From Streptomonospora litoralis (GTDB taxonomy: Bacteria; Actinomycetota; Actinomycetes; Streptosporangiales; Streptosporangiaceae): a DNA stretch of 64,000 bases. Of this stretch, positions 1 to 64,000 are shown piece after piece; the stretch's first letter is position 1; the number at the start of each line of letters is the position of its first letter. The notes beneath the pieces are model-generated. The model was not told where the DNA came from. It made no database searches and worked only from the letters and a program-made list of their open reading frames with translations. A program made the position numbers and the translations under genes. Location of the stretch: NCBI RefSeq assembly GCF_004323735.1, contig NZ_CP036455.1:3033101-3097100 (forward strand), in the 5' to 3' direction.

Positions 1-784
1 GCACGCCCCGTCGCCGCAGGTCCTCGCGGGACTCCGCGTCCAGGCAGGAGAACACCGTCGAACTCTGCTCGTCCCAGCCGCCGATGGAGACCACGGCCTT
101 GGTCAGCCCGTCGAAGCGGTCGAAGGCGCCGGCGATGCCGGGGTCGGAGCGCAGTGCGCGGGCCGTGGTGGCGTCGGGCAGCACCAGCGGGGCGTAGATC
201 GGGTAGGCCGGTCCGCCGGAGAGCTGCGCCGCGCGCAGCACCGACTCCACGGAGCCCTCGCTGGCGTCCTCGCCGTAGGTGCGGTGCGAGACCACACCGC
301 CCAACTGCACGGTCGTGCAGCGCGCCAGCCGGGTCAGCTCGGCGCCCACGGCGTTGACGGTGCGCCCCCAGGCGAGTCCGAGCACGTCGTCGTCGGCCAC
401 GATCTCGGCCAGCAGGTCGGCGGCCACCGAGCCGAGCCGCCGGTGGGTCTGGGCGGGGTCGTCGGAGCCGTCGACGACGATGGCGCGCTCAAGCCCGAAG
501 GCCGCGCGCACCCGGTCGGAGAGGTCGGCGTCGATCTGGGCCGGCACCCGGATGGAGATCCGCACGATCCCGCTCTCCCGGGCGGTCTCCAGGGCGCGGG
601 CCACCTTGAAGCGGCTCACGCCGAACTCCTCGGCGATCTCCACCTTCGAGCGCCCGTCCAGGTAGAAGCGGCGCGCGACGGTGGAGACCAGCACCATCTC
701 GGCGGGCCCCTTGAACTGGTCTTTCTCCTGCTGCGCCGCATCGTTCTCGGCACCTTCCCGCCGCGTTCGCGCGATCCCGCTCAT
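1..784 (-). CDS. SorC-family sugar-responsive transcriptional regulator (3' end beyond window)
   Basis: The reverse strand is open from an ATG at 784 to the left edge, so the C-terminus is missing. About residues 30-80 form a helix-turn-helix (LVSTVARRFYLDGRSKVEIA, then EFGVSRFKVARALETA), followed by the start of a SorC/DeoR-type phosphosugar-binding domain (LGLAWGRTVNAVG). SorC proteins are tetrameric regulators whose effector is a sugar phosphate. It is divergent from the dehydrogenase/ABC operon at 948-5251 and probably controls it through the inverted repeat at 858-883. An ATG twenty bases further upstream is followed at once by a stop, so 784 is the sensible start. Whether it activates or represses cannot be read from the sequence. 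Confidence 0.88.
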   Translation of the reverse strand, partial: MSGIARTRREGAENDAAQQEKDQFKGPAEMVLVSTVARRFYLDGRSKVEIAEEFGVSRFKVARALETARESGIVRISIRVPAQIDADLSDRVRAAFGLERAIVVDGSDDPAQTHRRLGSVAADLLAEIVADDDVLGLAWGRTVNAVGAELTRLARCTTVQLGGVVSHRTYGEDASEGSVESVLRAAQLSGGPAYPIYAPLVLPDATTARALRSDPGIAGAFDRFDGLTKAVVSIGGWDEQSSTVFSCLDAESREDLRRRGV

Positions 785-818
785 CTGATCACCGTTCCGC
801 TCATGCGTGAATCATACG

Positions 819-848
819 TTGACATCGCGTTTCGGATGGGTTTTGAAT
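819..848 (+). promoter_or_regulatory. Candidate promoter of the dehydrogenase/ABC operon
   Basis: A consensus -35 TTGACA at 819-824 is followed after 18 bp by TTGAAT at 843-848. Transcription would begin near 855, just at the inverted repeat 858-883, about 90 bases before the GTG at 948. The -35 is perfect and the -10 is poor, so it may need an activator. Confidence 0.45.
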
Positions 849-857
849 GTTTCTCAT

Positions 858-883
858 CACATGAGCAATGTCTCGCTCATGTG
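858..883. promoter_or_regulatory. Inverted repeat, candidate SorC operator
   Basis: CACATGAGC (858-866) and GCTCATGTG (875-883) form a perfect 9-bp inverted repeat around an 8-bp spacer in the 163-bp region between the divergent regulator and dehydrogenase genes. Position and symmetry suit a binding site for the adjacent SorC-type regulator. That link is inferred. Confidence 0.6.
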
Positions 884-947
884 AGCGGAAGTAGCTGTGT
901 ATCCGTGTGCAGGTATCGGCACACGCATCCGTGAACGAGGAGCGACC

Positions 948-1946
948 GTGCGCGCAGCCATCATCGAACGCCCCGGAACCGTCACGGTGGGCGACCGCCC
1001 CGACCCCACCCCCGCCGACGACGGTGTCGTGGTGCGCGTCCGCGCCTGCGGCATCTGCGGCACCGACCTGCACATCGCCGACGGCGAGTTCCCGCCCAGC
1101 CCCTACCCGCTCGTGCCGGGCCACGAGTTCGCCGGCGAGGTGGTGGCCGTGGGCAGCCGCGCTCCGGGCGGCCTGCGCGAAGGCGACCGCGTCGCCGTCG
1201 ACCCCTCCCTGTTCTGCGGCCACTGCGCGTACTGCCGGGCCGGACGCGGCAACCTGTGCGCCAACTGGGGCGCGATCGGCGACACCGTCGACGGCGGTTT
1301 CGCCGAGTTCGCGGCCGCCCCCGCGGTGAACTGCCACCGCCTGCCCGACCACGTCGGCGACCGCGAGGCCGCGCTGGTCGAACCGCTCTCGTGCGCGGTG
1401 CACGGCGTGCGCCGCATCGGTGTGCACGTCGGCGAGCGCTTCCTGCTCGTGGGCGCGGGCACCATGGGCCTGCTGCTGCAGCAGCTTCTGCAGCAGGGCG
1501 GCGCCGCGGTCACCGTCGTCGACCGCAACACCGAGCGCCTGGAACTGGCCAAAGCGCTGGGCGCCGCCGCGACGGCCGCCGACACCGCGGAACTCGACGG
1601 CGAGCGCTTCGACGCCGCCGCCGACGCCACCGGCGCTCCCGCGGCCATCGAGGCCGCGTTCGACGCGCTGCACCGCGGCGGCCGGCTGCTGGTCTTCGGC
1701 GTGGCCCCCGACGACGCCCGCGTCGCGCTGTCCCCGTTCCGCATCTACAACGACGAGATCACCGTGGTGGGCTCCATGGCCGTGCTGCACAGCTACGGCG
1801 CCGCACTCGACCTGCTCGCCGCGGGCCGCCTGCGCACCGCCGAACTGCTCACCCACGCCCTGCCGCTGGCCGAGTTCCCCGACGCGCTCGGCCTGATGCG
1901 GGCCGGAGCCGGGGTCAAGGTGCAGGTCCGGCCCGACGCCGCCTGA
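948..1946 (+). CDS. Zinc-dependent medium-chain alcohol/polyol dehydrogenase
   Basis: This is a 332-residue MDR-superfamily dehydrogenase. The catalytic zinc region is CGICGTDLH followed by GHEFAGEV. The structural zinc site has four cysteines in CGHCAYCRAGRGNLC. The Rossmann motif GAGTMGLLL lies near residue 165. The closest families by pattern are sorbitol and L-threonine dehydrogenases, which oxidise a secondary alcohol with NAD(P). The GTG at 948 follows a GAGGAG ribosome site. It is first in an operon with a sugar-binding lipoprotein (35 bp downstream) and two permeases, so it probably oxidises the imported polyol or sugar in the cytoplasm. The substrate is unknown. Confidence 0.88.
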   Translation: MRAAIIERPGTVTVGDRPDPTPADDGVVVRVRACGICGTDLHIADGEFPPSPYPLVPGHEFAGEVVAVGSRAPGGLREGDRVAVDPSLFCGHCAYCRAGRGNLCANWGAIGDTVDGGFAEFAAAPAVNCHRLPDHVGDREAALVEPLSCAVHGVRRIGVHVGERFLLVGAGTMGLLLQQLLQQGGAAVTVVDRNTERLELAKALGAAATAADTAELDGERFDAAADATGAPAAIEAAFDALHRGGRLLVFGVAPDDARVALSPFRIYNDEITVVGSMAVLHSYGAALDLLAAGRLRTAELLTHALPLAEFPDALGLMRAGAGVKVQVRPDAA

Positions 1947-1981
1947 GCAGCCCGAAGCCGACCGTGGAGAAGGAGACCCCC

Positions 1982-3349
1982 TTGCCGAACACGAAACGGC
2001 GCCCGCGCCCACTCGCCGCCGCGGGCGCGCTGGGCCTGACGGCGGCCCTGCTGTCCGGCTGCGCGGGCGCGGGCGCCGTGGCCGCCGGCGACGGCGGCAC
2101 CACCCTGGTGGTCGCCATCGTGTCCAACCCGCAGATGGAGGACGCGATCTCGCTGCAGGAGGACTTCAAGCAGGAGCACCCGAACATCGACGTCCAGTTC
2201 GTCTCGCTGCCGGAGAACGAGGCCCGCGCCAAGATCACCACATCCGTCGCCACCGGCGGCGGCGAGTTCGACGCGGTCATGGTCAGCAACTACGAGACCC
2301 GGCAGTGGGCCGAGTACGACTGGCTGACCAACCTGCAGCCCTACATCGAGAAGACCGGCTACGACGACGAAGACTTCCTGCCCCCCATCCGCGAGGCGCT
2401 GTCCCACCAGGGCGACATGTACTCGGTGCCCTTCTACGGGGAGTCGTCGTTCCTGGTCTACCGCAAGGACCTGTTCGAGCAGGCCGGGCTGGAGATGCCG
2501 GCCGACCCCACCTGGGCCGAGGTCGCCGACCTCGCCGCGGAGCTGGACGACCCCGAGTCGGGCACGGCCGGGATCTGCCTGCGCGGCCTGCCCGGCTGGG
2601 GCGAGGTGATGGCGCCGTTCAACAGCATCCTGCACACCTTCGGCGGGCGCTGGTACGACCAGCAGTGGAACGCCGAACTCACCTCTCCCGAGTTCCGCGA
2701 GGCCGCCGAGTTCTACGTGAACCTCGTGCAGGAACACGGCCAGCCCGGCGCGGCCACCAGCGGGTTCGGCAACTGCCTGACCCACTACAGCCAGGGCAGG
2801 GCCGCGATGTGGTACGACGCCACCGCGATGGTCAGCACCGTGGAGGACCCCGACTCCAGCAAGGTCGTCGGCCAGAACGGCTACGCCCCCGCCCCGGTGG
2901 CCGAGACCGACTACGGGGGCTGGCTCTATACCTGGTCGCTGGGCATCCCCGCCAGCTCCGAGCACAAGGACGCGGCCTGGAAGTTCGTTTCGTGGATGAC
3001 CGACAAGGAGTACACGGAACTCGTCGCCGAGGAGTACGGCTGGGAGCGGGTGCCGCCGGGGGCCCGCGCCTCGACCTTCGAGAACCCCGAGTACCAGGAG
3101 GTCGCCTCGGCCTACGCCGACGTGATGCGCGAGAGCATCGCCGACGCCGACCCCCAGCACCCGACCAACCGGCCGACCCCCTACTCGGGCATCAACTTCC
3201 TGGCCATCCCCGAGTTCCAGGACCTCGGCACCCGCGTCAGCCAGCAGTTGAGCGCCGCCATCGCCGGCCGGATCACGGTCGAGGAGGCGCTCCAGCAGAG
3301 CCAGCAGTACGCGCAGTCGGTGGGCGACAGCTACAAGGAGGACCAGTGA
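1982..3349 (+). CDS. Lipoprotein sugar/polyol-binding protein of a CUT1 ABC importer
   Basis: This is a 455-residue extracellular solute-binding protein, family 1. A basic N-terminus (PNTKRRPRP), hydrophobic core and lipobox LLSGC give a lipid-anchored protein after cleavage before the cysteine. The mature part has typical maltose-binding-like features such as PFYGESSFLVYRKDLFEQAG and repeated Trp/Tyr-rich segments. The TTG at 1982 is preferred because GGAGAAGGAGA lies just upstream; a GTG at about 1964 is an alternative. The two permeases follow at 3408 and 4361. With the neighbouring dehydrogenase and SorC regulator it most likely captures a polyol or related sugar. Confidence 0.88.
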   Translation: MPNTKRRPRPLAAAGALGLTAALLSGCAGAGAVAAGDGGTTLVVAIVSNPQMEDAISLQEDFKQEHPNIDVQFVSLPENEARAKITTSVATGGGEFDAVMVSNYETRQWAEYDWLTNLQPYIEKTGYDDEDFLPPIREALSHQGDMYSVPFYGESSFLVYRKDLFEQAGLEMPADPTWAEVADLAAELDDPESGTAGICLRGLPGWGEVMAPFNSILHTFGGRWYDQQWNAELTSPEFREAAEFYVNLVQEHGQPGAATSGFGNCLTHYSQGRAAMWYDATAMVSTVEDPDSSKVVGQNGYAPAPVAETDYGGWLYTWSLGIPASSEHKDAAWKFVSWMTDKEYTELVAEEYGWERVPPGARASTFENPEYQEVASAYADVMRESIADADPQHPTNRPTPYSGINFLAIPEFQDLGTRVSQQLSAAIAGRITVEEALQQSQQYAQSVGDSYKEDQ

Positions 3350-3407
3350 GCATTCCACGACGCCGCCGCCTGCGGGCGGCCGCCACGGTGCCGGGGAGGG
3401 GGCGCAG

Positions 3408-4364
3408 GTGAGCGCGATCGCCACGGCGCCGGACCGCCGCCCCTCGCAGGCCGAGCAGGCCCGCCAGGCCCGGCGCGCCGAGCGGGCCCGCGGGTGGGCG
3501 CGGCGCGCCCCGCTGCTGCCGGCGCTGATCTTCACCATCCTGGTCACCCAGCTGCCGTTCCTGTTCACGATCTTCTACTCGCTGCAGTCGTGGAACCTGC
3601 TGCGGCCGGGTTCGCGCCAGTTCAACGGGCTGGCGAACTACGCCGCCGTGCTCACCGACTCCCAGTTCCTCGGCGCCGCGCTGAACACCGTGGTCATCAC
3701 GGCCTCGTGCGTGCTGATCGCGATGGCCGTCGGGATCGGCCTGGCGATGCTGCTGGACCGCGCCTTCCTCGGGCGCGGCGTGGTGCGCACCATGCTGATC
3801 ACCCCGTTTCTGGTCATCCCGGTGGCCACCGCGCTGCTGTGGAAGACCAACATGTTCGACCCGGTCTTCGGGCTGGTGGGATTCGTGCTGACCCCGTTCG
3901 GGCTGGGTGACGTCAACTGGGTGTCGCAGTTCCCGGTGGCGTCGGTGGTGACCGCTCTGGTGTGGCAGTGGAGCCCGTTCATGATGCTGCTCATCCTGGC
4001 CGGGCTGCAGAGCCAGGGGCGCGACGTGATCGAGGCCGGACAGGTCGACGGCGCCAACAAGTGGCAGATGTTCACCGACGTCACGCTGCCGCACCTGCGC
4101 CGCTACATCGAGTTGGGCGTGCTGCTGGGCTCGATCTACGTGGTCAACACCTTCGACACGATCTACATGATGACCCAGGGCGGACCGGGCACCGCCAGCT
4201 CCAACCTGCCCTTCTACATCTACCAGCGGACCTTCCTCGGGTTCGACATCGGGCAGTCGGCGGCGATGGGCGTCATCGTGGTCGCCGGCACCATCGTCGT
4301 GGCGATGCTGGCGCTGCGGCTGATCTTCCGCACGTTCATGTCCGACCAGGAGGCGACATCGTGA
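3408..4364 (+). CDS. CUT1 ABC sugar permease, MalF type
   Basis: This 318-residue membrane protein has six predicted helices and the EAA-loop signature that docks the ATPase (VIEAGQVDGANKWQMFTDVT near residue 210). The GTG at 3408 has GGAGGGGGCGCAG just upstream. The stop codon overlaps the GTG of the next permease (GTGA at 4361-4364), so the two are translationally coupled. With the binding protein upstream it forms the membrane channel of a carbohydrate importer. No ATP-binding gene is present in this operon. Confidence 0.9.
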   Translation: MSAIATAPDRRPSQAEQARQARRAERARGWARRAPLLPALIFTILVTQLPFLFTIFYSLQSWNLLRPGSRQFNGLANYAAVLTDSQFLGAALNTVVITASCVLIAMAVGIGLAMLLDRAFLGRGVVRTMLITPFLVIPVATALLWKTNMFDPVFGLVGFVLTPFGLGDVNWVSQFPVASVVTALVWQWSPFMMLLILAGLQSQGRDVIEAGQVDGANKWQMFTDVTLPHLRRYIELGVLLGSIYVVNTFDTIYMMTQGGPGTASSNLPFYIYQRTFLGFDIGQSAAMGVIVVAGTIVVAMLALRLIFRTFMSDQEATS

Positions 4365-5251
4365 CCGCCACCGCCCCCGCCCCACGGCCCGCGGCCGCCG
4401 CCTCGCCACCGCGCCCGCCCCGGGCGCGCCGCACCCGGCGCGGCGGCGCCGGCGGTGCCGCCTTGACCGTGCTGACCTGGGCCATCGCCCTGGTCTTCGT
4501 TTCACCGGCGCTGTGGATGGTGCTGACAGCCTTCAAGACCGAAGGCGCCGCGCAGACCGATCCGCCCACCCTGTTCTTCGAGCCGACGCTGGAGCAGCTC
4601 GCCGGAGTCCTCAGCGCCGACTTCCTGCCCTACCTGGGCAACTCGCTGATCGCCACCCTGGCCTCGACCGCGCTGGTGCTCGTCCTGGGCACCCCGGCCG
4701 CCTACGCGCTGTCGATCCGGCCGGTCAAGCGCACCAAGGACGCGCTGTTCTTCTTCATCTCCACCAAGATGCTGCCGCTCGTGGCGGTGGTCGTGCCGAT
4801 CTACGTCGCGGCGGCCGAGGTGTCCATGCTCGACAACATCTGGACCCTGGTGGTGCTCTACACCGCGATGAACCTGCCGATCGCCGTGTGGATGCTGCGG
4901 TCGTTCTTCCTGGAGGTCCCCACCGGCGTGGTCGAGGCCGCCCAGATGGAGGGGGCGAGCCTGCCGCGGGTGCTGTGGTCGGTGATGCTGCCCATCATGG
5001 CGCCCGGCGTCGCCGCAACCGCGCTGATCTGCATGATCTTCGCCTGGAACGAGTTCTTCTTCGCGGTGAACCTGACGGCCTCCCAGGCGGCCACGGTGCC
5101 GGTGTTCCTCGTCGGGTTCATCACCAGCGAAGGGCTGTACTGGGCCCAACTCGCCGCGGCGGCGACGCTGGCGTCGCTGCCCATCGTGGTCATCGGCTGG
5201 ATGGCCCAGCGCCAGCTGGTGCGCGGCCTGTCGATGGGCGCGGTGAAGTAG
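4361..5251 (+). CDS. CUT1 ABC sugar permease, MalG type
   Basis: This is the 296-residue second permease of the importer. A Pro/Ala/Arg-rich cytoplasmic N-terminus (residues 1-28) precedes six predicted helices, and the EAA loop (VEAAQMEGASLPRVLWSVML) is near residue 190. The C-terminal RQLVRGLSMGAVK is typical of MalG-type subunits. Its GTG overlaps the previous stop by four bases. It ends the operon, with a strong hairpin at 5282-5317. The energising ATPase is probably a shared MsiK-like protein encoded elsewhere, as is known for CUT1 systems in Streptomyces. That is inferred from the absence of an ATPase here. Confidence 0.9.
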   Translation: MTATAPAPRPAAAASPPRPPRARRTRRGGAGGAALTVLTWAIALVFVSPALWMVLTAFKTEGAAQTDPPTLFFEPTLEQLAGVLSADFLPYLGNSLIATLASTALVLVLGTPAAYALSIRPVKRTKDALFFFISTKMLPLVAVVVPIYVAAAEVSMLDNIWTLVVLYTAMNLPIAVWMLRSFFLEVPTGVVEAAQMEGASLPRVLWSVMLPIMAPGVAATALICMIFAWNEFFFAVNLTASQAATVPVFLVGFITSEGLYWAQLAAAATLASLPIVVIGWMAQRQLVRGLSMGAVK

Positions 5252-5281
5252 ACCCACCCGGACGGGGATGCGGGCGGCGGT

Positions 5282-5317
5282 GGTGTCGCGGCCGGTGTGG
5301 GGACCGGCCGCGGCACC
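5282..5317 (+). terminator. Hairpin terminator after the sugar importer operon
   Basis: Fifteen-base arms (5282-5296 and 5303-5317) pair with one mismatch around a six-base loop. There is no T-run, as is common in high-G+C actinobacteria. It lies 30 bp after the last permease and before the oxidoreductase at 5403. Confidence 0.65.
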
Positions 5318-5402
5318 CCGCCGCCCCGCCGCGGCTTCCGGCAGGGCGGCCGGGAACAATGGCCTGCGACGCGCATCGCGACCGGCGGAGAGGAGCCGCG
5401 GC

Positions 5403-6326
5403 ATGGGCCTGAAGGTGGGACTGCTGGGCACGGGTTACTGGGCCCGGGAGACGCAGGGGGCGGCGCTGGCCGCCCACCCCGAGATCGACTTCGCAGGGGT
5501 GTGGGGGCGCAACGCCGAGCGCACCCGGGCGCTGGCCGACCGCTACGGGGTGGCCGCCTACGCCGACTCCGACGCCCTCTTCGGCGACGTCGACGCCGTC
5601 GCCGTCGCGCTGCCGCCCGACATCCAGGCCGAGGCCGCGCTGCGCGCCGCCCGCGCCGGCTGCCATCTGCTGCTGGAGAAGCCGGTCGCCTTCTCCACCG
5701 AAGCCTCCGGCGCCGTCGCCGCCGAGGCGGAGCGGCGCGGCCTGGCAAGCGTCGTCTTCTTCACCATGCGCTTCTCCCCGCGCATCGACGCGTTCCTGCG
5801 CGAAAGCGCCGCGGTCGGCGGCTGGGACGGGGCGCGGGCGAGCATGCTCATGCCGGCGCTGACCACCGACAGCCCCTTCGCCCAGTCGCCGTGGCGCCGC
5901 GAGCGGGGCGGCCTGTGGGACATCGGCCCGCACGCCCTGTCGGTGCTGCTGCCGGTGATGGGACCGGTTGCGGAGGTCACCGCCGTAGCGGGGCCGCGCA
6001 GGACTACGCACCTGCTCCTGGGCCACCGCGGCGGCGCCGTCAGCTCGCTCGCGCTGACCCTGGAGGCCCCGCCCGAGGGCATGCACCGCGAGTTCGTCTT
6101 CTTCGGCGAGAACGGGGCGGTGCCGCTGCCCGACGCCGGCCAGGAGCCCGCCGAGGCGTTCGGCGCCGCGATCGACCGGTTGCTGCACGGGGTGCGCACG
6201 GGTGAAGCGGAGGAACCCTGCGGCGTCGGCTTCGGCCACGAGGTCGTCGCGGTGCTGGAGGCGGCCCAGGCCGCGCTGGAGAGGCGGGCGACGGTGGCGG
6301 TGGAGGCCGCGGGCAGCGGGGCCTGA
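5403..6326 (+). CDS. Gfo/Idh/MocA-family oxidoreductase
   Basis: This is a 307-residue NAD(P)-dependent sugar or cyclitol dehydrogenase-like protein. The N-terminal Rossmann motif is VGLLGTGYWA, and the family signature EKPVAF lies near residue 95. The C-terminal domain carries the usual substrate region (GGLWDIGPHAL, near residue 175). The ATG at 5403 has GAGGAG upstream, and in-frame codons before it look non-coding. A terminator separates it from the importer, so it may have its own promoter, but proximity suggests a role in the same sugar or polyol pathway. The exact substrate cannot be told. Confidence 0.87.
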   Translation: MGLKVGLLGTGYWARETQGAALAAHPEIDFAGVWGRNAERTRALADRYGVAAYADSDALFGDVDAVAVALPPDIQAEAALRAARAGCHLLLEKPVAFSTEASGAVAAEAERRGLASVVFFTMRFSPRIDAFLRESAAVGGWDGARASMLMPALTTDSPFAQSPWRRERGGLWDIGPHALSVLLPVMGPVAEVTAVAGPRRTTHLLLGHRGGAVSSLALTLEAPPEGMHREFVFFGENGAVPLPDAGQEPAEAFGAAIDRLLHGVRTGEAEEPCGVGFGHEVVAVLEAAQAALERRATVAVEAAGSGA

Positions 6327-6390
6327 GAACCCTCCGGCGACGGGTGCCGGTGCCTCGGCGCCGCTCGGCGGTGCTGAGGCGCCCGCGGTG

Positions 6391-7293
6391 TCAGGGCCCG
6401 GTGCGCCGCGCCGAGCGGCGCAGCATGTCGACCATCGCCGGCACCGGCGCGGGCGGTCTGCGCCGGTGCACGATGGAGATCTCGCGCTCCAGGGCCGCGC
6501 CGCCCGGCGGTTCGGCGACCCAGCCCGATCCGGGCGCGGCGTCGAGGATCATCCGCGGCACCAGCCCGATGCCCACGCCCGCGCGGATCAGGGCCAGCAT
6601 CACCTCGTAGTCGCGGGTCTCGTAGGCGACCGACACCCGCACGCCCTCGGCCGCGGCGGCGGCCTCCAGCGCGATCCGGTTGGAGATGCCGGGGGCGCCG
6701 CAGATCCACTCCTGGTCGGTGAGGTCGGCCAGGCGCGGTGCGGTGCCCGCTGCGGTATGCCCCTCGGGCAGCACGAGCAGCAGCGGGTCCACCAGGATGC
6801 GCTCGCGGTGCAGCCCGGTCGCCGCGGGCGGCTGCACACCCGGGTAGCGGTGGGTGATCAGCAGGTCCAGCTCGCCGGAGGTGACGAGCCCGTAGCCGTC
6901 GGGCGGCTCCACATCCGAAAGGGACAGCCGCACCTGGGGGTGGGCCTGCCCGAAAGCGGCCAGCGCGCCGGGCACCAGCAGCTTGCCGGCGCTGGCGAAG
7001 GCGCCCAGCGACAGCCGCGCCGGGGCCTCCCCGGCCGCGGCGCGCACAGCGGACTCGGCGTCGCGCAACTCCCCGACGACCCGTTCGCCGTAGGCCAGCA
7101 GCACCCGGCCGGCCCGGGTCAGCCGCACCCCGGTGCGCGAGCGCTCGACCAGCGGGCAGCCAAGCTCCCGCTCCAGCTTGGCCAACTGCTGCGACAGCGC
7201 GGGGGCGGTGAAGGACATGCGCTCGGCGGCCGCGGTGATGGATCCGGCGTGGGCGACCTCCACCAGCACCCGGATGCGGTCGGCGTCCAGCAA
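6391..7293 (-). CDS. LysR-family transcriptional regulator
   Basis: This 300-residue protein has the classic LysR N-terminal winged helix (RIRVLVEVAHAGSITAAAER then PALSQQLAKLERELGCPLVE) and a type-2 periplasmic-binding-protein-like effector domain. The TTG at 7293 is chosen because GGGAGGGAG lies five bases upstream and the family usually begins MLD-x-x-R-L. An ATG at 7323 would add ten residues. It is divergent from the threonine-dehydratase-like gene at 7391, whose expression it may control. The effector is unknown. Confidence 0.85.
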   Translation of the reverse strand: MLDADRIRVLVEVAHAGSITAAAERMSFTAPALSQQLAKLERELGCPLVERSRTGVRLTRAGRVLLAYGERVVGELRDAESAVRAAAGEAPARLSLGAFASAGKLLVPGALAAFGQAHPQVRLSLSDVEPPDGYGLVTSGELDLLITHRYPGVQPPAATGLHRERILVDPLLLVLPEGHTAAGTAPRLADLTDQEWICGAPGISNRIALEAAAAAEGVRVSVAYETRDYEVMLALIRAGVGIGLVPRMILDAAPGSGWVAEPPGGAALEREISIVHRRRPPAPVPAMVDMLRRSARRTGP

Positions 7294-7390
7294 CGCGCTC
7301 CCTCCCGCACACGGGCGGCCCATAGCTCTGCTTAATCATCCTAAGCAGGTTCAACTTCAACTTATGTATTCTGCGCGGCAGTCTGGAAGC

Positions 7391-8320
7391 ATGACATCCA
7401 CGCCCGCTGCGACGACCTCGCTGCCCACACCCGCCGACGTCGACGCCGCGCTCGACCGCATCGCCCCCTACGTCCGGCGCACGCCGGTACTGAGCACGCG
7501 CGTCGGCGGTCGGGCACTCACCCTCAAACTGGAGCACCTGCAGACGACCGGCGCCTTCAAGCTGCGCGGTGCTCTCAACGCCATGCTGGCCGCGGGCGCG
7601 CCGCAGCGGGTGGTCACGGCGTCGGGGGGCAACCACGGACTGGGCGTGGCCGCCGCCGCGCGGATGCTGGGCGCCGAGGCGCTGGTCTACGTGCCCGAGA
7701 CGGTGCCCGAGGTCAAGGCGCGCCGCCTGGAGGAGTCGGGTGCCGAGCTGGTCCGCACCGGCAGCCACTACGCCGAGGCCGCCGAGGCGGCGCGCGCCCG
7801 GGCCGAGGCGGAGGGGCTGCGCTACCTGCACGCCTACGACGATCCCGACGTCGTGGCCGGGCAGGGCACGATCGGCGCCGAGATCGCCGCCGACGCCCCC
7901 GAAAGCGACTGCGTCGCGGTGGCAGTGGGGGGCGGCGGCCTGGTTGCGGGCGTGCGCCTGGGCGCGGGGCGGCGCCGCGTTGTCGGGGTGGAGCCCGAGG
8001 GCTGCCAGAGCCTGCACGCCGCATTGGCGGCGGGCGAACCGGTCGCCGCGCCGGTGGACTCGGTGGCGTCCTCGGCCCTGGGCGCCGCGCGGGTGGGCGA
8101 TGTGCCATTCGGGGTACTGCGTCGGCGCCCCGTCGAGACGGCGCTGGTCACCGACCCCGAGATCACCGCCGCGCGCGACCGCCTGTGGGACGAGTTCCGC
8201 ATCGCCGCCGAACCGGCCGCCGCGGTCCCCTTCGCCGCGTGGCTGGCGGGCCGGGTGCCCGGCGACAACCCCTGCCTGGTCGTCTGCGGGGCCAACGCGG
8301 CCTGGACACCGCAGGAGTAG
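7391..8320 (+). CDS. Threonine/serine dehydratase-like PLP enzyme
   Basis: This is a 309-residue fold-type II PLP enzyme. The cofactor lysine lies in TGAFKLRGA (near residue 59), the substrate Asn loop is SGGNHG, and the phosphate-binding glycine loop is AVGGGGLVAG. It is short and lacks the C-terminal ACT regulatory domain of biosynthetic IlvA, so it resembles catabolic threonine/serine ammonia-lyases, which give 2-oxoacid plus ammonia. The ATG at 7391 has GGAAG close upstream. The LysR gene is divergent. A second, diverged member of the family is at 16437-17399. Confidence 0.87.
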   Translation: MTSTPAATTSLPTPADVDAALDRIAPYVRRTPVLSTRVGGRALTLKLEHLQTTGAFKLRGALNAMLAAGAPQRVVTASGGNHGLGVAAAARMLGAEALVYVPETVPEVKARRLEESGAELVRTGSHYAEAAEAARARAEAEGLRYLHAYDDPDVVAGQGTIGAEIAADAPESDCVAVAVGGGGLVAGVRLGAGRRRVVGVEPEGCQSLHAALAAGEPVAAPVDSVASSALGAARVGDVPFGVLRRRPVETALVTDPEITAARDRLWDEFRIAAEPAAAVPFAAWLAGRVPGDNPCLVVCGANAAWTPQE

Positions 8321-8450
8321 GCCCTGCGGCGCAGCGGCCGCCGGAGCCGATCCGCTTCTGCCGTGCACACGGGCGGGCCGGCCACGGGGGCCGGGTGGCG
8401 GGCCGCTAGGGTTGGGCGGCGTGGTCGCGCCGGCGCCGGGGGAGGGCTCG

Positions 8451-9119
8451 TTGCTCTATGACGTGGTGCGCTCGGTGAGCGCGCGGGTGGGGCGCGGGCT
8501 GTACCGCCCCCGCATCGAGGGCCTGGCGAACATCCCCGCCTCGGGTCCGGTCATCCTGGCGGCCAACCACCTCTCCTTCTGCGACAGCGTGGTCATCCCG
8601 CTGGCGGTGCCGCGCCGCGTCCACTTCCTGGCCAAGGCGGAGTACTTCACCGGCCCCGGCGTCAAGGGCCGCCTGTCGCGCTCGGCGTTCACCGCCCTGG
8701 GCGCCGTCCCGGTGGATCGGGGCAGCGGCGGCGGGGCGATGGAGGCACTGGACATCGGGCTGCGCCGGCTCAAGGACGGCGGTGTCTTCTCCATCTACCC
8801 CGAGGGCACGCGTTCGCCGGACGGGCGCCTCTACCGCGGCCGCACCGGAGTGGCCCACCTCGCGCTGACCTCGCAAGCGCCCGTGGTTCCGGTGGGCATC
8901 ACCGGGACCGAGCACATCCAGCCGATCGGCGCCCGGCTGCCGCGCATCGCCCCCATCACCGTCCGCTTCGGCGACCCGCTGGACTTCTCCATCGGCTACG
9001 GCCACCTCAAGACGGGCCGGGCGCGCCGCGTGGCGACCGACGAGGTCATGGCCGCGATCGGGCGGCTGACCGGCCAGGAGGAGGCCGGCGTCTACAACGA
9101 CCGCGCGGCGGGCTACTGA
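8451..9119 (+). CDS. 1-acyl-sn-glycerol-3-phosphate acyltransferase (PlsC family)
   Basis: This 222-residue membrane-associated acyltransferase has the catalytic NHLSFCD (HX4D motif, near residue 43) and the lysophosphatidate-binding FSIYPEGTRS (near residue 117). It converts lysophosphatidate and acyl-CoA/ACP to phosphatidate. The TTG at 8451 follows GGAGG at 8441-8445 and fits the usual family start (LLYDVVRS). An in-frame GTG at 8421, eight bases after TAGGGT, is an alternative leaderless start that would add ten residues. It has no obvious partner among its neighbours. Confidence 0.87.
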   Translation: MLYDVVRSVSARVGRGLYRPRIEGLANIPASGPVILAANHLSFCDSVVIPLAVPRRVHFLAKAEYFTGPGVKGRLSRSAFTALGAVPVDRGSGGGAMEALDIGLRRLKDGGVFSIYPEGTRSPDGRLYRGRTGVAHLALTSQAPVVPVGITGTEHIQPIGARLPRIAPITVRFGDPLDFSIGYGHLKTGRARRVATDEVMAAIGRLTGQEEAGVYNDRAAGY

Positions 9120-9342
9120 GCGGCGCCGCCCCACTGCCGCCGCGTGGCCGATTGCGGTCAACCGCGCCCCAGCGGCCGCAGGCGCGCGGCGCGCCCCGCG
9201 CGTGCGCTCGGCCGGCGCCGCCGAATGCCCGGTGGCGGCGGCCGCCCCGGCACCGGTCCGGACCCAAGGACCCTCCACCGCGCGGGATGCGGTCGGCTAT
9301 GCTCCGGACACGTTCCGTCCCCTTCGAGCCACGGGAACCGCA

Positions 9343-10155
9343 TTGGCCGACGACACCGACGACGAGGCCGCCTCGGCACCTCCCTCCGTCGACACCACCG
9401 TCCCCCACTCCGCCCGCGTGTGGAACTACTGGCTGGGCGGCAAGGACAACTACGCCGCCGACCGCGAGGTCGCCGAACAGTACCGCGCCGTCTTCCCGGA
9501 GATCTCCGACCAGGCCCGGCACGGGCGCGGCTTCATCAAGCGGTCCGTCACCTACCTGGTGGGCGAGGCCGGTATCCGCCAGTTCCTCGACATCGGCACC
9601 GGCATGCCCACCGCCGAGAACACCCACGAGGTCGCCCAGCACCACGCACCGGAGTCGGCGATCGTCTACGTCGACAACGACCCCCTGGTCCTCGCGCACG
9701 CCAACGCGCTGCTCGTCGGCACGCCCGAGGGCCGCACCGACTACCTGCACGCCGACCTGCGCGAACCCGAGGACGTGATCGCCAAGGCACACAAGACCCT
9801 CGACTTCGACCGGCCGATCGCGCTGATGCTCATGGGCGTCCTGGGCCACATCGGCGACGACGACGTCCACCCCGTCGTCTCCCGACTCGTCTCGGCCCTG
9901 CCCCCCGGCAGCTACCTGGCGCTGTACGACGGGACCGACAGCGACCCCCGCGGCAGCGAGGCACAGGAGCAGTACAACCGGAACGCTCCCCTGCCCTACT
10001 GGCTGCGATCGCCGGAGTGGGTCGCCTCCGTCTTCGGCGGCCTGGAGATGGTCGCCCCGGGCTTCGTGCCCTGCCCCCAATGGCGACCGGAGGCCGCCGA
10101 GGTCGGAGCTGCCCAGCCCTCCATGACGCGCTGCGGGGTCGCCCGCAAGCTCTGA
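9343..10155 (+). CDS. SAV2177-type (DUF574) SAM-dependent methyltransferase, copy 1
   Basis: This 270-residue protein has the SAM-binding motif IGTGMPT, the acidic motif IVYVDNDPLVLAHA and the family signature VWNYWLGGKDNYAADRE near the N-terminus. The family is expanded in actinobacteria and its substrates are mostly unknown. The TTG start is supported by comparison with copy 2: GAGCCACGGGAA-N4-TTG is conserved in both, whereas the upstream ATG is in frame in only one. It is a direct duplicate of 10350-11159, with stretches of near-identical DNA. Confidence 0.85.
   Translation: MADDTDDEAASAPPSVDTTVPHSARVWNYWLGGKDNYAADREVAEQYRAVFPEISDQARHGRGFIKRSVTYLVGEAGIRQFLDIGTGMPTAENTHEVAQHHAPESAIVYVDNDPLVLAHANALLVGTPEGRTDYLHADLREPEDVIAKAHKTLDFDRPIALMLMGVLGHIGDDDVHPVVSRLVSALPPGSYLALYDGTDSDPRGSEAQEQYNRNAPLPYWLRSPEWVASVFGGLEMVAPGFVPCPQWRPEAAEVGAAQPSMTRCGVARKL
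9564..9762 (+). repeat. Gene-conversion tract, copy 1
   Basis: These 199 bp match 10565-10763 at all but two bases, at exactly 1001 bp distance, while the flanking coding sequence differs at many third and other positions. A second identical run of 64 bp (9418-9481 against 10419-10482) and a third of 48 bp (9802-9849) also occur. The patchiness suggests recent conversion rather than recent duplication. Confidence 0.8.
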
Positions 10156-10208
10156 GTGCCGCCCCGGCGACAGGTGCTGTCCCGGGAGCGAAGCCGCCGG
10201 CGGAGAGC

Positions 10209-10243
10209 ACCGCGACCGGTCGGCCACCTTGGCCGGTCGCGGT
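10209..10243 (+). terminator. Hairpin after methyltransferase copy 1
   Basis: Arms ACCGCGACCGG and CCGGTCGCGGT (11 bp, perfect) surround a 13-base loop, 54 bp after the stop of copy 1. This separates the tandem copies into two transcription units. Confidence 0.55.
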
Positions 10244-10349
10244 CACAGTGCGCGCGGATTCCCCGCGTGGCCGGGCCTCCCGCGAGCATCCGGTCCGGTA
10301 AAGGGCTATGCTCTCGGCACGTTCCGCACTTCGAGCCACGGGAAGCGAA

Positions 10350-11159
10350 TTGACTGACACCCCCGACTACACGGCAGCCCCGACCTCCATCGACACCTCC
10401 GTCCCGCACTCGGCGCGGGTGTGGAACTACTGGCTGGGCGGCAAGGACAACTACGCCGCCGACCGCGAGGTCGCCGAACAGTTCCGAGCGGTGTTCCCCG
10501 AGGTTTCCGACTTCGCCAGGCAGGGGCGCGGGTTCATCCGGCGCTCGGTCGCCTATCTCGCCGACGAGGCCGGTATCCGCCAGTTCCTCGACATCGGCAC
10601 CGGCATGCCCACCGCCGGCAACACCCACGAGGTCGCCCAGCACCACGCACCGGAGTCGGCGATCGTCTACGTCGACAACGACCCCCTGGTCCTCGCGCAC
10701 GCCAACGCGCTGCTCGTCGGCACGCCCGAGGGCCGCACCGACTACCTGCACGCCGACCTGCGCAAGCCCGAGGACGTGTTGGAGAAGGCCCGCGCGACGC
10801 TGGACTTCGACCGGCCGATCGCGCTGATGCTCATGGGCGTCCTGGGCCACGTGCCCCAGGACGACGTCCACGGCATCGTCGGCCGGCTGGTGGCGGGCCT
10901 GCCCAGCGGCAGCTACCTGGCGCTGTGGGACGGCACCGACGAGGACGAGCGCGGCAACGAGGCCCTGCGCCAGTACAACGAGACCGCTCCCCTGCCCTAC
11001 TGGCCGCGCGGTGCCGAGTGGATCACAACACTCTTCGACGGCCTGGAGCCGGTCGATCCCGGAATCGTCCCCTGCCCGCAGTGGCGGCCGGAGACGACCG
11101 AAGTGGGTGCGGTTCCGGCCTATGCCGCCTCGCGTGCGGGCGTCGCCCGCAAACCCTGA
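10350..11159 (+). CDS. SAV2177-type (DUF574) SAM-dependent methyltransferase, copy 2
   Basis: This 269-residue paralogue of the preceding gene has the same motifs (VWNYWLGGKDNYAADRE, IGTGMPT, YVDNDPLVLAHA). The region upstream of the start is also conserved between the copies, including GCTATGCTC and CGTTCCG, so the duplication included the promoter region; TATGCT may be the -10. The TTG at 10350 is preferred to the ATG at 10308 for the reason given for copy 1. The C-terminus and N-terminus differ from copy 1, while the middle is homogenised. The substrate is unknown. Confidence 0.85.
   Translation: MTDTPDYTAAPTSIDTSVPHSARVWNYWLGGKDNYAADREVAEQFRAVFPEVSDFARQGRGFIRRSVAYLADEAGIRQFLDIGTGMPTAGNTHEVAQHHAPESAIVYVDNDPLVLAHANALLVGTPEGRTDYLHADLRKPEDVLEKARATLDFDRPIALMLMGVLGHVPQDDVHGIVGRLVAGLPSGSYLALWDGTDEDERGNEALRQYNETAPLPYWPRGAEWITTLFDGLEPVDPGIVPCPQWRPETTEVGAVPAYAASRAGVARKP
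10565..10763 (+). repeat. Gene-conversion tract, copy 2
   Basis: This is the partner of 9564-9762 (197 of 199 positions identical). The two mismatches are adjacent to each other in one codon pair (Glu-Asn in copy 1, Gly-Asn in copy 2). Confidence 0.8.
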
Positions 11160-11187
11160 TAGCGGCCGGTGCCCGAGACCGCGTCGG

Positions 11188-11220
11188 CGCCGCCGGTGCG
11201 CCGTCCGCGCACCGGCGGCG
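11188..11220. terminator. Bidirectional hairpin terminator
   Basis: Perfect 14-bp arms CGCCGCCGGTGCGC and GCGCACCGGCGGCG enclose a five-base loop, between the convergent ends of the methyltransferase (11159) and aminopeptidase P (11228). Confidence 0.75.
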
Positions 11221-11227
11221 ACTCGGG

Positions 11228-12739
11228 TCAGGAGCGGGGTAGGCGCTCGGCCAGCCATGCCTCGACGTCGGCGGCGGTGCGCGGCAGGCCCGCCGAGAGG
11301 ACGCGGTTGCCCTCGGCGGTGACCAGCACGTCGTCCTCGATGCGCACGCCGATGCCGCGCAACTCCTCGGGCACGGTGAGGTCGTCGGGCTGGAAGTACA
11401 GGCCGGGCTCGACGGTGAGCACCATGCCCGGCCGCAGGTCGCCGTAAAGGTGCACCTCGGTTCGTGCACGGGCGCAGTCGTGCACGTCCAGACCGAGCAT
11501 GTGGCCGGTGCCGTGCAGGGTGTAGCGCCGCTGCAGGCCGAGTTCGACGACACGCTCGGCCGGGCCCTCCAGCAGCCCCCATTCGACGAGGCCCTCGGCC
11601 AGCACGCGCTGGGCGACCCGGTGGTACTCCGTGAAGGGCCGCGCCGGGGCGACCGCGGCGATCGCGGCCTCCTGAGCGGCGTAGACGAGATCGTAGACGC
11701 GGCGCTGCACCTCGGTGAACCGGCCCGACACCGGCATGGTGCGGGTGACGTCGGCGGTGTAGAGCGTCGTGGTCTCCACTCCGGCGTCGAGCAGCAGCAG
11801 CTCGCCCTCGCGCACCGGGCTGTCGTTGCGCATCCAGTGCAGCGTGGTGGCGTTGCGGCCCGACGCGGCGATGGTGCCGTAGCCGACGTCGTTGCCCTCG
11901 ACGCGGGCGCGCAGGAAGAAGGTGCCCTCGATGTAGCGCTCGGAGGTGGCCTCGGCATCGGGCAGCGCGGCGGCGACGTCGCCGAAGCCGAGCACGGTGG
12001 AGTCGACGGCGCGCTGCAGCTGGGACACCTCCCACTCGTCCTTGACCAGGCGCTGGTCGTGCAGCGCGACGGCGAGCTCCTCGTCGCGCTGCGCTGCGGC
12101 CTCGCCGCCTTCGGCCGCGTCCTCGCGCAGGCCGGCGACGACCTGCTCCAGACCGGCATCGTGGCCGCGCAGGATGCGCACCGGCGCATCGGGCGCATCG
12201 CGCAGCGCATCGGGCAGCCGGCGCACGTCGTCGGTGGCCAGGCCCAGCAGCTGGGCTGACTCCGCGAGGCTGTAGCGCCGACCGCTCCACAGTTCGCCGT
12301 GGCCGTCGAGCCAGAACTCGCCGTTCTCCCGGTTGGAGCGGGGGCGCAGGTAGCAGTTGGCGTCGTGGCCGCCGCCGGGCCGCGGTTCCAGCACCAGGCA
12401 GCCGTCGTCGGTCTGGTCGCCGCTGAGGTAGACGTAGTCGCACGAGGGGCGGAAGGGGTACTCGGTGTCGTTGGAGCGGGTCTTGAGACCGCCGGCCGGG
12501 ACGACCAGCCGCTCGCCCGGGAAGCGCGCGCTGAGGGCGGCGCGGCGCTTGGCCGTGTAGGCCGCCTGCTCGATCGGCTCGACCTCGCGGATCTCGGTGT
12601 CGGCCCAGCCGGTGCGCATCCAGGCGGCCAGCTCCGCCGAGACCTCTTGGGCCTGGCCGTTCTTGCGCGGGGTGAACACCGGCTCCTCGGCGGCGCCGTT
12701 CTGCTCGGCCTGCGGACTGCTGCTTGGGTGTTCACTCAC
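11228..12739 (-). CDS. Aminopeptidase P family (Xaa-Pro aminopeptidase, M24B)
   Basis: This 503-residue metallopeptidase removes N-terminal residues preceding proline. An AMP_N domain occupies about residues 50-190 (YPFRPSCDYVYLSGD). The C-terminal pita-bread domain carries the two-metal ligands: Asp in LLLDAGVETT and ADVTRT, His in HGTGHMLGLDVHD, Glu in LTVEPGLYF and Glu in VRIEDDVLV. The GTG at 12739 is preceded by GGGAGG; an open frame continues further upstream without support. The length fits actinobacterial PepP proteins. It is convergent with the methyltransferase and apparently a single gene. Confidence 0.92.
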   Translation of the reverse strand: MSEHPSSSPQAEQNGAAEEPVFTPRKNGQAQEVSAELAAWMRTGWADTEIREVEPIEQAAYTAKRRAALSARFPGERLVVPAGGLKTRSNDTEYPFRPSCDYVYLSGDQTDDGCLVLEPRPGGGHDANCYLRPRSNRENGEFWLDGHGELWSGRRYSLAESAQLLGLATDDVRRLPDALRDAPDAPVRILRGHDAGLEQVVAGLREDAAEGGEAAAQRDEELAVALHDQRLVKDEWEVSQLQRAVDSTVLGFGDVAAALPDAEATSERYIEGTFFLRARVEGNDVGYGTIAASGRNATTLHWMRNDSPVREGELLLLDAGVETTTLYTADVTRTMPVSGRFTEVQRRVYDLVYAAQEAAIAAVAPARPFTEYHRVAQRVLAEGLVEWGLLEGPAERVVELGLQRRYTLHGTGHMLGLDVHDCARARTEVHLYGDLRPGMVLTVEPGLYFQPDDLTVPEELRGIGVRIEDDVLVTAEGNRVLSAGLPRTAADVEAWLAERLPRS

Positions 12740-12946
12740 GGTGGCGCCTCCCGGACATGGCTTCGTGCTGGTAGGCCGCTTGTGGCGGCACGCTTCCATC
12801 CTAAAGCGCCGCCGGCCGCCCGACCGGCGGCGATCGCGGCCTGTGGACAACCGCCGCAGAGTGCCGTGCTTGCGCCCGGCCGCGCCACCGGAACCGACTC
12901 CCGCGGGTGCGGGGGCGCGGCCCTCGCCCCCGCCCGGCATACTTCG

Positions 12947-13162
12947 TCAGGCGTTCGGACCGTATCCGGTGTCGTCCTCCCGCGGGTCGGCGGGATCGGC
13001 GGTATTGCCCAGGATGACGGCGATCGGCGGGAGCACCATGGCCACCGCGCACATCGCCAGCGCCCACCCGGCGCCGAACAGGTAGTACACGGGCAGCGAC
13101 CCGCCGAACAGGACGAGGCAGGTGGCCATCAACGCTGTGTAGCGGCGCGCTCGCCGTTTCAT
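12947..13162 (-). CDS. DUF3099 small membrane protein
   Basis: This 71-residue protein has a basic N-terminus (KRRARRYTAL), two predicted membrane segments at about 12-33 and 37-55, and a hydrophilic acidic tail (ADPADPREDD). The pattern RRY-x8-C followed by two helices and VILGN matches actinobacterial DUF3099 proteins, whose function is unknown. The nearest ribosome-like GGAGG is only one base from the ATG, too close to work, but TACGCT lies exactly six bases before the ATG, as expected for a leaderless mRNA. Confidence 0.75.
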   Translation of the reverse strand: MKRRARRYTALMATCLVLFGGSLPVYYLFGAGWALAMCAVAMVLPPIAVILGNTADPADPREDDTGYGPNA

Positions 13163-13168
13163 GCCTCC

Positions 13169-13174
13169 AGCGTA
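13169..13174 (-). promoter_or_regulatory. -10 TACGCT, leaderless start of the DUF3099 gene
   Basis: On the reverse strand TACGCT is followed by six bases and then the ATG at 13162. The same geometry recurs at 17399, 17452, 36158, 39556 and 43197. Confidence 0.5.
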
Positions 13175-13364
13175 TTCGCCCCGGGGCGGCTGCCCCGGGG
13201 CTGCGCGCCGCCGGCCGGCGCGCCCCCAAGCGGCGTGCGGGAAACGCCGGCGCCCGGCGTTCACCGCGGCGTCGGCCGACAGTCCGACCACCGCCCCGCC
13301 GCCGCAGGCCGGGCACGGTAGCCTGTCCTGCGCCGTGTTCCGCACCGCTGGACTGGAGGCCGCT

Positions 13365-14246
<882 letters not shown>

Positions 14247-14289
14247 GCCGGTCCCCGCTGGCTACGGGGCCGGGCGGCCCACCCACGCC

Positions 14290-15324
14290 TCACAGGCCCT
14301 CGGCGATGCGGCCCACCACCTCGGCGGCCGGTCGGTCGGCTGCCGACCGGTAGCACGCCCCGGCCCACAGGTGCAGGGTCTCGGCGTCGCCGGCGCGGGC
14401 CGCGGCCGCGCGGAGGGGTCCGGTCATGTGGTGCACGTGGGGGTAGGCGCCGGGGGCGACCCCGCCGTGCTCGGCGACGAACCGGTTGGCCAGGGCGCGG
14501 GCCCGCCGCCCGCTGAACGCGCGTGTCACGGTGGTGCGGTCGAACCGCTGCTGAACCAGGGCGTCCTTGTGCACCTGCTGCGCGCCGCTCTCGGGGGTGC
14601 GCAGCAGCGCGGTGCCCAGCTGCGCCGCGACGGCCCCGCCGGCCAGGCAGCGCTGCACGGCCGCGGCGCCGGTGATCCCGCCCGCGGCCACGAGGGGGAT
14701 GCGCACCCGGCCGCGGACCTCGGCCAGCAGCCGCGCCAGGGGGATGGTGCGTTCGTAAGTGTCCTCGAACGAGCCCTGGTGGCCGCCGGCCTCGGCGCCC
14801 TGGACGCACAGCGCGTCGGCTCCGGCGTCCTCGGCCGCTGCCGCCTCCTCGGCGGTCGTGACGGTGACCAGCACCTCGGTGCCGGTACGCCGCAGTGCCG
14901 CGATGTCGCCGGCCTCGGGGCAGCCGAAGGTGAAGCTCACGACGGGCACCCGTGCGGAGCGCAGCGCGGCCAGTTTGGCGCGGTAGTCGTCGTCGCCCCA
15001 GTGTGCGGGACCGGCCTCGGTGCCCAGGCGCGCGGCCTCGGGCGCGATCCGCTCGCGATAGGCGGCGAGTGCCTGGGGGTCGGCGGTGTCGCGGTCGGGG
15101 ACGAAGACGTTGACGCCGAACGGGCGGCCGCTGAGCGCGCGCAGCCGGTCGACCTGCGCGGCCATCGCGTCGGCCGCGAGGTAGCCGGCGGCCAGGAAGC
15201 CCAGCCCGCCCGCGCCGTTGACGGCCGCGGCGAGTTCGGGGGTGCTCACGCCCCCGGCCATCGGCGCCGCGACCACCGGTACGTCGAGCTGCTCCAGGAA
15301 CCCCAAGCCGCACCCTTCTGACAT
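14290..15324 (-). CDS. Nitronate monooxygenase / NMO-type FMN oxidoreductase
   Basis: This 344-residue TIM-barrel flavoprotein has N-terminal PVVAAPMAGGVSTPELAAAV, phosphate/FMN-binding AAGGITGAAAVQRCLAGGA and a conserved QGAEAGGHQGS segment, all marks of the 2-nitropropane dioxygenase family. Such enzymes detoxify alkyl nitronates, and some act as enoyl reductases. The ATG at 15324 is used; a TTG at 15333 would add three residues. It is monocistronic, with the PPOX-type gene 83 bp upstream in the same direction. Confidence 0.87.
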   Translation of the reverse strand: MSEGCGLGFLEQLDVPVVAAPMAGGVSTPELAAAVNGAGGLGFLAAGYLAADAMAAQVDRLRALSGRPFGVNVFVPDRDTADPQALAAYRERIAPEAARLGTEAGPAHWGDDDYRAKLAALRSARVPVVSFTFGCPEAGDIAALRRTGTEVLVTVTTAEEAAAAEDAGADALCVQGAEAGGHQGSFEDTYERTIPLARLLAEVRGRVRIPLVAAGGITGAAAVQRCLAGGAVAAQLGTALLRTPESGAQQVHKDALVQQRFDRTTVTRAFSGRRARALANRFVAEHGGVAPGAYPHVHHMTGPLRAAAARAGDAETLHLWAGACYRSAADRPAAEVVGRIAEGL

Positions 15325-15406
15325 GCCAGACAAAACCGACTAGTAAGGATCGCACGCCGCCGCACGCCGCCGGTCGTCCGGTGCGGCGCGAAAGGCGGCG
15401 GGCCGG

Positions 15407-15847
15407 CTACATTCCGAGGATCCGCGTGGGCCTGATCAGTACGGCGCTGCGGCGCTCCTCGGCCATCGCCCGGTCGTAGGCGTCCCAGTCCTCGTGGGTG
15501 CCGCCGGCGGCGGTGAAGACGTCGCGCAGCAGCCGCCGCAGGGCCGCGGCGTCGACGCCCTCCCGCGGGTCGTCGTAGCCGACGAGGTCGGCCGTTCCCT
15601 CGACCGCGGTCCAGTGGAAGTCCGGCTGGAAGACGATGGTCGCCTGCGGTCGGCGGCGCAGGAACCGGAGTTTGGCGCTGGTGCCGGCACTGGTGAAGGC
15701 GACGGTCTGCGCGCCGGAGACGGGATGTGCGATGATCCCGGCGGTGACGACGGTGGACTGGACGGAGCCGTCAGCGCGGGTCGTGGAGACCACCCCGAGG
15801 TGGCCGGCTCGGTCGATGGCGGCCGCAGCGCCCTCAAGCGTCGTCAT
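15407..15847 (-). CDS. PPOX-class split-barrel flavin/F420-dependent enzyme
   Basis: This 146-residue protein has the fold and motifs of pyridoxamine-5'-phosphate-oxidase-like enzymes: LGVVSTTRADGSVQSTVVTA at residues 18-37 and KLRFLRRRPQATIVFQPDF in the middle. Many actinobacterial members bind F420. The ATG at 15847 lies six bases after AAGGA, better placed than the ATG at 15853. The C-terminal RPTRILGM is a common family ending. The substrate is unknown. The 273 bp upstream, to the divergent gene at 16121, show no clear signal. Confidence 0.82.
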   Translation of the reverse strand: MTTLEGAAAAIDRAGHLGVVSTTRADGSVQSTVVTAGIIAHPVSGAQTVAFTSAGTSAKLRFLRRRPQATIVFQPDFHWTAVEGTADLVGYDDPREGVDAAALRRLLRDVFTAAGGTHEDWDAYDRAMAEERRSAVLIRPTRILGM

Positions 15848-16120
15848 GTGCATCCTTTGCGGTCCGGGTGTGCTGCCAAGGGCGATCCTTCCCCGAAAAG
15901 CCGCCTCGGGAACGAAGACGCCGGACCCCTGGCCACCCTTCGCCGCCACGCGGCGCTCGGCATCCCGCCTGCATGCGGGGCCGGAAGACCCGCAAGCGGC
16001 AGTGCCGCCGGGAGTATGGCGCCCCTCACGTCCGCGAACGGCGACAACTTCCGTTAACACCGATTACGCTCGTTTGCGACGAGGTGTTCCAGTCCCGCCG
16101 AGCACGGAGGTGGCCCGCAC

Positions 16121-16345
16121 ATGGTCGACGACACGCTGCTGACCGCCGGGGTGGCCGCCATACTGGCCGGAATCGCGCTCGTTCTGCTCGGTGGCGCCGC
16201 ATACATCGCCTACCAGGCGCTCGAACGCCGCCTCGACGCCCGGGCCGGCATCCCCGCGCCGGACGAGGAGGAACAGGCGCACCGTGCGGCGCCGCCTCCC
16301 GCGCGGCCCGAGAGCGCGCCCTCGCGCCAGCACCAGCCGGCCTGA
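16121..16345 (+). CDS. Small single-span membrane protein, unknown function
   Basis: This 74-residue product has one strong membrane helix at about residues 7-31 and a hydrophilic Glu-rich then Pro/Ala-rich tail (EEEQAHRAAPPPARP). GGAGG lies ten bases before the ATG. I do not recognise a family. The clear hydrophobic/hydrophilic partition and ribosome site argue for a real gene; the shortness and composition argue for caution. Confidence 0.5.
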   Translation: MVDDTLLTAGVAAILAGIALVLLGGAAYIAYQALERRLDARAGIPAPDEEEQAHRAAPPPARPESAPSRQHQPA

Positions 16346-16436
16346 AGCGCGGCGGCGACCGAATACGACCACCGGCCGGGTCTCCGCTATGCCGGGTATC
16401 GCGGGAGCCTTCGCCGCGTTGGCCGGAGCGGCCCTG

Positions 16437-17399
16437 TCAGCTCTGTGTCTCCGCGTCCCCGCTCGACACCGCCCGGGCCAGCACCTCCGGCAGCACGTTG
16501 CCTCCGGAGACGACGGCGACCGTCCGTCCGAAGGGCGCGCGTCCGGCGAGGTAGGCGGCCGTGGTCACGGCCCCGCTGGGCTCGGACACCAGGCGTGCGC
16601 TGCGGGCCAGCGTGCCGACCGCGGCGAGGATCTCCTCCTCGGTGACGGTGACGATGCCGTCGAGCCGCTCGCGCAGATGGGCGAACGTCAACTCCGAGGG
16701 GCCCACTCGGACGCCGTCGGCGACCGTGCGCTGAGTGCGCTCGGGGGGCCAGAGGACCAGTCGGCCGCGCTCCAGACTCTCCTTGGCGTCGGCGGCCAGT
16801 TCCGGCTCGACGCCCACCACGGCCGCTTTCGGGCACCGCGCCTTGAGCGCGGTCGCCACTCCCGCGGCGAGTCCACCGCCGCCCACCGGTACCAGCACGG
16901 TGTCGACGCCGGGCATGTCGGCGGCGATCTCACTGCCGACCGTGCCCTGCCCGGCGATCACGTCGGAGTGGTCGAACGGCGGGATCAGCGTCAAGCCCTC
17001 GGCACGGGCCAGTTCGCGGGCCTCGGCGGCGCGCTCGGCCGGCGGCACCGTCACGGTTTCGGCCCCGAAGGCGTGCATCGCCTCGACCTTGACGCGCGGG
17101 GCGCCCTGGGGAACCACCACGACGCATCGGGTCCCGTGGCTGCGGGCGGCATAGGCCAGCGCCTGTCCGTGGTTTCCCGAGGAATGCGTGATCACCCCGG
17201 CTTCGCGCGCCTCGGGGCTCAGCCGGGCCAGCGCGTTTCCGGCCCCGCGGATCTTGAACGCGCCGACCGGCTGCAGGTTCTCCGGCTTCACCCAGAACTC
17301 CCCGGGCGCCCAGGCGCAGGGAATCAGCGGGGTGCGCACGGCGACGCCGGACAGGCGCTCCCGGGCGGCGGCGACGTCGGCGGAGGTGATCAGGTCCAT
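16437..17399 (-). CDS. Threonine/serine ammonia-lyase-like PLP enzyme
   Basis: This 320-residue fold-type II PLP enzyme has the cofactor lysine in VGAFKIRGAGNA, substrate loop SSGNHGQ and phosphate loop VPVGGGGLAAG. There is no ACT domain. It is a distant paralogue of 7391-8320 and closer in pattern to catabolic threonine dehydratases and serine racemases. The ATG at 17399 has no ribosome site, but CATACT sits exactly six bases upstream, suggesting a leaderless transcript. It shares a 52-bp intergenic region with the divergent flavin reductase gene, so the two are probably co-controlled. Confidence 0.87.
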   Translation of the reverse strand: MDLITSADVAAARERLSGVAVRTPLIPCAWAPGEFWVKPENLQPVGAFKIRGAGNALARLSPEAREAGVITHSSGNHGQALAYAARSHGTRCVVVVPQGAPRVKVEAMHAFGAETVTVPPAERAAEARELARAEGLTLIPPFDHSDVIAGQGTVGSEIAADMPGVDTVLVPVGGGGLAAGVATALKARCPKAAVVGVEPELAADAKESLERGRLVLWPPERTQRTVADGVRVGPSELTFAHLRERLDGIVTVTEEEILAAVGTLARSARLVSEPSGAVTTAAYLAGRAPFGRTVAVVSGGNVLPEVLARAVSSGDAETQS

Positions 17400-17405
17400 G
17401 CGGGC

Positions 17406-17411
17406 AGTATG
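17406..17411 (-). promoter_or_regulatory. -10 CATACT, leaderless start of the dehydratase
   Basis: On the reverse strand CATACT-N6-ATG precedes the start at 17399. The identical hexamer and spacing occur before the WYL gene at 36158. Confidence 0.5.
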
Positions 17412-17439
17412 CCCGTGTGACCGTGCGGGCGCACGGATG

Positions 17440-17445
17440 GATAAT
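17440..17445 (+). promoter_or_regulatory. -10 GATAAT, leaderless start of the flavin reductase
   Basis: GATAAT is followed by six bases and the ATG at 17452. The divergent dehydratase has the mirrored arrangement, so the two promoters are packed into about 52 bp. Confidence 0.5.
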
Positions 17446-17451
17446 GCGGGC

Positions 17452-18057
17452 ATGCGCACCGACGTCACTCCCTCCGAGCTGTCCGACCGCGACTTCTACC
17501 GGGTGCTGACCGCTCTGGTGGTGCCGCGCCCGATCGCCTGGGTCTCGACCGTGTCGGCCGCGGGGGTCGACAACCTCGCTCCGCACTCCTTCTTCACCGT
17601 CTCCTGCGCCAGTCCGCCGATCGTGCAGTTCACGTCGGTGGGCCGCAAGGACCATCTGCGCAACGTGGAGCAGACGCGGGAGTTCGTGGTGAATTTCGCG
17701 CCGGAATGGCTGCGGCGCGAGATCAACGCCACCGCTACCGACTTCCCGCCCGAGGTCAGCGAGTTCGACGCGGTGGGGGTGCGCCGCGAGCCGAGTGCGG
17801 CGGTCAAGCCGCCGCGGGTGGCCGACTCCCCCGCCGCGCTGGAGTGCCGCCTGCACTCCACGCTGCTGCTCGGCGATTCCACGGTGGTCTTCGGCGAGGT
17901 GGTGCACGTCGCCATCGAGGATTCCGCGCTGGTGGCGGGCCATCCCGAGATCAGCCTGCTGCAGCCGATCGCGCGCCTGGGCAAGGACGAGTGGGGGGCG
18001 CTGGGCCAGGTGACGTCACTGCGCCGGATCCGCTACGCCGACTGGCCCGGGGAGTAG
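17452..18057 (+). CDS. Flavin reductase-like (flavoredoxin) FMN-binding protein
   Basis: This 201-residue protein has the flavin-reductase-like split barrel: VVPRPIAWVSTVSAAGVDNL then APHSFFTVSCASPPIVQFTS at residues 19-63, and a later GEVVHVAIEDS. Such proteins bind FMN and reduce flavins or act as partner reductases. The ATG at 17452 is used; an in-frame ATG at 17437 would add five residues but would overlap the -10. It is divergent from the dehydratase and convergent with the Opp-type operon. The electron acceptor is unknown. Confidence 0.85.
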   Translation: MRTDVTPSELSDRDFYRVLTALVVPRPIAWVSTVSAAGVDNLAPHSFFTVSCASPPIVQFTSVGRKDHLRNVEQTREFVVNFAPEWLRREINATATDFPPEVSEFDAVGVRREPSAAVKPPRVADSPAALECRLHSTLLLGDSTVVFGEVVHVAIEDSALVAGHPEISLLQPIARLGKDEWGALGQVTSLRRIRYADWPGE

Positions 18058-18145
18058 AGCGGGACGCGGCACCGGCGTCTCGGCGCTTCCCGTGCGGGCG
18101 CGCATCGGCGTCCGGCCCCGAGCGGATTCGTCGGCGTTACCCCCG

Positions 18146-18191
18146 TTGACAGGGTCGGCTGTCCTGCCTAGATTCAGTGGGAGCGCTCCCA
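18146..18191 (+). promoter_or_regulatory. Near-perfect promoter with overlapping CelR/CebR box
   Basis: TTGACA (18146-18151), a 17-bp spacer and TAGATT (18169-18174) lead into TGGGAGCGCTCCCA at 18178-18191, exactly the 14-bp operator recognised by the cellulose regulator CelR of Thermobifida fusca and CebR of Streptomyces. The box covers the expected transcription start, which suits repression. No coding gene follows on this strand; the transcript would meet the hairpin at 18272-18312. Confidence 0.75.
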
Positions 18192-18312
18192 GAACGCGGG
18201 CGGCCCCTCCCCGCCCGCTGCCGCGCACCGGCCCGGTACCCCTCCCCCGGCCCGGCGGGCGCGGCACGGAGAACGGCGGGGGCGGCCGGACCCACCGGCC
18301 TCCCCCGCCGTT
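18181..18312 (+). ncRNA. Candidate CelR-controlled small RNA or orphan leader
   Basis: A strong promoter, a repressor box at the start site and a 17-of-18-bp hairpin about 90 bases later would yield an RNA of about 130 nt with no open frame of note. If the hairpin leaked, the transcript would run antisense into the ATPase gene ending at 18329. It could equally be the relic of a lost glycosidase gene whose promoter survives. Confidence 0.35.
18272..18312. terminator. Bidirectional hairpin terminator
   Basis: Eighteen-base arms at 18272-18289 and 18295-18312 pair with one mismatch around a five-base loop. It ends the Opp-type operon on the reverse strand, 17 bp past its last stop, and any transcript from the promoter at 18146-18174. 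Confidence 0.75.
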
Positions 18313-18328
18313 GCACCGCTTCGGCTCC

Positions 18329-19264
18329 TCAGCCGGCGCCGGTCGCGAAGCACCCCACTGCGTGGCGGTCGCCCACGTCGACGAGCCCGTGCTCACCGGG
18401 CCGGCCGCCGTCACCGCAACCCGGGCAGGTCCGCTCCCCCTCTGCGCCGTCCCCGCCGAGTTCGGCTTCGGCCTGTTCCCACGACGTATGCAGCTGGGGT
18501 ACCGAGGCCAGCAGCCGGCGAGTGTAGGGGTGCACGGGCGAGGCGAAGACCTCCGACGTCGCACCGCTCTCCACGATCCGCCCGCGGCGCAGGATGACCG
18601 CGGTGTCGCTGATGTAGTTGCCCAGCGACAGGTCGTGGGTGATGAACAGGATGCCCAGGCCGCGCGCCTTGAGGTCGCCGAGCAGGTTGAGCACGTCGAT
18701 GCGGGTGGAGGCGTCGAGCATGCTGATGATCTCGTCGGCCACCAGCAGCCGGATGTCCAGCAGCAGCGCGCGGGCGATCAGCAGCCGCTGCAGCTGCCCG
18801 CCGCTGAGCTGGTGCGGGTACTTGCCCAGCACCTGGCCCGGGTCCAGACCGACGGTGGTCAGCGCCTCCTCGACCTTGGCGCGCCACGGCGCGGCGGCCG
18901 AAGCGGGAAAGTACTCCGCGCGCACCAGCTCGAAGACCCGGTCGGCCTTGAAGATCGGGTTGAAGCAGCTGAACGGGTCCTGGAACACCCCCTGCACGCG
19001 GCGGTAGTACTCCTTGCTGCGGGCATGGCCGCGCACCCCCGCGATGTCGCCGTCCTCGAAGGTGATGCGGCCGCGGCTGGCCGGGATGAGCCGCAGCACC
19101 ATCTTGCCGATGGTGCTCTTGCCGCTGCCGCTCTCGCCGATGAGGGACACCACCTCGCCGGCGCCGACACCGAAGCCGACGTCGTGCACGGCCTGCAGCG
19201 ACTGGCCGCCGAAGGCGCCGATCCGGTAGGTCTTGCCGACCCCTTGCAGCTGAAGCATCGCCAT
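18329..19264 (-). CDS. Dipeptide/oligosaccharide-type ABC transporter ATPase, OppF-like
   Basis: This 311-residue ATP-binding subunit has Walker A GESGSGKST, Q-loop VFQDPF, signature LSGGQLQR, Walker B LLVADEI and the switch His in ITHDLSL. The usual DEP after Walker B is DEI here. The C-terminus carries a Cys-containing tail (TCPGCGDGG) instead of the usual OppF end. Start and upstream stop overlap (TGATG at 19266-19262), so it is coupled to the OppD-like gene. It is last in a five-gene operon with permeases and a family-5 binding protein. Confidence 0.9.
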   Translation of the reverse strand: MAMLQLQGVGKTYRIGAFGGQSLQAVHDVGFGVGAGEVVSLIGESGSGKSTIGKMVLRLIPASRGRITFEDGDIAGVRGHARSKEYYRRVQGVFQDPFSCFNPIFKADRVFELVRAEYFPASAAAPWRAKVEEALTTVGLDPGQVLGKYPHQLSGGQLQRLLIARALLLDIRLLVADEIISMLDASTRIDVLNLLGDLKARGLGILFITHDLSLGNYISDTAVILRRGRIVESGATSEVFASPVHPYTRRLLASVPQLHTSWEQAEAELGGDGAEGERTCPGCGDGGRPGEHGLVDVGDRHAVGCFATGAG

Positions 19265-20214
19265 CACTCCGCTTTCCAGCACGCCGCCCAGTGGCCGGGG
19301 GCGACTTCGGTGAACGGGGGCTCCTCTTCGCACTTGTCGAAGGCCAGCGGGCAGCGGTCGCGGAACCGGCAGCCCGTGGGCGGGTTCAACAGGCCCGGCG
19401 GCTGCCCGGGGATGCCCTCCAGCCGCTGCTCGGCGTAGGTGACGCCGACCTCGGGCAGCGAGGAGATCAGCATCCGGGTGTAGGGGTGCCGGGGCGCCTC
19501 GATGATGGTGCGCGAGGAAGCCTTCTCCGCGGGCCGCCCGGCATACATCACCATGATGGTGTCGGCGATCTGGTGCACCAGCGCCAGATCGTGGGTCACG
19601 AACACCATGCTGGTGACGAACCCGCGGTCGCGGAACCCCGCCAGCGCCTCGGCCACGGCGCGCTGGGTCGACACGTCCAGCGCGGAGGTGACCTCGTCGG
19701 CGATCAGCAGCGAGGGGTCGAGCAGCGTCGACAGCACCATCACCACGCGCTGCTTCATGCCGCCCGAGAGCTCGATGGGGAAGCGCTGCAGCACCTCGGG
19801 CTCCAACCCGACCAGTTCGAGGCGGCGCAGCAGCTCTTCGCGCACCGCGCCGTAGTCGATGCCGCGGGAGCGGACCAGCTCCTTGATCATCCGCCCGATG
19901 CGCCGGGTGGGGTTGAGGGCGCTCATCGCGTACTGCGGGATCAGCGAGACCCGGTGGAACCGGAAGGGCACCATGGCGCGCTGGTCGGCCACCGGCAGCT
20001 CGGTGTCGTCCAGCCGCACCGAGCCGCGGACGTAGCGCATCCGGCCGTCCATCTTGATCAGGCTCTTGGCCAGCGTGGACTTGCCGCTGCCGGACTCCCC
20101 GGCCAGTCCCATGATCTCGCCGTCGGCCAGTGAGAAGCTCACGCCGTCCAGCGCGCGGACGTCGCCGTTCAGCGTCCGGTAGTAGACCGCGAGGTCGTTC
20201 ACGTCCAGGCTCAC
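19264..20214 (-). CDS. Dipeptide/oligosaccharide-type ABC transporter ATPase, OppD-like
   Basis: This 316-residue protein has Walker A GESGSGKST, signature ELSGGMKQR, Walker B LLIADEV and H-loop VTHDLAL. The OppD/F C-terminal extension contains the cysteine cluster GCRFRDRCP-x6-C, which in relatives binds an iron-sulfur cluster. As in its partner, Pro after the Walker B Glu is replaced (DEV). The GTG at 20214 lies five bases after the permease stop. It forms a heterodimeric motor with the following gene. Confidence 0.9.
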   Translation of the reverse strand: MSLDVNDLAVYYRTLNGDVRALDGVSFSLADGEIMGLAGESGSGKSTLAKSLIKMDGRMRYVRGSVRLDDTELPVADQRAMVPFRFHRVSLIPQYAMSALNPTRRIGRMIKELVRSRGIDYGAVREELLRRLELVGLEPEVLQRFPIELSGGMKQRVVMVLSTLLDPSLLIADEVTSALDVSTQRAVAEALAGFRDRGFVTSMVFVTHDLALVHQIADTIMVMYAGRPAEKASSRTIIEAPRHPYTRMLISSLPEVGVTYAEQRLEGIPGQPPGLLNPPTGCRFRDRCPLAFDKCEEEPPFTEVAPGHWAACWKAE

Positions 20215-20219
20215 GCGGC

Positions 20220-21134
20220 TCAGAGCTCCCTCAGCCGGGGGTTGAACACCTCGTCCAACCCGACGTTCATGATGTAGAGCGACCCCACGATCGCGGTGAT
20301 GCCGAGGCCGGGCGGGACGAACCACCACCACAGGCCCCCGCTGAGCGCGCTCCAGCTCACGGCGCTGTGCATCATCAGCCCCAGCGAGACGCCCTCGGTC
20401 GGTCCCAGGCCGATGAAGTCCAGGCCGGCCGCGATGAGGATGGCGCCGCCGAAGAGCAGGATGAAGGTCATGAACAGATAGGAGCTCATGTTCGGCGCGA
20501 TCTCGCGGAAGATGATCTTGTAGGAGCGGCGCCCGCTCATCCGGGCGAGGTCGACGAAGTCGCGGGTGGCCAGGGACAGCGTCTGGGCGCGCACGGCGCG
20601 GGCCACCCACGGCCAGGAGGTCAGCCCGATGAAGAAGCCCTGCAGCCAGATACCGCGGGCCTCCAGGTAGGCGGCGGCGATGATGAGCACCACCAGGGCC
20701 GGCAGCACCAGCACGATGTTGGTGATCATGTTGAGGACCTCGTCGACGAGTCCGCCGCGGTAGCCGGCGGTGAACCCGACGACCATGCCGACCAGGGCCG
20801 CCATGCCGCCGCCGACGAGGCCGACCAGGAAGGTGGCGCGGACTCCGTGGACGAACTGGGCCCAGACGTCCTGGCCGAAGCTGGTGGTGCCCAGCCAGTA
20901 CTCGCCGCTGGGCGGGGCGGACTGGGGGCCGACGTAGGCGTTGGGCTCGTCGCCGACGGCCATGGGCCCCACCAGACCCAGCAGCAGCAGGCCCAGCACG
21001 ACGGCGGCCCCGGCCAGCAGCTTGGGGTTGCGCACCGCGAAGTGCAGGGTCTCGCCCCAGCGGCGGCTGCCGGCTCCCCCGGACAGTCCGGTCTCGGCCT
21101 GTGCGGACCGTGCTTCGATCGCGCTGTCGCTCAT
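20220..21134 (-). CDS. Dipeptide/oligosaccharide-type ABC permease, OppC-like
   Basis: This 304-residue inner-membrane subunit has a cytoplasmic N-terminus with the OppC-type first helix, then the channel domain with EAA motif RDFVDLARMSGRRSYKIIFR near residue 190. The ATG at 21134 is preceded by GGGAGCGG. It is followed closely by the two ATPases. Its partners suggest import of an oligopeptide or, given the island, an oligosaccharide, as in Thermotoga-type gluco-oligosaccharide importers. Confidence 0.9.
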   Translation of the reverse strand: MSDSAIEARSAQAETGLSGGAGSRRWGETLHFAVRNPKLLAGAAVVLGLLLLGLVGPMAVGDEPNAYVGPQSAPPSGEYWLGTTSFGQDVWAQFVHGVRATFLVGLVGGGMAALVGMVVGFTAGYRGGLVDEVLNMITNIVLVLPALVVLIIAAAYLEARGIWLQGFFIGLTSWPWVARAVRAQTLSLATRDFVDLARMSGRRSYKIIFREIAPNMSSYLFMTFILLFGGAILIAAGLDFIGLGPTEGVSLGLMMHSAVSWSALSGGLWWWFVPPGLGITAIVGSLYIMNVGLDEVFNPRLREL

Positions 21135-21168
21135 CGCGCACCGCTCCCTTCCGGCTCGCTCGTCGGCC

Positions 21169-22164
21169 TCATGCGGCACTCCCCTGCATCTGGGTGCGTG
21201 TCCGCGGGTCGACCAGCACGTAGATGACGTCGACGATGAAGTTGGCGATCAGCACGCCGATGACGATGAACAGGAAGGCGCCCTGCAGCAGGAAGAAGTC
21301 GCGGTTGTTCAGCGCCTGCAGGATGAGGTTGCCCAGCCCCGGGTAGCCGAAGACGATCTCGGTCAGCAGCGCGCCGGCCACGATGGTGCCCAGCTGCACC
21401 GCCAGGCCGGTCATCTGCGGCAGGACGGCGTTGCGGAAGGCGTAGCGCCGCACGAGCTTGCGGGGTGCCCCCAGCGCCTCCAGATAGGTGGAGTACTCCG
21501 CCTCCAGTTCGTAGATGATCAGGTTGCGCATGCCGATCGCCCAGCCCCCGAACGCGACCAGGAACAGCGAGGCGAACGGCAGGAACCAGTGCAGGAACAG
21601 GTCCCAGATGAAGGTCCAGTTCCAGCCGGGGATCGTGCCGAACCCGTAGGCGCCGGCGGTGGGGAACCAGCCGGCCACCACGCCCAGGCCCCAGGCCAGC
21701 AGGATGCCCAGCCACATGTAGGGGGTGGCGGTGAGGATGTAGCCCAGCGGCAGTACGGTGTTGTCCAGCCACTTGCTGCGTGCGGCGAAGGCGCCGAAGC
21801 GGTTCCCGGCGATCCAGCTCAGCAGGATGGACGGCAGCAGCAGGGCGAGGGTGTAGGGCACCGCGGCCAGCAGGATCTCGGAGACGGGGCGGGGGAACAG
21901 CCACACGCTGATGCCCAGATCGCCCTGGAACAGCGAGGTCCAGAAATTGATGTACTGCTGCCAGGCGGGCTCGTCGAGGCCGAAGACCGACTCGTAGTAG
22001 TCGCGCATCTGCTGCATGGTCTCGGGGTCGCCCGCTGATCCGCGGCCGAGCATGGTGCGGACCGGGTCGCCGGGCATGAGCCTGGGGATGAGCCAGTTGA
22101 TGCTCACCGCGGCGACGAACGTCAGCGCGTAGATGAGGATCTTCCTGGCGAGGTAGCGGCGCAC
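21169..22164 (-). CDS. Dipeptide/oligosaccharide-type ABC permease, OppB-like
   Basis: This 331-residue subunit has the OppB N-terminus (RRYLARKILIYALTFVAAVS, then INWLIPRLMPGDP), six predicted helices and EAA loop TYLEALGAPRKLVRRYAFRN. The GTG at 22164 begins the permease/ATPase block. A strong GC-rich hairpin lies between it and the binding-protein gene, which would lower its expression relative to the binding protein. Confidence 0.9.
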   Translation of the reverse strand: MRRYLARKILIYALTFVAAVSINWLIPRLMPGDPVRTMLGRGSAGDPETMQQMRDYYESVFGLDEPAWQQYINFWTSLFQGDLGISVWLFPRPVSEILLAAVPYTLALLLPSILLSWIAGNRFGAFAARSKWLDNTVLPLGYILTATPYMWLGILLAWGLGVVAGWFPTAGAYGFGTIPGWNWTFIWDLFLHWFLPFASLFLVAFGGWAIGMRNLIIYELEAEYSTYLEALGAPRKLVRRYAFRNAVLPQMTGLAVQLGTIVAGALLTEIVFGYPGLGNLILQALNNRDFFLLQGAFLFIVIGVLIANFIVDVIYVLVDPRTRTQMQGSAA

Positions 22165-22245
22165 TGCGGCCTCCTGCTGCTGCTACTCGTCGGGGCGGCC
22201 GGCGGCGCCGGCCGCGAAGAAGGCGGGGTGGGTGCTTCGGCATGG

Positions 22246-22295
22246 AGGGGCCCCGCCCCCTCCCCGGTGGCACGGGAGGGAGGGGGCGGGTCCCT
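22246..22295 (-). terminator. Intra-operon hairpin between binding protein and permeases
   Basis: A long GC-rich inverted repeat (GGGGCCCCGCCCCCTCCC against GGGAGGGGGCGGGTCCC) lies in the 184-bp gap, followed by a second hairpin near 22298-22320. It probably acts as a partial terminator or mRNA stabiliser giving excess binding protein. Confidence 0.6.
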
Positions 22296-22348
22296 GGCCC
22301 GGCCGCGGTGCGGCCGGGGGGATCGGGCTCACGGTGAGCCGCGGGGCG

Positions 22349-24064
22349 TCAGCCGCCGGCGGGCTCCAGTTCGGTGAGCATCAGCACCGAGCCGAGCTGG
22401 GCGTAGTTGCGCCAGGTGGTCGGCAGGTGGTGCGGGGTGTCGTCCGCCGAGGTGGGGAAGTTGGTCCAGGTCTGGGTGTTGTACTGGGACCAGAGGCCGT
22501 TGTACCAGAGCGGGATGATGGGCATCTCCTCCAGCTGGATCCGCTGGATCTCGGAGATGGTGTCCTGCATCGCCTGCTTGTCCTCGACCGGAGTCTGGGC
22601 GAGCTCCTTGGTCAGCTCCCAGGCCTCCTCGTTCTCGTAGCGGGCGAAGTTGACCGTGGTCTGCTGCTCCTGGACGGGCAGCTGGAACATGTAGTCGTAG
22701 TAGGTCCAGGGCGTGTTGCTGATCTGGCGCTCGTTGTTGATCACCAGGTCGAACTCGCCGGCGTTGCGCTGGTCCTCCATCGCGGCCTGGTCGGGGAACT
22801 CCTCGACGAGGTTGATACCCACGGCCTGGGCGTTCTCGGAGATGATGCGCGCGGCCTCCATCCAGTCCGTCCAGCCGGAGGGGACCATGAGGGTGAGCTC
22901 GACGGGGTCGCCGTCGGGCGTCTCCACCATGCCGTCGCCGTCGGTGTCCTCGTAGCCGGCGTCGGCCAGCAGCGACTCCGCCTCGCCGGGGTCGTAGGAG
23001 AAGCCGTGCTCGTCGACGAGCTCCTGGTCGATGTAGTCCTCCCACACCGGCAGCAGGCCGCTGGGGTCGGCCGCCTGCACCAGGTTGGAGTAGGGGCCGT
23101 CGATGATCTTCTGGATGTCGATCGAGGCGGCCAGGGCCTTGCGGAACGCCGGGTCGTCCAGCGGCTCGCGGGTGGTGTTGGGCACCAGCCAGGCCGTGTT
23201 GGCCGAGAGCATGTAGGGCGGCTCGTCGTAGTAGCTGCTGATGTTGGGGTTGTTCTGGATCTTCTGGTCGACCCCGGGCAGGAAGTTGTTGCTCACGTCG
23301 ACGTCGCCCTGGTCCAGCAGGCGGTTGGTGACGTCATTGCTGGAGTTGACGATGTCGACCACGTAGTTCGGCTGGACTTCTAGGTCCAGCGCGTCGGTCG
23401 CCCACCAGTCCTCGTTCTTGGCGTAGATCTGGCGGTCTTCGCTGTGGTCCTCGTACAGGTAGGGGCCGGTGCCGACCGGGTCCTCGTTGGCGCCGGTGGT
23501 GACCTGCTCTTCGGAGCGGTCCCGCCACAGGTGCTCGGGCACGATCGGGTTGGAGTAGGTGTAGTAGGCGAACTCCTGGTGGCGCAGCTCGTCGTTGAAC
23601 TCGAAGCGGGCGGTGTGCTCGTCGACCGCTTCGACGTTCTCCAGGTAGTCCCACACGTTGTGGTAGGGGACGGTCTCGAACTGGGCGAGCTCGTAGGTGA
23701 AGACGACGTCCTCGGCCGTGAACGCCTCGCCGTCGCTCCAGGTGACGCCCTCGCGCAGGCTCACCTCGTAGGTGCTGTCGTCGATCCACTCCTCGGACTC
23801 GGCCAGCCAGGGGATGTACTCCTGCTGCTGCGGGTCGTAGAGGAAGAGCGGTTCGTAGATGTAGCCGACCACGCCGGTGGTGTAGGAGCCGCTCATGATC
23901 GGGTTCCACGTGGAGGGCGGGCCCCACTGCGTGCCCGTCGTGTACAGCGTCTCCTCGCGCGGGTAGCCGTTGCCTCCGCCGGAGCCGTCGCCGCCGCCGG
24001 TGCAGCCCGCAGCGGCCAGGCCGACCACAAGGGCCGCACTCAGCCATCTCAGCCGGTTCCCCAT
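22349..24064 (-). CDS. Family-5 extracellular solute-binding lipoprotein
   Basis: This 571-residue binding protein of the dipeptide/nickel/oligosaccharide class has signal peptide RLRWLSAALVVGLAAAGC with the lipobox Cys near residue 19, then a Gly-rich linker. The domain shows the family landmarks SLREGVTWSDGEAFTAEDVV and DPVGTGPYLY. It is acidic and rich in Trp and Tyr. Family-5 proteins in a glycoside-hydrolase setting include cellobiose and xylo-oligosaccharide binders (Thermotoga CbtA type), so an oligosaccharide ligand is plausible but unproved. The ATG at 24064 begins the operon. Confidence 0.88.
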   Translation of the reverse strand: MGNRLRWLSAALVVGLAAAGCTGGGDGSGGGNGYPREETLYTTGTQWGPPSTWNPIMSGSYTTGVVGYIYEPLFLYDPQQQEYIPWLAESEEWIDDSTYEVSLREGVTWSDGEAFTAEDVVFTYELAQFETVPYHNVWDYLENVEAVDEHTARFEFNDELRHQEFAYYTYSNPIVPEHLWRDRSEEQVTTGANEDPVGTGPYLYEDHSEDRQIYAKNEDWWATDALDLEVQPNYVVDIVNSSNDVTNRLLDQGDVDVSNNFLPGVDQKIQNNPNISSYYDEPPYMLSANTAWLVPNTTREPLDDPAFRKALAASIDIQKIIDGPYSNLVQAADPSGLLPVWEDYIDQELVDEHGFSYDPGEAESLLADAGYEDTDGDGMVETPDGDPVELTLMVPSGWTDWMEAARIISENAQAVGINLVEEFPDQAAMEDQRNAGEFDLVINNERQISNTPWTYYDYMFQLPVQEQQTTVNFARYENEEAWELTKELAQTPVEDKQAMQDTISEIQRIQLEEMPIIPLWYNGLWSQYNTQTWTNFPTSADDTPHHLPTTWRNYAQLGSVLMLTELEPAGG

Positions 24065-24194
24065 GTCCAACTCCCAATGTCCGTCACGTATGAGGTGCCG
24101 CCGTCGCGGACGCGCCGGCTGCGCTGCGGGCGGCCGGTGGCGACCGCACGGCCGATGTGACCCGCGCCACCTGCGAAGTGCGAACAGAACATCA

Positions 24195-24244
24195 CTGAAC
24201 CGGTTCAGCGAGCAAGACCCGTTATCGAAACTAAACCGGTTCAG
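24195..24244. promoter_or_regulatory. Paired LacI-type operators CTGAACCGGTTCAG
   Basis: A perfect 14-bp palindrome at 24195-24208 is repeated with one change (CTAAACCGGTTCAG) at 24231-24244, 36 bp centre to centre. It lies about 135 bp upstream of the binding-protein start in a 520-bp gene-free stretch (24065-24584). The central CG and the spacing suit a LacI-family repressor acting at two sites. Which regulator binds is unknown. Confidence 0.65.
24222..24233. promoter_or_regulatory. Motif TTATCGAAACTA shared with the CUT1 operon promoter
   Basis: The same 12 bases occur at 30230-30241 upstream of the other sugar-importer operon, in the same orientation relative to the gene. A shared regulator site is the simplest reading. 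Confidence 0.45.
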
Positions 24245-24505
24245 GACTCGCCGGATACGCGCGGCTCCGAGGCACCCTTTCCAGGCCGCCGACGGCAGGG
24301 CCACCGGCGCACCTGCGTCCGCACGCACCGCGGCACCGGCGATCACGGCGAGCGGGGGAAGGCGGAGAACCGAATCATTGGGAAATAGATCCCAAATATA
24401 GACGATTCAAGATGAAAAGTCCCTTTCCATGCTTGATCGTCCGAAATACCGGGAGCGAACCGGAGGCGCGTCGAGGAGCGGCGCGCACTCTCCCCGCGCA
24501 AGCAG

Positions 24506-24558
24506 AAGGGCCGGACCCGGTCGGCGCGGCCCGTTCCCCGCCGCCGACCGGATCCGGC
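24506..24558 (-). terminator. Hairpin terminator after the GH3 gene
   Basis: Nineteen-base arms (24506-24524 and 24540-24558) pair with one mismatch around a 15-base loop, 27 bp beyond the GH3 stop. It ends the importer/GH3 operon. Confidence 0.7.
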
Positions 24559-24584
24559 CCGGTCCTTACTGCGCCTGCCGAGGC

Positions 24585-26975
24585 TCAATCGCCGACGACG
24601 GCCTCGCTCACCAGGTGGCGGTTGTGGTCGACGAAGCGCGCCGGGCCCTCCAGGCGCACCCGCGCGCTGTGCCGGACGTCCTCGCAGGAGGCCGCCAGCG
24701 ACAGGTCGAGCTCGCCCGCCTCGACCACGCGCCGTCCGTCGGCCCCGGTGTAGGCGGCCAGGTCGGCCGAGACCGCGAACTCCACCCGGCGCTCCTGGCC
24801 GGGTTCCAGCTCCACGCGTGCGTATCCGACCAGGGTGCGCACCGGCCGGCTCACCTGGGCGATGGGATCGCCCAGGTAGAGCTGGACGACCTCGGCGCCG
24901 GCGCGCGCTCCCGTGTTGCGCACCGTGCAGCCCAGGGTGAAGGCGCCGTCGGTGGCTGCGGCCGCGGGGTCGCTTGCGCCCTCGCCCCGCGCCTGGACGC
25001 GGAAGTCCGACCACGAGAAGGAGGTGTAGGAGAGGCCGTGCCCGAACGGGTAGAGCGCCGTGGGATCGACCGAGCTGACCTCGCTGCGGCGCCCCAGCGC
25101 CGGGGCGAGATAGGGCGCGGGCTGGCCGCCGCTGCTCCGCGGCAGTCCCACGGGCAGCCGGCCGCTGGGATTGACCCGCCCGGAGAGTACGCCGGCGACC
25201 GCCGGGCCGCCCTCCTCGCCGGGGAAGAACGCCTGCACCGCCGCAGCCGCGCCCTCGGCGAGCCCTTCCAGCGCATAGGGCCGACCGCTCATCACCACCA
25301 GCACCACCGCGGTGCCGGAGGCCAGTACCGCCTCGACCAGTTCCTGCTGCACGCCGGGCAGCCGCAGGTCGGTGACGTCGCAGCCCTCGCCCGAGGTGCC
25401 CCGGCCGAAGAGTCCCGCGCGGTCGCCGACGACCGCCACGCAGACCTCGGCCTCCTCGGCTGCGGCGACGGCCTCGGCGATGCCGGAGGTGTCGGTGTCG
25501 TCGACACCGCACCCGCGCCGGTAGTCGATCCCGGTACCCGGCAGCTCGGTGCGCAGCGCATCGAGCAGCGTGGGTATCTCAAGGCCGATGGGGGTCTCGG
25601 GGTGGGATCCGCCGACGTGGGCCGGGAAGGAGTAGCAGCCCAGCATCGCCTCGGTGGAGTCGGCCAGCGGCCCCACGACGGCCGTGCGCCGCCCGGCCGC
25701 CAGCGGCAGCTGCCGGCGGTCGTCGGTGAGCAGCACCACCGACTCCTCGGCCAGGCGGCGCGCCAGCGCGCGGTGCTCGGGCGGGTCCAGGTCGATGTCG
25801 ACGTCGGCGGCGCCCGACTCGGCGCCGGAGCCGCCCAAGTCTGCCGCGGGCTCGGCCGGGAAGGGGGTCCAGTCGGCGTCGAGCAGCCCCAGTTCGCACT
25901 TCTGGGTGAGCACCCGCAGCGCGGCGCGGTCGACGTGGTCCTCGGAAACGCTGCCGTCGCGCACCGCCGCCAGCAGCGGCGCGCCGTAGCAGCGCAGCGT
26001 GGGCAGTTCGATGTCGACTCCGGCTTCCAGCGCGGACGCGGCGGCGCCGCCGGCCGAACCCGCGGTGCCGTGCAGCGTCTCCAGGAAGGTGACCGCGAAG
26101 TAGTCGGAGACGACCGTGCCGGTGTAGCCCCACTCCTCGCGCAGCAGCGCGGTGAGCAGGCCCGGGTCGCCGGTGGCGGGCACACCGTCGTTGGCGGTGT
26201 AGGAGGGCATCACCGACCTGGCCCCGCCCAGCGCGATCGCCATCTCGAACGGCGGCAGCAGCACGTCGGCGAACTCGCGGCGACCGGCCGAGACGGGGGC
26301 GAGGTTGCGGCCGGCCCGGGAGGCGGAGTACCCGACGAAGTGCTTCAGGGTGGCGACCACGCCCGAGGACTGCAGACCGCGCACATAGGCGGTGGCGACC
26401 GTGCCGACGAGGTAGGGGTCCTCGCCGATGGTCTCCTCGGTGCGGCCCCAGCGCGGGTCCCGGCTGACGTCCAGGACCGGGGAGAGCCCCTGGTGCACGC
26501 CCACGCGCCGCATGGAGGTGCCGATCTGGGCGGCCATGCGCTCGACCAGTTCGGGATCGAAGGACGCGCCCCAGGCCAGCGGCGTCGGATAGACGGTGGC
26601 CTGCCAGGCGGCGAAGCCGGAGAGGCATTCCTCGTGGGCGATGGCGGGAATGCTGAACCGGTTGGCGGCGGCGATCTCCTTCTGGGAGTTGGCCAGCGCC
26701 TGCACGCCCATCGCCGGGTCGACCGGGGCCGTGCCGAACGGGCGGGTGAGGTGGCCCAGGCCGTGGGCGATCACCTGCTCCCAGTCGGGGGTCTCCTCGG
26801 CGAGGTCGTGCTGGTGGGGGGCGACGCCCTCACCGGACCCGTCGGCACCCACCCAGACACCGTAGAGCTGGGCGACCTTCTCCTCTAAGGTCATGAGCCT
26901 AAGGACCTCGCCCGCCCGTTCGGCGGCAGGGCGCGTGGCGTCCTGCCAGGGGGCGAGGTTGGAGTGGGGCGTCAT
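24585..26975 (-). CDS. Glycoside hydrolase family 3 (beta-xylosidase/beta-glucosidase)
   Basis: This 796-residue enzyme without a signal peptide is presumably cytoplasmic. Domain 1 (about 30-340) is a TIM barrel with substrate-binding KHFVGYS and nucleophile Asp in VVSDYFAV. Domain 2 (about 400-610) has the acid/base region, and the C-terminal fibronectin-III-like domain starts near FTLGCTVRNTG. The segment HEECLSGFAAWQATVYPTPL resembles Streptomyces BxlA-type beta-xylosidases, though GH3 specificity cannot be fixed by eye. The ATG at 26975 is preferred since GAAGGAAGG precedes it. It is last in the importer operon 30219-24585, an order matching Streptomyces bxlEFG-bxlA. Confidence 0.9.
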   Translation of the reverse strand: MTPHSNLAPWQDATRPAAERAGEVLRLMTLEEKVAQLYGVWVGADGSGEGVAPHQHDLAEETPDWEQVIAHGLGHLTRPFGTAPVDPAMGVQALANSQKEIAAANRFSIPAIAHEECLSGFAAWQATVYPTPLAWGASFDPELVERMAAQIGTSMRRVGVHQGLSPVLDVSRDPRWGRTEETIGEDPYLVGTVATAYVRGLQSSGVVATLKHFVGYSASRAGRNLAPVSAGRREFADVLLPPFEMAIALGGARSVMPSYTANDGVPATGDPGLLTALLREEWGYTGTVVSDYFAVTFLETLHGTAGSAGGAAASALEAGVDIELPTLRCYGAPLLAAVRDGSVSEDHVDRAALRVLTQKCELGLLDADWTPFPAEPAADLGGSGAESGAADVDIDLDPPEHRALARRLAEESVVLLTDDRRQLPLAAGRRTAVVGPLADSTEAMLGCYSFPAHVGGSHPETPIGLEIPTLLDALRTELPGTGIDYRRGCGVDDTDTSGIAEAVAAAEEAEVCVAVVGDRAGLFGRGTSGEGCDVTDLRLPGVQQELVEAVLASGTAVVLVVMSGRPYALEGLAEGAAAAVQAFFPGEEGGPAVAGVLSGRVNPSGRLPVGLPRSSGGQPAPYLAPALGRRSEVSSVDPTALYPFGHGLSYTSFSWSDFRVQARGEGASDPAAAATDGAFTLGCTVRNTGARAGAEVVQLYLGDPIAQVSRPVRTLVGYARVELEPGQERRVEFAVSADLAAYTGADGRRVVEAGELDLSLAASCEDVRHSARVRLEGPARFVDHNRHLVSEAVVGD

Positions 26976-27056
26976 ATACCCTTCCTTCTTCATTGCAGAG
27001 CCCCGCGCAGGCGGGGCTGTGGCTGTGCGTTGCGGTAGGGGCGCGAGCGCCGACGG

Positions 27057-27974
27057 CTACTTGCCGCCGACGCCCATAAGGCCGCTGACCAGGGATCGGC
27101 GGGCGATCAGGTAGACGATGAACAGCGGGACCGTCGCCAGCACGACCGCGGCCAGCAGGCCGGGGATGTCGGTGCGGTAGGTCCCCTGGAACTCGTACAG
27201 GCCCAGCGTGATCACCCGGTTCTCGGCGGACTGGGTGAGGATCAGCGGGAACAGGAACCCGTTCCACGCCTGCAGCGCGGCGTAGACCGCCACGGTGCTG
27301 ATGCCCGACCGCGACAGCGGCACGACGAGCTGGATGAACGTGCGCCCCGGCCCGGCGCCGTCCAGCGACATCGCCTCGTACAGCTCGTCGGAGATGTCTC
27401 GCATGGACCCCGTCAGGATGAGGATGCACACCGGCAGCGCGAACGCGGCGGTGGGCAGCACGATCGCGATCAGCGAGTCGTACAGCCCCATCTGGATGAT
27501 GATCAGATAGACGGGGACGATCACCGCCTGGTTGGGAATGGCCAGCCCCAGCAGGAAGACCCGGAACGTGGAGTCGCTCAGCCAGCTGCGGTTGCGCACG
27601 ATGGCGTAGCCGGCGGTCACCGCGAGCCCGACGACCAGGGCCACCACACCCACGGTCACCAGCGCCGTGTTCCAGATGAACCCGAGCAGCCCGTTCTGGA
27701 CCGCGTTGACGTAGTTGTCCAGCGTCGGGTCGTCGGGGATGGCCAGCGGGCCCGCCGAGCGGTACTCCTCGGTCTGCTGGAAGGTGGCCACCAGCAGCGC
27801 GTAGATCGGGACTCCGACGACCAGGAACCAGACGAAGGCGCCCAGTCCGGCGACCAGGTTGGGGCGGTGCCGCCAGCTGCGCAGTCCGATGCGCTTGGCG
27901 GGCCGCCGCCGCCCAGTGCCGGGTCCGGGGGTCCGTGCGTGTTGGCCGGCGCGCGCCGGCGACGTCGCGGTCAC
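27057..27974 (-). CDS. CUT1 ABC sugar permease, MalG type
   Basis: This 305-residue permease has an N-terminal basic region, six predicted helices and EAA motif DELYEAMSLDGAGPGRTFIQ near residue 200, with a C-terminal SLVSGLMGVGGK. Its GTG overlaps the previous permease stop by four bases. GH3 follows after an 81-bp gap. The substrate is probably a beta-linked disaccharide or xylo-oligosaccharide, judged from the GH3 partner. Confidence 0.9.
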   Translation of the reverse strand: MTATSPARAGQHARTPGPGTGRRRPAKRIGLRSWRHRPNLVAGLGAFVWFLVVGVPIYALLVATFQQTEEYRSAGPLAIPDDPTLDNYVNAVQNGLLGFIWNTALVTVGVVALVVGLAVTAGYAIVRNRSWLSDSTFRVFLLGLAIPNQAVIVPVYLIIIQMGLYDSLIAIVLPTAAFALPVCILILTGSMRDISDELYEAMSLDGAGPGRTFIQLVVPLSRSGISTVAVYAALQAWNGFLFPLILTQSAENRVITLGLYEFQGTYRTDIPGLLAAVVLATVPLFIVYLIARRSLVSGLMGVGGK

Positions 27975-28939
27975 ATTCCCTCCCGGGTGCTGCGCATCTT
28001 GCCGAATCCGGTGAAGCGCACCATCAGCAGCGAGGCGAGGGTCGCGAAGGCCACCAGCACGCAGGCCACGGCGCTCGCGTAGCCGAACTGGTAGTTCTGG
28101 AATCCGGCTTCGTACATCAGGTACGGCACGATGGTGGTGGCGTGTCCGGGGCCGCCGCCGGTGATGATCAGCACCGTGTCGAAGTAGGTCAGCGATCCCA
28201 CGACCATCAGCACCGACGAGGTGGTGATGGTGTTGCGCAACTGCGGCAGCGTGATGTGCCAGAACGCGCGGTAGCGCCCGGCGCCGTCGATCTCGGCCGC
28301 CTGGTACAGCGACTCGGGGATCTGCCTGGCCCCGCCCTGGTACAGCAGGGTGTGCAGCGGGATGAACTGCCAGGCGCTGACGAACAGGATCACGCCGAAT
28401 GCGCCGGTCTCACTGCTCAGGAAGTCGAGGCCGGGCATTCCGATCAGCGGGCCGATGGTGGTGAGCGGACCGAAGTTGGGGTCCAGCAGCGCCCGCCAGA
28501 TGATGGCGATGGCGGCCGAGGACAGCAGCAGCGGCACGAAGAAGATCGCCGAGAGCACGGCCCGGTTGCGCTGCCTCCCGGAGGCCCACACCCCCAGCAG
28601 CAGCGCGATGGGCGTCTGCAGCGCCCAACTGCCGCCGGTCAGGATCAGCGTCAGCAGGATGGCCCGGTGCGCGACAGGATCGCCGACCAGCCGGATCCAG
28701 TTGCTGAGTCCGGTGAACTGGGGAACGCCCAGTCCGCCCCAGGTGGTCAGCGACAGGTAGACCACCAGCACCATGGGCAGCACGGCGAATACGCTGAAGA
28801 ACAAGATCGCGGGGAGCCCCCACCAGGCGCTCGGGCGCCCGACGCGCGGCCCGGGGCGCGCACCGCCGCTCGCGGCGGTGCGCGCCCGGGACCGGGTCTG
28901 CGCCTTGCGGCCGTCCCGGTTGGGTGAAACAACACTCAC
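27971..28939 (-). CDS. CUT1 ABC sugar permease, MalF type
   Basis: This 322-residue permease has an Arg/Ala/Gly-rich cytoplasmic N-terminus (about 35 residues), six predicted helices and EAA motif ESLYQAAEIDGAGRYRAFWH. The GTG at 28939 overlaps the binding-protein stop by four bases, giving strict coupling. The importer again has no ATPase gene, so a shared MsiK-type ATPase is inferred. Confidence 0.9.
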   Translation of the reverse strand: MSVVSPNRDGRKAQTRSRARTAASGGARPGPRVGRPSAWWGLPAILFFSVFAVLPMVLVVYLSLTTWGGLGVPQFTGLSNWIRLVGDPVAHRAILLTLILTGGSWALQTPIALLLGVWASGRQRNRAVLSAIFFVPLLLSSAAIAIIWRALLDPNFGPLTTIGPLIGMPGLDFLSSETGAFGVILFVSAWQFIPLHTLLYQGGARQIPESLYQAAEIDGAGRYRAFWHITLPQLRNTITTSSVLMVVGSLTYFDTVLIITGGGPGHATTIVPYLMYEAGFQNYQFGYASAVACVLVAFATLASLLMVRFTGFGKMRSTREGM

Positions 28940-30219
28940 TGCAGGGCCGCCACGTTGTCGACGAACTCCTCGGGAGTGACCTGCTGGTTGAACAGCTTCT
29001 CGATCTCGGTGACCATCGGCTCGGCGACCGACCGCGGCAGCGCCTGGTCCCAGGAGAGCTGGAAGGTGGGCGCGTCGCGGACCATCGCGTACTGGAACCG
29101 CGCGAAGTCGGGGTTGGGCGCCTCGTCCAGCATCTCCTCGGCACCGGTCGTGGTCGGGACCTCGCCGTTCTCGACCATGTCCTTGACGTATTCGTCGCTG
29201 TAGGTCTGCTTCAGGAACTCCACCGCCGCGTCGGTGTCGCCGTCGTCGGTGATGGAGAAGTAGTTGGTCGGGTTGCCGACCACGGCTTGCGCGTTGCCCT
29301 CTCCGTCGGGCATCGCAGGGAAGGCGACATAGCCCAGGTCGTTCTTGGCGAACTCGGGTGCGTCCGCCAGCTGCGTGGAGAACTCCCAGGAGCCCATCAG
29401 GTGCATGGCCGCCTGGCCGTCTGCCAGCAGGGCCGAAGCCGAGCCGTCGGCCGCGGAGACCGAGGCGTAGCTGTCGCCGAAGGCACCGTTCTTCACCATG
29501 TCCTGGATGATCTGGGCCGCTTCCAGGATGGCCGGGTCCTTCCAGCCGGCGGAGTCGCCGTTCGCGATCTGCTGGAACACGTCGTGCCCGCCGATGCGAG
29601 CGACCAGGTACTCCATCCACATCAGGTCGGCCCAGGGGGTCGCGCCGCCCAGCGCGAAGGGGGTGACGCCCTCCTCCTTGAAGGTGTCGATCAGGTTCTG
29701 GATGTCCTCCCAGGTCTCGGGCGGCTCGACGCCCGCCTCTTCGAACACCTTCTCGTTGTAGAAGATCATCTTCGGCTGCGTGCCGCGCAGCGGGATGCCG
29801 TACTGGGTGTCGTTGATCTTGCCGGCTTCGAGGATGGAGGGGATGAAGGCGTCCTGCATCTCCGGGTTCTCCTGCAGCGTCGCGCCCAGTGGCAAGAGCA
29901 TCTCCTGCTCGACGTAGGGCTCGATGCTGCCGCCGCCCCAGTTGAAGAACATGTCCGGGGCCTGCCCCGACCCCATGACCGTGCGGAGCTTGTCCTCATA
30001 GCCGTCCGGCGCAACCTGGTTCATCGCGGCCGTGGCCTCGTTGTTCTGGTTGAACCGCTCGACGGCGTTCTCCTGCACGACGGCGAGGGAGTCCTGGTAC
30101 ATCATGATGTTCATCTCGCCGTCGCCCGAGTCCTGCGACCCGGCGTCGCCTCCGCAGGCGGTGGCTGTGAACAGGAGCAGCGCGAGTGCGCCAGCGGCGC
30201 CGGCCCTGTGGGGAATCAT
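28936..30219 (-). CDS. CUT1 sugar-binding lipoprotein
   Basis: This 427-residue family-1 binding protein has signal peptide AGALALLLFTATAC with the lipobox Cys near residue 20, then GGDAGSQDSGDGE linker. The core includes FNQNNEATAAMNQVAP and VFEEAGVEPPETWEDIQ, typical of xylobiose/cellobiose-type binders such as BxlE. The ATG at 30219 follows AAGGA by eight bases. It is first in the operon and divergent from the LacI gene at 30372. Confidence 0.88.
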   Translation of the reverse strand: MIPHRAGAAGALALLLFTATACGGDAGSQDSGDGEMNIMMYQDSLAVVQENAVERFNQNNEATAAMNQVAPDGYEDKLRTVMGSGQAPDMFFNWGGGSIEPYVEQEMLLPLGATLQENPEMQDAFIPSILEAGKINDTQYGIPLRGTQPKMIFYNEKVFEEAGVEPPETWEDIQNLIDTFKEEGVTPFALGGATPWADLMWMEYLVARIGGHDVFQQIANGDSAGWKDPAILEAAQIIQDMVKNGAFGDSYASVSAADGSASALLADGQAAMHLMGSWEFSTQLADAPEFAKNDLGYVAFPAMPDGEGNAQAVVGNPTNYFSITDDGDTDAAVEFLKQTYSDEYVKDMVENGEVPTTTGAEEMLDEAPNPDFARFQYAMVRDAPTFQLSWDQALPRSVAEPMVTEIEKLFNQQVTPEEFVDNVAALQ

Positions 30220-30229
30220 GGCTACGTCC

Positions 30230-30302
30230 TTATCGAAACTATCGGACACGTTATCGCAATGCGTGCTGCCAGAATCTACGGTGCTGCCACAAACAGCGTC
30301 AA
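30230..30302 (-). promoter_or_regulatory. Promoter and BxlR-like operator of the CUT1/GH3 operon
   Basis: On the reverse strand TTGACG (30302-30297), an 18-bp spacer and TAGATT (30278-30273) form a good promoter. Downstream lies CGAAACTATCG (30234-30244), an imperfect form of the CGAAA-N-TTTCG palindrome that I recall for Streptomyces BxlR; it is part of TTATCGAAACTA. The adjacent LacI-family protein is the likely ligand. Confidence 0.6.
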
Positions 30303-30357
30303 CACTCCACGAGAAGTTCGTCACCCTCCCCCCGCGTAGTCACCCGGGGATGACCAG

Positions 30358-30363
30358 TAAAAT
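30358..30363 (+). promoter_or_regulatory. -10 TAAAAT of the LacI regulator gene
   Basis: TAAAAT ends eight bases before the GTG at 30372, and there is no ribosome site, so a leaderless or near-leaderless mRNA is likely. Confidence 0.45.
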
Positions 30364-30371
30364 GCGGGCTT

Positions 30372-31421
30372 GTGACAGCAGAACCCGCACCGCTCTCCCA
30401 AGGCCCCGCCGGATCGGAACCCGTGACGATCTCGAAAATTGCGGAGGCCGCGGGGGTGTCCGTGCCGACGGTGTCCAAGGTCCTCAACGGCCGCGCCGAC
30501 GTCGCGCCCGAAACCCGGGCGCGCGTCGAGGAGCTCATCCACCGGCACGGCTACCGCCGTCGCCGCGGACCCGGCGCCGGGCGCTCCCCGACCATCGACC
30601 TGGTCTTCCACGAACTGGACAGCGCCTGGGCGATCGAGGTCATCCGCGGCGTGGAGCGCATCGCCCGCGCCGAGGGCCTCAGCGTCGTGCTCTCGGAGTC
30701 CGGCGGCGAGCGTGCACCGCGGGACGCCTGGGTCGAGGCCGTACTCGGCCGACAGTCCACCGCGGCGATCCTGGTCTTCTCCGATCTGGCCCCCGACCAG
30801 CGGGCGCGGCTGACCGCGCGCAGCATCCCCTTCGTCGTGGTCGACCCCACCGGCGACACCGACGAGGACCTGCCCTCGATCGGCTCGGCCAATTGGAACG
30901 GCGGCCTCGTCGCCACCCGCCACCTGATCGAACTGGGCCACCGGCGCATCGCCGTGATCGGCGGTCCCGTCGACGTGCTGTGCAGCCGTGCCCGGATCGA
31001 CGGCTACCGCTCGGCGCTGGATGCGGCCGGGCTGCCGATCGACCCGGACCTGATCCGCACCGGCGACTTCCACATCGAGGGCGGCCACGGGCACGGCCGC
31101 GACCTGCTCACCTCGCCCGACCCGCCCACCGCCGTCTTCGCGGGCAGCGACCTGCAGGCGATGGGCCTCTACGAGGCGGCACGCGAGCTGGGAGTGCGCA
31201 TTCCCGAGGACCTCAGCGTCGTGGGCTACGACGATCTGCCCGTTGCGCGCTGGGTCGGGCCGCCGCTGACGACGGTGCGCCAGCCGCTGACCGAGATGGC
31301 CGAGGAGGCGACGCGGCTCGCGCTCATGCTCAGCCGCGGCCAGCAGCCGCCCAACCTGCGTCTGGATCTGGCGACCAACCTCGTCGTGCGGCACAGCACG
31401 GCCGCGCCGAGGAGCCGCTGA
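30372..31421 (+). CDS. LacI-family repressor, BxlR-like
   Basis: This 349-residue protein has a LacI helix-turn-helix (TISKIAEAAGVSVPTVSKVL at residues 19-38) and hinge, then a sugar-binding core ending in DDLPVARWVGPPLTTVRQP. Divergent from the CUT1/GH3 operon, it most likely represses it and is released by an oligosaccharide. The GTG at 30372 lacks a ribosome site but follows TAAAAT. A strong terminator begins at the stop codon. Confidence 0.9.
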   Translation: MTAEPAPLSQGPAGSEPVTISKIAEAAGVSVPTVSKVLNGRADVAPETRARVEELIHRHGYRRRRGPGAGRSPTIDLVFHELDSAWAIEVIRGVERIARAEGLSVVLSESGGERAPRDAWVEAVLGRQSTAAILVFSDLAPDQRARLTARSIPFVVVDPTGDTDEDLPSIGSANWNGGLVATRHLIELGHRRIAVIGGPVDVLCSRARIDGYRSALDAAGLPIDPDLIRTGDFHIEGGHGHGRDLLTSPDPPTAVFAGSDLQAMGLYEAARELGVRIPEDLSVVGYDDLPVARWVGPPLTTVRQPLTEMAEEATRLALMLSRGQQPPNLRLDLATNLVVRHSTAAPRSR

Positions 31422-31470
31422 GCCTTCGCTGCGGTCGGCGCGAAAGGCAGCGCCGACCGCAGCGAGGGCT
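31421..31470 (+). terminator. Strong hairpin terminator of the LacI gene
   Basis: Twenty-one-base arms (31421-31441 and 31450-31470) pair with a single G-T, around an eight-base loop, starting in the stop codon. Confidence 0.8.
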
Positions 31471-31498
31471 TGGCGGTATCGGGGGTGGTCCGGACATG

Positions 31499-31535
31499 GA
31501 CGAGGGGCGGGACCGCAGCCGTCCCGCCCCTCGTC
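31499..31535. terminator. Second perfect hairpin
   Basis: GACGAGGGGCGGGAC (31499-31513) and its exact complement (31521-31535) enclose a seven-base loop, 28 bp beyond the first terminator. It may terminate transcripts arriving from the right, from the promoter at 32441-32469. Confidence 0.7.
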
Positions 31536-31596
31536 GCGGCAGCGCCCTTAAGGGGCGGAAAGGCGCCGCATCCGGAAAAGCCCGCAGGCGCGCACC

Positions 31597-31620
31597 GGGA
31601 GCGAAGTTTTCGACGCTCCC
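31597..31620. repeat. Split CelR-like palindrome with inner CGAA/TTCG
   Basis: GGGAGCG and CGCTCCC, the two halves of the CelR box, are separated by ten bases that contain CGAAGTTTTCG overlapping the arm. It could be a hairpin or a composite operator. Confidence 0.35.
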
Positions 31621-31635
31621 CCGCGGCGGTGCCGG

Positions 31636-31687
31636 CCTGGGACCGGCCGCACGAGGCCGCAGTGATGTGAATGCGGCCGGTCCCAGG
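31636..31687. repeat. Third perfect hairpin in the gene-free block
   Basis: CCTGGGACCGGCCGCA and its exact complement (31672-31687) flank a 20-base loop. The stretch 31422-32649 otherwise holds no gene I can recognise beyond the remnant at 32196-32360. Confidence 0.6.
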
Positions 31688-32195
31688 GATCATCGGGGTG
31701 GCCCCCGTCGGCGCGGTCGCCCTCGGGCGGCCGGGGCCGCGTCGGGGCGGTGCGCGCCGAGGCGCGGGGGCACAGGCGTGTCCGGGCGCAGGGGACCCGC
31801 CCGGAACCGCCTGCCGGAGACGGGGTGGAGCCCAGGCCGGCGCGTCCGGGCTCGTACCGTTCTCCGTTGCCCCCGCACGTGCGGCGTGCCACCGGGCGGT
31901 AGGCAGGGGTATGCAGGACAGTCGGGGGTTGCGAGGCCCGATGCGTACCGGGACGCCCCGCGGCGCGCGCGGTGGGCCGAGCGCCCGCGCCCGCGGCGCC
32001 GCCGCGGCGCGTGCCTGCACCTCGGCGGTGCCGCGCACGACTCGTTTCGCACATCGCGGTTCCTCGCAGTCGTCGTTCGGTGGCCGAGAGTCCCGTTCGC
32101 AGGACGCACGCGGTCGGTTCGCGCAGCGGTGGTTCGGCCGGGTGCGGCCGCGGGGTGCCGCCGCGCGTTGCGGCGCGCGAGTCGGCGGGACCCGC

Positions 32196-32360
32196 TCAGG
32201 CGGGACGGCCCAGCGGTGGACGGCAGGGGACCGCGTCACCCTGCCCTGCGGCCGGGGTGGTACGGGGCGGTTGCGCAGCACGAGCGGCGGCCGGGTGGAT
32301 CTGTACCGCGAAGGCGGGCGAAGCGGCCACGAGGCTGCGTCGACGAGGGGGTCGAGCCAT
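32196..32360 (-). pseudogene. Candidate remnant of a secreted protein gene behind a CelR box
   Basis: A 54-codon frame starts at an ATG with GGAAGGGAG eight bases upstream and encodes an N-terminus like the start of a signal peptide (MARPPRRRSLVAAS), but the hydrophobic core is missing and the rest is Pro/Ala-rich. With the promoter and CelR-type box just upstream, I read this as the surviving 5' end of a lost secreted hydrolase. Downstream sequence to 31690 shows no recognisable catalytic domain in any frame. It could also be a leader peptide. Confidence 0.35.
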
Positions 32361-32416
32361 GGCGGGTGCTCCCTTCCTGTCGTACACGTCCGAAAATCGG
32401 CCACCTACGCTCCGCT

Positions 32417-32469
32417 TGGGAGCGCTCCCATGCAGTGACGAATGTAACACGGTCGCAACGGGAGACCAA
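32417..32469 (-). promoter_or_regulatory. Promoter with second perfect CelR/CebR box
   Basis: On the reverse strand TTGGTC (32469-32464), a 17-bp spacer and TACATT (32446-32441) are followed by TGGGAGCGCTCCCA at 32430-32417, directly after the expected start site. The geometry matches the box at 18178-18191. The downstream unit is the remnant at 32360. Confidence 0.7.
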
Positions 32470-32649
32470 GAGGTCACATACCGAAATAATCCCGAAACCG
32501 GAAAACCGCACTTCAGATCGCTGGCGGGAGGTGTCGGAGCACCTGCGGACACGACGCGGATGCCCGGCTCCCCCGAGGCACCCCCGCCCGAACCGCATGC
32601 GACACCGCCGCCCCCGGCGAACCCGAGGGCCCTGTTTCGAAAGGAGAGC

Positions 32650-33663
32650 TCAGGGCGCCGGCGCGGTGCTGCCGCGCGGCACCAGTTCGCCCGGCGAGGT
32701 TCCGACTCGGCGTGCGGGGCCGCCGGCGACCGCGTCGAGCAGCAGCGCCGCCGCCAGTCGGCCGTGTTCGGGCAGATCGCGGCTGACCGTCGTCAGCGCG
32801 GGCCGCACGACCTGGCACAACGGGGAGTCGTCCCAGGCCACGATGGACAACCGCCCGGGAACCGGCACCCGCAACTCCTGTGCCACGCCCAGCCCCGCTA
32901 CCGCCATCAGGTCGTTGTCGAAGATCAGCGCGGTCGGCGGTTCGGTGCCGATGAGCAGGTCGCGGGCGGCCTGTGCGCCGCTGTCACCGGTGTAGTCGGT
33001 GTGCACGATACGCGGCGGCTCCAGGCCGTGCTCGCGCGCGGCCGCGCCGAGCGCCGCGGTGCGCACCCGGGTGTGCACCAGGTAGTCGGGGCCGGCGACG
33101 TGTCCGATACGGCGGTGCCCGAGTCGGGCCAGGTGCCCGAGGGCCGTGCGCATGCAGCCGCCGTCGTCGGACCACACGCACGGCAGTCCGCCGGTGTGCT
33201 CCGGACCGCCGACGACCACCGCCGGCAGGCCCATCTCGGTCAGCGCGGCGAGCCGCGGGTCGTCGTGGCGCAGGTCCACCAGCAGCACGCCGTCGACCCG
33301 GCGCTCGGCGAACCACCGCTTGTAGGTGGTCAGCTCCGGGGAGGTCTCGTCGACCGACTGCAGCATCAGCGCCGTGTCACCGTCGGCCAGCTCCTCCTGG
33401 ATCCCGGCGATGAAGCGCATGAAGAACGTCTCGACGCCCAGCACCAGGGCCGGCCGGTCGATGATCAGGCCGATGGCGCCCGCGCGCCCGTCGGAGAGGG
33501 CGCGCGCGGCGCTGCTGGGTGCCCAGCCCAGCTGGCCGGCGATCTGCAGGATGCGGCTGCGAGTGGTGTCGGAGACGCCCGGGCGGCCGTTAAGCGCACA
33601 CGAGACCGCGCCTTTGGAAACCCCCGCCGTCCTCGCGATATCGACGATAGTCGGGCGCCTCAT
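32650..33663 (-). CDS. LacI-family transcriptional regulator
   Basis: This 337-residue protein has helix-turn-helix TIVDIARTAGVSKGAVSCAL at residues 5-24, the hinge SSAARALSDGRAGAIGLII and a periplasmic-binding-like core ending SIVAWDDSPLCQVVRPALTT. It is divergent from the wrecked GH10 xylanase gene and so probably controlled it. It may or may not be the protein that reads the CelR boxes; its recognition helix differs from what I recall of CelR. No clear ribosome site was seen before the ATG at 33663. Confidence 0.88.
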   Translation of the reverse strand: MRRPTIVDIARTAGVSKGAVSCALNGRPGVSDTTRSRILQIAGQLGWAPSSAARALSDGRAGAIGLIIDRPALVLGVETFFMRFIAGIQEELADGDTALMLQSVDETSPELTTYKRWFAERRVDGVLLVDLRHDDPRLAALTEMGLPAVVVGGPEHTGGLPCVWSDDGGCMRTALGHLARLGHRRIGHVAGPDYLVHTRVRTAALGAAAREHGLEPPRIVHTDYTGDSGAQAARDLLIGTEPPTALIFDNDLMAVAGLGVAQELRVPVPGRLSIVAWDDSPLCQVVRPALTTVSRDLPEHGRLAAALLLDAVAGGPARRVGTSPGELVPRGSTAPAP

Positions 33664-33852
33664 CGTCTTCCCCCCGCCTGTGAGCGCGCCACCGCACAGA
33701 ACGCAAACCTACCACCTGCGATCGCCCGGACTCCGGGCGCTCCCGGTTGAGAGCAGGTCAGCGGGGGTATACCGAGTGGCGGCGGGGAAACCGCACGCGG
33801 TTCGGGGCGCCGGACACCCCTCCGCCCCGGACCGGACCGAAAGAGGCGCCCA

Positions 33853-34385
33853 ATGGTCGATCCCCGTCCCCGCCGATCACGCCTGCGCGCCGCGGCGATC
33901 GCCGGCAGCGCGGTGCTGGTGTTCGCGTTGGCCGTGGTCGCCGTGCGGGCGGCGGCCGGGCACACCCAGGCCGGAGGCGTCCCGCTGCGCGACCTCGCCG
34001 CCGAGCGCGGCATCCGGATCGGCGCTGCCGTCGATCCCGTTCTGCTGGAGGACCACCGCGCCTATCGCGCGCTCGTCGCCGAACAGTACGGCTCGATGAC
34101 GGCGGAGAACGTGATGAAGTGGGACACGCTGCAGCCCGAGTTCGGGAGCTTCGATTTCTCCGCCGCCGAGACCCTGCTGGAGTTCGCCGACCGGAACGGC
34201 CAGCGCATGCGGGGGCACACGCTGCTCTGGCACAACCAGAACCCGCGGTGGCTGGCGGAGGGCGAGTTCAGTGCCGCGGAGCTGCGCGAGGTCATGCACG
34301 ACCACATCGACACCGTGGTCGGCGACCGCTTCAAGGGGCCGCGAACATCCGCCGGTTCACCGACCTGGGGCTGGAGGTGACCGTG
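33853..34385 (+). pseudogene. GH10 endo-xylanase, 5' fragment with internal deletion
   Basis: The N-terminus has a signal-anchor/signal peptide (RLRAAAIAGSAVLVFALAVV) and then a clear GH10 start: IGAAVDPVLL, EQYGSMTAENVMKWDTLQP and GHTLLWHNQNPRWL. After TVVGDRFKG (near 34337) the frame shifts into the later GH10 segment ANIRRFTDLGLEVTV (34341-34385). About 100 residues are therefore missing, including the acid/base Glu in the WDVVNE motif. The in-frame stop at 34378-34380 ends the first frame. The gene is then cut by IS607-type sequence. It cannot be functional. Confidence 0.85.
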
Positions 34386-34561
34386 CCGCCTCGGGGCGGT
34401 CGCTGGTGGTACTCGACGATAGCGAGGTCGATGACGATCTGGTGCGCGACATAACCGAGGTGCTGACGTCGATGTGCGCCCGGCTGTATGGGAAACGGTC
34501 GGCGGGGAAACGCGCCGCCCAGGGGGTGGCCGCCGCAACACGGAAGGAGGGCCCGGCGTGA
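34385..34561 (+). pseudogene. IS607-type serine recombinase tnpA, 3' remnant
   Basis: Fifty-eight codons match the C-terminus of IS607-family TnpA: AASGRSLVVLDDSEVDDDLV followed by DITEVLTSMCARLYGKRSA. The catalytic serine N-terminal domain is absent; sequence upstream is GH10. The stop codon overlaps the GTG of tnpB (GTGA at 34558), the usual coupled arrangement in this family. The element therefore lost its left end and cannot mobilise itself. Confidence 0.8.
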
Positions 34562-35934
34562 ACGGCGCCCACCATCAGGCCTACCTGTTCGCGCTTGATG
34601 CCGCCCCTGAGCAGGAACAGGCGTTGTCCTCCCATGCCGGGGCGGCCCGGTTCGCCTACAACTGGGGGCTGGCCCGCGTCAAAGCCAACCTGACCCGACG
34701 CGCCGCCGAGCGCACCTACGGCCTGGACGAGGCGGATCTGACCCCGGGCCTGAACTGGTCGGCCTACAGCCTGCGCAAAGACTGGAACACCGCCAAGCAC
34801 GAGGCGGCGCCCTGGTGGGGCGAGAACTCCAAAGAGGCCTACTCCTGCGGCCTGGCGAACCTCGCCCAGGCGCTGAAGAACTGGAGCGCCTCCCGCGCCG
34901 GCAAGCGCACCGGAAAGAAGACCGGGTTTCCGAAGTTCAAGTCCAAGCGGTCCCGGAAGTCGTTTCGTATCACCACCGGAGCCTTCGGGTTGGCCCCCGG
35001 CGACAACCGGCATGTGAAGCTGCCCCGCATCGGGGTGGTGCGCACCCACGAGTCCACCCGCAAGCTCGCCCGCCACCTGGCTCGTGGCTCCGCCCGCATC
35101 CTCGCGGCCACCGTCAGCTTCCAGCGCGGCCGGTGGCACGTGTCCTTCACCGTGGAGAAGCGCACCCCCGCACCGGCCCCGGCCACCGGCGGCGCCGTCG
35201 GCGTCGACCTGGGCGTCAAGCACCTGGCGGTGCTCTCCACCGGAGAGGCCGTGGACAACCCCGAACACCTCGACCGCGCCCAACGGCGGGCCGCGCGCCG
35301 CACCGGCCCCGACCGGCGCACCGGACAAACCCCGTCCAACCGGTGGCGCAAAGCCCGCGCCGCCGCCGACCGGCTGCACACGAAGACCGCAAACGCCCGC
35401 CGCGACGGGCTCCACAAACTCACCACCCGCCTGACCAACGCGTTCTCCACGATCGTGATCGAGGACCTGAACGTGGCCGGGATGGCGGCCAACCGCTCGC
35501 TGGCCCGCGCGGTCTCCGATACCGGAATGGGCGAACTGCGCCGCCAGTTGGAATACGAAACCGCCTGGTCCGGGCGCCACCTGGTGGTGGCCGACCGGTG
35601 GTTTCCCTCGTCCAAGACCTGCAACGACTGCGGCGCGGTGAAAGCCAAGCTGCGCCTGTCGGAGCGGACGTTTACGTGTGAGGCGTGCGGGATGGTCGCC
35701 GACCGCGACGCCAACGCCGCCGCCGACCTCGCCGACCTCGCCGAGGTCGCCGAGGTCGCCGAGGTCGCCTCCTCCCCGGGTTGCGGGGCGAGGATAAACG
35801 AGCCCGCTGGAAACCCACGTAAGCCCGCCCCTGGTGGCTATGGGTACCGCCACGGGAAGACCCCGCCCGGTCGGGCGGGGTCAACGCCGCGCCGCAAGGC
35901 GACGGCTCAGGACACGTTTTCACACGTTTCCTGA
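34558..35934 (+). CDS. tnpB: TnpB, RNA-guided endonuclease of an IS607-type element
   Basis: This is a 458-residue, apparently intact protein. The RuvC-like active site is complete: Asp in GVDLGVKHL (near residue 217), Glu in IVIEDLNVAGM (near 301) and Asp in DRDANAA (near 382). The zinc finger CNDCGAVKAKLRLSERTFTC plus CEACG-like second pair lies just before the last Asp. TnpB proteins cleave DNA guided by an RNA made from the element's right end. Tandem AEV codons follow the catalytic Asp, and the frame runs to the right end of the element. A good ribosome site (GGAAGGAGG) precedes the GTG. Confidence 0.9.
   Translation: MNGAHHQAYLFALDAAPEQEQALSSHAGAARFAYNWGLARVKANLTRRAAERTYGLDEADLTPGLNWSAYSLRKDWNTAKHEAAPWWGENSKEAYSCGLANLAQALKNWSASRAGKRTGKKTGFPKFKSKRSRKSFRITTGAFGLAPGDNRHVKLPRIGVVRTHESTRKLARHLARGSARILAATVSFQRGRWHVSFTVEKRTPAPAPATGGAVGVDLGVKHLAVLSTGEAVDNPEHLDRAQRRAARRTGPDRRTGQTPSNRWRKARAAADRLHTKTANARRDGLHKLTTRLTNAFSTIVIEDLNVAGMAANRSLARAVSDTGMGELRRQLEYETAWSGRHLVVADRWFPSSKTCNDCGAVKAKLRLSERTFTCEACGMVADRDANAAADLADLAEVAEVAEVASSPGCGARINEPAGNPRKPAPGGYGYRHGKTPPGRAGSTPRRKATAQDTFSHVS
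35733..35768 (+). repeat. Tandem GCC-GAG/AC-CTC/GTC microrepeat inside tnpB
   Basis: A nine-base unit (GCCGAGGTC and variants) is repeated at least four times, encoding ADLADLAEVAEVAEVA. It is likely length-variable by slippage. Confidence 0.6.
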
Positions 35935-35937
35935 ACG
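35770..35937 (+). ncRNA. Candidate omega-RNA (right-end guide RNA) of the IS607 element
   Basis: In TnpB elements the guide scaffold overlaps the end of tnpB and the right end, with the guide read from flanking DNA. Here the last 170 bases contain several stems, including CCTCCCCG/CGGGGCGAGG-like pairing and GACCCCGCCCG with CGGGCGGGGTC (35859-35882). The guide would be read from the GH10 remnant beginning near 35938. Exact ends are not known. Confidence 0.35.
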
Positions 35938-36075
35938 GTCACAGTCTGGGGCGTCGGCGAGGCGGACTTGTGGATCCCCTCGTGGTTCCCGGGTCGGGGC
36001 GCCGCGCTGCCCTTCGACCGCGACTACGCGCCCAAGCCCGCGTTCGGCTCCATGCAGGAGGTGCTGGGCGGGTGA
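35938..36075 (+). pseudogene. GH10 endo-xylanase, 3' fragment
   Basis: Forty-five codons to a TGA read VTVWGVGEADLWIPSWFP, then LPFDRDYAPKPAF and SMQEVLGG, the standard C-terminal strand and helix of GH10 enzymes (xTVWGV-x-D-SW, L-x-D-x-x-x-x-PKPAY). It is collinear with the 5' fragment 1.5 kb upstream. Confidence 0.8.
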
Positions 36076-36145
36076 GGGCGGTCGGCGCCCGCGGCTACGC
36101 GCGAGCCGTGGCCGAAAGCCGCCGCCGGCTGTCAGGTACACGCTG

Positions 36146-36151
36146 CATACT
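36146..36151 (+). promoter_or_regulatory. -10 CATACT, leaderless start of the WYL gene
   Basis: CATACT-N6-ATG (36158), the same hexamer and spacing as at 17411-17397. Confidence 0.5.
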
Positions 36152-36157
36152 GGCCCC

Positions 36158-37153
36158 ATGCGAGCGAGCCGACTGGTCCTGCTGGTATTGCTGCTGCAGA
36201 ACCGCGGGCGGATGACGGCGGCGGAGCTGGCCGCGGCCCTGGAGGTGTCGGAGCGGACCGTCTACCGCGATACCGAGGCGCTGAGCGCAGCGGGCATCCC
36301 GATCTACGCCGACCGCGGCACCGGCGGCGGGTACCGCCTCGTCGAGGGCTACCGCACGCGGCTGACCGGCCTGTCCGCGGGCGAGGCCGAGGCCCTGCCG
36401 CTGGCGGGCCTGCCGGAGGCGGCGGCCGAGCTGGGGCTGGGCGCGGAGATGGCCGCCGCCGAGCTGAAGCTGCTGGCCGCACTGCCCGAGGGGCTGCGGG
36501 AGCGCGCCGAGCGCGTCCGGTCCCGCTTCCACCTGGACGCGCCCGGGTGGTGGCGCAGTGCCGAGGAGGTCCCGCATCTGGCCGCCGTCGCCGCGGCGGT
36601 GTGGGACCAGCACACCGTCGAGGTGGACTACCGCAGGTGGGACGGCACCGACGTGCGGCGGCGGCTCGATCCGCTCGGGATCGTGCTCAAGGGCGGCAGC
36701 TGGTACTTCCTCGCCCTGCCCCACCCCCACGGCGGGGGCCCGGACGCCGCCCGCCTGCGTCCGCGCGTCTTCCGTGTCTCGCGGGTGCGCGAACTGACCG
36801 TGCGCGGCGAATCGTTCACCCGACCCGAAAGTTTCGATCTCGCCGCCACCTGGGCCGAGTGGGCCCGGGACTTCGAGCAGAGCCGCCACCGCCTGCGCAC
36901 CCGGGTCCGGTTGAGCCGGCGCGGCTTGGAGCTGGTCGGCGCGCTGTCCTCCCCCGTCACGGCCGCCGGGGCCGCCGGCCTGGAGGCCGGCGCCGACGGC
37001 TGGTGCGAGGCCGAACTCTACGTCGAGTCGGTCGCGGTGGCCACCACGGAGTTCGCCTCCTACGGCCCCGAGATCGAGGTGCTGGAGCCCGAGGAGCTGC
37101 GGACGGCACTGGCGGAGCACCTGCACGCCGCCGCCGCGTTCTACGCGGGCTGA
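36158..37153 (+). CDS. HTH-WYL domain transcriptional regulator
   Basis: This 331-residue protein has an N-terminal HTH_11 winged helix (residues 5-55: MTAAELAAALEVSERTVYRD, then LSAAGIPIYADRG), a WYL domain around residues 145-225 (VEVDYRRWDG, PLGIVLKGGSWYFLAL) and a C-terminal WCX extension. WYL proteins sense nucleic-acid or metabolite ligands and repress or activate nearby genes. No ribosome site is seen, but CATACT sits six bases before the ATG. It lies 82 bp beyond the xylanase remnant, so any original target there is gone. Confidence 0.87.
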   Translation: MRASRLVLLVLLLQNRGRMTAAELAAALEVSERTVYRDTEALSAAGIPIYADRGTGGGYRLVEGYRTRLTGLSAGEAEALPLAGLPEAAAELGLGAEMAAAELKLLAALPEGLRERAERVRSRFHLDAPGWWRSAEEVPHLAAVAAAVWDQHTVEVDYRRWDGTDVRRRLDPLGIVLKGGSWYFLALPHPHGGGPDAARLRPRVFRVSRVRELTVRGESFTRPESFDLAATWAEWARDFEQSRHRLRTRVRLSRRGLELVGALSSPVTAAGAAGLEAGADGWCEAELYVESVAVATTEFASYGPEIEVLEPEELRTALAEHLHAAAAFYAG

Positions 37154-37234
37154 GCGCGTCCTACAGCGGCCCCGCGGACCCGGCGCGCAAGCCGGTCGGC
37201 CGTCCAGCGCGGGCGCCCCGGCGTCCGCCTGGCG

Positions 37235-37264
37235 GGGCCGCGGGGAGGGGCGCCCCCGCGGCCC
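37235..37264. terminator. Bidirectional hairpin terminator
   Basis: GGGCCGCGGGG (37235-37245) pairs perfectly with CCCCGCGGCCC (37254-37264), between the convergent WYL and kinase genes. Confidence 0.65.
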
Positions 37265-37284
37265 AGGGCACCTTCAGGGCCGGG

Positions 37285-39165
37285 TCAAGTTGACCCGAAG
37301 AAGCCGGAGTAGAACAGCATTCCGTTGGTGCCGGCCACCACCGCCAAGGCCAGCATCGCGCCGACGACGTAGGCCGTGCGCAGCGAGCGGATCAGGAACT
37401 CCGCCGCGACGACGTTGTTCAGCAGGAAATAGCCCAGGTAGAGGGCGTGGAAGAACCCGTCGAGGGTGAAGACGCCCGAGTAGACCCACTCCTGACCGGT
37501 CCACACGCCCGACTCGGTGGTGAACCACTGCCAGGCGTAGGAGACGCCGATGCCCAGCGGGATCTGGATGATCGGGATGATCAGCAGCGGCAGCAGCTTG
37601 GCGAAGCTCCACAAGCCGGGCTGGTCGGCGTGGCGCGCCTGCGCCTGGGCGCGCCGGGCCGCGTCCTGCTCGGCACGCATCCGCTCGCGGTGCGCGCGCT
37701 CGGCCTCCTGCCTGCGGCGCTGCTCCTCGCGCTGCTGCTCCTCGCGCTGCTGCTGCTCGCGCTGCTGCTGCTCGCGCTGCTGCTGCTCACGCTGGCGGCG
37801 GCGCTGCTCCTCCTCCTGGCGCCGCCCGTCGTCCTGGTAGGGCTGGGCGGGCGCGCGGGGTCCGGAGTCGCGGTACATCCCGGCGTAGGCGTCGTCGCCC
37901 GCCGGCGGCACGGCCGCGGTAGGCGGCGCCTGCTGCGGGCCGCTGCCGTAGGCGGGGGTGCGGTCCGGCCCCTGCTGCTCATAGGCGCGGGTGCGCTCCC
38001 CGTATCCCGTGGTGGGCGCCGGCGTCTGGCCATAGGCGCGTGTCGCGCCGGCCTGGCCGGCCTGCGGTCCGTCGGGGTGGTAGGGCGGCGGAGGCTGCGG
38101 GGTCTGCCCGGTCCCTCCGGCATGGGCTCCGGCGCCCATGACCGACGTGGCGTCGGCTCCGGCGACTGCTCCGCCCGCGGCGCGGGTGGGGTCGTGGTCG
38201 CCGAGTCCGGACCCGGCGGCCGCACTCGCCGCGGCACCGCCGAGGAACGAGGTGGCCCCGCCGGTGTCGGCGCCGTCGGCGGCGGCACCGCCGCTGAGCG
38301 CCGCGTTGGTCTTGTCGACCTGGTCGCGCACGCCCCGCTTGACGTCGGGCGGCAGCCAGGACTCGCCGATGGGGACGTCGCCGAGGGCGTCCAGCAGCTG
38401 CCCGGGCGAGGGCCGATTGCGTGCGTCTTTGGCGAGGCAGGCCGAGACCAGCCGCTGCAGGGAGGCGGGGACCGCCGAGAGGTCGGGCTCGTGCTGCAGG
38501 ATCCGCATGACCAGCGTGGGCATGGCGCCCTCGCCGAAGGGCCCCACGCCGCCGGCGGCATAGACCAGGACCGCGCCGAAGGCGAACATGTCGCTGGAGG
38601 GGGTGAGGTGCTCGCCCTGGACCTGCTCGGGCGACATGAAACCGGGGGTGCCGATGATGGACTGCGTGGCCGCGGTGCCCTCGGTGGCGCGGGCGATTCC
38701 GAAGTCGATGACGCGGGGGCCGTCCTCGGCGAGCAGGACGTTGCCCGGCTTGAGGTCGCGGTGGATCAGGCCGACGCGGTGGATCTCGGCGAGGGCCTCG
38801 GCGAGGCCGGTGGTCAGAACGCGCAGCGTGTGCTCGGGCAGTCCGCCGTAGGCGCGCACGGCCTCGTCCAGTGGCAGCGACGGCACGTAGGAGGTGACCA
38901 GCCAGGGGACGTCGCCCTCGGGATCGGCGTCGATGACCGGCGCGGTGAAGGCTCCGCTGACCTGGCGCGCCGCGGTGACTTCGCGGGCGAAGCGCTCGCG
39001 GAACGAGTTGTCGGTCGCCAGGTGCGGGTGGATGCGCTTCACCGCCACCGGGCGGCCGCCCGCCGATCGGCCGAAGTACACCTGCCCCATGCCTCCGGCG
39101 CCCAGCCGCCCGATCAGCCGGTACCGGCCGATGCGCTCCGGGTCGCCGTGCTCCAACGGACCCAC
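37285..39165 (-). CDS. Membrane-anchored serine/threonine protein kinase
   Basis: This 626-residue PknB-type kinase has the kinase domain at about residues 10-270: P-loop LGAGGMGQVYFG, VAVKR lysine, catalytic HRDLKPGNVLL, DFGIAR and GTPGFMSPEQ. A long Gly/Ala/Pro-rich linker and an Arg/Gln/Glu coiled stretch (about 445-510) follow, then three predicted membrane helices at the C-terminus with a short Trp-rich loop (TTESGVWTGQEWVYSG). The kinase therefore lies in the cytoplasm with a C-terminal membrane domain rather than the usual PASTA sensor. The GTG at 39165 has GGAGG upstream. The ligand is unknown. Confidence 0.9.
   Translation of the reverse strand: MGPLEHGDPERIGRYRLIGRLGAGGMGQVYFGRSAGGRPVAVKRIHPHLATDNSFRERFAREVTAARQVSGAFTAPVIDADPEGDVPWLVTSYVPSLPLDEAVRAYGGLPEHTLRVLTTGLAEALAEIHRVGLIHRDLKPGNVLLAEDGPRVIDFGIARATEGTAATQSIIGTPGFMSPEQVQGEHLTPSSDMFAFGAVLVYAAGGVGPFGEGAMPTLVMRILQHEPDLSAVPASLQRLVSACLAKDARNRPSPGQLLDALGDVPIGESWLPPDVKRGVRDQVDKTNAALSGGAAADGADTGGATSFLGGAAASAAAGSGLGDHDPTRAAGGAVAGADATSVMGAGAHAGGTGQTPQPPPPYHPDGPQAGQAGATRAYGQTPAPTTGYGERTRAYEQQGPDRTPAYGSGPQQAPPTAAVPPAGDDAYAGMYRDSGPRAPAQPYQDDGRRQEEEQRRRQREQQQREQQQREQQQREEQQREEQRRRQEAERAHRERMRAEQDAARRAQAQARHADQPGLWSFAKLLPLLIIPIIQIPLGIGVSYAWQWFTTESGVWTGQEWVYSGVFTLDGFFHALYLGYFLLNNVVAAEFLIRSLRTAYVVGAMLALAVVAGTNGMLFYSGFFGST
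37719..37800 (-). repeat. 15-bp coding tandem repeat (REQQQ) in the kinase
   Basis: Four to five near-identical 15-bp units (CTCGCGCTGCTGCTG on the plus strand) encode REQQQREQQQREQQQ. The helix-forming charged repeat likely makes a coiled coil, and unit number could vary between strains. Confidence 0.75.
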
Positions 39166-39555
39166 GTCCGTACCTCCGCATTCACCGCTGTATCGAGTGT
39201 GTGGCCCAATCCTGCGATCGTAGCCACACCGGGGCACCGCGACCGCATCCGGAGCCGCACTCTCGGCCGGCGCGTCCGCGACCGCGGAACCGCGCCGGGG
39301 CACCCGGTGCGCACTCCGGCAGCGTCGACGCAAGAAGCTCCGCTGCTGGAGGTGTGCTGCCCGCAGGCGCGGGGGGCGCCTGGCGCAGGCGGCCGCCGGC
39401 GGGTCGGTCGGCGTCCAGTGTAGAGGGTGGATGTCTCGCAACACATGCCTTTACAGCGTAGATCAAAGTAGGCCAAAATATCGGGATGCGGGCGCCGCGC
39501 CGACTTCGCGCGGCCCGGCCTCGCCCCCGCCACGGCGACGCCCTACGCTGCCGGT
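39166..39555. other. 390-bp gene-free region between kinase and Nudix genes
   Basis: It holds the divergent promoters. Bases 39440-39490 are markedly more A/T-rich than the surroundings and contain TTGGCC-N17-TAAAGG on the reverse strand, a possible kinase promoter. Nothing else stands out. Confidence 0.35.
39544..39549 (+). promoter_or_regulatory. -10 TACGCT, leaderless start of the Nudix gene
   Basis: TACGCT-N6-ATG (39556), identical in hexamer and spacing to that before the DUF3099 gene. Confidence 0.5.
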
Positions 39556-40023
39556 ATGGCGCAGTTTCTCCCTCCCGAACAGTGGTTCGCCTCGTTGCCC
39601 ACGGCCTACCTCGCCTCCTTCGGCCTGATCACCGACGAGTCTGGGCGCGTGCTGCTGGTCGACCCCAACTACCGCGACCACTGGACACTGCCCGGCGGGA
39701 TCGTCGAGGACGGAGAGGCCCCGCACCTGGCCTGCGAGCGGGAGGTGGCCGAGGAGGTGGGCCTGCAGCGCACCGCCGGTACGCTGCTGGCCCTGCAGTG
39801 GAGCGCGCCGCGGGGCGCCCGACCCAGGCCGTTCCTGTCCTTCGTCTTCGACTGCGGCACGATCGACTCCGGCGCCGTGATCACCCTGCAGGAGGATGAA
39901 CTCGACGACTACGCGTTCGTCGCGCCCGACGCCGCTGCGGACCTGCTGCACCCGGCACTCGCGCCCCGGCTCACCGGCGCCCTCAAGGCACGCAGCGAGG
40001 GCGCGACCGTATACGTGTCCTAA
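39556..40023 (+). CDS. Nudix hydrolase
   Basis: This 155-residue protein has a complete Nudix box, [24 protein letters not shown] by pattern G-x5-E-x7-REVAEEVG, at residues 55-78. Such enzymes hydrolyse nucleoside diphosphates linked to another moiety. Pro-Gly-Gly before the box (WTLPGG) is typical. No specificity motif is recognised. It lacks a ribosome site and has the leaderless -10 described separately. It ends immediately before the inverted-repeat block. Confidence 0.87.
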
Positions 40024-40024
40024 G

Positions 40025-40088
40025 CCGTGCTTAAGAACGCCGGTCTGCTGTGCGGCCTTGTTGGTCTGGCGGGTGGATCGGTGGTCTT
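40025..40088 (+). repeat. Left terminal inverted repeat
   Basis: This 64-bp sequence is repeated inverted at 41127-41200. In the first 45 positions about four differ. Similarity seems to continue inward for about another 80-100 bp at lower identity. Confidence 0.75.
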
Positions 40089-40278
40089 AGGGAAAGCGGC
40101 GCCGAGGACGGAGCGGGGTCGGGCCCGTGCCCAACGGGCCGGGTGCCCGCCGGTGGCGCGTGCGGCGGAGGGGCGGCGTTGGGCCGCCGCAGGCCGGTCG
40201 GTGCATCCAACGCGTGGGTTTCACCGGAGTCCGGCCGCTGTCTGGTTAGAACCCTGCGTTGGGCGGCACCGGTGCCAT

Positions 40279-40334
40279 CGAGTCTGTCTGTAGGGACGGA
40301 TTCGGCGCCGAATCCGTCCCTACAGACAGACTCG
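40279..40334. repeat. Perfect 56-bp palindrome
   Basis: The arms 40279-40306 and 40307-40334 are exact reverse complements with no central spacer (centre GGCGCC). Such long perfect palindromes are normally unstable in bacteria, so it is either recent or maintained. In RNA it would form a 26-bp hairpin. Confidence 0.9.
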
Positions 40335-41126
40335 GCGCGGCTTGGCCCGTCTATCGTGAACTTATGGTCGCAGGTAAGCGCATTCCGCGGCCATAAGTTC
40401 GCGATCATCGCCGGATGGGCCGGCATAGGGGACCTACCGGCGCCGGTGGGCCGGCTGGGTGTCGCCGTGTCCCCTACCGGGCCCGCACAGGGTGGAGGCA
40501 GCGCGGCGGGGCGCGGTCGCGGGCGCTCGCGCGGCCCGGTGGTGCGCCGGATCGGGGGTCGGGAGGTGACGCCGCGTCGCTCGTGGCGCCCGGGTGTGGC
40601 CGCCGGGGGCTCACCGCCCGATGGGGCAGACTTTTGGGGGCCTATGCCCGTTTTGCGGGCGGCCTCGGCGGGCGCGGCGGCCACGAGGTGCACGAAAAGT
40701 TGACGTCGGGGGCGTTTCCGCGCCATTCGGCGCGCCTCGTGGACCGTCGCCGCCGCGACGCTGGTGCGGGCCCACCGGGAACTCGAGCATTTGTGGGCAA
40801 AACACCCCGTGTTGTTTCGTATCGCGGAATGATGGGGTGAGGGTGGCGCCTCGGGGCGGCGCCGAGGCGGATGGGGCCGCACGTACGTGCGACTCGTGGC
40901 CCCGTTCCGGCCATGACGGCCGCCGGCTGCCCCGCGCCGGGCCCGCGCCGACGACCGGGCGGCGGCCCCCGGGGCTCGACCACCTGCAGGCGGGTGACCG
41001 CCGCCGACCACCGCAGGCCCGACCCCGCCGGCGTCGTCGCCGCCCCGCCGCGCGCGCCACCGCAGAGCACCCGACCCGTCAACCGCAGGCCCGGCCATCC
41101 GCCGCCCTCGCTGCGGCTTTCCGGTG

Positions 41127-41200
41127 AAGACCACCCGCCGCCCGGCAGACCAACAAGGCCACAACAAGGCCGCACAGCAGGCCGGCGTTCTTGAACACGG
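41127..41200 (-). repeat. Right terminal inverted repeat
   Basis: This is the inverted partner of 40025-40088, carrying an extra 11-bp duplication (GTGGCCTTGTT). Confidence 0.75.
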
Positions 41201-41214
41201 CATAGTTCGGCGGC

Positions 41215-41604
41215 TCAGCCGCCGGCCACCGAGGGCAGGATGCGGACTTCCGCACCCTCGGGGACGGGGGTGTCGAGTCCGTCGACCGCGCGGCACTCGT
41301 CGGAGTCGACGAACACGTTGACGTAGCGGCGCAGCCGCCCCTGTTCGTCGCGGATGCGGCGGTCGAGTCCGGGGTGGCGGCGGGCGAGTTCGTCGAGGAG
41401 GGCGCGCAGTGTGGCGCGGGTGTCCGGTGCCGCCGCGGCGGCGGGTGCCGCAGCGGGGACGGGGCCTCCGGCGGGCGCCGAGGCGTCGGGCGCGGTCGCC
41501 GCGGTGGGCGGGGTCGGCGCGGCCTCGGCGAGCATGATCTCGATGCGGGCGGCTCCCCCGGCGTCGGACTGCAGCACCTGCGGGAGCACGACGGTCACGG
41601 CCAT
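41215..41604 (-). CDS. MoaD/ThiS-like ubiquitin-fold protein with Ala/Pro-rich insert
   Basis: This 129-residue protein ends in the Gly-Gly tail (SVAGG) expected of sulfur-carrier or protein-modifier ubiquitin folds. The N-terminal strand VTVVLPQVLQ and the C-terminal part (RATLRALLDELARRHPGLDR, YVNVFVDSDE, GAEVRILPSVAGG) make up the beta-grasp fold. An unusual insert of about 40 residues rich in Ala and Pro (residues 26-62) separates them. It starts five bases after the BNR-repeat gene ends, so the two are co-translated. The target is unknown. Confidence 0.82.
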   Translation of the reverse strand: MAVTVVLPQVLQSDAGGAARIEIMLAEAAPTPPTAATAPDASAPAGGPVPAAAPAAAAAPDTRATLRALLDELARRHPGLDRRIRDEQGRLRRYVNVFVDSDECRAVDGLDTPVPEGAEVRILPSVAGG

Positions 41605-41608
41605 GTCC

Positions 41609-42709
41609 TCACACCTCCACCGCGCGGACGCACAGCACGTCGGGCAGGTGGGCGGCCACCTGCGACCACTCGCCGCTGGAATCGGTAGTGGCGTAGACGT
41701 CGCCGGAGCGGGTACCGAAGTAGAAGCCCGGGTCGGCGGCGCCGTCGGTGCACGCGCCGTCGCGCAGCACGATCCCGTAGTAGGGGTCCTGCGGGAGTCC
41801 CTTGACGGCCGGCTGCCAGCTGCGGCCGGCGTCGTCGGTGCGGTGCACGGACAGGCGGTCGCCGGGCGGCAGGTGGACCTCCTGGCTGACCACGGGGAAC
41901 ACGTAGCCCGAGCCCGGCGTGTGCGGATGGGTGACGAAGGAGAACCCGAAGTCGGTGGGCAGGCCCTCGGCGATGGAGGTCCACCCTGTGGCGGGGTCGG
42001 TGCTGCGGAAGACGCCGTGGTGGTTCTGCGCGTAGAACGCGCCGTCGCTGCCGATGGCGACCTTGTGCACGCACTGGCCGTACTCGGGCGCCTCCTCGGG
42101 CAGGAAGACGGCGCTGATGCCGCGGTTGGCCGGTGCCCAGCTGGCGCCGCCGTCGCGCGTCTGGTAAACGCCGCCGGTGGACATGGCCACCGTCATGGCG
42201 TCGGGGTCGGTGCCCTGGGCGCTCACCCGGCCCGGGAGCACGGTGTGGATGGCGGCGCCGCCGGCGCCGGGCCACCAGTCGGCGCGGTGGGGGTGGTCCC
42301 ACAGCGGGCGCACCAGCTCGAAGCTCTCGCCGCCGTCGGTGGAGCGGAAGAGGGCGCTGGGCTCCACACCGGCGTAGACGGTGCCGGGCTCGTCGCCGAA
42401 GGCGAACTGCCACACCCGGGTGAAGGAGTCGTCGACGTCGCCGGGGAAGGCGATCGGCGCCCGCGGCGGTTCGTGCCAGGTCCCGCCGAGGTCGTCGCTG
42501 TACCAGACGCTGGGCCCGAAGTGGGAGCTCTCGGCTCCGACCAGGATCCGCCGCGTGTGCGGGTCGACGCCCACCGCGTAGATGCCGGCCATGTTCGCGT
42601 AGTCCTCGGTGTCGAGGCGGTGCGGCCCGCGCAGCTCCCAACGGCGGCGGTCGTCGCCGGTGGCGGTAAACAGGCCCTTGCGTGTTCCGATAACCAGGAG
42701 ATACGTCAT
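41609..42709 (-). CDS. BNR/WD40-like beta-propeller protein (sialidase-fold)
   Basis: This 366-residue protein without a signal peptide has repeated BNR/Asp-box motifs (SDDLGGTWHEP, STDGGESFELV, TRDGGASWAPA, TDDAGRSWQPA), giving a beta-propeller. The catalytic residues of true sialidases are not evident, so it is probably a scaffold or binding propeller. The ATG at 42709 begins MTYLLVIGTRKGLF, a conserved family start. It is directly followed by the MoaD-like gene, a pairing I believe recurs in actinobacteria, suggesting joint function. Confidence 0.83.
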   Translation of the reverse strand: MTYLLVIGTRKGLFTATGDDRRRWELRGPHRLDTEDYANMAGIYAVGVDPHTRRILVGAESSHFGPSVWYSDDLGGTWHEPPRAPIAFPGDVDDSFTRVWQFAFGDEPGTVYAGVEPSALFRSTDGGESFELVRPLWDHPHRADWWPGAGGAAIHTVLPGRVSAQGTDPDAMTVAMSTGGVYQTRDGGASWAPANRGISAVFLPEEAPEYGQCVHKVAIGSDGAFYAQNHHGVFRSTDPATGWTSIAEGLPTDFGFSFVTHPHTPGSGYVFPVVSQEVHLPPGDRLSVHRTDDAGRSWQPAVKGLPQDPYYGIVLRDGACTDGAADPGFYFGTRSGDVYATTDSSGEWSQVAAHLPDVLCVRAVEV

Positions 42710-43196
42710 GATCGCCCCAGGAGTGAGTGCTCGCACCGACCGCTGTGGACTTAAGGTTCGCACAGCGGGTGCGGTGTGGCTGGAAAAGTCCTCGCAAAGC
42801 CGTGCCCGGGCTGCCCGCGCCGAGGTCGGCGATGTGACTCAGCATACAGCAGAACTGCTAGAATTCGTACAGGTGTTCGCCACTTGTCTCCGGTCGGCGG
42901 CATGTGGGGGAGCGAGCACCGGCCGCCTCGCCGGACCGCTCCGCCGGCGAGGCGGTCCGCGTACTGCGCGCACGGCTTTTTCGAACGCTCACCGGCGCCC
43001 CCCGACCGCCGCCGGCGGATGCAGGCGCCGACGCCGGTCCCGGCGGTCGTGCCCGAATGCATCCGCCGCTCGCCTGTCCGGAACGCGGCCCCGCTGCCAG
43101 GGGCGCGGCGCCCACCACCCGCCGGGGGATCCGTGAAATCACCAGTCTGGCTCTGCCGACCTGTCGGGCGGATCGACGCCTGTGTAATTTGAGGGC
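42710..43196. other. 487-bp divergent intergenic region
   Basis: It lies between the BNR gene and the LAL regulator. It has a perfect 12-bp hairpin (42923-42934 with 42944-42955), an A/T-richer patch with CTGCTAGAATTCGTAC near 42860 that may hold a promoter, and the regulator's -10 at its right end. No gene was found. Confidence 0.4.
43185..43190 (+). promoter_or_regulatory. -10 TAATTT, leaderless start of the LAL regulator
   Basis: TAATTT-N6-GTG (43197), the same spacing as at five other genes in the window. Confidence 0.5.
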
Positions 43197-46019
43197 GTGC
43201 CCAGTCGAACCCCCCCGACGGGCCCCGGTGTCAGCCTCCGGGGCCGGGCGTCGGAGCAGCGGATGCTCACCGACGTCCTGGACGGTGCGCGCTCCGGCCA
43301 GGGCTCGGCGGTGCTGTTCAGCGGCGGACCCGGCATGGGCAAGACCGCCCTGCTCGACCACGCCTGCGAAGCCGCGCGCACCCCGCAGGTCGGCCACTTC
43401 CGGCCGCCGCAGAAGGCCATGGTGGTCAAGGGCGCCATGGTGCTCGGCTCCTCCGGCACCGAGACCGAGTCGGCGATGGCTTTCGCCGGCCTGCAGCGGC
43501 TGCTTCGGCCGGTGCTGGACCGCGTCGCCGAACTGCCCGACCAGCAGGCGGCGGCTCTCGATCTGGCCCTGGAGAGCGGCCGCGTCGCCGAAAGCGACCG
43601 CTTCCCCCTCTCCATCGGCGTGCTGCGGCTGCTGTGCCTACTCGGCCACTCCGCTCCCCTGCTGGTCTGCGTCGACGACGCGCACCTGATGGACGCCGCC
43701 TCGCTGGACGCGCTGGCCTTCGCCGCGCGCCGGCTGGGCACCGACCCGGTGGCGATGGTCTTCGCCGCCCGCGACGACTCACCCAAACCCGTCGTCCCCG
43801 GCATCCCCGCCGTGGCGCTGGAGCCGCTGGGCGACCCGGCGCTCAGCGAGGTGCTCGGCGACGCCGCGCCGGGCGGGATCGCCGCAGGCGTGCGCGCCGA
43901 ACTGGTGCGCTGCGCCCACGGCAACCCCGCGGCCGCACGCGGTTTCGCCGCGGCGCTGTCCCGCGACCAGCTGTCGGGGGCGCGCCCCCTGCCGCGCGCC
44001 CTGCCCCTGCCGGCGCACCTGCTGCGCGCCTACACACCGCGGCTGGAGGCGCTGCCCGAGCCCGCGCGCCACCTGCTGCTGCTGGCCGCCACCGACCCCG
44101 AGTGCGGACTGGACCTGCTGGTGCGGGCCGCGGACCGGCCGGAGATGACCGTGGGGGACCTGGAACCCGCGGAGAACGCGGGGCTGGTGCGCGTGGACGG
44201 CGCCCAGGCGGTCTTCACCGATCCGGTGCTTTGCACCGCGGTCTACCAGGCCGCGCCCGTGGTGGCCCGGCGCGCGGCCCACGCCCGGCTGGCCCGCGTC
44301 CTCGATCCCGAGCGCGACCCCTCCCGTTACGCCCGCCACCGCGCCGCGGCGGCCGAGGGGCCCGACTCCGAACTGGCGGCCGAGCTGGCCGCGGCCGCCG
44401 ACACCGCCAAGGAGCTCAACGGCCACGCGGTGGCCTCGGCCGCACTCGAACAGGCCGCCGAGCTCACCCCCATCCCCCGGCTGCGCGCCTGCCGGCTGTC
44501 CACTGCCGCCCAGGACGCCTGGCTCTCCGGGATGCCCGAGCGTGCCGCGGGACTGCTCGACCGGGCCGGCCCCGATGCCGTGTCACCGCGCCAAGCCGGT
44601 GTGCTGGAACTGATCCGCGGCCAGATCCGGCTGCGCGAGGGCAACGCGATCGACACCGCCGACGCGCTGCTGGACACCGCCGAGCGCCTGCTGCCCCACG
44701 ACCGGGAGCTGGCCGTGCGCTCGCTGATGCGCGCCGCCGACGCGGCCTCCTTCGCCGGCGACCCGGTCCGCCACGCCGCGGCCGCCCGGCGGCTGGCGCC
44801 GCTGGCCCGCGACAACGACCCGCCCGCCATGCGGCTGGCCTTCGCCTTCATGGAGGGCTGCGCGCTCTCCTTCGCCGGCGAATACGCGGGCGCGGTCGGT
44901 CCACTGCGCCGCGCCACCGACCTGGCCGAGGAGGTCGACACCCCGGCCGAGCTGATCTGGGCCGGTATCGCGGGCCTCCGCCTGGGTGACGCCCCGCTGG
45001 TGCACGCGCTGTCGACTCGGGCGGTGGCCGTGGCCCGGCGCCGCGGGGCGCTGGCGGTGGTGCCCCAGGCGCTGGAGTTCCTGGTCTACTCGGAGTTCTG
45101 GAGCGGCCGCTTCCCCTCGGGCATCGGCAACTGCATGACCGGACTGCGGCTGGCCCGCGAGACCAGCCAGCCCAACTGCGCCACCCACCACCTGGCCGCG
45201 CTGAGCCTGCTGGCCGCCATCCAGGGCGATTCCGAGACCTGCCACGAGCGGGCGCGCGCGGTGGCCGAGCGCTCCTGTGAGAACAGCCTGGGCCTGCCGA
45301 TCGCGCTCAGCTCCTGGGCGCTGGCACTGCTTGACCTGGCCCAGGGCGACGCGCACGGCGCGTTCTCGCGGCTGCGGGTGCTCAACCACGCCGGCCCCGG
45401 CTACGGCCATCCCACGATGCGCCTGCTGACCGCACCGGTCTTCGTCGAGGCGTGCGTGCGCACCGGGGAGTACGAGCGCGCCGAGGTCGCGCTGGCGCCC
45501 TACGAAGCCTGGTCCGAGGCCACCGGCAGCCTGAGCAGTCTGGCCGTCGCCGCACGCTGCCGCGGCCTGCTGGCCGGCGCCGAGGACGCCGCCGAGCACT
45601 TCGAGGAGGCACTGCGGCTGCACCGGGCCTGCGGCGACGACGACGTGGAGCGCGCCCGGACCGCGCTGCTCTACGGCACGACGCTGCGCCGCAACCGGTT
45701 CCCCGGCCGCGCGCGCGAGCACCTGCGCGAGGCGCTGGAGACCTTCGAGTGGATCGGGGCGCGGCTGTGGGTCGAGCAGGCCCGCGGCGAACTGCGGGCG
45801 ATCGGCGATCCCGAACCCGCCGCCACCGCCGAGAGGGGCGACCACGGGCTGACCACCCAGCAGCACCAGATCGCCCTGCTGGTGGCCGAAGGGGCCACCA
45901 ACCGCGAAGTGGCCGCGCACATGTTCATCAGCCCCCGCACGGTCGAGCACCACCTGCGGGGCATATTCCGCAAGCTCAACATCCGGTCCCGCGTGGACCT
46001 GGCCCGCATGTTCCGCTGA
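43197..46019 (+). CDS. Large ATP-binding LuxR-family (LAL) regulator
   Basis: This 940-residue regulator has an N-terminal AAA/NACHT-like ATPase with Walker A GGPGMGKTALL (near residue 44) and Walker B LLVCVDDAHL (near 155). A long helical TPR-like middle follows, then a C-terminal LuxR helix-turn-helix (GATNREVAAHMFISPRTVEH). LAL proteins are pathway activators triggered by ATP and a ligand. It lies upstream of, and in line with, the Liv-type importer genes (149 bp gap) and is their best candidate regulator. There is no ribosome site; the -10 TAATTT is six bases before the GTG. Confidence 0.9.
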   Translation: MPSRTPPTGPGVSLRGRASEQRMLTDVLDGARSGQGSAVLFSGGPGMGKTALLDHACEAARTPQVGHFRPPQKAMVVKGAMVLGSSGTETESAMAFAGLQRLLRPVLDRVAELPDQQAAALDLALESGRVAESDRFPLSIGVLRLLCLLGHSAPLLVCVDDAHLMDAASLDALAFAARRLGTDPVAMVFAARDDSPKPVVPGIPAVALEPLGDPALSEVLGDAAPGGIAAGVRAELVRCAHGNPAAARGFAAALSRDQLSGARPLPRALPLPAHLLRAYTPRLEALPEPARHLLLLAATDPECGLDLLVRAADRPEMTVGDLEPAENAGLVRVDGAQAVFTDPVLCTAVYQAAPVVARRAAHARLARVLDPERDPSRYARHRAAAAEGPDSELAAELAAAADTAKELNGHAVASAALEQAAELTPIPRLRACRLSTAAQDAWLSGMPERAAGLLDRAGPDAVSPRQAGVLELIRGQIRLREGNAIDTADALLDTAERLLPHDRELAVRSLMRAADAASFAGDPVRHAAAARRLAPLARDNDPPAMRLAFAFMEGCALSFAGEYAGAVGPLRRATDLAEEVDTPAELIWAGIAGLRLGDAPLVHALSTRAVAVARRRGALAVVPQALEFLVYSEFWSGRFPSGIGNCMTGLRLARETSQPNCATHHLAALSLLAAIQGDSETCHERARAVAERSCENSLGLPIALSSWALALLDLAQGDAHGAFSRLRVLNHAGPGYGHPTMRLLTAPVFVEACVRTGEYERAEVALAPYEAWSEATGSLSSLAVAARCRGLLAGAEDAAEHFEEALRLHRACGDDDVERARTALLYGTTLRRNRFPGRAREHLREALETFEWIGARLWVEQARGELRAIGDPEPAATAERGDHGLTTQQHQIALLVAEGATNREVAAHMFISPRTVEHHLRGIFRKLNIRSRVDLARMFR

Positions 46020-46167
46020 CGAGTGCGGAATACCGCCGCCGCACCCGCCCCCCGTCCCCGACTTCCGTTCCGTTCCCGGCCCCGGCCACCGCCGACGACT
46101 GCCCCCTACATGCCAACTGGTCGGTATCACCGCAGCAGGCGCCGACCCGGCACAGAAAGCAGTGCAG

Positions 46168-46962
46168 ATGACCACCACAACGACGGCCCCATTACTCTCC
46201 GCCGAGCAGATCACCGTGCGCTTCGGCGGCCTGACGGCGCTCAGCGACGTGGGGCTCGCGGTGGCGCCGGGCTCCGTCGTGGGGCTGATCGGGCCCAACG
46301 GCGCCGGCAAGACGACGCTGTTCAACGTCGTCTCCGGCGTGATCCGCCCGCAGACCGGCACCGTCGCCTGGAAGGGCCGCGCCCTGCGCAACCACCGCCC
46401 CCACCACCTCGCCGGCCTGGGCGTCGCACGCACGCTGCAGGGGCTCAACCTCTTCCCCGGGCTCTCGGCACTGGACAACGTCATGGTCGGAGCGGACCAC
46501 CTGGCGCGCGGCGGGAGCCTGGCCATGCTCACCGGGCTGGGCCGCTACCACCGCGACGAGCGGCGGCTGCGCGAACGCGCGATGGCGGCCCTGGAGGAGT
46601 TCGACGTCGCCTACGCCGCCCGCGCGATGCCGGGCACCCTGCCCTTCGGCGTGCAGAAGCGCGTCGCCATGGCCCGGGCGGTGGTCGCCGAGCCGGAACT
46701 GCTGCTGCTGGACGAGCCCGCCAGCGGCCTCTCCGGCGACGACATCGCCTCGCTGGGCGCCGCCATCCGGGCCTTCAGCGCCCGCATGGGCGTGCTGCTG
46801 GTCGAACACCACATGGACCTGGTGATGGACGTCTGCGACCACATCGTGGTGCTGGACTTCGGCGAGGTCATCGCCGAGGGCGCCCCCGCCCGGATCCAGG
46901 CCGACCCCGCCGTGGCGCGGGCCTACCTGGGCGCGGACGAGGAGGGGGGCACCGATGGCTGA
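46168..46962 (+). CDS. livG: Branched-chain amino acid/amide-type ABC ATPase, LivG-like
   Basis: This 264-residue ATPase has Walker A GPNGAGKTTLFN, Walker B LLLLDEPASGLS and H-loop LVEHHMDLVMDVC. The LivG signature motif region reads LPFGVQKRVAMARA, so the usual LSxGxQ is replaced by LPFGVQ, as in many HAAT systems. The ATG at 46168 is chosen over GTG 46162. It overlaps livF by eight bases. The substrate class (branched-chain amino acid, urea, short amide) cannot be determined here. Confidence 0.88.
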   Translation: MTTTTTAPLLSAEQITVRFGGLTALSDVGLAVAPGSVVGLIGPNGAGKTTLFNVVSGVIRPQTGTVAWKGRALRNHRPHHLAGLGVARTLQGLNLFPGLSALDNVMVGADHLARGGSLAMLTGLGRYHRDERRLRERAMAALEEFDVAYAARAMPGTLPFGVQKRVAMARAVVAEPELLLLDEPASGLSGDDIASLGAAIRAFSARMGVLLVEHHMDLVMDVCDHIVVLDFGEVIAEGAPARIQADPAVARAYLGADEEGGTDG

Positions 46963-47677
46963 GCGGCCGATCCTCAGCGTCGAGGGCCTGAGCACCGGCT
47001 ACGGCGCCGTCACCGCGCTGAACGGGGTGAGCATGAGCGTCTCCCGCGGCGGCATCTGCGCGGTGCTGGGCGCCAACGGCGCCGGCAAGACGACCCTGCT
47101 GCGCACCCTGAGCGGCCTCAAGCGCGCCGACTCCGGCCGGGTCCTGCTGGACGGCACGGACATCACCCGCCTTCCGGCCGAGCGGCACGTCCGCCACGGC
47201 CTGGTGCACGTGCCCGAGGGCGGCGGCGTGATCGTCGAGTTGAGCGTGGTGGAGAACCTGCGCCTGGGCGGGCTCTGGCGCTCGGGGCGGCGCGCGCGCC
47301 TGCAGCGCACGGACGAGGTGCTGGAGCTGTTCCCGCCGCTGCGGGAGCGGGCGGACCGCCCGGCGGCGACACTTTCCGGGGGCGAGCGCCAGATGCTCGC
47401 GCTGGGCCGGGCGCTGATGGCGCGGCCGCGGGTGCTGCTACTGGACGAGCCGTCGCTGGGCCTGGCCCCGCTCGTCACCCGGCAGATCATGCAGATGCTG
47501 CTGAAGCTGCGCGCCGAGCAGGAGCTGACCGTGGTGCTGGTGGAGCAGAACGCGCGCAGCGCGCTGTCGATCACCGACCACGGCTTCGTACTCAACCAGG
47601 GCGAGGTCGTCATGGCGGACTCCTCGTCCCGCCTGCTCGCCGACGACCGCATGCGCCACGCCTACCTGGGGTTCTGA
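46955..47677 (+). CDS. livF: Branched-chain amino acid/amide-type ABC ATPase, LivF-like
   Basis: This 240-residue partner ATPase has Walker A GANGAGKTTLLR, signature LSGGERQMLALGRAL, Walker B VLLLDEPSLGLAP and ending RMRHAYLGF, a hallmark of LivF. Its ATG lies inside the end of livG, indicating coupled translation. It forms the ATPase heterodimer with LivG. Confidence 0.9.
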   Translation: MAERPILSVEGLSTGYGAVTALNGVSMSVSRGGICAVLGANGAGKTTLLRTLSGLKRADSGRVLLDGTDITRLPAERHVRHGLVHVPEGGGVIVELSVVENLRLGGLWRSGRRARLQRTDEVLELFPPLRERADRPAATLSGGERQMLALGRALMARPRVLLLDEPSLGLAPLVTRQIMQMLLKLRAEQELTVVLVEQNARSALSITDHGFVLNQGEVVMADSSSRLLADDRMRHAYLGF

Positions 47678-47688
47678 GAGGGACGACC

Positions 47689-48540
47689 GTGGACCACTTC
47701 ATCGACCTGACGCTGAGCGGCCTGTCCTCGGGCGCGGTCTACGCCGCCCTGGCGCTGTCGCTGGTCATCATCTACCAGGCCACCCGCGTAGTGAACTTCG
47801 CCCAACCCGCGCTGGCCCTGATCTCGGTCTACATCGCCTACGCGGTGTCGCAGGCCACCGGAAGCTACTGGCTGGGCTTCGGCGCCGCGCTGGCGAGCGG
47901 GCTGGTGCTGGGCGCGGCCACCGAGCGGCTGCTGATCCGGCCGGTGCACGGGCGCTCCCCGCTCAGCGCCATCATCGTCACCCTGGGCCTGCTGCTGGTA
48001 CTGCAGGGCCTGGCGGGCATGATCTGGAGCAACGAGCCGCACTCGTTCGCCTATCCGCTGGGCTTCCGCGGCCGGTTCTCGGCCTCCGACTGGTTCGCCC
48101 TGGGCTCGGTGGGCGCCGCGGCGCTGCTGCTGTTCGCGCTCTACCGCTTCACCCCGCTGGGGTTGCGGATGCGCGCCGCGGCCTTCCACCCCGAGGCGGC
48201 GCGGCTGAGCGGTGTGCGGGTGGGGCTGATGCTGACCACCGGCTGGGCCATCGCCTCGGTGATCGGGGCGCTGGCCGGGATGCTGGCGGCGCCGCCGTTC
48301 ATCTTCCCCAACGTGATGGACGCGGTGTTCATCTACGCGATCGCGGCGGCGGTCGTGGGGGGCCTGGAGAACCCCTTCGGCGCGCTGGCGGGCGGCATGC
48401 TCCTCGGCCTGTGCCTGTCCTACGTCTCCGGTTACGCAGGTCCGGAGCTGACCACGCTGGCGGCGCTGGCCATCCTCGTGCTGGTGCTGAGCATCCGCCC
48501 CGACGGCCTGTTCTCCCGCCCGACCGCGCGAAAGGTGTAG
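47689..48540 (+). CDS. livH: Branched-chain amino acid/amide-type ABC permease, LivH-like
   Basis: This 283-residue permease has about eight predicted helices and the LivH landmarks GLSSGAVYAALALSLVIIYQ near the start, VNFAQPALALISVY and TPLGLRMRAAAFHPEAARLS. The GTG at 47689 lies 11 bases after the livF stop. It pairs with LivM to form the channel. Confidence 0.9.
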   Translation: MDHFIDLTLSGLSSGAVYAALALSLVIIYQATRVVNFAQPALALISVYIAYAVSQATGSYWLGFGAALASGLVLGAATERLLIRPVHGRSPLSAIIVTLGLLLVLQGLAGMIWSNEPHSFAYPLGFRGRFSASDWFALGSVGAAALLLFALYRFTPLGLRMRAAAFHPEAARLSGVRVGLMLTTGWAIASVIGALAGMLAAPPFIFPNVMDAVFIYAIAAAVVGGLENPFGALAGGMLLGLCLSYVSGYAGPELTTLAALAILVLVLSIRPDGLFSRPTARKV

Positions 48541-48542
48541 TG

Positions 48543-49676
48543 ATGGTCTCGCTGCGCAACCACGAGTCCACCGGCCGCGGGGAGGACGCGCCGCGCACTC
48601 CGGCGCCCTCGGCGGCCGACCGCTGGCGGGCGCTGCCGGCACTGGTGCGGTTCCCGCTGGCCGCGGCCGCCGCCTTCGTCGCCGTCGTCGCGCTGACGTT
48701 CGTCACCGGGCCCACCGCAGACCTGCGCCTGGGCAGTGTGGGCTACTACATGCTGGCCATCGCGGGCCTGCAGCTGCTGATCGGCTACAGCGGGCAGGTC
48801 TCGCTGGGCCACGGCGCGTTCATGTTCATCGGCGCCTACACCATGGCGCTGCTCGTGCTGAACGTGCCGGCCCTGCCGCTGTGGGCGAACATGCTGGTCA
48901 CGGTCGCCGTCGCCTGCGTGGCGGGCGTCCTGGTGGGCGCCGCCACCGCGCGGCTGCACGGCCCCTACCTGGCCGGTGCGACGCTGGCGCTGGCCGTGGG
49001 ACTGCCGTCGCTCACGGTGCGCTTCCCCGAACTCCTCGGCGGCAGCAACGGGCTGGCGTTCTCCACCCGCGGGGCGCCGGCGGCGCTGGCGGGCGTCGTG
49101 ACCACCAGCCAGTGGCAGGCCGCCGCGGTGTGGCTGACGACGCTGGTCGGCCTGGTGCTGCTCGCCACCATCAGCGCGGGGCGCCTGGGCCGCCGCATGC
49201 GCGCTCTGCGCGACGACGAGTCGGCGGCGGCCCTGGCCGGTATCCCGGTGGGCCGCACCAAGGTGGCCGCGTTCGTCATCAGCGCGGCCTGCGGCGGCCT
49301 GGCCGGGGCGGGCCAGGCCTACCTGCTGGGCACCGCCACCCCCAGCTCCTTCACGGTGACGCTGTCGCTGAGCCTGCTGGCGGCCCTGGTGCTGGGCGGG
49401 CTGGGCAGCATGTGGGGCGCGTTCCTCGGCGCCGTGGCCCTGGTCTACGTGGAGGTCTGGGTCGAGGACCTGGCGCACGTCCTGACTCTCGGCACGAACG
49501 TCTCCAACAACCTGCCGATCGTGTTCTTCGGCGTGCTGCTGATCCTGGTCATCCTCATCCGGCCGGACGGCCTGCACGGGATGTTCCGCAGTCTCGCCGA
49601 CCTGGTCCGCCGCGGGCGCCGACCAGCAGAGCCCGCACCCGCCCGCAGCCGTACCCCATCCACCGCACGGGAGTAG
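48543..49676 (+). CDS. livM: Branched-chain amino acid/amide-type ABC permease, LivM-like
   Basis: This 377-residue permease has a 35-residue hydrophilic N-terminus followed by eight or more helices. Typical motifs are IGYSGQVSLGHGAFMFIGAY, RLHGPYLAGATLALAVGLP and GRRMRALRDDESAAALAGIP. The ATG lies two bases after the livH stop (TAGTGATG). The Pro/Ala/Arg-rich tail is of no known function. Confidence 0.9.
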   Translation: MVSLRNHESTGRGEDAPRTPAPSAADRWRALPALVRFPLAAAAAFVAVVALTFVTGPTADLRLGSVGYYMLAIAGLQLLIGYSGQVSLGHGAFMFIGAYTMALLVLNVPALPLWANMLVTVAVACVAGVLVGAATARLHGPYLAGATLALAVGLPSLTVRFPELLGGSNGLAFSTRGAPAALAGVVTTSQWQAAAVWLTTLVGLVLLATISAGRLGRRMRALRDDESAAALAGIPVGRTKVAAFVISAACGGLAGAGQAYLLGTATPSSFTVTLSLSLLAALVLGGLGSMWGAFLGAVALVYVEVWVEDLAHVLTLGTNVSNNLPIVFFGVLLILVILIRPDGLHGMFRSLADLVRRGRRPAEPAPARSRTPSTARE

Positions 49677-49679
49677 CAC

Positions 49680-51002
49680 ATGAGATCACGCATCGCCCCC
49701 GCCGCCGGCCTGATGGCCGCGGTCCTTTTGGCCACCTCCTGCGGAGGCGCCGGCGAGGTCCGAGACGACGCGGCCGCGGACCTGGACGTGTCCACCGGCG
49801 TAACCGAGGACAGCATCAAAATCGGCTCTCACCAGCCGCTGACCGGTCCGGCCGCCCCCGGCTACAGCCAGATCTCGATCGGCGCCGGGGCCGTCTTCGA
49901 CTACGTCAACGAGAACGGCGGCGTCCACGGCCGCGAGATCGACTACGTGGTCAAGGACGACGCCTACGACCCGGCGCGCACCATCGAGGTCACCCGCGAC
50001 CTGGTGCACAACGAGGAGATCTTCGCGATGCTGGGCGGCCTGGGCACGCCCACCCACTCCAAGGTGGTCGACTTCCTCGACGAGGAGGGCGTGCCCGACC
50101 TGTTCGTCTCCTCGGGCGCGCTGATGTGGAACCAGCCCGACAAGTACCCCCTGACCTTCGGCTACCAGGTGGACTACACCAAGGAGGCCAAGATCCAGGG
50201 CAAGTACATCGCCGAGAACATGCCCGACGCCAAGGTCGGCTACCTGCACCAGAACGACGACGTGGGCACCGACTCCGAGGCCGGCCTGGAGCAGTACGTG
50301 GCCGAGCAGCGCGTGGCGGTGGAGTCCTACGACCCCGGCAACACCGACATCAGTCCGCAGATCGCGTCGCTGGAGGAGGCCGGCGCCGACGTCGTGGTGT
50401 GCTCGTGCATCCCCGCCTTCACCGCGCTGTCCATCCTGGAGTCGCAGCGCATCGGCTACGAACCGCAGTTCGTGGTGAGCACCATCGGCGCCGACACCGC
50501 GACGCTGACGGGGCTGCTGTCGGAGTTCGCCGCCCAGGCCGGCAACGAGGACGTGCCCGTCGAGCAGCTGCTGGACGGGATGATCTACACCGGCTACCTG
50601 CCCGCGATCACGCGGCAGGACGACCCCTGGATCCAGCTGTACTCCCGGATCTACGAGGAGTACGCCGACAGCGACCGGCCGATGACCAACACCACGGTCT
50701 ACGGCATGGTGCAGGCCACCCAGATGGCCCGGGCGCTGATGTCGGCCGGCGAGGACCTCACCCGGCAGAGCCTGCTGGATGCCGTGCACACCCAGGACTG
50801 GGCGGGGCCGGGGTACGTGCCCTTCGCCTCGACCGAGGACGACCACGGCGGCTACGCCGGTGCGCAGGTTCTGCGGTTCCGGGCGGGCGAGGCCCCCGAG
50901 ACGCTGCAGGAGGCCATGGTCACCGACAGCGCCGGCGGGGAGGTCACCGCGGCCGAGGTGGAGCGACCCGCCCCTGAGGACATCACCTTCTACGGCGAGT
51001 GA
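49680..51002 (+). CDS. livK: Branched-chain amino acid/amide-type substrate-binding lipoprotein
   Basis: This 440-residue periplasmic-type binding protein has lipobox LLATSC (Cys near residue 21). Features of the Liv/Amt class include IKIGSHQPLTGPAAPGYSQI, DYVVKDDAYDPARTIEVTRD and LHQNDDVGTDSEAGLEQY. Being last in the operon, three bases after livM, is unusual, since the binding protein commonly comes first. A strong palindromic terminator follows at 51025. Confidence 0.9.
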   Translation: MRSRIAPAAGLMAAVLLATSCGGAGEVRDDAAADLDVSTGVTEDSIKIGSHQPLTGPAAPGYSQISIGAGAVFDYVNENGGVHGREIDYVVKDDAYDPARTIEVTRDLVHNEEIFAMLGGLGTPTHSKVVDFLDEEGVPDLFVSSGALMWNQPDKYPLTFGYQVDYTKEAKIQGKYIAENMPDAKVGYLHQNDDVGTDSEAGLEQYVAEQRVAVESYDPGNTDISPQIASLEEAGADVVVCSCIPAFTALSILESQRIGYEPQFVVSTIGADTATLTGLLSEFAAQAGNEDVPVEQLLDGMIYTGYLPAITRQDDPWIQLYSRIYEEYADSDRPMTNTTVYGMVQATQMARALMSAGEDLTRQSLLDAVHTQDWAGPGYVPFASTEDDHGGYAGAQVLRFRAGEAPETLQEAMVTDSAGGEVTAAEVERPAPEDITFYGE

Positions 51003-51024
51003 TCGCGGCCTTTCGACCGCTCTC

Positions 51025-51060
51025 ACCGGCGCCCGGCCCGCGCGCGGGCCGGGCGCCGGT
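51025..51060 (+). terminator. Perfect palindromic terminator of the liv operon
   Basis: The 18-base arms are exact complements (centre CGCG), 23 bp after the stop. The next gene starts at 51673, and the interval shows only this terminator and the promoter at 51484-51513. Confidence 0.8.
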
Positions 51061-51483
51061 CGGTGTGTGCGGGCACCGGGAGGACGGCCGGTGCACACGG
51101 CTCGCGGCGCCGGTGATCCAACGGCGAGAAGAGTCGGCGGCCGAGCGCGGAAGCGGTTCCGTGGTGCCCCCAGCCGAACGGCATTCCCGCGCGCCTCTTT
51201 CCCTTGGCGAAAGATTCAACCGCGGCAGACGAATTCTTCACCGGGCGAATTCGAGTCGGTCCCGGACGCGTGCCTGAGATGCGGGCGCCGGGCGCCTGCC
51301 CGGCCGCGGACACCGCCGTATGGTCCGCCGCTGCCACGCGCCGCGGCAGCACCCTTTCGCGGCGAGTGGCACCTGCTCACCGGGGCTTTTGCGGGCTCGA
51401 CCGGGCGGCGCCGGCCCGGTGCGCGCACGGCCGTGACGCCCCCCGTGCACCCCGCGCCGCACCCCCGGTGTAGGGTACAGTCG

Positions 51484-51513
51484 TTGACACAGGCAAGGAG
51501 TGCGGGCGATACT
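51484..51513 (+). promoter_or_regulatory. Promoter of the GAF-ANTAR gene
   Basis: TTGACA (51484-51489), 18-bp spacer, GATACT (51508-51513), giving a leader of about 150 nt. GGAATTCC-type symmetry lies just downstream (51517-51533). Confidence 0.55.
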
Positions 51514-51672
51514 CGCATTCCATAAGGAATTCCTTGCAGCCGGTTCGGTCGCCCCCGGTTCTCACACTGCGAAGTCGCTCGATCACCCGATCGGCGCCTT
51601 GTGCTGTGCGCCGGCTTCGCAACGGGGGCGATACGGACCTGCGACTCGTCCAACGGCACAGAAGGGCGTGCG

Positions 51673-52377
51673 ATGCTTAACAAGGACCACTCACCTTCGC
51701 CCGAAGGTTTCGCCGACATCGTCCGCTCGATGTTCGCCGAACCGGACGTGCGCGCCACCCTGCAGCGCATCGTGGACCTCGCCGTGACCACGGTGCCCGG
51801 GTGCGACTACGCGGGCGTGAGTCTTTCGGAATCGCGCAGCCGAGTGGAGAGCCCGGTCGCCACCCACGACATCGTGCGCCGCAGCGACGAGCTGCAGCGG
51901 GAACTGGGCGAGGGCCCGTCCCTGGATTCGATGTGGGAGGGGACCTACGTCTACCTGCCCGACCTCACCCTCTCCGCGCGCTGGCCCGCCTACGCCGCCG
52001 AGGCCGCCGAACTGCCCATCGGCAGCCTGCTGAGCTACCGCCTGTTCACGGCCCGCGAGACTCTGGGCGCCCTCGTCCTCTACGCCGCCCGCCCCCGGGC
52101 ATTCGGGGAACGCGCCCACGAGGTGGGGGTGATCTACTCCGCTCAGGCCGCCTCGGCGCTGGCCGCCAACCGCCGCATCGCCAACCTGAACCGGGCCCTG
52201 GACACCCGCGAGACCATCGGCCAGGCCCAGGGCATCCTGATGGAGCGCCACCACATGACGGCCGACCAGGCCTGGCAGCGGTTGCGCGACAGCTCGCAGA
52301 ACCTCAACGTCAAGCTGGCCGAGCTGGCCGAGAAGATCGCGCTGACCGGCGAGGACCCCACGGGCCCGCCCGCATAG
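51673..52377 (+). CDS. GAF and ANTAR domain RNA-binding antiterminator-type regulator
   Basis: This 234-residue protein has a GAF domain at about residues 20-150 (PGCDYAGVSLSESRS, LGALVLYA) and a C-terminal ANTAR domain at about 165-220 (NRALDTRETIGQAQGILMER, DQAWQRLRDSSQNLNVKL). ANTAR proteins bind paired RNA hairpins and prevent termination; the GAF domain senses a small ligand. The ATG at 51673 has AGAAGGG upstream. It is monocistronic and convergent with the GT2 genes. The target RNAs are unknown. Confidence 0.87.
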   Translation: MLNKDHSPSPEGFADIVRSMFAEPDVRATLQRIVDLAVTTVPGCDYAGVSLSESRSRVESPVATHDIVRRSDELQRELGEGPSLDSMWEGTYVYLPDLTLSARWPAYAAEAAELPIGSLLSYRLFTARETLGALVLYAARPRAFGERAHEVGVIYSAQAASALAANRRIANLNRALDTRETIGQAQGILMERHHMTADQAWQRLRDSSQNLNVKLAELAEKIALTGEDPTGPPA

Positions 52378-52438
52378 CCCGCCGCCGCGCACGGCGCCCG
52401 CGCCCTGTTTCCCAGCGCGGTGCGGGCGCCGCGCGGGC

Positions 52439-53350
52439 TCAGCCGACGTAGCGCCGGGCGGTGGAGCGACGCTGCGGCTCCTCCAGCAGCCGCAGCCCTT
52501 CCTCGACCCGGTGCGGCACCGGACGCCGCTGGGACAGCACCCACGGCAGTCCGGCCAGCGCGTCGGCCACCGCGGCGGCGCTCGCCCCGTCGGCGGGCAC
52601 CGAGGCGAGCACCGCGGCGGTTCGCCGCAGCGCCGCCGGCGCCGGGCGGCGCAGCCACGCGGTCCACAGCGTGTTGCGGATGCCCAGCCGACGCCGGCCG
52701 GTGCTGTCCCTGCCGCGCGAGGGGGCGTGGTGCACGCGCAGGTCCTCGATCCAGCACAGCCACCACCCCGCGGCCGCCAGGTCCAGCGACAGCAGCTCCT
52801 CCTCCCCGCCCAGCCACAGCCGCTCGTGGAATCCGCCCGCGGCCAGGAACGCGTCCCTGCGCAGCACCGAGGCGCCGGCGAGGATGCTCAGCAGCGCGGG
52901 GCCCGGCAGATGCGGCGGTGCCGGGACCGGGGAGCCGCGCAGTTCGGGGGTGATGGGGTCCTCGCGCAGTGCGGGCTCGACCAGGATGCGCGCCGTGAGC
53001 GAGGCGACGTCGGGATGGTCGTCGAGCAGGTCGGCGGCGCGCGACAGGGAGCCGGGCTCCCACCAGGTGTCGTCGTCGCAGAAGGCCACATAGGGGGTGC
53101 CCAGCGCCTCGGCGCCGAGGTTGCGCCCCACCGCCCCCAGGTTGGCCCGGGCGCGCAGCAGCGCCACTCCGGGGAACGACGCCGCCACGGCCGCGGCGCT
53201 GCCGTCGGTCGAGGCGTTGTCGACGACCACCGTCGGCGGGCTCTCCGGCAGCGCGGCGAGCCGCTCCAGCACGTGCAGCAGCTCCGCGCGGCGGTCGCGG
53301 GTGATCACGACCACGCCCACCCGCGGATCGGGCGCGCGCACGGCGCTCAC
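52439..53350 (-). CDS. Glycosyltransferase family 2, second of a tandem pair
   Basis: This 303-residue GT-A fold transferase has VGVVVITRDRRAELLHVLER, nucleotide-binding TVVVDNASTDGS and metal-binding FCDDDTWW, and later LGGEEELLSLDLAAAG. Its GTG overlaps the stop of the upstream GT2 by four bases. The two are paralogues with the same motif order, suggesting sequential transfers onto one glycan. No membrane helix is predicted. The acceptor is unknown. Confidence 0.87.
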   Translation of the reverse strand: MSAVRAPDPRVGVVVITRDRRAELLHVLERLAALPESPPTVVVDNASTDGSAAAVAASFPGVALLRARANLGAVGRNLGAEALGTPYVAFCDDDTWWEPGSLSRAADLLDDHPDVASLTARILVEPALREDPITPELRGSPVPAPPHLPGPALLSILAGASVLRRDAFLAAGGFHERLWLGGEEELLSLDLAAAGWWLCWIEDLRVHHAPSRGRDSTGRRRLGIRNTLWTAWLRRPAPAALRRTAAVLASVPADGASAAAVADALAGLPWVLSQRRPVPHRVEEGLRLLEEPQRRSTARRYVG

Positions 53351-54276
53351 CGGCGCTCCAGCAGGCGCAGATCCTCTTCGACGCGTCGCGGCAGCCGTCG
53401 CCGCTGTACCAGGGCGCGGGGCAGGTCGCCGAGCAGGTCGGCGAACGCGCCGCGGGCCTCGGGCATCCGGCGGGCGGCGCGCGCCAGGTGCCACGTCTCC
53501 GCCAGTGCGCGCCCGGCGGGGCGCCGCAGCCAGCACACCAGCGCGCGGTTGCGCATGTCCAGCCGGCGGCGCCAGGCGCTCGGCGGGCGGTCGGGTGAGG
53601 GCGCGTGGCGGGCGTGCACCTGCGCCAGGTGGCAGGCGTCCCAGCCCAGTGCGGCCAGGTCCGCAGCCAGCAGGGCCTCCTCGTGGGTGAAGAACAGCAG
53701 GCGGCTGAAGCCTCCGGCGGCGCGGAACGCCTCGCGGCGGACGACCGCGGCGCAGGCCAGAAAGCCGAGCACGCGCGGCCCCGGCAGGTCGGGCGGTGCG
53801 GGGGCCAGCCCGGTGGCCAGCTCGGCGTTGATGGGGTCGGGGCGCGCGGAGCTGCCGACGAAGGTGGAGGCGGCGACCAGGCCCAGGCGCGGATGGGCGT
53901 CGAAGGCCGCGGCGGCGCGCTGCAGGGAGCCGGGCGCCCACCAGGAGTCGTCGTCGCAGAAGGCGATGTAGGGGGCCGGGTTGGCGGCGACGCCGGCGTT
54001 GCGCGCGGCGGCGCCGCGGTTGCGGGGCAGCGCCACGACCGAGACACGGGGGAACTCCGCCCGCACGAAGGCGGCCGTGCCGTCGCGCGAGGCGTTGTCG
54101 ACCACGGTCACCGGCGAGTCGGGGTGGTCCCGGCCAAGCCGGAGCAATGTGCGGGCAAGCTCGCGGCGGCGGTCCCGGGTGGCCACCACCACGCCCACCC
54201 GGTCGCCGCCCGCGCCCGCGCCGCCCGGGTCGCCTCCGTGCGCGCGTGGTCCGACCGCATCCGCCCTATCGCCCAC
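53347..54276 (-). CDS. Glycosyltransferase family 2, first of a tandem pair
   Basis: This 309-residue transferase has VGVVVATRDRRRELARTLLR, TVVDNASRDGT, AFCDDDSWW and FTHEEALLAADLAALG, paralogous to the next gene. The GTG at 54276 is chosen because AAGGAGGGGAGG lies eight bases upstream; open sequence upstream has no such signal. It is divergent from the sigma-factor gene. Confidence 0.85.
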   Translation of the reverse strand: MGDRADAVGPRAHGGDPGGAGAGGDRVGVVVATRDRRRELARTLLRLGRDHPDSPVTVVDNASRDGTAAFVRAEFPRVSVVALPRNRGAAARNAGVAANPAPYIAFCDDDSWWAPGSLQRAAAAFDAHPRLGLVAASTFVGSSARPDPINAELATGLAPAPPDLPGPRVLGFLACAAVVRREAFRAAGGFSRLLFFTHEEALLAADLAALGWDACHLAQVHARHAPSPDRPPSAWRRRLDMRNRALVCWLRRPAGRALAETWHLARAARRMPEARGAFADLLGDLPRALVQRRRLPRRVEEDLRLLERR

Positions 54277-54664
54277 CTGCCGTGCCTCCCCTCCTTGCGA
54301 AAAACCGGCCCGGCACACCTCCGGGAAAGCCGTGAATGATATTTCCGACATCCGGCGACCGACCGCATCCACCGCGTCTACCCTGCTGCTTCGTAATCTC
54401 ACGCGTTAATTCGCCGCAAAACCGGGATCGGTCGGGCCGACGCGGGTTGGCTTAATCGCGCATATCTCGATATGGTCAATGTTGTTGTGCAGGAGGTCCG
54501 ACAGCGCGGCCTATGACGCCACTACGTGCGTCCCGGCTCCCGCTGCGGTGCACGACCGCACAGAAGCTCGGGGGAGTACATCACCGGCGCGCGGCACAAC
54601 GCGCCGGACGATCCGGGAGGCAGGTGGTCGGCGGTCAACTCCGACGCAGCGAGGAACGTTAGCG
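54277..54664. other. 388-bp divergent region between GT2 and sigma-factor genes
   Basis: It contains the inverted repeat CATATC-TC-GATATG (54461-54474) and relatively A/T-rich sequence at 54340-54480. This is presumably the promoter region of both genes. No gene is seen. Confidence 0.4.
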
Positions 54665-55519
54665 ATGAACACATCGAGCGCGCTCCGCGAACGAGAGACC
54701 GCAGTACCGCGTCCGCGCAGTTCCCGTGGTGGAGGCCACCACGGGAACAGTAAAACCGACGAAGCCTACTACGCCCGCACTCGCGAGCTGTTCGCGCAGC
54801 TCAAGAGTGGTGAGACGGGGCCGGCCGAGCACGAGGAGATCTATCGGAACCTGGTGGATCTGCACGCTCCGGTCGTCCGCCGCATCGCCCGCCGCTACCG
54901 CAATCGCGGCGAGCCCGAGGAGGACCTGCGCCAGGTTGTGACAGTCGGCCTGGTCCAGGCGATCCGCGACTTCAAGCCCGACTACGGCAAGGAGTTCATC
55001 TCCTACGCCCTGCCCATGATGACCGGTGAGGTCAAGCGCCACTTCCGGGACCGCACATGGGCGATTCGGGTGCCGCGCAAGTATCAGGAGAAGCGGCCCG
55101 AGCTCAACCGGGTGACCTCGTCGTTCGCCCAGGAGCACGGCCGTTCGCCGACGGTCGCCGAGATCGCCGAGCGGCTGGAGATGAGTGTCGACGACACTCT
55201 GGAGCTGATCGACGCGTCCTCGGCCTACAGCGCCCTGTCCCTGGACGTGCCCTACGGGGCCGAGGAGGAGGACAAGACGCTGGGGGACACGCTCGGCGAG
55301 GAGGACCACGAGCTGGAGAACGCCGCCGACCGGGCGTCGTTGCGTCCGGCGCTGGCCACCCTCTCGCCGCGCGACCGGCGGATCGTGCTCCTGCGCTTCG
55401 CGGGGAACAAGACCCAGGCCGAGATCGCGCAGATCGTGGGTCTGTCTCAGATGCACGTCTCGCGGACGCTCTCGGCGTCCCTGGCCAAGCTGCGCAAGCA
55501 GCTCGTCCCGGACGTGTGA
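54665..55519 (+). CDS. SigB/SigF/SigG-family RNA polymerase sigma factor
   Basis: This 284-residue protein has region 2 (DLHAPVVRRIARRYRNRGEP, DLRQVVTVGLVQAIRDF), region 3 (RSPTVAEIAERLEMS) and region 4 (LSPRDRRIVLLRFAGNKTQA, QIVGLSQMHVSRTLSASL). It belongs to the stress/development group usually controlled by anti-sigma and anti-anti-sigma partners, none of which is adjacent. The ATG at 54665 is preceded by GAGGA. The position between two glycan gene groups suggests it may control surface-glycan genes, but this is not shown. Confidence 0.92.
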   Translation: MNTSSALRERETAVPRPRSSRGGGHHGNSKTDEAYYARTRELFAQLKSGETGPAEHEEIYRNLVDLHAPVVRRIARRYRNRGEPEEDLRQVVTVGLVQAIRDFKPDYGKEFISYALPMMTGEVKRHFRDRTWAIRVPRKYQEKRPELNRVTSSFAQEHGRSPTVAEIAERLEMSVDDTLELIDASSAYSALSLDVPYGAEEEDKTLGDTLGEEDHELENAADRASLRPALATLSPRDRRIVLLRFAGNKTQAEIAQIVGLSQMHVSRTLSASLAKLRKQLVPDV

Positions 55520-55568
55520 GGGCCGCGAGCGCGTAGCGCCGTGTCCCCACGGTAGGTACGGTTTTCAC

Positions 55569-55608
55569 CGGTGAGGCCCGGGGCGCCGCGGCGCCCCGGG
55601 CCTCACCG
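55569..55608. terminator. Perfect 40-bp palindromic bidirectional terminator
   Basis: The 20-base arms (55569-55588, 55589-55608) are exact complements. It separates the sigma-factor gene from the convergent glycan operon ending at 55654. Confidence 0.8.
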
Positions 55609-55653
55609 CGTTCGGCGCCCGCACCGCGTGCGGCGCGGTGGGTGCGGACGCGT

Positions 55654-56652
55654 TCAGGCCCGGCCCGCGGTCGGCTCGGCCGCGCGCCCCTCTTCTTCCC
55701 GCCGTTGTGCCGCGGCGGCGAACCACTCCACCGTCAGCCGCAGCCCTTCCTCCATCGGCACCCGCGGCCGCCACCCCAGCGCCTGGGCCGCCAGTGTGGT
55801 GTCGGGGCGGCGGAACCGGGGATCGTCGGCGGGGCGTCCGACCTGGACGACGGGCGACTCCGAGCGGCAGACGCCGCGCACCAGTTCGGCCAGTCGGCGG
55901 ATGGACAGCTCGTAGGGGCTGCCGATGTTCACCGGACCGGTGATGTCGGCTCCGGCCAGCGCGATCAGGCCGCGCACCGTGTCGTCGACATAGCAGATCG
56001 AACGGGTCTGCATGCCGTCGCCGGACACGGTAATGGGTTCGCCCGCCAGCGCCTGGCGGATGAAGGTGGGGATCGCCCGCCCGTCGCCGGGGCGCATCCC
56101 GGGCCCGTAGCTGTTGAAGATCCGGGCGATTCCGACGTCGGCGCCGTAGGCCCGGTGGTAGGCCATGGTCAGCGCCTCGGCGTAGCGCTTGGCCTCGTCG
56201 TAGACGCTGCGCGGACCGACCGGGTTCACGTTGCCCCAGTAGCTCTCGTGCTGGGGGTGGTGCAGCGGATCGCCGTAGACCTCGCTGGTGGAGGCCAGCA
56301 CGGTGCGGGCGCCGTGCTCGGCGGCCGCGTCCAGCGCGTTGCGGGTGCCCCGGCTGCCGGCCTCCAGCGTCTCCACCGGCAGCCGCAGGTAGTCGCGCGG
56401 CGAGGCCGCCGACGCCAGGTGGAAGACCGTGTCGACGCGGCCGGGCACGCGCAGCCCCAGCGTGACGTCGGCCTCCAGGGCGCTGAACCCGCTCCGCCCG
56501 GCGAGGTGGCGCACGTTCTCGGCGGAGCCGGTGGCGAAGTTGTCGACGCAGACCACCTCGGCGCCGCCGTCCAGCAGCCGCTCGCACAGGTGCGAGCCGA
56601 TGAAGCCGGCGCCGCCGGTGACGACGGCGCGGCCGATCCGTGCCTGGCTCAT
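55654..56652 (-). CDS. NAD-dependent sugar epimerase/decarboxylase, UDP-xylose-synthase-like
   Basis: This 332-residue extended SDR has NAD motif TGGAGFIGSHL, catalytic YDEAK, and the UXS-type segment IARIFNSYGPGMRPGDGRAI followed by GDGMQTRSICYVDD. UXS enzymes convert UDP-glucuronate to UDP-xylose. It is not of the HldD heptose-epimerase pattern. The ATG at 56652 has a G-rich ribosome site. It ends the glycan operon on the reverse strand, 40 bp after the SDR gene. Confidence 0.85.
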   Translation of the reverse strand: MSQARIGRAVVTGGAGFIGSHLCERLLDGGAEVVCVDNFATGSAENVRHLAGRSGFSALEADVTLGLRVPGRVDTVFHLASAASPRDYLRLPVETLEAGSRGTRNALDAAAEHGARTVLASTSEVYGDPLHHPQHESYWGNVNPVGPRSVYDEAKRYAEALTMAYHRAYGADVGIARIFNSYGPGMRPGDGRAIPTFIRQALAGEPITVSGDGMQTRSICYVDDTVRGLIALAGADITGPVNIGSPYELSIRRLAELVRGVCRSESPVVQVGRPADDPRFRRPDTTLAAQALGWRPRVPMEEGLRLTVEWFAAAAQRREEEGRAAEPTAGRA

Positions 56653-56692
56653 GATCCCCCCTTGCTCTCGACGGCCCCCGGCCGCGGCCCCG

Positions 56693-57379
56693 TCAGGGCC
56701 ACGACGTCTCCTCGGAGGGGCATACGACGATTTCCCGCACCTCGCACCCGAGGGGCTGTGCCAGGGCGAAGACGACGGCCCGGGCGACGTGCTCGGGCGG
56801 GTTGAGGCGGGCGTCGGGACCCGGCCGGTAGGTCTCGGGGCGGCCGTCGAAGAAGGCGGTGTCCATGCCGCCGGGCAGCAGCAGCGTGACCCCGACGCGT
56901 CCGGCGGTCTCGGCGGCCAGCGCGCGGGTGAACCCCATCACCCCGGCCTTGGAGGCGCAGTAGGCGGTGGCGTCGGGGACGGCGCGCACGCCCAGCGTGG
57001 AGGCGCAGTCGACGACCGTGCCGCGGGTGGCCTCCAGGTGGGGCAGGGCGGCGCGCACGACGGAGGCGGTGCCGACGAGGTTGACTTGGACGACCCGCTC
57101 CCAGTCGTCGGGGTCGACCTTGTCCAGGGGGCCGCAGGCGTCGGTGCCGGCGGCGTTGACGACGGCGTGCAGCCCGCCCGCGCGCTGCGCGAGGTTCTCC
57201 ACGGCGTTCTCCGTGGCGTGCCGGTCGCCGAGGTCGACGCGTTCGTGGTCGGCCTCGACGGCGGGCTCGGCGATGTCCAGAACGAGCGGTCGGCCCCCTT
57301 CGTCGGCCACGGCGCGGGCCACTGCGGCGCCGAGTCCGGAGGCGCCGCCGGTGATCAGGGTGTTGCCGAGTGGACGCAT
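56693..57379 (-). CDS. Short-chain dehydrogenase/reductase
   Basis: This 228-residue classical SDR has cofactor motif TGGASGLGAAVA, NAAG (VVNAAGT), catalytic Ser in VDCASTLG and YCASK. The ATG at 57379 has GGGGAG upstream. Within the heptose/glycan operon it could oxidise or reduce a sugar nucleotide or lipid. No specificity can be assigned. There is a 98-bp gap to HldE upstream. Confidence 0.85.
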   Translation of the reverse strand: MRPLGNTLITGGASGLGAAVARAVADEGGRPLVLDIAEPAVEADHERVDLGDRHATENAVENLAQRAGGLHAVVNAAGTDACGPLDKVDPDDWERVVQVNLVGTASVVRAALPHLEATRGTVVDCASTLGVRAVPDATAYCASKAGVMGFTRALAAETAGRVGVTLLLPGGMDTAFFDGRPETYRPGPDARLNPPEHVARAVVFALAQPLGCEVREIVVCPSEETSWP

Positions 57380-57477
57380 AGGTTGCTCCCCAAGTGTCGA
57401 ACGGTGCGGGTGTGCTGATCGCGTCGCCGCGCGGGCCTCGGCGCTGCGCGCGCCGGGCGCGGGCGCCGCCGCCGGGC

Positions 57478-58851
57478 TCAGGGCGGGGTGCGGTCGCGGG
57501 CGGCGACCATCCGGCTGGTGGAGCGTCCGGGCAGCAGCGGCAGGATGACCGCCTCCCCGCCGACGGCGGTCACGGCGGACAGTTCGGGCAGCTCCGCGGC
57601 GGTGTAGTCGCCGCCCTTGACCCACACGTCGGGGCGCAGCCGCTCGACCATGCGGGCAGGGGTGGGCTCGTCGAAGACGGTGACGGCGTCGACGCAGTCC
57701 AGGGCGGAGAGCACCCGGATGCGGTCCTCGGCCGCCGTCACGGGGCGGCCCGGCCCCTTCTGCGCGCGCACGGCGGCGTCGCCGTTGAGGCAGACGACCA
57801 GGCAGTCGCCCAGCGAGCGGGCGCGGCGCAGCAGGCTGACGTGGCCGGCGTGCAGGACGTCGAAGCAGCCGCCCGCGGCGACCACCTTGCCGCCGCTGCG
57901 GCGCACGCGCTCGGCCAGAGCCTCGGCGCTCTCCCCCAGGCCCAGCGGCAGCGCCCCGGCCATGGGGCCCGATGCCGCGGCCGCACCGGCGGCCCCGTTG
58001 CGCACGAAGCGGGAAGCCGCCTGGACGCTTTCGCCGACGGCTCCGGCTGCGTCGGCCCCGCCGCGCAGCGCCGCAGCGGCGGCGCCGCTGAAGCGGTCGC
58101 CGGCGCCGCAGGCGTCGGCGCGGGCCAGGCGCAGCGGTGCCGGAAAGAACCGGGCCGGCTGCCGCGGGCCCGCCAGTACGGCGCCCTCGCTGCCGAGGGT
58201 GACGGCGACCGATGCGGCCCCCCATGTGCCGGCCAGGCGCGCGGCGGCGGCGCCGGCGGCGTCGGGTTCGGCCGCGCCGGCCTCTGCGGCGTTGGGGGTG
58301 ACCAGGGCGGCGCCGGGCACGGGTGCCGCTCCGCGCGGGTGCGGGTCCCACACCAGCGGTACAGCGGCGGCGGCCCGGGCCAGCGCGGCGCGCACGGCGG
58401 GCAGGTCGGCCACGCCGCGGCCGTAGTCGGCGACGAGCACGGCACCGGCCCGTTCGACGGCGGTGACCGCGCGGTCGTCGACGCCCGCGGGCGCGGGCCG
58501 GCCCGCGCCCTGGTCGACGCGCACGACCGTGCGGTCCGCGTCGCGGATGCGGGACTTCGTCGGCGTCGCCCCGCGCTGGGGCAGGCGCAGCAGGGTCAGC
58601 GAGTCGTGCAGCAGCGCGGCGACGCGGTCGCCGGCGGCGTCCTCGGCCAGCGCGCAGACCAGCACGACGGGGTGTCCGTCGCGGGCGGCCAGCCACGCGG
58701 CCAGGGCGGCGCCGCCGGGGCGGTGCCAGGCCGAGGGCGCGTCCAGTACCGGTGCGTCGCCGCCGTGGCCCCCGCCGCGGTGCACTCCGGCGACGTCGAT
58801 GTCGAGGAAGGCGTCGCCCACCACTACCAGCGGCCCCGGGGCGCGGCTCAC
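57478..58851 (-). CDS. hldE: Bifunctional heptose-7-phosphate kinase / heptose-1-phosphate adenylyltransferase
   Basis: This 457-residue two-domain enzyme has an N-terminal PfkB/ribokinase domain (about 1-310) with anion hole DACGAGDRFSG, and a C-terminal nucleotidyltransferase (about 325-455) with GGCFDVLHAGHVSLL (HxGH motif) and DVWVKGGDY. HldE phosphorylates D-glycero-D-manno-heptose-7-P at C1 and later adds a nucleotide to the heptose-1-P. The GTG at 58851 overlaps the gmhA stop by four bases. With GmhA upstream and GmhB further up the operon the pathway is complete. Confidence 0.9.
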   Translation of the reverse strand: MSRAPGPLVVVGDAFLDIDVAGVHRGGGHGGDAPVLDAPSAWHRPGGAALAAWLAARDGHPVVLVCALAEDAAGDRVAALLHDSLTLLRLPQRGATPTKSRIRDADRTVVRVDQGAGRPAPAGVDDRAVTAVERAGAVLVADYGRGVADLPAVRAALARAAAAVPLVWDPHPRGAAPVPGAALVTPNAAEAGAAEPDAAGAAAARLAGTWGAASVAVTLGSEGAVLAGPRQPARFFPAPLRLARADACGAGDRFSGAAAAALRGGADAAGAVGESVQAASRFVRNGAAGAAAASGPMAGALPLGLGESAEALAERVRRSGGKVVAAGGCFDVLHAGHVSLLRRARSLGDCLVVCLNGDAAVRAQKGPGRPVTAAEDRIRVLSALDCVDAVTVFDEPTPARMVERLRPDVWVKGGDYTAAELPELSAVTAVGGEAVILPLLPGRSTSRMVAARDRTPP

Positions 58852-59441
58852 GCGGCGCCCTCCCGGGCCGGCCGCCGCTGCCGCGGCGCCGCGGGCACGG
58901 CGCAGACCGCGTCGACCTCCTCGCACATCAGATGGATCAGCGAGAGGTGGACCTCCTGGACCGTGGCCGTGTCGGGCGAGGGCACGGCCAGGGTCTCCTC
59001 GCAGGCGGCCTGCAGTGCGCTGGGCTCGGCACCGGCCATCGCCCAGGTGCGCAGCCCCAGCTCGCCGGCCGTGACCGCGGCGGCGACGACGTTCTCGCTG
59101 GCGCCGCTGGTGGACAGGCACACCAGGACGTCGCCGGGGCGCGCGTGGGCGCGCAACTGGCGGGCGAAGACCTCGCGGTAGCCGTAGTCGTTGGCGATGG
59201 CGGTGAGGCTGGAGGTGTCGGCGTGCAGGCAGATCGCCGAGAGGGGCGTGCGCTCGGTGCGAAAGCGGCCGGTCAGCTCGGCGGTGAGGTGCTGCGCCTC
59301 GGCCGCGCTGCCCCCGTTGCCGCAGGCGAAGAGCCGGCGGCCGCACGGCAGGTGTTCGCCGAGGAAGCGCCCCCACCGCTGGACCTGTTCGCCGTCGACG
59401 CCCTCCAGCGCGGTGCTGAGCCGTCGGAGCCGGGGATGCAT
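58848..59441 (-). CDS. gmhA: Sedoheptulose-7-phosphate isomerase
   Basis: This 197-residue SIS-domain protein matches GmhA along its length: GNGGSAAEAQHLTAELTGRF, then SLTAIANDYGYREVFARQL, LVCLSTSGASENVVAAA. It makes D-glycero-D-manno-heptose-7-phosphate from sedoheptulose-7-phosphate. The ATG overlaps the upstream transferase stop (TGATG at 59443-59439). Confidence 0.9.
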   Translation of the reverse strand: MHPRLRRLSTALEGVDGEQVQRWGRFLGEHLPCGRRLFACGNGGSAAEAQHLTAELTGRFRTERTPLSAICLHADTSSLTAIANDYGYREVFARQLRAHARPGDVLVCLSTSGASENVVAAAVTAGELGLRTWAMAGAEPSALQAACEETLAVPSPDTATVQEVHLSLIHLMCEEVDAVCAVPAAPRQRRPAREGAA

Positions 59442-60685
59442 CAGACACCTCCCGTGGTGGGCACGGCGGCCGCGCCGGTGGGCCGGTGCGCCTCGCGGCC
59501 GCGTTCGAGCAGCACGCTCTCGTAGCACTGCTCGGTCTGGCGGGCCACCAGCGGCCAGGTGTAGCGCACCGCGGCGCGGTCGGCCCCGGCGATGGCCAGG
59601 CTCTCCCGGGTGACGGGGTCGGCCATCAGCATCCGGATCCAGTAGGCCAGCGTGCGGGCGTCGCGCGGCGGGACCAGGCGGCCGGTGACGCCCTGCACCA
59701 CGGTGTCGAGATGGCCGCCGACGTTGGAGGCGATCACGCAGACACCGCAGGCCATCGCCTCGACGGTGCTCATGCCGAAGGGCTCGTACCAGGGGACGTT
59801 GACGCAGAGGTCGGCCGAGCGCAGCAGCCCGGGCACCTCCGATCGCGGCACGCCGCCGGTGAAGGCGACGCGGTCGGCCACGCCGGCTTCCTCGGCGGCC
59901 GCCCGCAGTCCCGCGATGTGGGGATCCGCGTCCATCCGCTCGGGTGCGGCGCCGCCGGCGACGACGAGTTCGGCCTCTGGGACCCCGGCCAGCGCGCCGA
60001 TAAGGGTGCGGATGCCCTTGCGGGGCACGATCCGGCCCAGGCTGAGGATGCGGAAGCGCTCCCCGCGCTCGGCGGACCGGCCTTCGGGGCGGAACAGCTC
60101 CGGGTCGACGGCGCAGGGCACCACTGTGATGCGCCGGGAGTCGACGTTCCAGGAGCGCAGCTCGCGCCGTTCCAGCGACGAGGTGGCGACGACGCGGTCG
60201 ACGCGGCGGGCGACGTCGGCCTCGACTTGTTCCCGCTCGGAGGGGCTGGTGTCGTCCTCGCCCTGGTGGCGGCTCTTGTCGACGCCCAGGGCGTGGAAGG
60301 TCTGCACGACGGGCGTGCCGGTGGCCCCGCCCGCCTCCAGTGCGGCGCTGCCGCTCATCCAGTAGTGGGCGTGGGCGATATCGGGGCTGCTGCGGCTCCA
60401 CTCGGCCCGGAGGTGCTCGGCGAACTCGCCCATGTGCGGCGGGAGTTCGTCCTTGCTCAGCGGCCGCGGCGGTCCGGCACTGACGTGGTGCACCCGCACG
60501 CCGGGTGCGAACTCGACGGTCTCGGGGTCTTCGGCCCGCGTCCGGCGGGTGTGCACCGTCACCTCGTGGCCGCGGGCGCCCAGGGCCCGGGCCAGATCGG
60601 CGACGTGCACGTTCTGCCCGCCGGTGTCCTCCTCGCCGAGCAGGGCCAGCGGGCCGGCGTGTTCGGAGACCATGGCGATCCTCAC
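59441..60685 (-). CDS. Glycosyltransferase family 4
   Basis: This 414-residue GT-B transferase has N-terminal EEDTGGQNVHVADLARAL (a pattern shared with sucrose-synthase-like GT4 enzymes), nucleotide-binding ILSLGRIVPRKGIRTLIGAL and catalytic EPFGMSTVEAMACGV. The GTG at 60685 follows AGGAGGTGACACG and overlaps the previous stop by four bases. It is likely to transfer a sugar from a nucleotide donor onto the growing glycan. The specific donor is unknown. Confidence 0.88.
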   Translation of the reverse strand: MRIAMVSEHAGPLALLGEEDTGGQNVHVADLARALGARGHEVTVHTRRTRAEDPETVEFAPGVRVHHVSAGPPRPLSKDELPPHMGEFAEHLRAEWSRSSPDIAHAHYWMSGSAALEAGGATGTPVVQTFHALGVDKSRHQGEDDTSPSEREQVEADVARRVDRVVATSSLERRELRSWNVDSRRITVVPCAVDPELFRPEGRSAERGERFRILSLGRIVPRKGIRTLIGALAGVPEAELVVAGGAAPERMDADPHIAGLRAAAEEAGVADRVAFTGGVPRSEVPGLLRSADLCVNVPWYEPFGMSTVEAMACGVCVIASNVGGHLDTVVQGVTGRLVPPRDARTLAYWIRMLMADPVTRESLAIAGADRAAVRYTWPLVARQTEQCYESVLLERGREAHRPTGAAAVPTTGGV

Positions 60686-61707
60686 CGTGTCACCTCCTGG
60701 AGTAGCCGGTCCCAGTCGCCGAGGAACCGGTCGATGGAATACCGGCGCAGGGCCGCCGCACGCGCGGCCCGGCCGCACTCGGCGGCGCGGGCCGGGTCGC
60801 ACAGCAGCTCGCGCAGCGCGCGGCACAGTGCGTCGACGCCGGTCGTCGCCAGACCGGCATCGGGGGGGATCGCCTCGCGGGCCTCGGTGGCGGCCAGAGC
60901 GAGGACGGGCATGCCCAGCAGCATGGCCTCGATGAGCGAGAGGCCCAGCGAGGTCCAGCGCAGCGGGTGCAGATAGACGCGCCTGCGCGCGAGTTCGGCG
61001 TGCAGGCGGTGCTGGGGCAGGTCGTCATAGGGGCGCAGCTGTTCGGCGGACAGGCCGAGTGCGGCGGGCGCGTCGGCCACTCCCATGCCGAACAGGTCCA
61101 GGGGCGCCGCGCCGGCGAAGCGGGGCAGCAGGTCGGTGCCGGTGACACGGCCGCGGCGCAGCGGCTCGTTGATCACCACCCCGGCGCGCTCCACCTCCCC
61201 GGTGTAGCGGTGGCCGGGATCCACCACGCCGTGCTCGACGACGGCCGTGGGGGCGCGGCCGCAGTCCCAGAACAGCTCGTTGAAGTGGGTCACGTGCACG
61301 ACGGGGATGTCGGAGCGTTCGGCAAGGGGGTGGCGCGTGCGGGGCACATCCCCTTGGGGAGCGTTGTGCTCGACGTAGACGGCGGGCACGTCGCGGCCGG
61401 GGCGGCGTCCGCCGAGCCACCGCTGTGCCAGCTCCAGCTCGTGGGGGCGCTGCAGCACGACGGCGTCGACCGGTTCGGCGGCGAGGTGCTCGGGGGCGAC
61501 CTCTACGGCGTTGGCGGGCCAGGTCCAGGTGTCGGCGCGGCCGCGGCCGTCGGGGCCGCGGTCGGCGTCGGCGGGCAGCAGGCAGCGGTGGCGCCCCTGC
61601 ACGAAGGACGTGGTCCAGGAACCGTGCACGTGCCAGAGCAGGATCCGCAGCGACGGCGCCGGGGGCCCGTCGTGCTGCGCTGTGGTGAGCTGCTGCTGCA
61701 GGGTCAC
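60682..61707 (-). CDS. GT-B glycosyltransferase (family 1/4-like)
   Basis: This 341-residue protein starts ILLWHVHGSWTTSFVQGRHR, a motif seen in actinobacterial glycosyltransferases of such heptose clusters, and has the C-terminal donor site WTSLGLSLIEAMLLGMPVLA. It is somewhat short for GT-B, though both halves are visible. Both ends overlap neighbouring genes, so it is translated as part of the coupled block. Confidence 0.83.
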   Translation of the reverse strand: MTLQQQLTTAQHDGPPAPSLRILLWHVHGSWTTSFVQGRHRCLLPADADRGPDGRGRADTWTWPANAVEVAPEHLAAEPVDAVVLQRPHELELAQRWLGGRRPGRDVPAVYVEHNAPQGDVPRTRHPLAERSDIPVVHVTHFNELFWDCGRAPTAVVEHGVVDPGHRYTGEVERAGVVINEPLRRGRVTGTDLLPRFAGAAPLDLFGMGVADAPAALGLSAEQLRPYDDLPQHRLHAELARRRVYLHPLRWTSLGLSLIEAMLLGMPVLALAATEAREAIPPDAGLATTGVDALCRALRELLCDPARAAECGRAARAAALRRYSIDRFLGDWDRLLQEVTR

Positions 61708-62759
61708 GGCGGTCCTCCGGCGAGCTCGTCGACGGCGGCGAGGACGTCCGCCGGGGTCACGCTGTTCAGGCAGGGGTGCCCGGGCACGGGGCAGGTGCGC
61801 GCCCGAGTGCCGCGGCAGGGGGCGTCCTGGTCGCCGAGGACGCGCACCGGGCTTCCCCGCGGGGCCCACGAGGAGGCCGAGACCACCGGCGCGAACAGCG
61901 AGACGACGGGCGTGCCCACCGCGGTGGCCAGGTGCGCGGCCCCGGTGTTGCCGCTGACCAGGACCGATGCACCGGCCAGCACGCCCGCGAGCTCTGCCAG
62001 GCCGGTGCGCCCGCCCAGGTCGCGGGCCGCGGCGCCGGCCACGGCCGCGGTGTCGCGGCCCTCCGGTGCGCCTCCGGTGACCACCACGCGGCGGCCCTGG
62101 GCGGCGAGCGCGGCCACGGTGTCCTCCGCGAGCGGCCGCGGGATGGCGCGGGCCGGTGCCGAGGCCCCGGCGTGGAGGGCGACGTAGCCGGGGCCGCCCG
62201 CCAGGTGCGCGGTCTCGGGCAGCGGGCCGCGGATGCGCGGCGCACCGTCGTCGCCGGGCGGCAGCCGGTAGCCGGCCGCCTCGGCCAGGTGCAGCATGCG
62301 CTCGGCTTCGGGACGGGTGTGGTCGGTGCGGTGGCGCAGGTTGAGCAGGGAGCCCGGGTAGTCCTCGCAGGCCGCCCCGATCCAGCCTACGCCGGCCAGT
62401 CGCAGCAGGGCCGCCAGCGGCAGCGGCGACTGGTGGAAGGAGGTCAGGATGAGCGCGGCGGCGGGGTCCTCGGCCCGCACGGCGGCGATGAGGTCCTCGG
62501 CGCTTCGCGGCGTCAGCGCGGGCGGCTCGGGGTCGATCCAGGGCGCGCACCACTGGAGCACCCGGTCGACGCCCGGCAGCAGGTCGGCGGCGGCGCGTCC
62601 GCGGGGGCCGGCGAGCAGCACGAGGCGGTCGGCGCCGCCGGCCGCGGCGCGCACGGCCGGGCCGGCGAGCAGGACGTCGCCGACGTTGTCCATACGCGCC
62701 ACCAGCACGGTGCCGCCGCGCGGCGCCGGGGCGCCTTCACCGGTTCCGGGCGCGCTCAT
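61704..62759 (-). CDS. Glycosyltransferase family 9 (heptosyltransferase family)
   Basis: This 351-residue GT9 protein has N-terminal VLVARMDNVGDVLLAGPAVR and C-terminal SGNTGAAHLATAVGTPVVSL, signatures of ADP-heptose:LPS heptosyltransferases. In a Gram-positive without LPS, with GmhA/HldE/GmhB beside it, it probably moves heptose from an NDP-heptose onto a cell-surface or secreted glycan. It overlaps the fusion gene upstream by four bases. Confidence 0.88.
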   Translation of the reverse strand: MSAPGTGEGAPAPRGGTVLVARMDNVGDVLLAGPAVRAAAGGADRLVLLAGPRGRAAADLLPGVDRVLQWCAPWIDPEPPALTPRSAEDLIAAVRAEDPAAALILTSFHQSPLPLAALLRLAGVGWIGAACEDYPGSLLNLRHRTDHTRPEAERMLHLAEAAGYRLPPGDDGAPRIRGPLPETAHLAGGPGYVALHAGASAPARAIPRPLAEDTVAALAAQGRRVVVTGGAPEGRDTAAVAGAAARDLGGRTGLAELAGVLAGASVLVSGNTGAAHLATAVGTPVVSLFAPVVSASSWAPRGSPVRVLGDQDAPCRGTRARTCPVPGHPCLNSVTPADVLAAVDELAGGPP

Positions 62760-64000
62760 CGTGCACTCCCGCGCAGCAGGCGGCGCACGGCCGAGGTCAG
62801 CCGGGCGGCGGTCTCGGGCGCCGCCGCCGTCTCCGCAGGCCGGGTCGCCGGGCCCGGGACCAGGACGGCGCGGGCCCCGGCGGCCCGGGCGGCGTCGACG
62901 TCGGCGCCGATGTCGCCGATGACCGCGCACTCCTCGGGTGCCACGCCGAGTTCGGCGGCGGCGGCGTCGACGAGTCCCGGCCGGGGTTTGCGGCAGGCGC
63001 AACCGTCGTCGGCGCCGTGGGTGCACACGGCCCAGACGTCGAAGGGGCCCAGTCGCCCCTCTACCTCGGCGTTGACGGCGTCGAGCTGTTCGGCGGCGAT
63101 GAACCCGCGGGCGACGCCGGACTGGTTGCTGACCACACCCAGGCGCAGTCCGGCGGAGCGCACGCGCCGCAGGGCGCGCCGCGCTCCGGGCAGCGGCCGG
63201 ACACGGTCGGGGTCGGCGTTGTAGGCGACGTCGTACACGAGCGTGCCGTCGCGGTCGAACAGGACGGCCTTGACGGGCCGGTCGGCGTGCGGAAGCGCGC
63301 CGCGGTGGCGCCACTCCCCCAGCAGCCGCTGCGCGCAGGCCGCGGGCGGGATGAGGACGCTGGTGACCGCCATCCGCACGACCTCGTCCGCGCTGCGCGG
63401 CCCCGGCGCGATCCGCCGCCAGGCGAATTCGGCGGTGGCCGCGAACCAGAGCAGGCCCAGTCCGGCGGCGAGGCCGCCGCCGAGCCGCGCGGTGCGTGCG
63501 GGCGCCGCGGGCGGGTCCGCGAGCCGCCGACCGGCGACGCGGACACGCCCGGAGGCGGGAGGCCCGTGGTGCGGCCGTCGTCCGCGCGCCGCGCCGGAAG
63601 CGCCGACCGCGGCGACCGCGCCGGCCAGCGCGGCGGTGGTGAGGACGTGGCGCGGCAGCCGTCCGGGCGGCTCGCCGACGCGTTCGCGCCAGTTCGGCCC
63701 GTGCCGCCGCATCAGCGCGTCGTCGGCGTTGCCGGCCTGGGCGGCGACGCTGCGCAGGAGCCGGTCGTCGCGCACCACCGGGTGCACGCTGCGCCGCGTG
63801 CCGGTGACGAGTCCGTAGCCGGCGTCGAGCACCCGCAGCGCGATGTCGGTGTCTTCGCGGTAGGCCCGCTTGAACCGGCGGTCGAAGCCGTCGACGGCCT
63901 CCAGCGCGGAGCGGCGGTAGGCCATGTCCGCGGTGATCCAGGCCGCGCCAGCCAGGGCGAGCGTTCCCCGCTCGGCGTCGGTGGGGCGCCGACCGGCAGG
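62756..64000 (-). CDS. GT2 glycosyltransferase-GmhB heptose-bisphosphate phosphatase fusion (5' end beyond window)
   Basis: The frame is open to the right edge; at least 414 residues are visible. The N-terminal visible part is the end of a GT2 domain (AAWITADMAYRRSALEAVDG, YREDTDIALRVLDAGYG), then a linker with a possible membrane segment (LGGGLAAGLGLLWFAATAEF). The C-terminal 180 residues are a HAD phosphatase of the GmhB type: VLFDRDGTLVYDV, GVVSNQSGVARG and the zinc loop CTHGADDGCACRKPRPG. GmhB removes the C7 phosphate of heptose-1,7-bisphosphate between the two HldE steps. Fusion to a transferase is unusual. Confidence 0.87.
   Translation of the reverse strand, partial: PAGRRPTDAERGTLALAGAAWITADMAYRRSALEAVDGFDRRFKRAYREDTDIALRVLDAGYGLVTGTRRSVHPVVRDDRLLRSVAAQAGNADDALMRRHGPNWRERVGEPPGRLPRHVLTTAALAGAVAAVGASGAARGRRPHHGPPASGRVRVAGRRLADPPAAPARTARLGGGLAAGLGLLWFAATAEFAWRRIAPGPRSADEVVRMAVTSVLIPPAACAQRLLGEWRHRGALPHADRPVKAVLFDRDGTLVYDVAYNADPDRVRPLPGARRALRRVRSAGLRLGVVSNQSGVARGFIAAEQLDAVNAEVEGRLGPFDVWAVCTHGADDGCACRKPRPGLVDAAAAELGVAPEECAVIGDIGADVDAARAAGARAVLVPGPATRPAETAAAPETAARLTSAVRRLLRGSAR

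Follow-up and report, generated by a model that had tools for sequence, protein, structure and literature searches.

The locus presented here has its closest described counterpart in Streptomyces coelicolor, the cwg operon (SCO6179-6190). In published accounts, it comprises 12 genes that are induced by vancomycin, depend in part on sigmaE and are predicted to direct the synthesis of a glycan of the cell wall, and it has been cited as a target of cell-wall stress in Streptomyces since 2002. The published labels include a phosphoheptose isomerase (cwgH), a bifunctional protein (cwgI) and a putative heptosyl transferase (cwgE). No definition of the glycan was found in the available parts of PMC5839063, PMC6767563, PMC13011467, PMC3902916, PMC5882110, PMC11481543, PMC3123327, PMC10771440, PMC11461863 and PMC11573728, in agreement with the earlier note on this DNA; more may be found in Hong 2002 and in Tang 2022, the latter on tridomain synthetases. 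A 2024 paper on the wall glycopolymers of Streptomyces names teichulosonic acid and polydiglycosylphosphate, and its accessible portion mentions neither heptose nor cwg.

Two other pathways provide points of comparison. One is the ADP-heptose pathway to LPS in Gram-negative bacteria. The other leads to septacidin, which is cited as being made from NDP-heptose in Streptomyces and would resemble the present locus in the use of this sugar nucleotide by an actinomycete.

The heptose gene core and its neighbours

The window is a 64,000-nucleotide stretch of the Streptomonospora litoralis genome. Six genes at its end were confirmed on the minus strand, each with a Pfam domain above cut-off in a profile search, and from GT2-GmhB to HldE their junctions overlap by 4, 4, 4, 1 and 4 bp, as had been claimed (1-4 bp). 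The six genes that the earlier note took for an operon are real, but they are the middle part of a larger gene set: the conserved unit has about 12 genes, including a carbamoyltransferase, an enzyme resembling UDP-xylose synthase (UXS) and a second GT9.

64390..62756 (in-window part 62756..64000, start beyond the window), minus strand: GT2-GmhB fusion with GT2 and HAD domains, equivalent of cwgC plus cwgD
61704..62759, minus strand: GT9a, heptosyltransferase-family glycosyltransferase (PF01075, 54.4 bits, cut-off 22), equivalent of cwgE
60682..61707, minus strand: GTx, GT-B fold glycosyltransferase (PF00534; model pLDDT 90.4), in the cwgF position
59441..60685, minus strand: GT4 glycosyltransferase akin to MshA and sucrose-phosphate synthase (domain and family matches), equivalent of cwgG
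58848..59441, minus strand: GmhA, sedoheptulose 7-phosphate isomerase homologue (domain and motifs), equivalent of cwgH
57478..58851, minus strand: HldE homologue, heptose 7-P kinase / heptose 1-P nucleotidyltransferase (domains and motifs), equivalent of cwgI
66044..64392, minus strand, upstream and outside the window: CARB, carbamoyltransferase, 1-bp gap to GT2-GmhB
56693..57379, minus strand: classical SDR with motifs TGGASGLG and YCASK (domain match)
55654..56652, minus strand: EPI, similar to UDP-glucuronate decarboxylase / UDP-xylose synthase (UXS1 structures, 317 bits), equivalent of cwgA
53347..54276 (start uncertain, the gene caller chose 54402), minus strand: GT2b glycosyltransferase (domain match)
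52439..53350, minus strand: GT2c glycosyltransferase (similarity to cwg genes)

The second GT9, GT9b, lies about 7 kb from the core, and the two PF01075 matches of the whole genome both fall within the heptose gene set. GT2b and GT2c are separated from the rest of the set by an opposed sigma-factor-like gene.

The catalytic motifs of GmhA, HldE and GmhB are intact. In the translated fusion protein, the GmhB motifs read DRDGT, SNQSG and CTHGADDGCACRKP; an N-terminal GT-A/GT2 domain is joined by a helical linker to a HAD phosphatase of D,D-heptose 1,7-bisphosphate 7-phosphatase type at the C terminus. The model (pLDDT 90.7) places long helices between the two domains, and its HAD part matches solved GmhB with TMt 0.79-0.83. 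The C-terminal motif of HldE, LLPGRSTS, has Arg at the fifth position and ends in Ser where the STTR5 motif, published as (F/L)XXGRSTT for STTR5 heptose nucleotidyltransferases, has Thr. The kinase domain is divergent (GGAAL, DPH, CGAGD). All three proteins score below the NCBI curated equivalog cut-offs: GmhA with 164.2 of 209.45 bits, GmhB with 107.3 of 178 and HldE with 209.5 of 521, its transferase domain at 172.7 of 181.5 and its kinase domain, by a wide miss, at 76.4 of 345. The enzyme names therefore rest on homology and conserved motifs. The complete NDP-heptose pathway previously proposed is present as a full set of homologues with their motifs, the members being homologous enzymes rather than proven equivalogs. 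The likeness to the LPS pathway lies in these homologues; unlike that pathway, the Streptomonospora cluster contains no HldD-type 6-epimerase among its genes, and its HldE has the divergent kinase domain and the Arg of the STTR5 motif.

An HldD-type identity was rejected for EPI, which scores 60.3 of 274.6 bits on the HldD model versus 317 for UXS. EPI is assigned as UDP-xylose synthase-like, as UXS is closest (316.9 bits to structure 4gll versus 142.6 for the next family) and the motif types STSEVYG and YDExKR occur in 76/78 and 77/78 members of its family. The closest solved relatives of CARB are antibiotic-tailoring enzymes (novobiocin, GdmN, TobZ). Among known systems, the bleomycin sugar genes also combine a carbamoyltransferase with an RfaE-like nucleotidyltransferase and a GT9.

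The predicted heptosyltransferase family of GT9a was borne out by its Pfam membership of GT9. Its match to LPS heptosyltransferase structures is weak, and it falls below the NCBIfam cut-offs for heptosyltransferases I, II and III (41.7/185.3, 38.6/134.6 and 35.0/170.2 bits). The protein first called GT1 proved to be misassigned; by domain and model, GTx is a GT-B, GT4-like enzyme with GT4-type PDB neighbours, and CAZy GT1 was dropped. Sequence does not reveal which donor an enzyme uses, and the sugar assignments are predictions.

Correspondence to the cwg operon and distribution

In a search of 392 genomes from a single genus, assumed to be Streptomyces, the published 29-mer of the cwgA promoter had one exact occurrence, its 3' end 148 bp ahead of the first of 12 co-directional genes. 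All 12 match proteins of the Streptomonospora set, with 46-68% identity, and the genes at positions 8, 9 and 5 agree with the published labels of cwgH, cwgI and cwgE. The pairing of gene 11 is not strict because GT2c and GT2b score about equally (212 and 204 bits). All 12 functions encoded by the cwg operon are found in Streptomonospora, and the order CARB-GT2-GmhB-GT9-GTx-GT4-GmhA-HldE is kept. Unlike in the cwg operon, GmhB is fused to GT2, an SDR is added, EPI stands on the 3' side, GT9b and both further GT2 genes are displaced, and the upstream neighbour of CARB is a ClpC-like gene where cwg has a divergent deacetylase. From this correspondence, the locus is identified as a version of the already known cwg operon. 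The earlier note, which had suggested a comparison with related Streptomyces clusters, was right that these exist but missed the identity with cwg; as a whole it was largely right but incomplete, and is partly supported.

A further difference from the cwg operon is that no sigmaE-type promoter was found in Streptomonospora. No strict site occurs within 420 bp of CARB in Streptomonospora or four relatives. A relaxed pattern gave scattered matches within 300 bp in Streptomonospora (-275), L035 and L037 and none in L036 and L040, with no position common to Streptomonospora and its relatives. Among nine Streptomyces loci, some with uncertain start codons, L126 alone has a site aligned to the published promoter. 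The site is therefore no defining trait of the family, and sigmaE control of the Streptomonospora operon was discarded as a candidate. An RNA element was likewise discarded, as no Rfam family reached the gathering threshold in L003.

CARB, GT2, GmhB, GT9, GT4, GmhA and HldE occur together in 48 of 69 related loci (each of at least 19 kb, all selected by an HldE match), and the set is therefore not due to chance. It recurs in Streptomyces, Amycolatopsis, Nocardia, Mycobacterium, Actinomadura and other genera, which suggests a widespread envelope component.

The predicted glycan and competing explanations

Taken as a whole, the reading of the locus as the Streptomonospora version of cwg, producing an oligosaccharide of heptose, pentose and carbamoyl that is taken to the envelope, is given a probability of about three in four. 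The sugars, their order, the acceptor, the export and the envelope location of this glycan we infer as follows. EPI would furnish a pentose donor, either UDP-xylose or one related to it. A small oligosaccharide of defined structure would be assembled in the cytosol by as many as seven glycosyltransferases (three GT2, two GT9, two GT4-type), the GT9 enzymes being the likely heptosyl-transfer steps. The carbamoyltransferase would cap it, and unlinked machinery would then carry it to the cell envelope. Counted against this reading are the missing sigmaE-type site, the displaced EPI and GT9b, the loose pairing of one of the last two cwg genes, which fits GT2c slightly better than GT2b, the missed equivalog cut-offs, the donor specificities that sequence leaves hidden, and the 2024 wall-glycopolymer paper, in whose accessible portion neither heptose nor cwg appears. 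Also against it, the annotated genes of the cluster include no recognised gene for a transporter, a polymerase or lipid initiation.

It is unlikely, but to be taken seriously, that NDP-heptose is merely an intermediate from which the SDR and other enzymes make another sugar, heptose itself being missing from the product. An SDR of one family directly follows HldE in 64 of the 80 loci outside Streptomycetaceae that have a next gene. However, Streptomyces clusters lack the SDR and keep the rest of the set, and two genes of the GT9 heptosyltransferase family are retained.

A poorer prospect is that the oligosaccharide is placed on a soluble acceptor or an intracellular protein and is itself no surface polymer. 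A hydropathy scan found no clear membrane protein among the cluster products, with short stretches alone in GT2-GmhB, GT9, GTx and GT9b. The stretch in the GT2-GmhB of the window recurs in L036 and L037, which belong to the same genus, and is absent from the ORFs of seven of nine relatives; a membrane-bound GT2-GmhB was rejected, though the long helices between its two domains may touch the membrane. The nearest relatives of GT4 are sucrose-phosphate synthase and MshA, both of which use phosphorylated soluble acceptors. A Lys of GT4, which we take to be at the acceptor-phosphate position of MshA, is shared by at least 79 of 86 orthologues. However, the residue matching the MshA Tyr is Phe in 76 of the 86, so that an MshA-like acceptor-phosphate pocket was not adopted and remains a lead. 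Moreover, the genome encodes, outside the cluster, five LCP-family proteins and a single PF02397 transferase that could assist export, and the regulation described for S. coelicolor cwg points to the envelope.

Least probable is that the cluster yields a specialised metabolite that is secreted and carries a carbamoylated sugar derived from heptose. Septacidin and the relatives of CARB speak for this, but it is at odds with a multi-glycosyltransferase set whose annotated cluster genes, unlike those for septacidin, include no recognised scaffold gene, with a recurrence across many actinobacterial genera that suits a structural role, and with the reported induction of the S. coelicolor operon by vancomycin, in part via sigmaE.

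Under the preferred cwg reading, the conserved heptose, UDP-xylose and carbamoyl steps turn a "putative cell wall glycan" into named, searchable sugars. A tentative and rather doubtful extension is that a class of envelope oligosaccharide not yet described is common to actinobacteria, Streptomyces and mycobacteria included. Its members would combine glycero-manno-heptose with a pentose and a carbamoyl group and would be put together in the cytosol, on an acceptor that carries phosphate. The "surface or secreted glycan" of the earlier note is compatible with the cwg prediction, the envelope being its probable location. Mammalian ALPK1 is described as sensing NDP-heptoses, and the locus bears on sources of these compounds outside Gram-negative bacteria.

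Gene layout and kinship with the cwg operon

The six overlapping genes that the earlier note had described as an operon are all present, and their ends on the minus strand could be placed exactly. The junctions GT2-GmhB/GT9/GTx/GT4/GmhA/HldE overlap by 4, 4, 4, 1 and 4 bp, in that order. The features are listed below in window positions (GT9b in genome coordinates), from which 51899 is subtracted to obtain coordinates in L003, the window locus.

66044..64392, minus, carbamoyltransferase (CARB), one base before GT2-GmhB; seen in sequence beyond the window
64390..62756, minus, GT2-GmhB fusion gene, first of the six in transcription order; cut by the window edge
62759..61704, minus, GT9
61707..60682, minus, GT-B glycosyltransferase (GTx)
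60685..59441, minus, GT4
59441..58848, minus, GmhA
58851..57478, minus, HldE
57379..56693, minus, SDR, downstream of HldE
56652..55654, minus, UXS-like epimerase (EPI), downstream of HldE
54479..55519, plus, gene resembling a SigB-type sigma factor on inspection by eye, separating EPI from the GT2 pair
54276..53347 (start uncertain), minus, GT2b, beyond the opposed sigma-factor-like gene; overlaps GT2c
53350..52439, minus, GT2c; overlaps GT2b
51601..52377, plus, translation resembles a GAF-ANTAR regulator by eye
C1:3106310-3107482, GT9b, about 7 kb upstream of CARB

The whole genome holds two PF01075 (GT9) matches, one in the operon and the other GT9b, which is part of the same conserved gene set. 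An opposed sigma-factor-like gene between EPI and the GT2 pair is also seen in L035, L036, L037, L039 and L040.

The published 29-mer of the cwgA promoter was found in one of 392 genomes of a single genus, taken as Streptomyces, and there in one copy (locus L136). It is followed by 12 co-directional genes, the first of which starts 148 bp past its 3' end. In the comparison with Streptomyces clusters that the earlier note had proposed, all 12 genes find counterparts here, each paired with a Streptomonospora protein at 46–68% identity. The order of the matches is EPI, CARB, GT2 half, GmhB half, GT9, GTx, GT4, GmhA, HldE, GT9b, GT2 and GT2, and gene 11 matches GT2c (212 bits) about as well as GT2b (204 bits). 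In the table rows used from PMC5839063, SCO6180-6183 are cwgB-E and SCO6185-6188 are cwgG-J, with cwgH listed as a phosphoheptose isomerase and cwgI as bifunctional; cwgF does not appear in these rows, and we supplied that name ourselves. The portion of PMC5882110 consulted calls cwgE a putative heptosyl transferase. These labels agree with the matches at positions 5 (cwgE), 8 (cwgH) and 9 (cwgI). The label 'putative dehydratase' for cwgD in the same rows of PMC5839063 does not fit, because the fourth gene in L136 is a GmhB-type phosphatase. Locus L126, from S. coeruleorubidus, carries the same 12 genes, preceded at -149 by a promoter resembling the published one. A polysaccharide deacetylase gene lies divergent to them, like the published sco6178 of S. 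coelicolor. Judged by its gene set, the Streptomonospora cluster belongs to the cwg kind.

The regulatory trait of the S. coelicolor operon, in contrast, was not recovered. The 420 bp preceding CARB contain no strict sigmaE-type site, either here or in four relatives, and a relaxed pattern gave scattered matches at positions not common to the relatives. A 30-base element, GTTTSAG-N4-GCTKCGWYTGGTAGTYGAC (G000:C1:3099228-3099257, minus), lies about 85–115 bp upstream of CARB, just outside the window. It is nearly invariant in five genomes and occurs once in its own genome with up to three mismatches (control, 0); it is perhaps a promoter or operator.

Predicted enzymes and product

Every cluster protein exceeds its Pfam domain cut-offs. 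The claim of a complete NDP-heptose enzyme set stands as regards the motifs of GmhA, HldE and GmhB, which are kept, but the NCBIfam equivalog cut-offs were missed by GmhA (164.2 against 209.45), HldE (209.5 against 521; transferase domain 172.7 against 181.5, kinase domain 76.4 against 345) and GmhB (107.3 against 178). GmhA retains GNGGSAAEAQHL-AEL as well as the QEVH region, and its best hit among solved phosphoheptose isomerases has E 4.7e-41. The GmhB domain, read from the translation, keeps DRDGT, SNQSG and CTHGADDGCACRKP; it matches solved GmhB, on which its predicted model superposes at TMt 0.79–0.83. HldE keeps GD..LD, PGGA, TxKxR, RxD, DYGxG, TPN and GAGD in the kinase half and GCFDVLHAGH, VKGGDY and GRSTS in the transferase half. 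The kinase substrate is the least certain step, because the match to heptose 7-phosphate kinase 4e84 is weak (E 7.7e-9) and conserved spots are changed (GGAAL for GGAAN, DPH for DPK, CGAGD for SGAGD).

Two papers commenting on Tang et al. (Science 2024; PMC11461863, PMC11573728) describe, in the parts consulted, (F/L)XXGRSTT as a hallmark of those nucleotidyltransferases whose products include CDP- and UDP-heptose. The HldE of the window has LLPGRSTS at its C-terminus, an imperfect match since the final residue is Ser and not Thr. Among 105 HldE-family ORFs, with paralogous copies and three duplicate loci counted, the Arg position holds Arg in 66, Tyr in 24 and His in 7, and 8 misfit the pattern.

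Among structures, EPI scored 317 bits with UDP-glucuronate decarboxylase (UXS) and 143 bits with the next family; members of its family carry the STSEVYG-type (76 of 78) and YDExKR-type (77 of 78) patterns. A UDP-glucose dehydrogenase gene is an extra in Mycobacterium, Nocardia, Amycolatopsis and related loci (matches in 27 of 100), consistent with provision of UDP-glucuronate, the substrate of UXS. In these three genera it adjoins GT9b in L059, L066, L071, L118, L122 and others. CARB belongs to the family of the novobiocin, GdmN and TobZ enzymes. GT4 matched sucrose-phosphate synthase 6kih (232 bits) and 3c4q (169 bits), the latter presumably MshA; its best NCBIfam model is MshA, below the cut-off. 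GTx is a GT-B protein whose structural neighbours are GT4-type. A protein matching polysaccharide pyruvyl transferase (family F13) occurs in 18 of 102 loci, such as L060, L068 and L073, and possibly adds a further decoration step.

In the proposed pathway, sedoheptulose 7-phosphate would be isomerised, phosphorylated, dephosphorylated and activated to NDP-heptose, while EPI would supply a pentose donor. The glycosyltransferases would build a short oligosaccharide, to be capped by the carbamoyltransferase. Among the annotated cluster genes, none was recognised as encoding a flippase, polymerase, ligase or lipid-initiating enzyme, and no cluster product is a clear membrane protein. Elsewhere the genome encodes five LCP-family proteins and a single PF02397 transferase; export would therefore rely on unlinked machinery, the weakest link of the scheme. 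Alternatively, the acceptor may be soluble or a protein. A recent paper on Streptomyces wall glycopolymers (PMC11481543) mentions other polymers and, in the text consulted, not heptose. The literature searched, seen in part, gave no chemical definition of the cwg glycan, whose sugars the gene set now predicts; the result is ordinary in kind and useful.

Distribution and variants

HldE relatives, counted as such and not as clusters, occur in 27 of 60 genomes in the relatives' sample (E 1e-30) and 45 of 396 in the phylum (E 1e-60), own genome included in both, and in four of five other genomes of the genus (E 1e-30). The 100 loci compared (20 of 34 places in the relatives' sample and 80 among the matches listed; 97 distinct, with three duplicate pairs) were all picked for HldE, and many are cut by contig ends. 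With paralogues possibly included, tblastn matched GmhA in 97, GT4 in 89, GT9 in 86, GmhB, SDR and GT9b in 80 each, EPI in 79, GTx in 76, CARB in 75, GT2 in 73, GT2c in 37 and GT2b in 32. Of the 69 loci that are 19 kb or longer, 48 have all seven core genes jointly (tblastn). By gene family, and with loci assigned by record title, 67 of 84 outside Streptomycetaceae have the SDR and none of 16 within, a few being cut near HldE; no SDR in four genomes of the presumed Streptomyces genus exceeds 44% identity. GT2 and GmhB form a single protein in 45 of 68 loci with both, a count that takes in the window locus, L136 and one duplicate; none of 14 Streptomycetaceae loci has the fusion.

L082, L089, L110, L111 and L121 (Curtobacterium, Amnibacterium, Arthrobacter), together with L053, are without CARB and EPI and carry a second HldE and an aldehyde dehydrogenase; L053, L082, L089 and L111 have a further GT9. 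These six loci represent a second type of heptose cluster, which, with the little of the gene set retained in L050, L077 and L132, argues against one uniform system. L100, on a contig labelled as a Chloroflexi MAG (VBHQ01000129.1), holds a cwg-type cluster from CARB to HldE with GT9b, pointing to horizontal transfer or misbinning.
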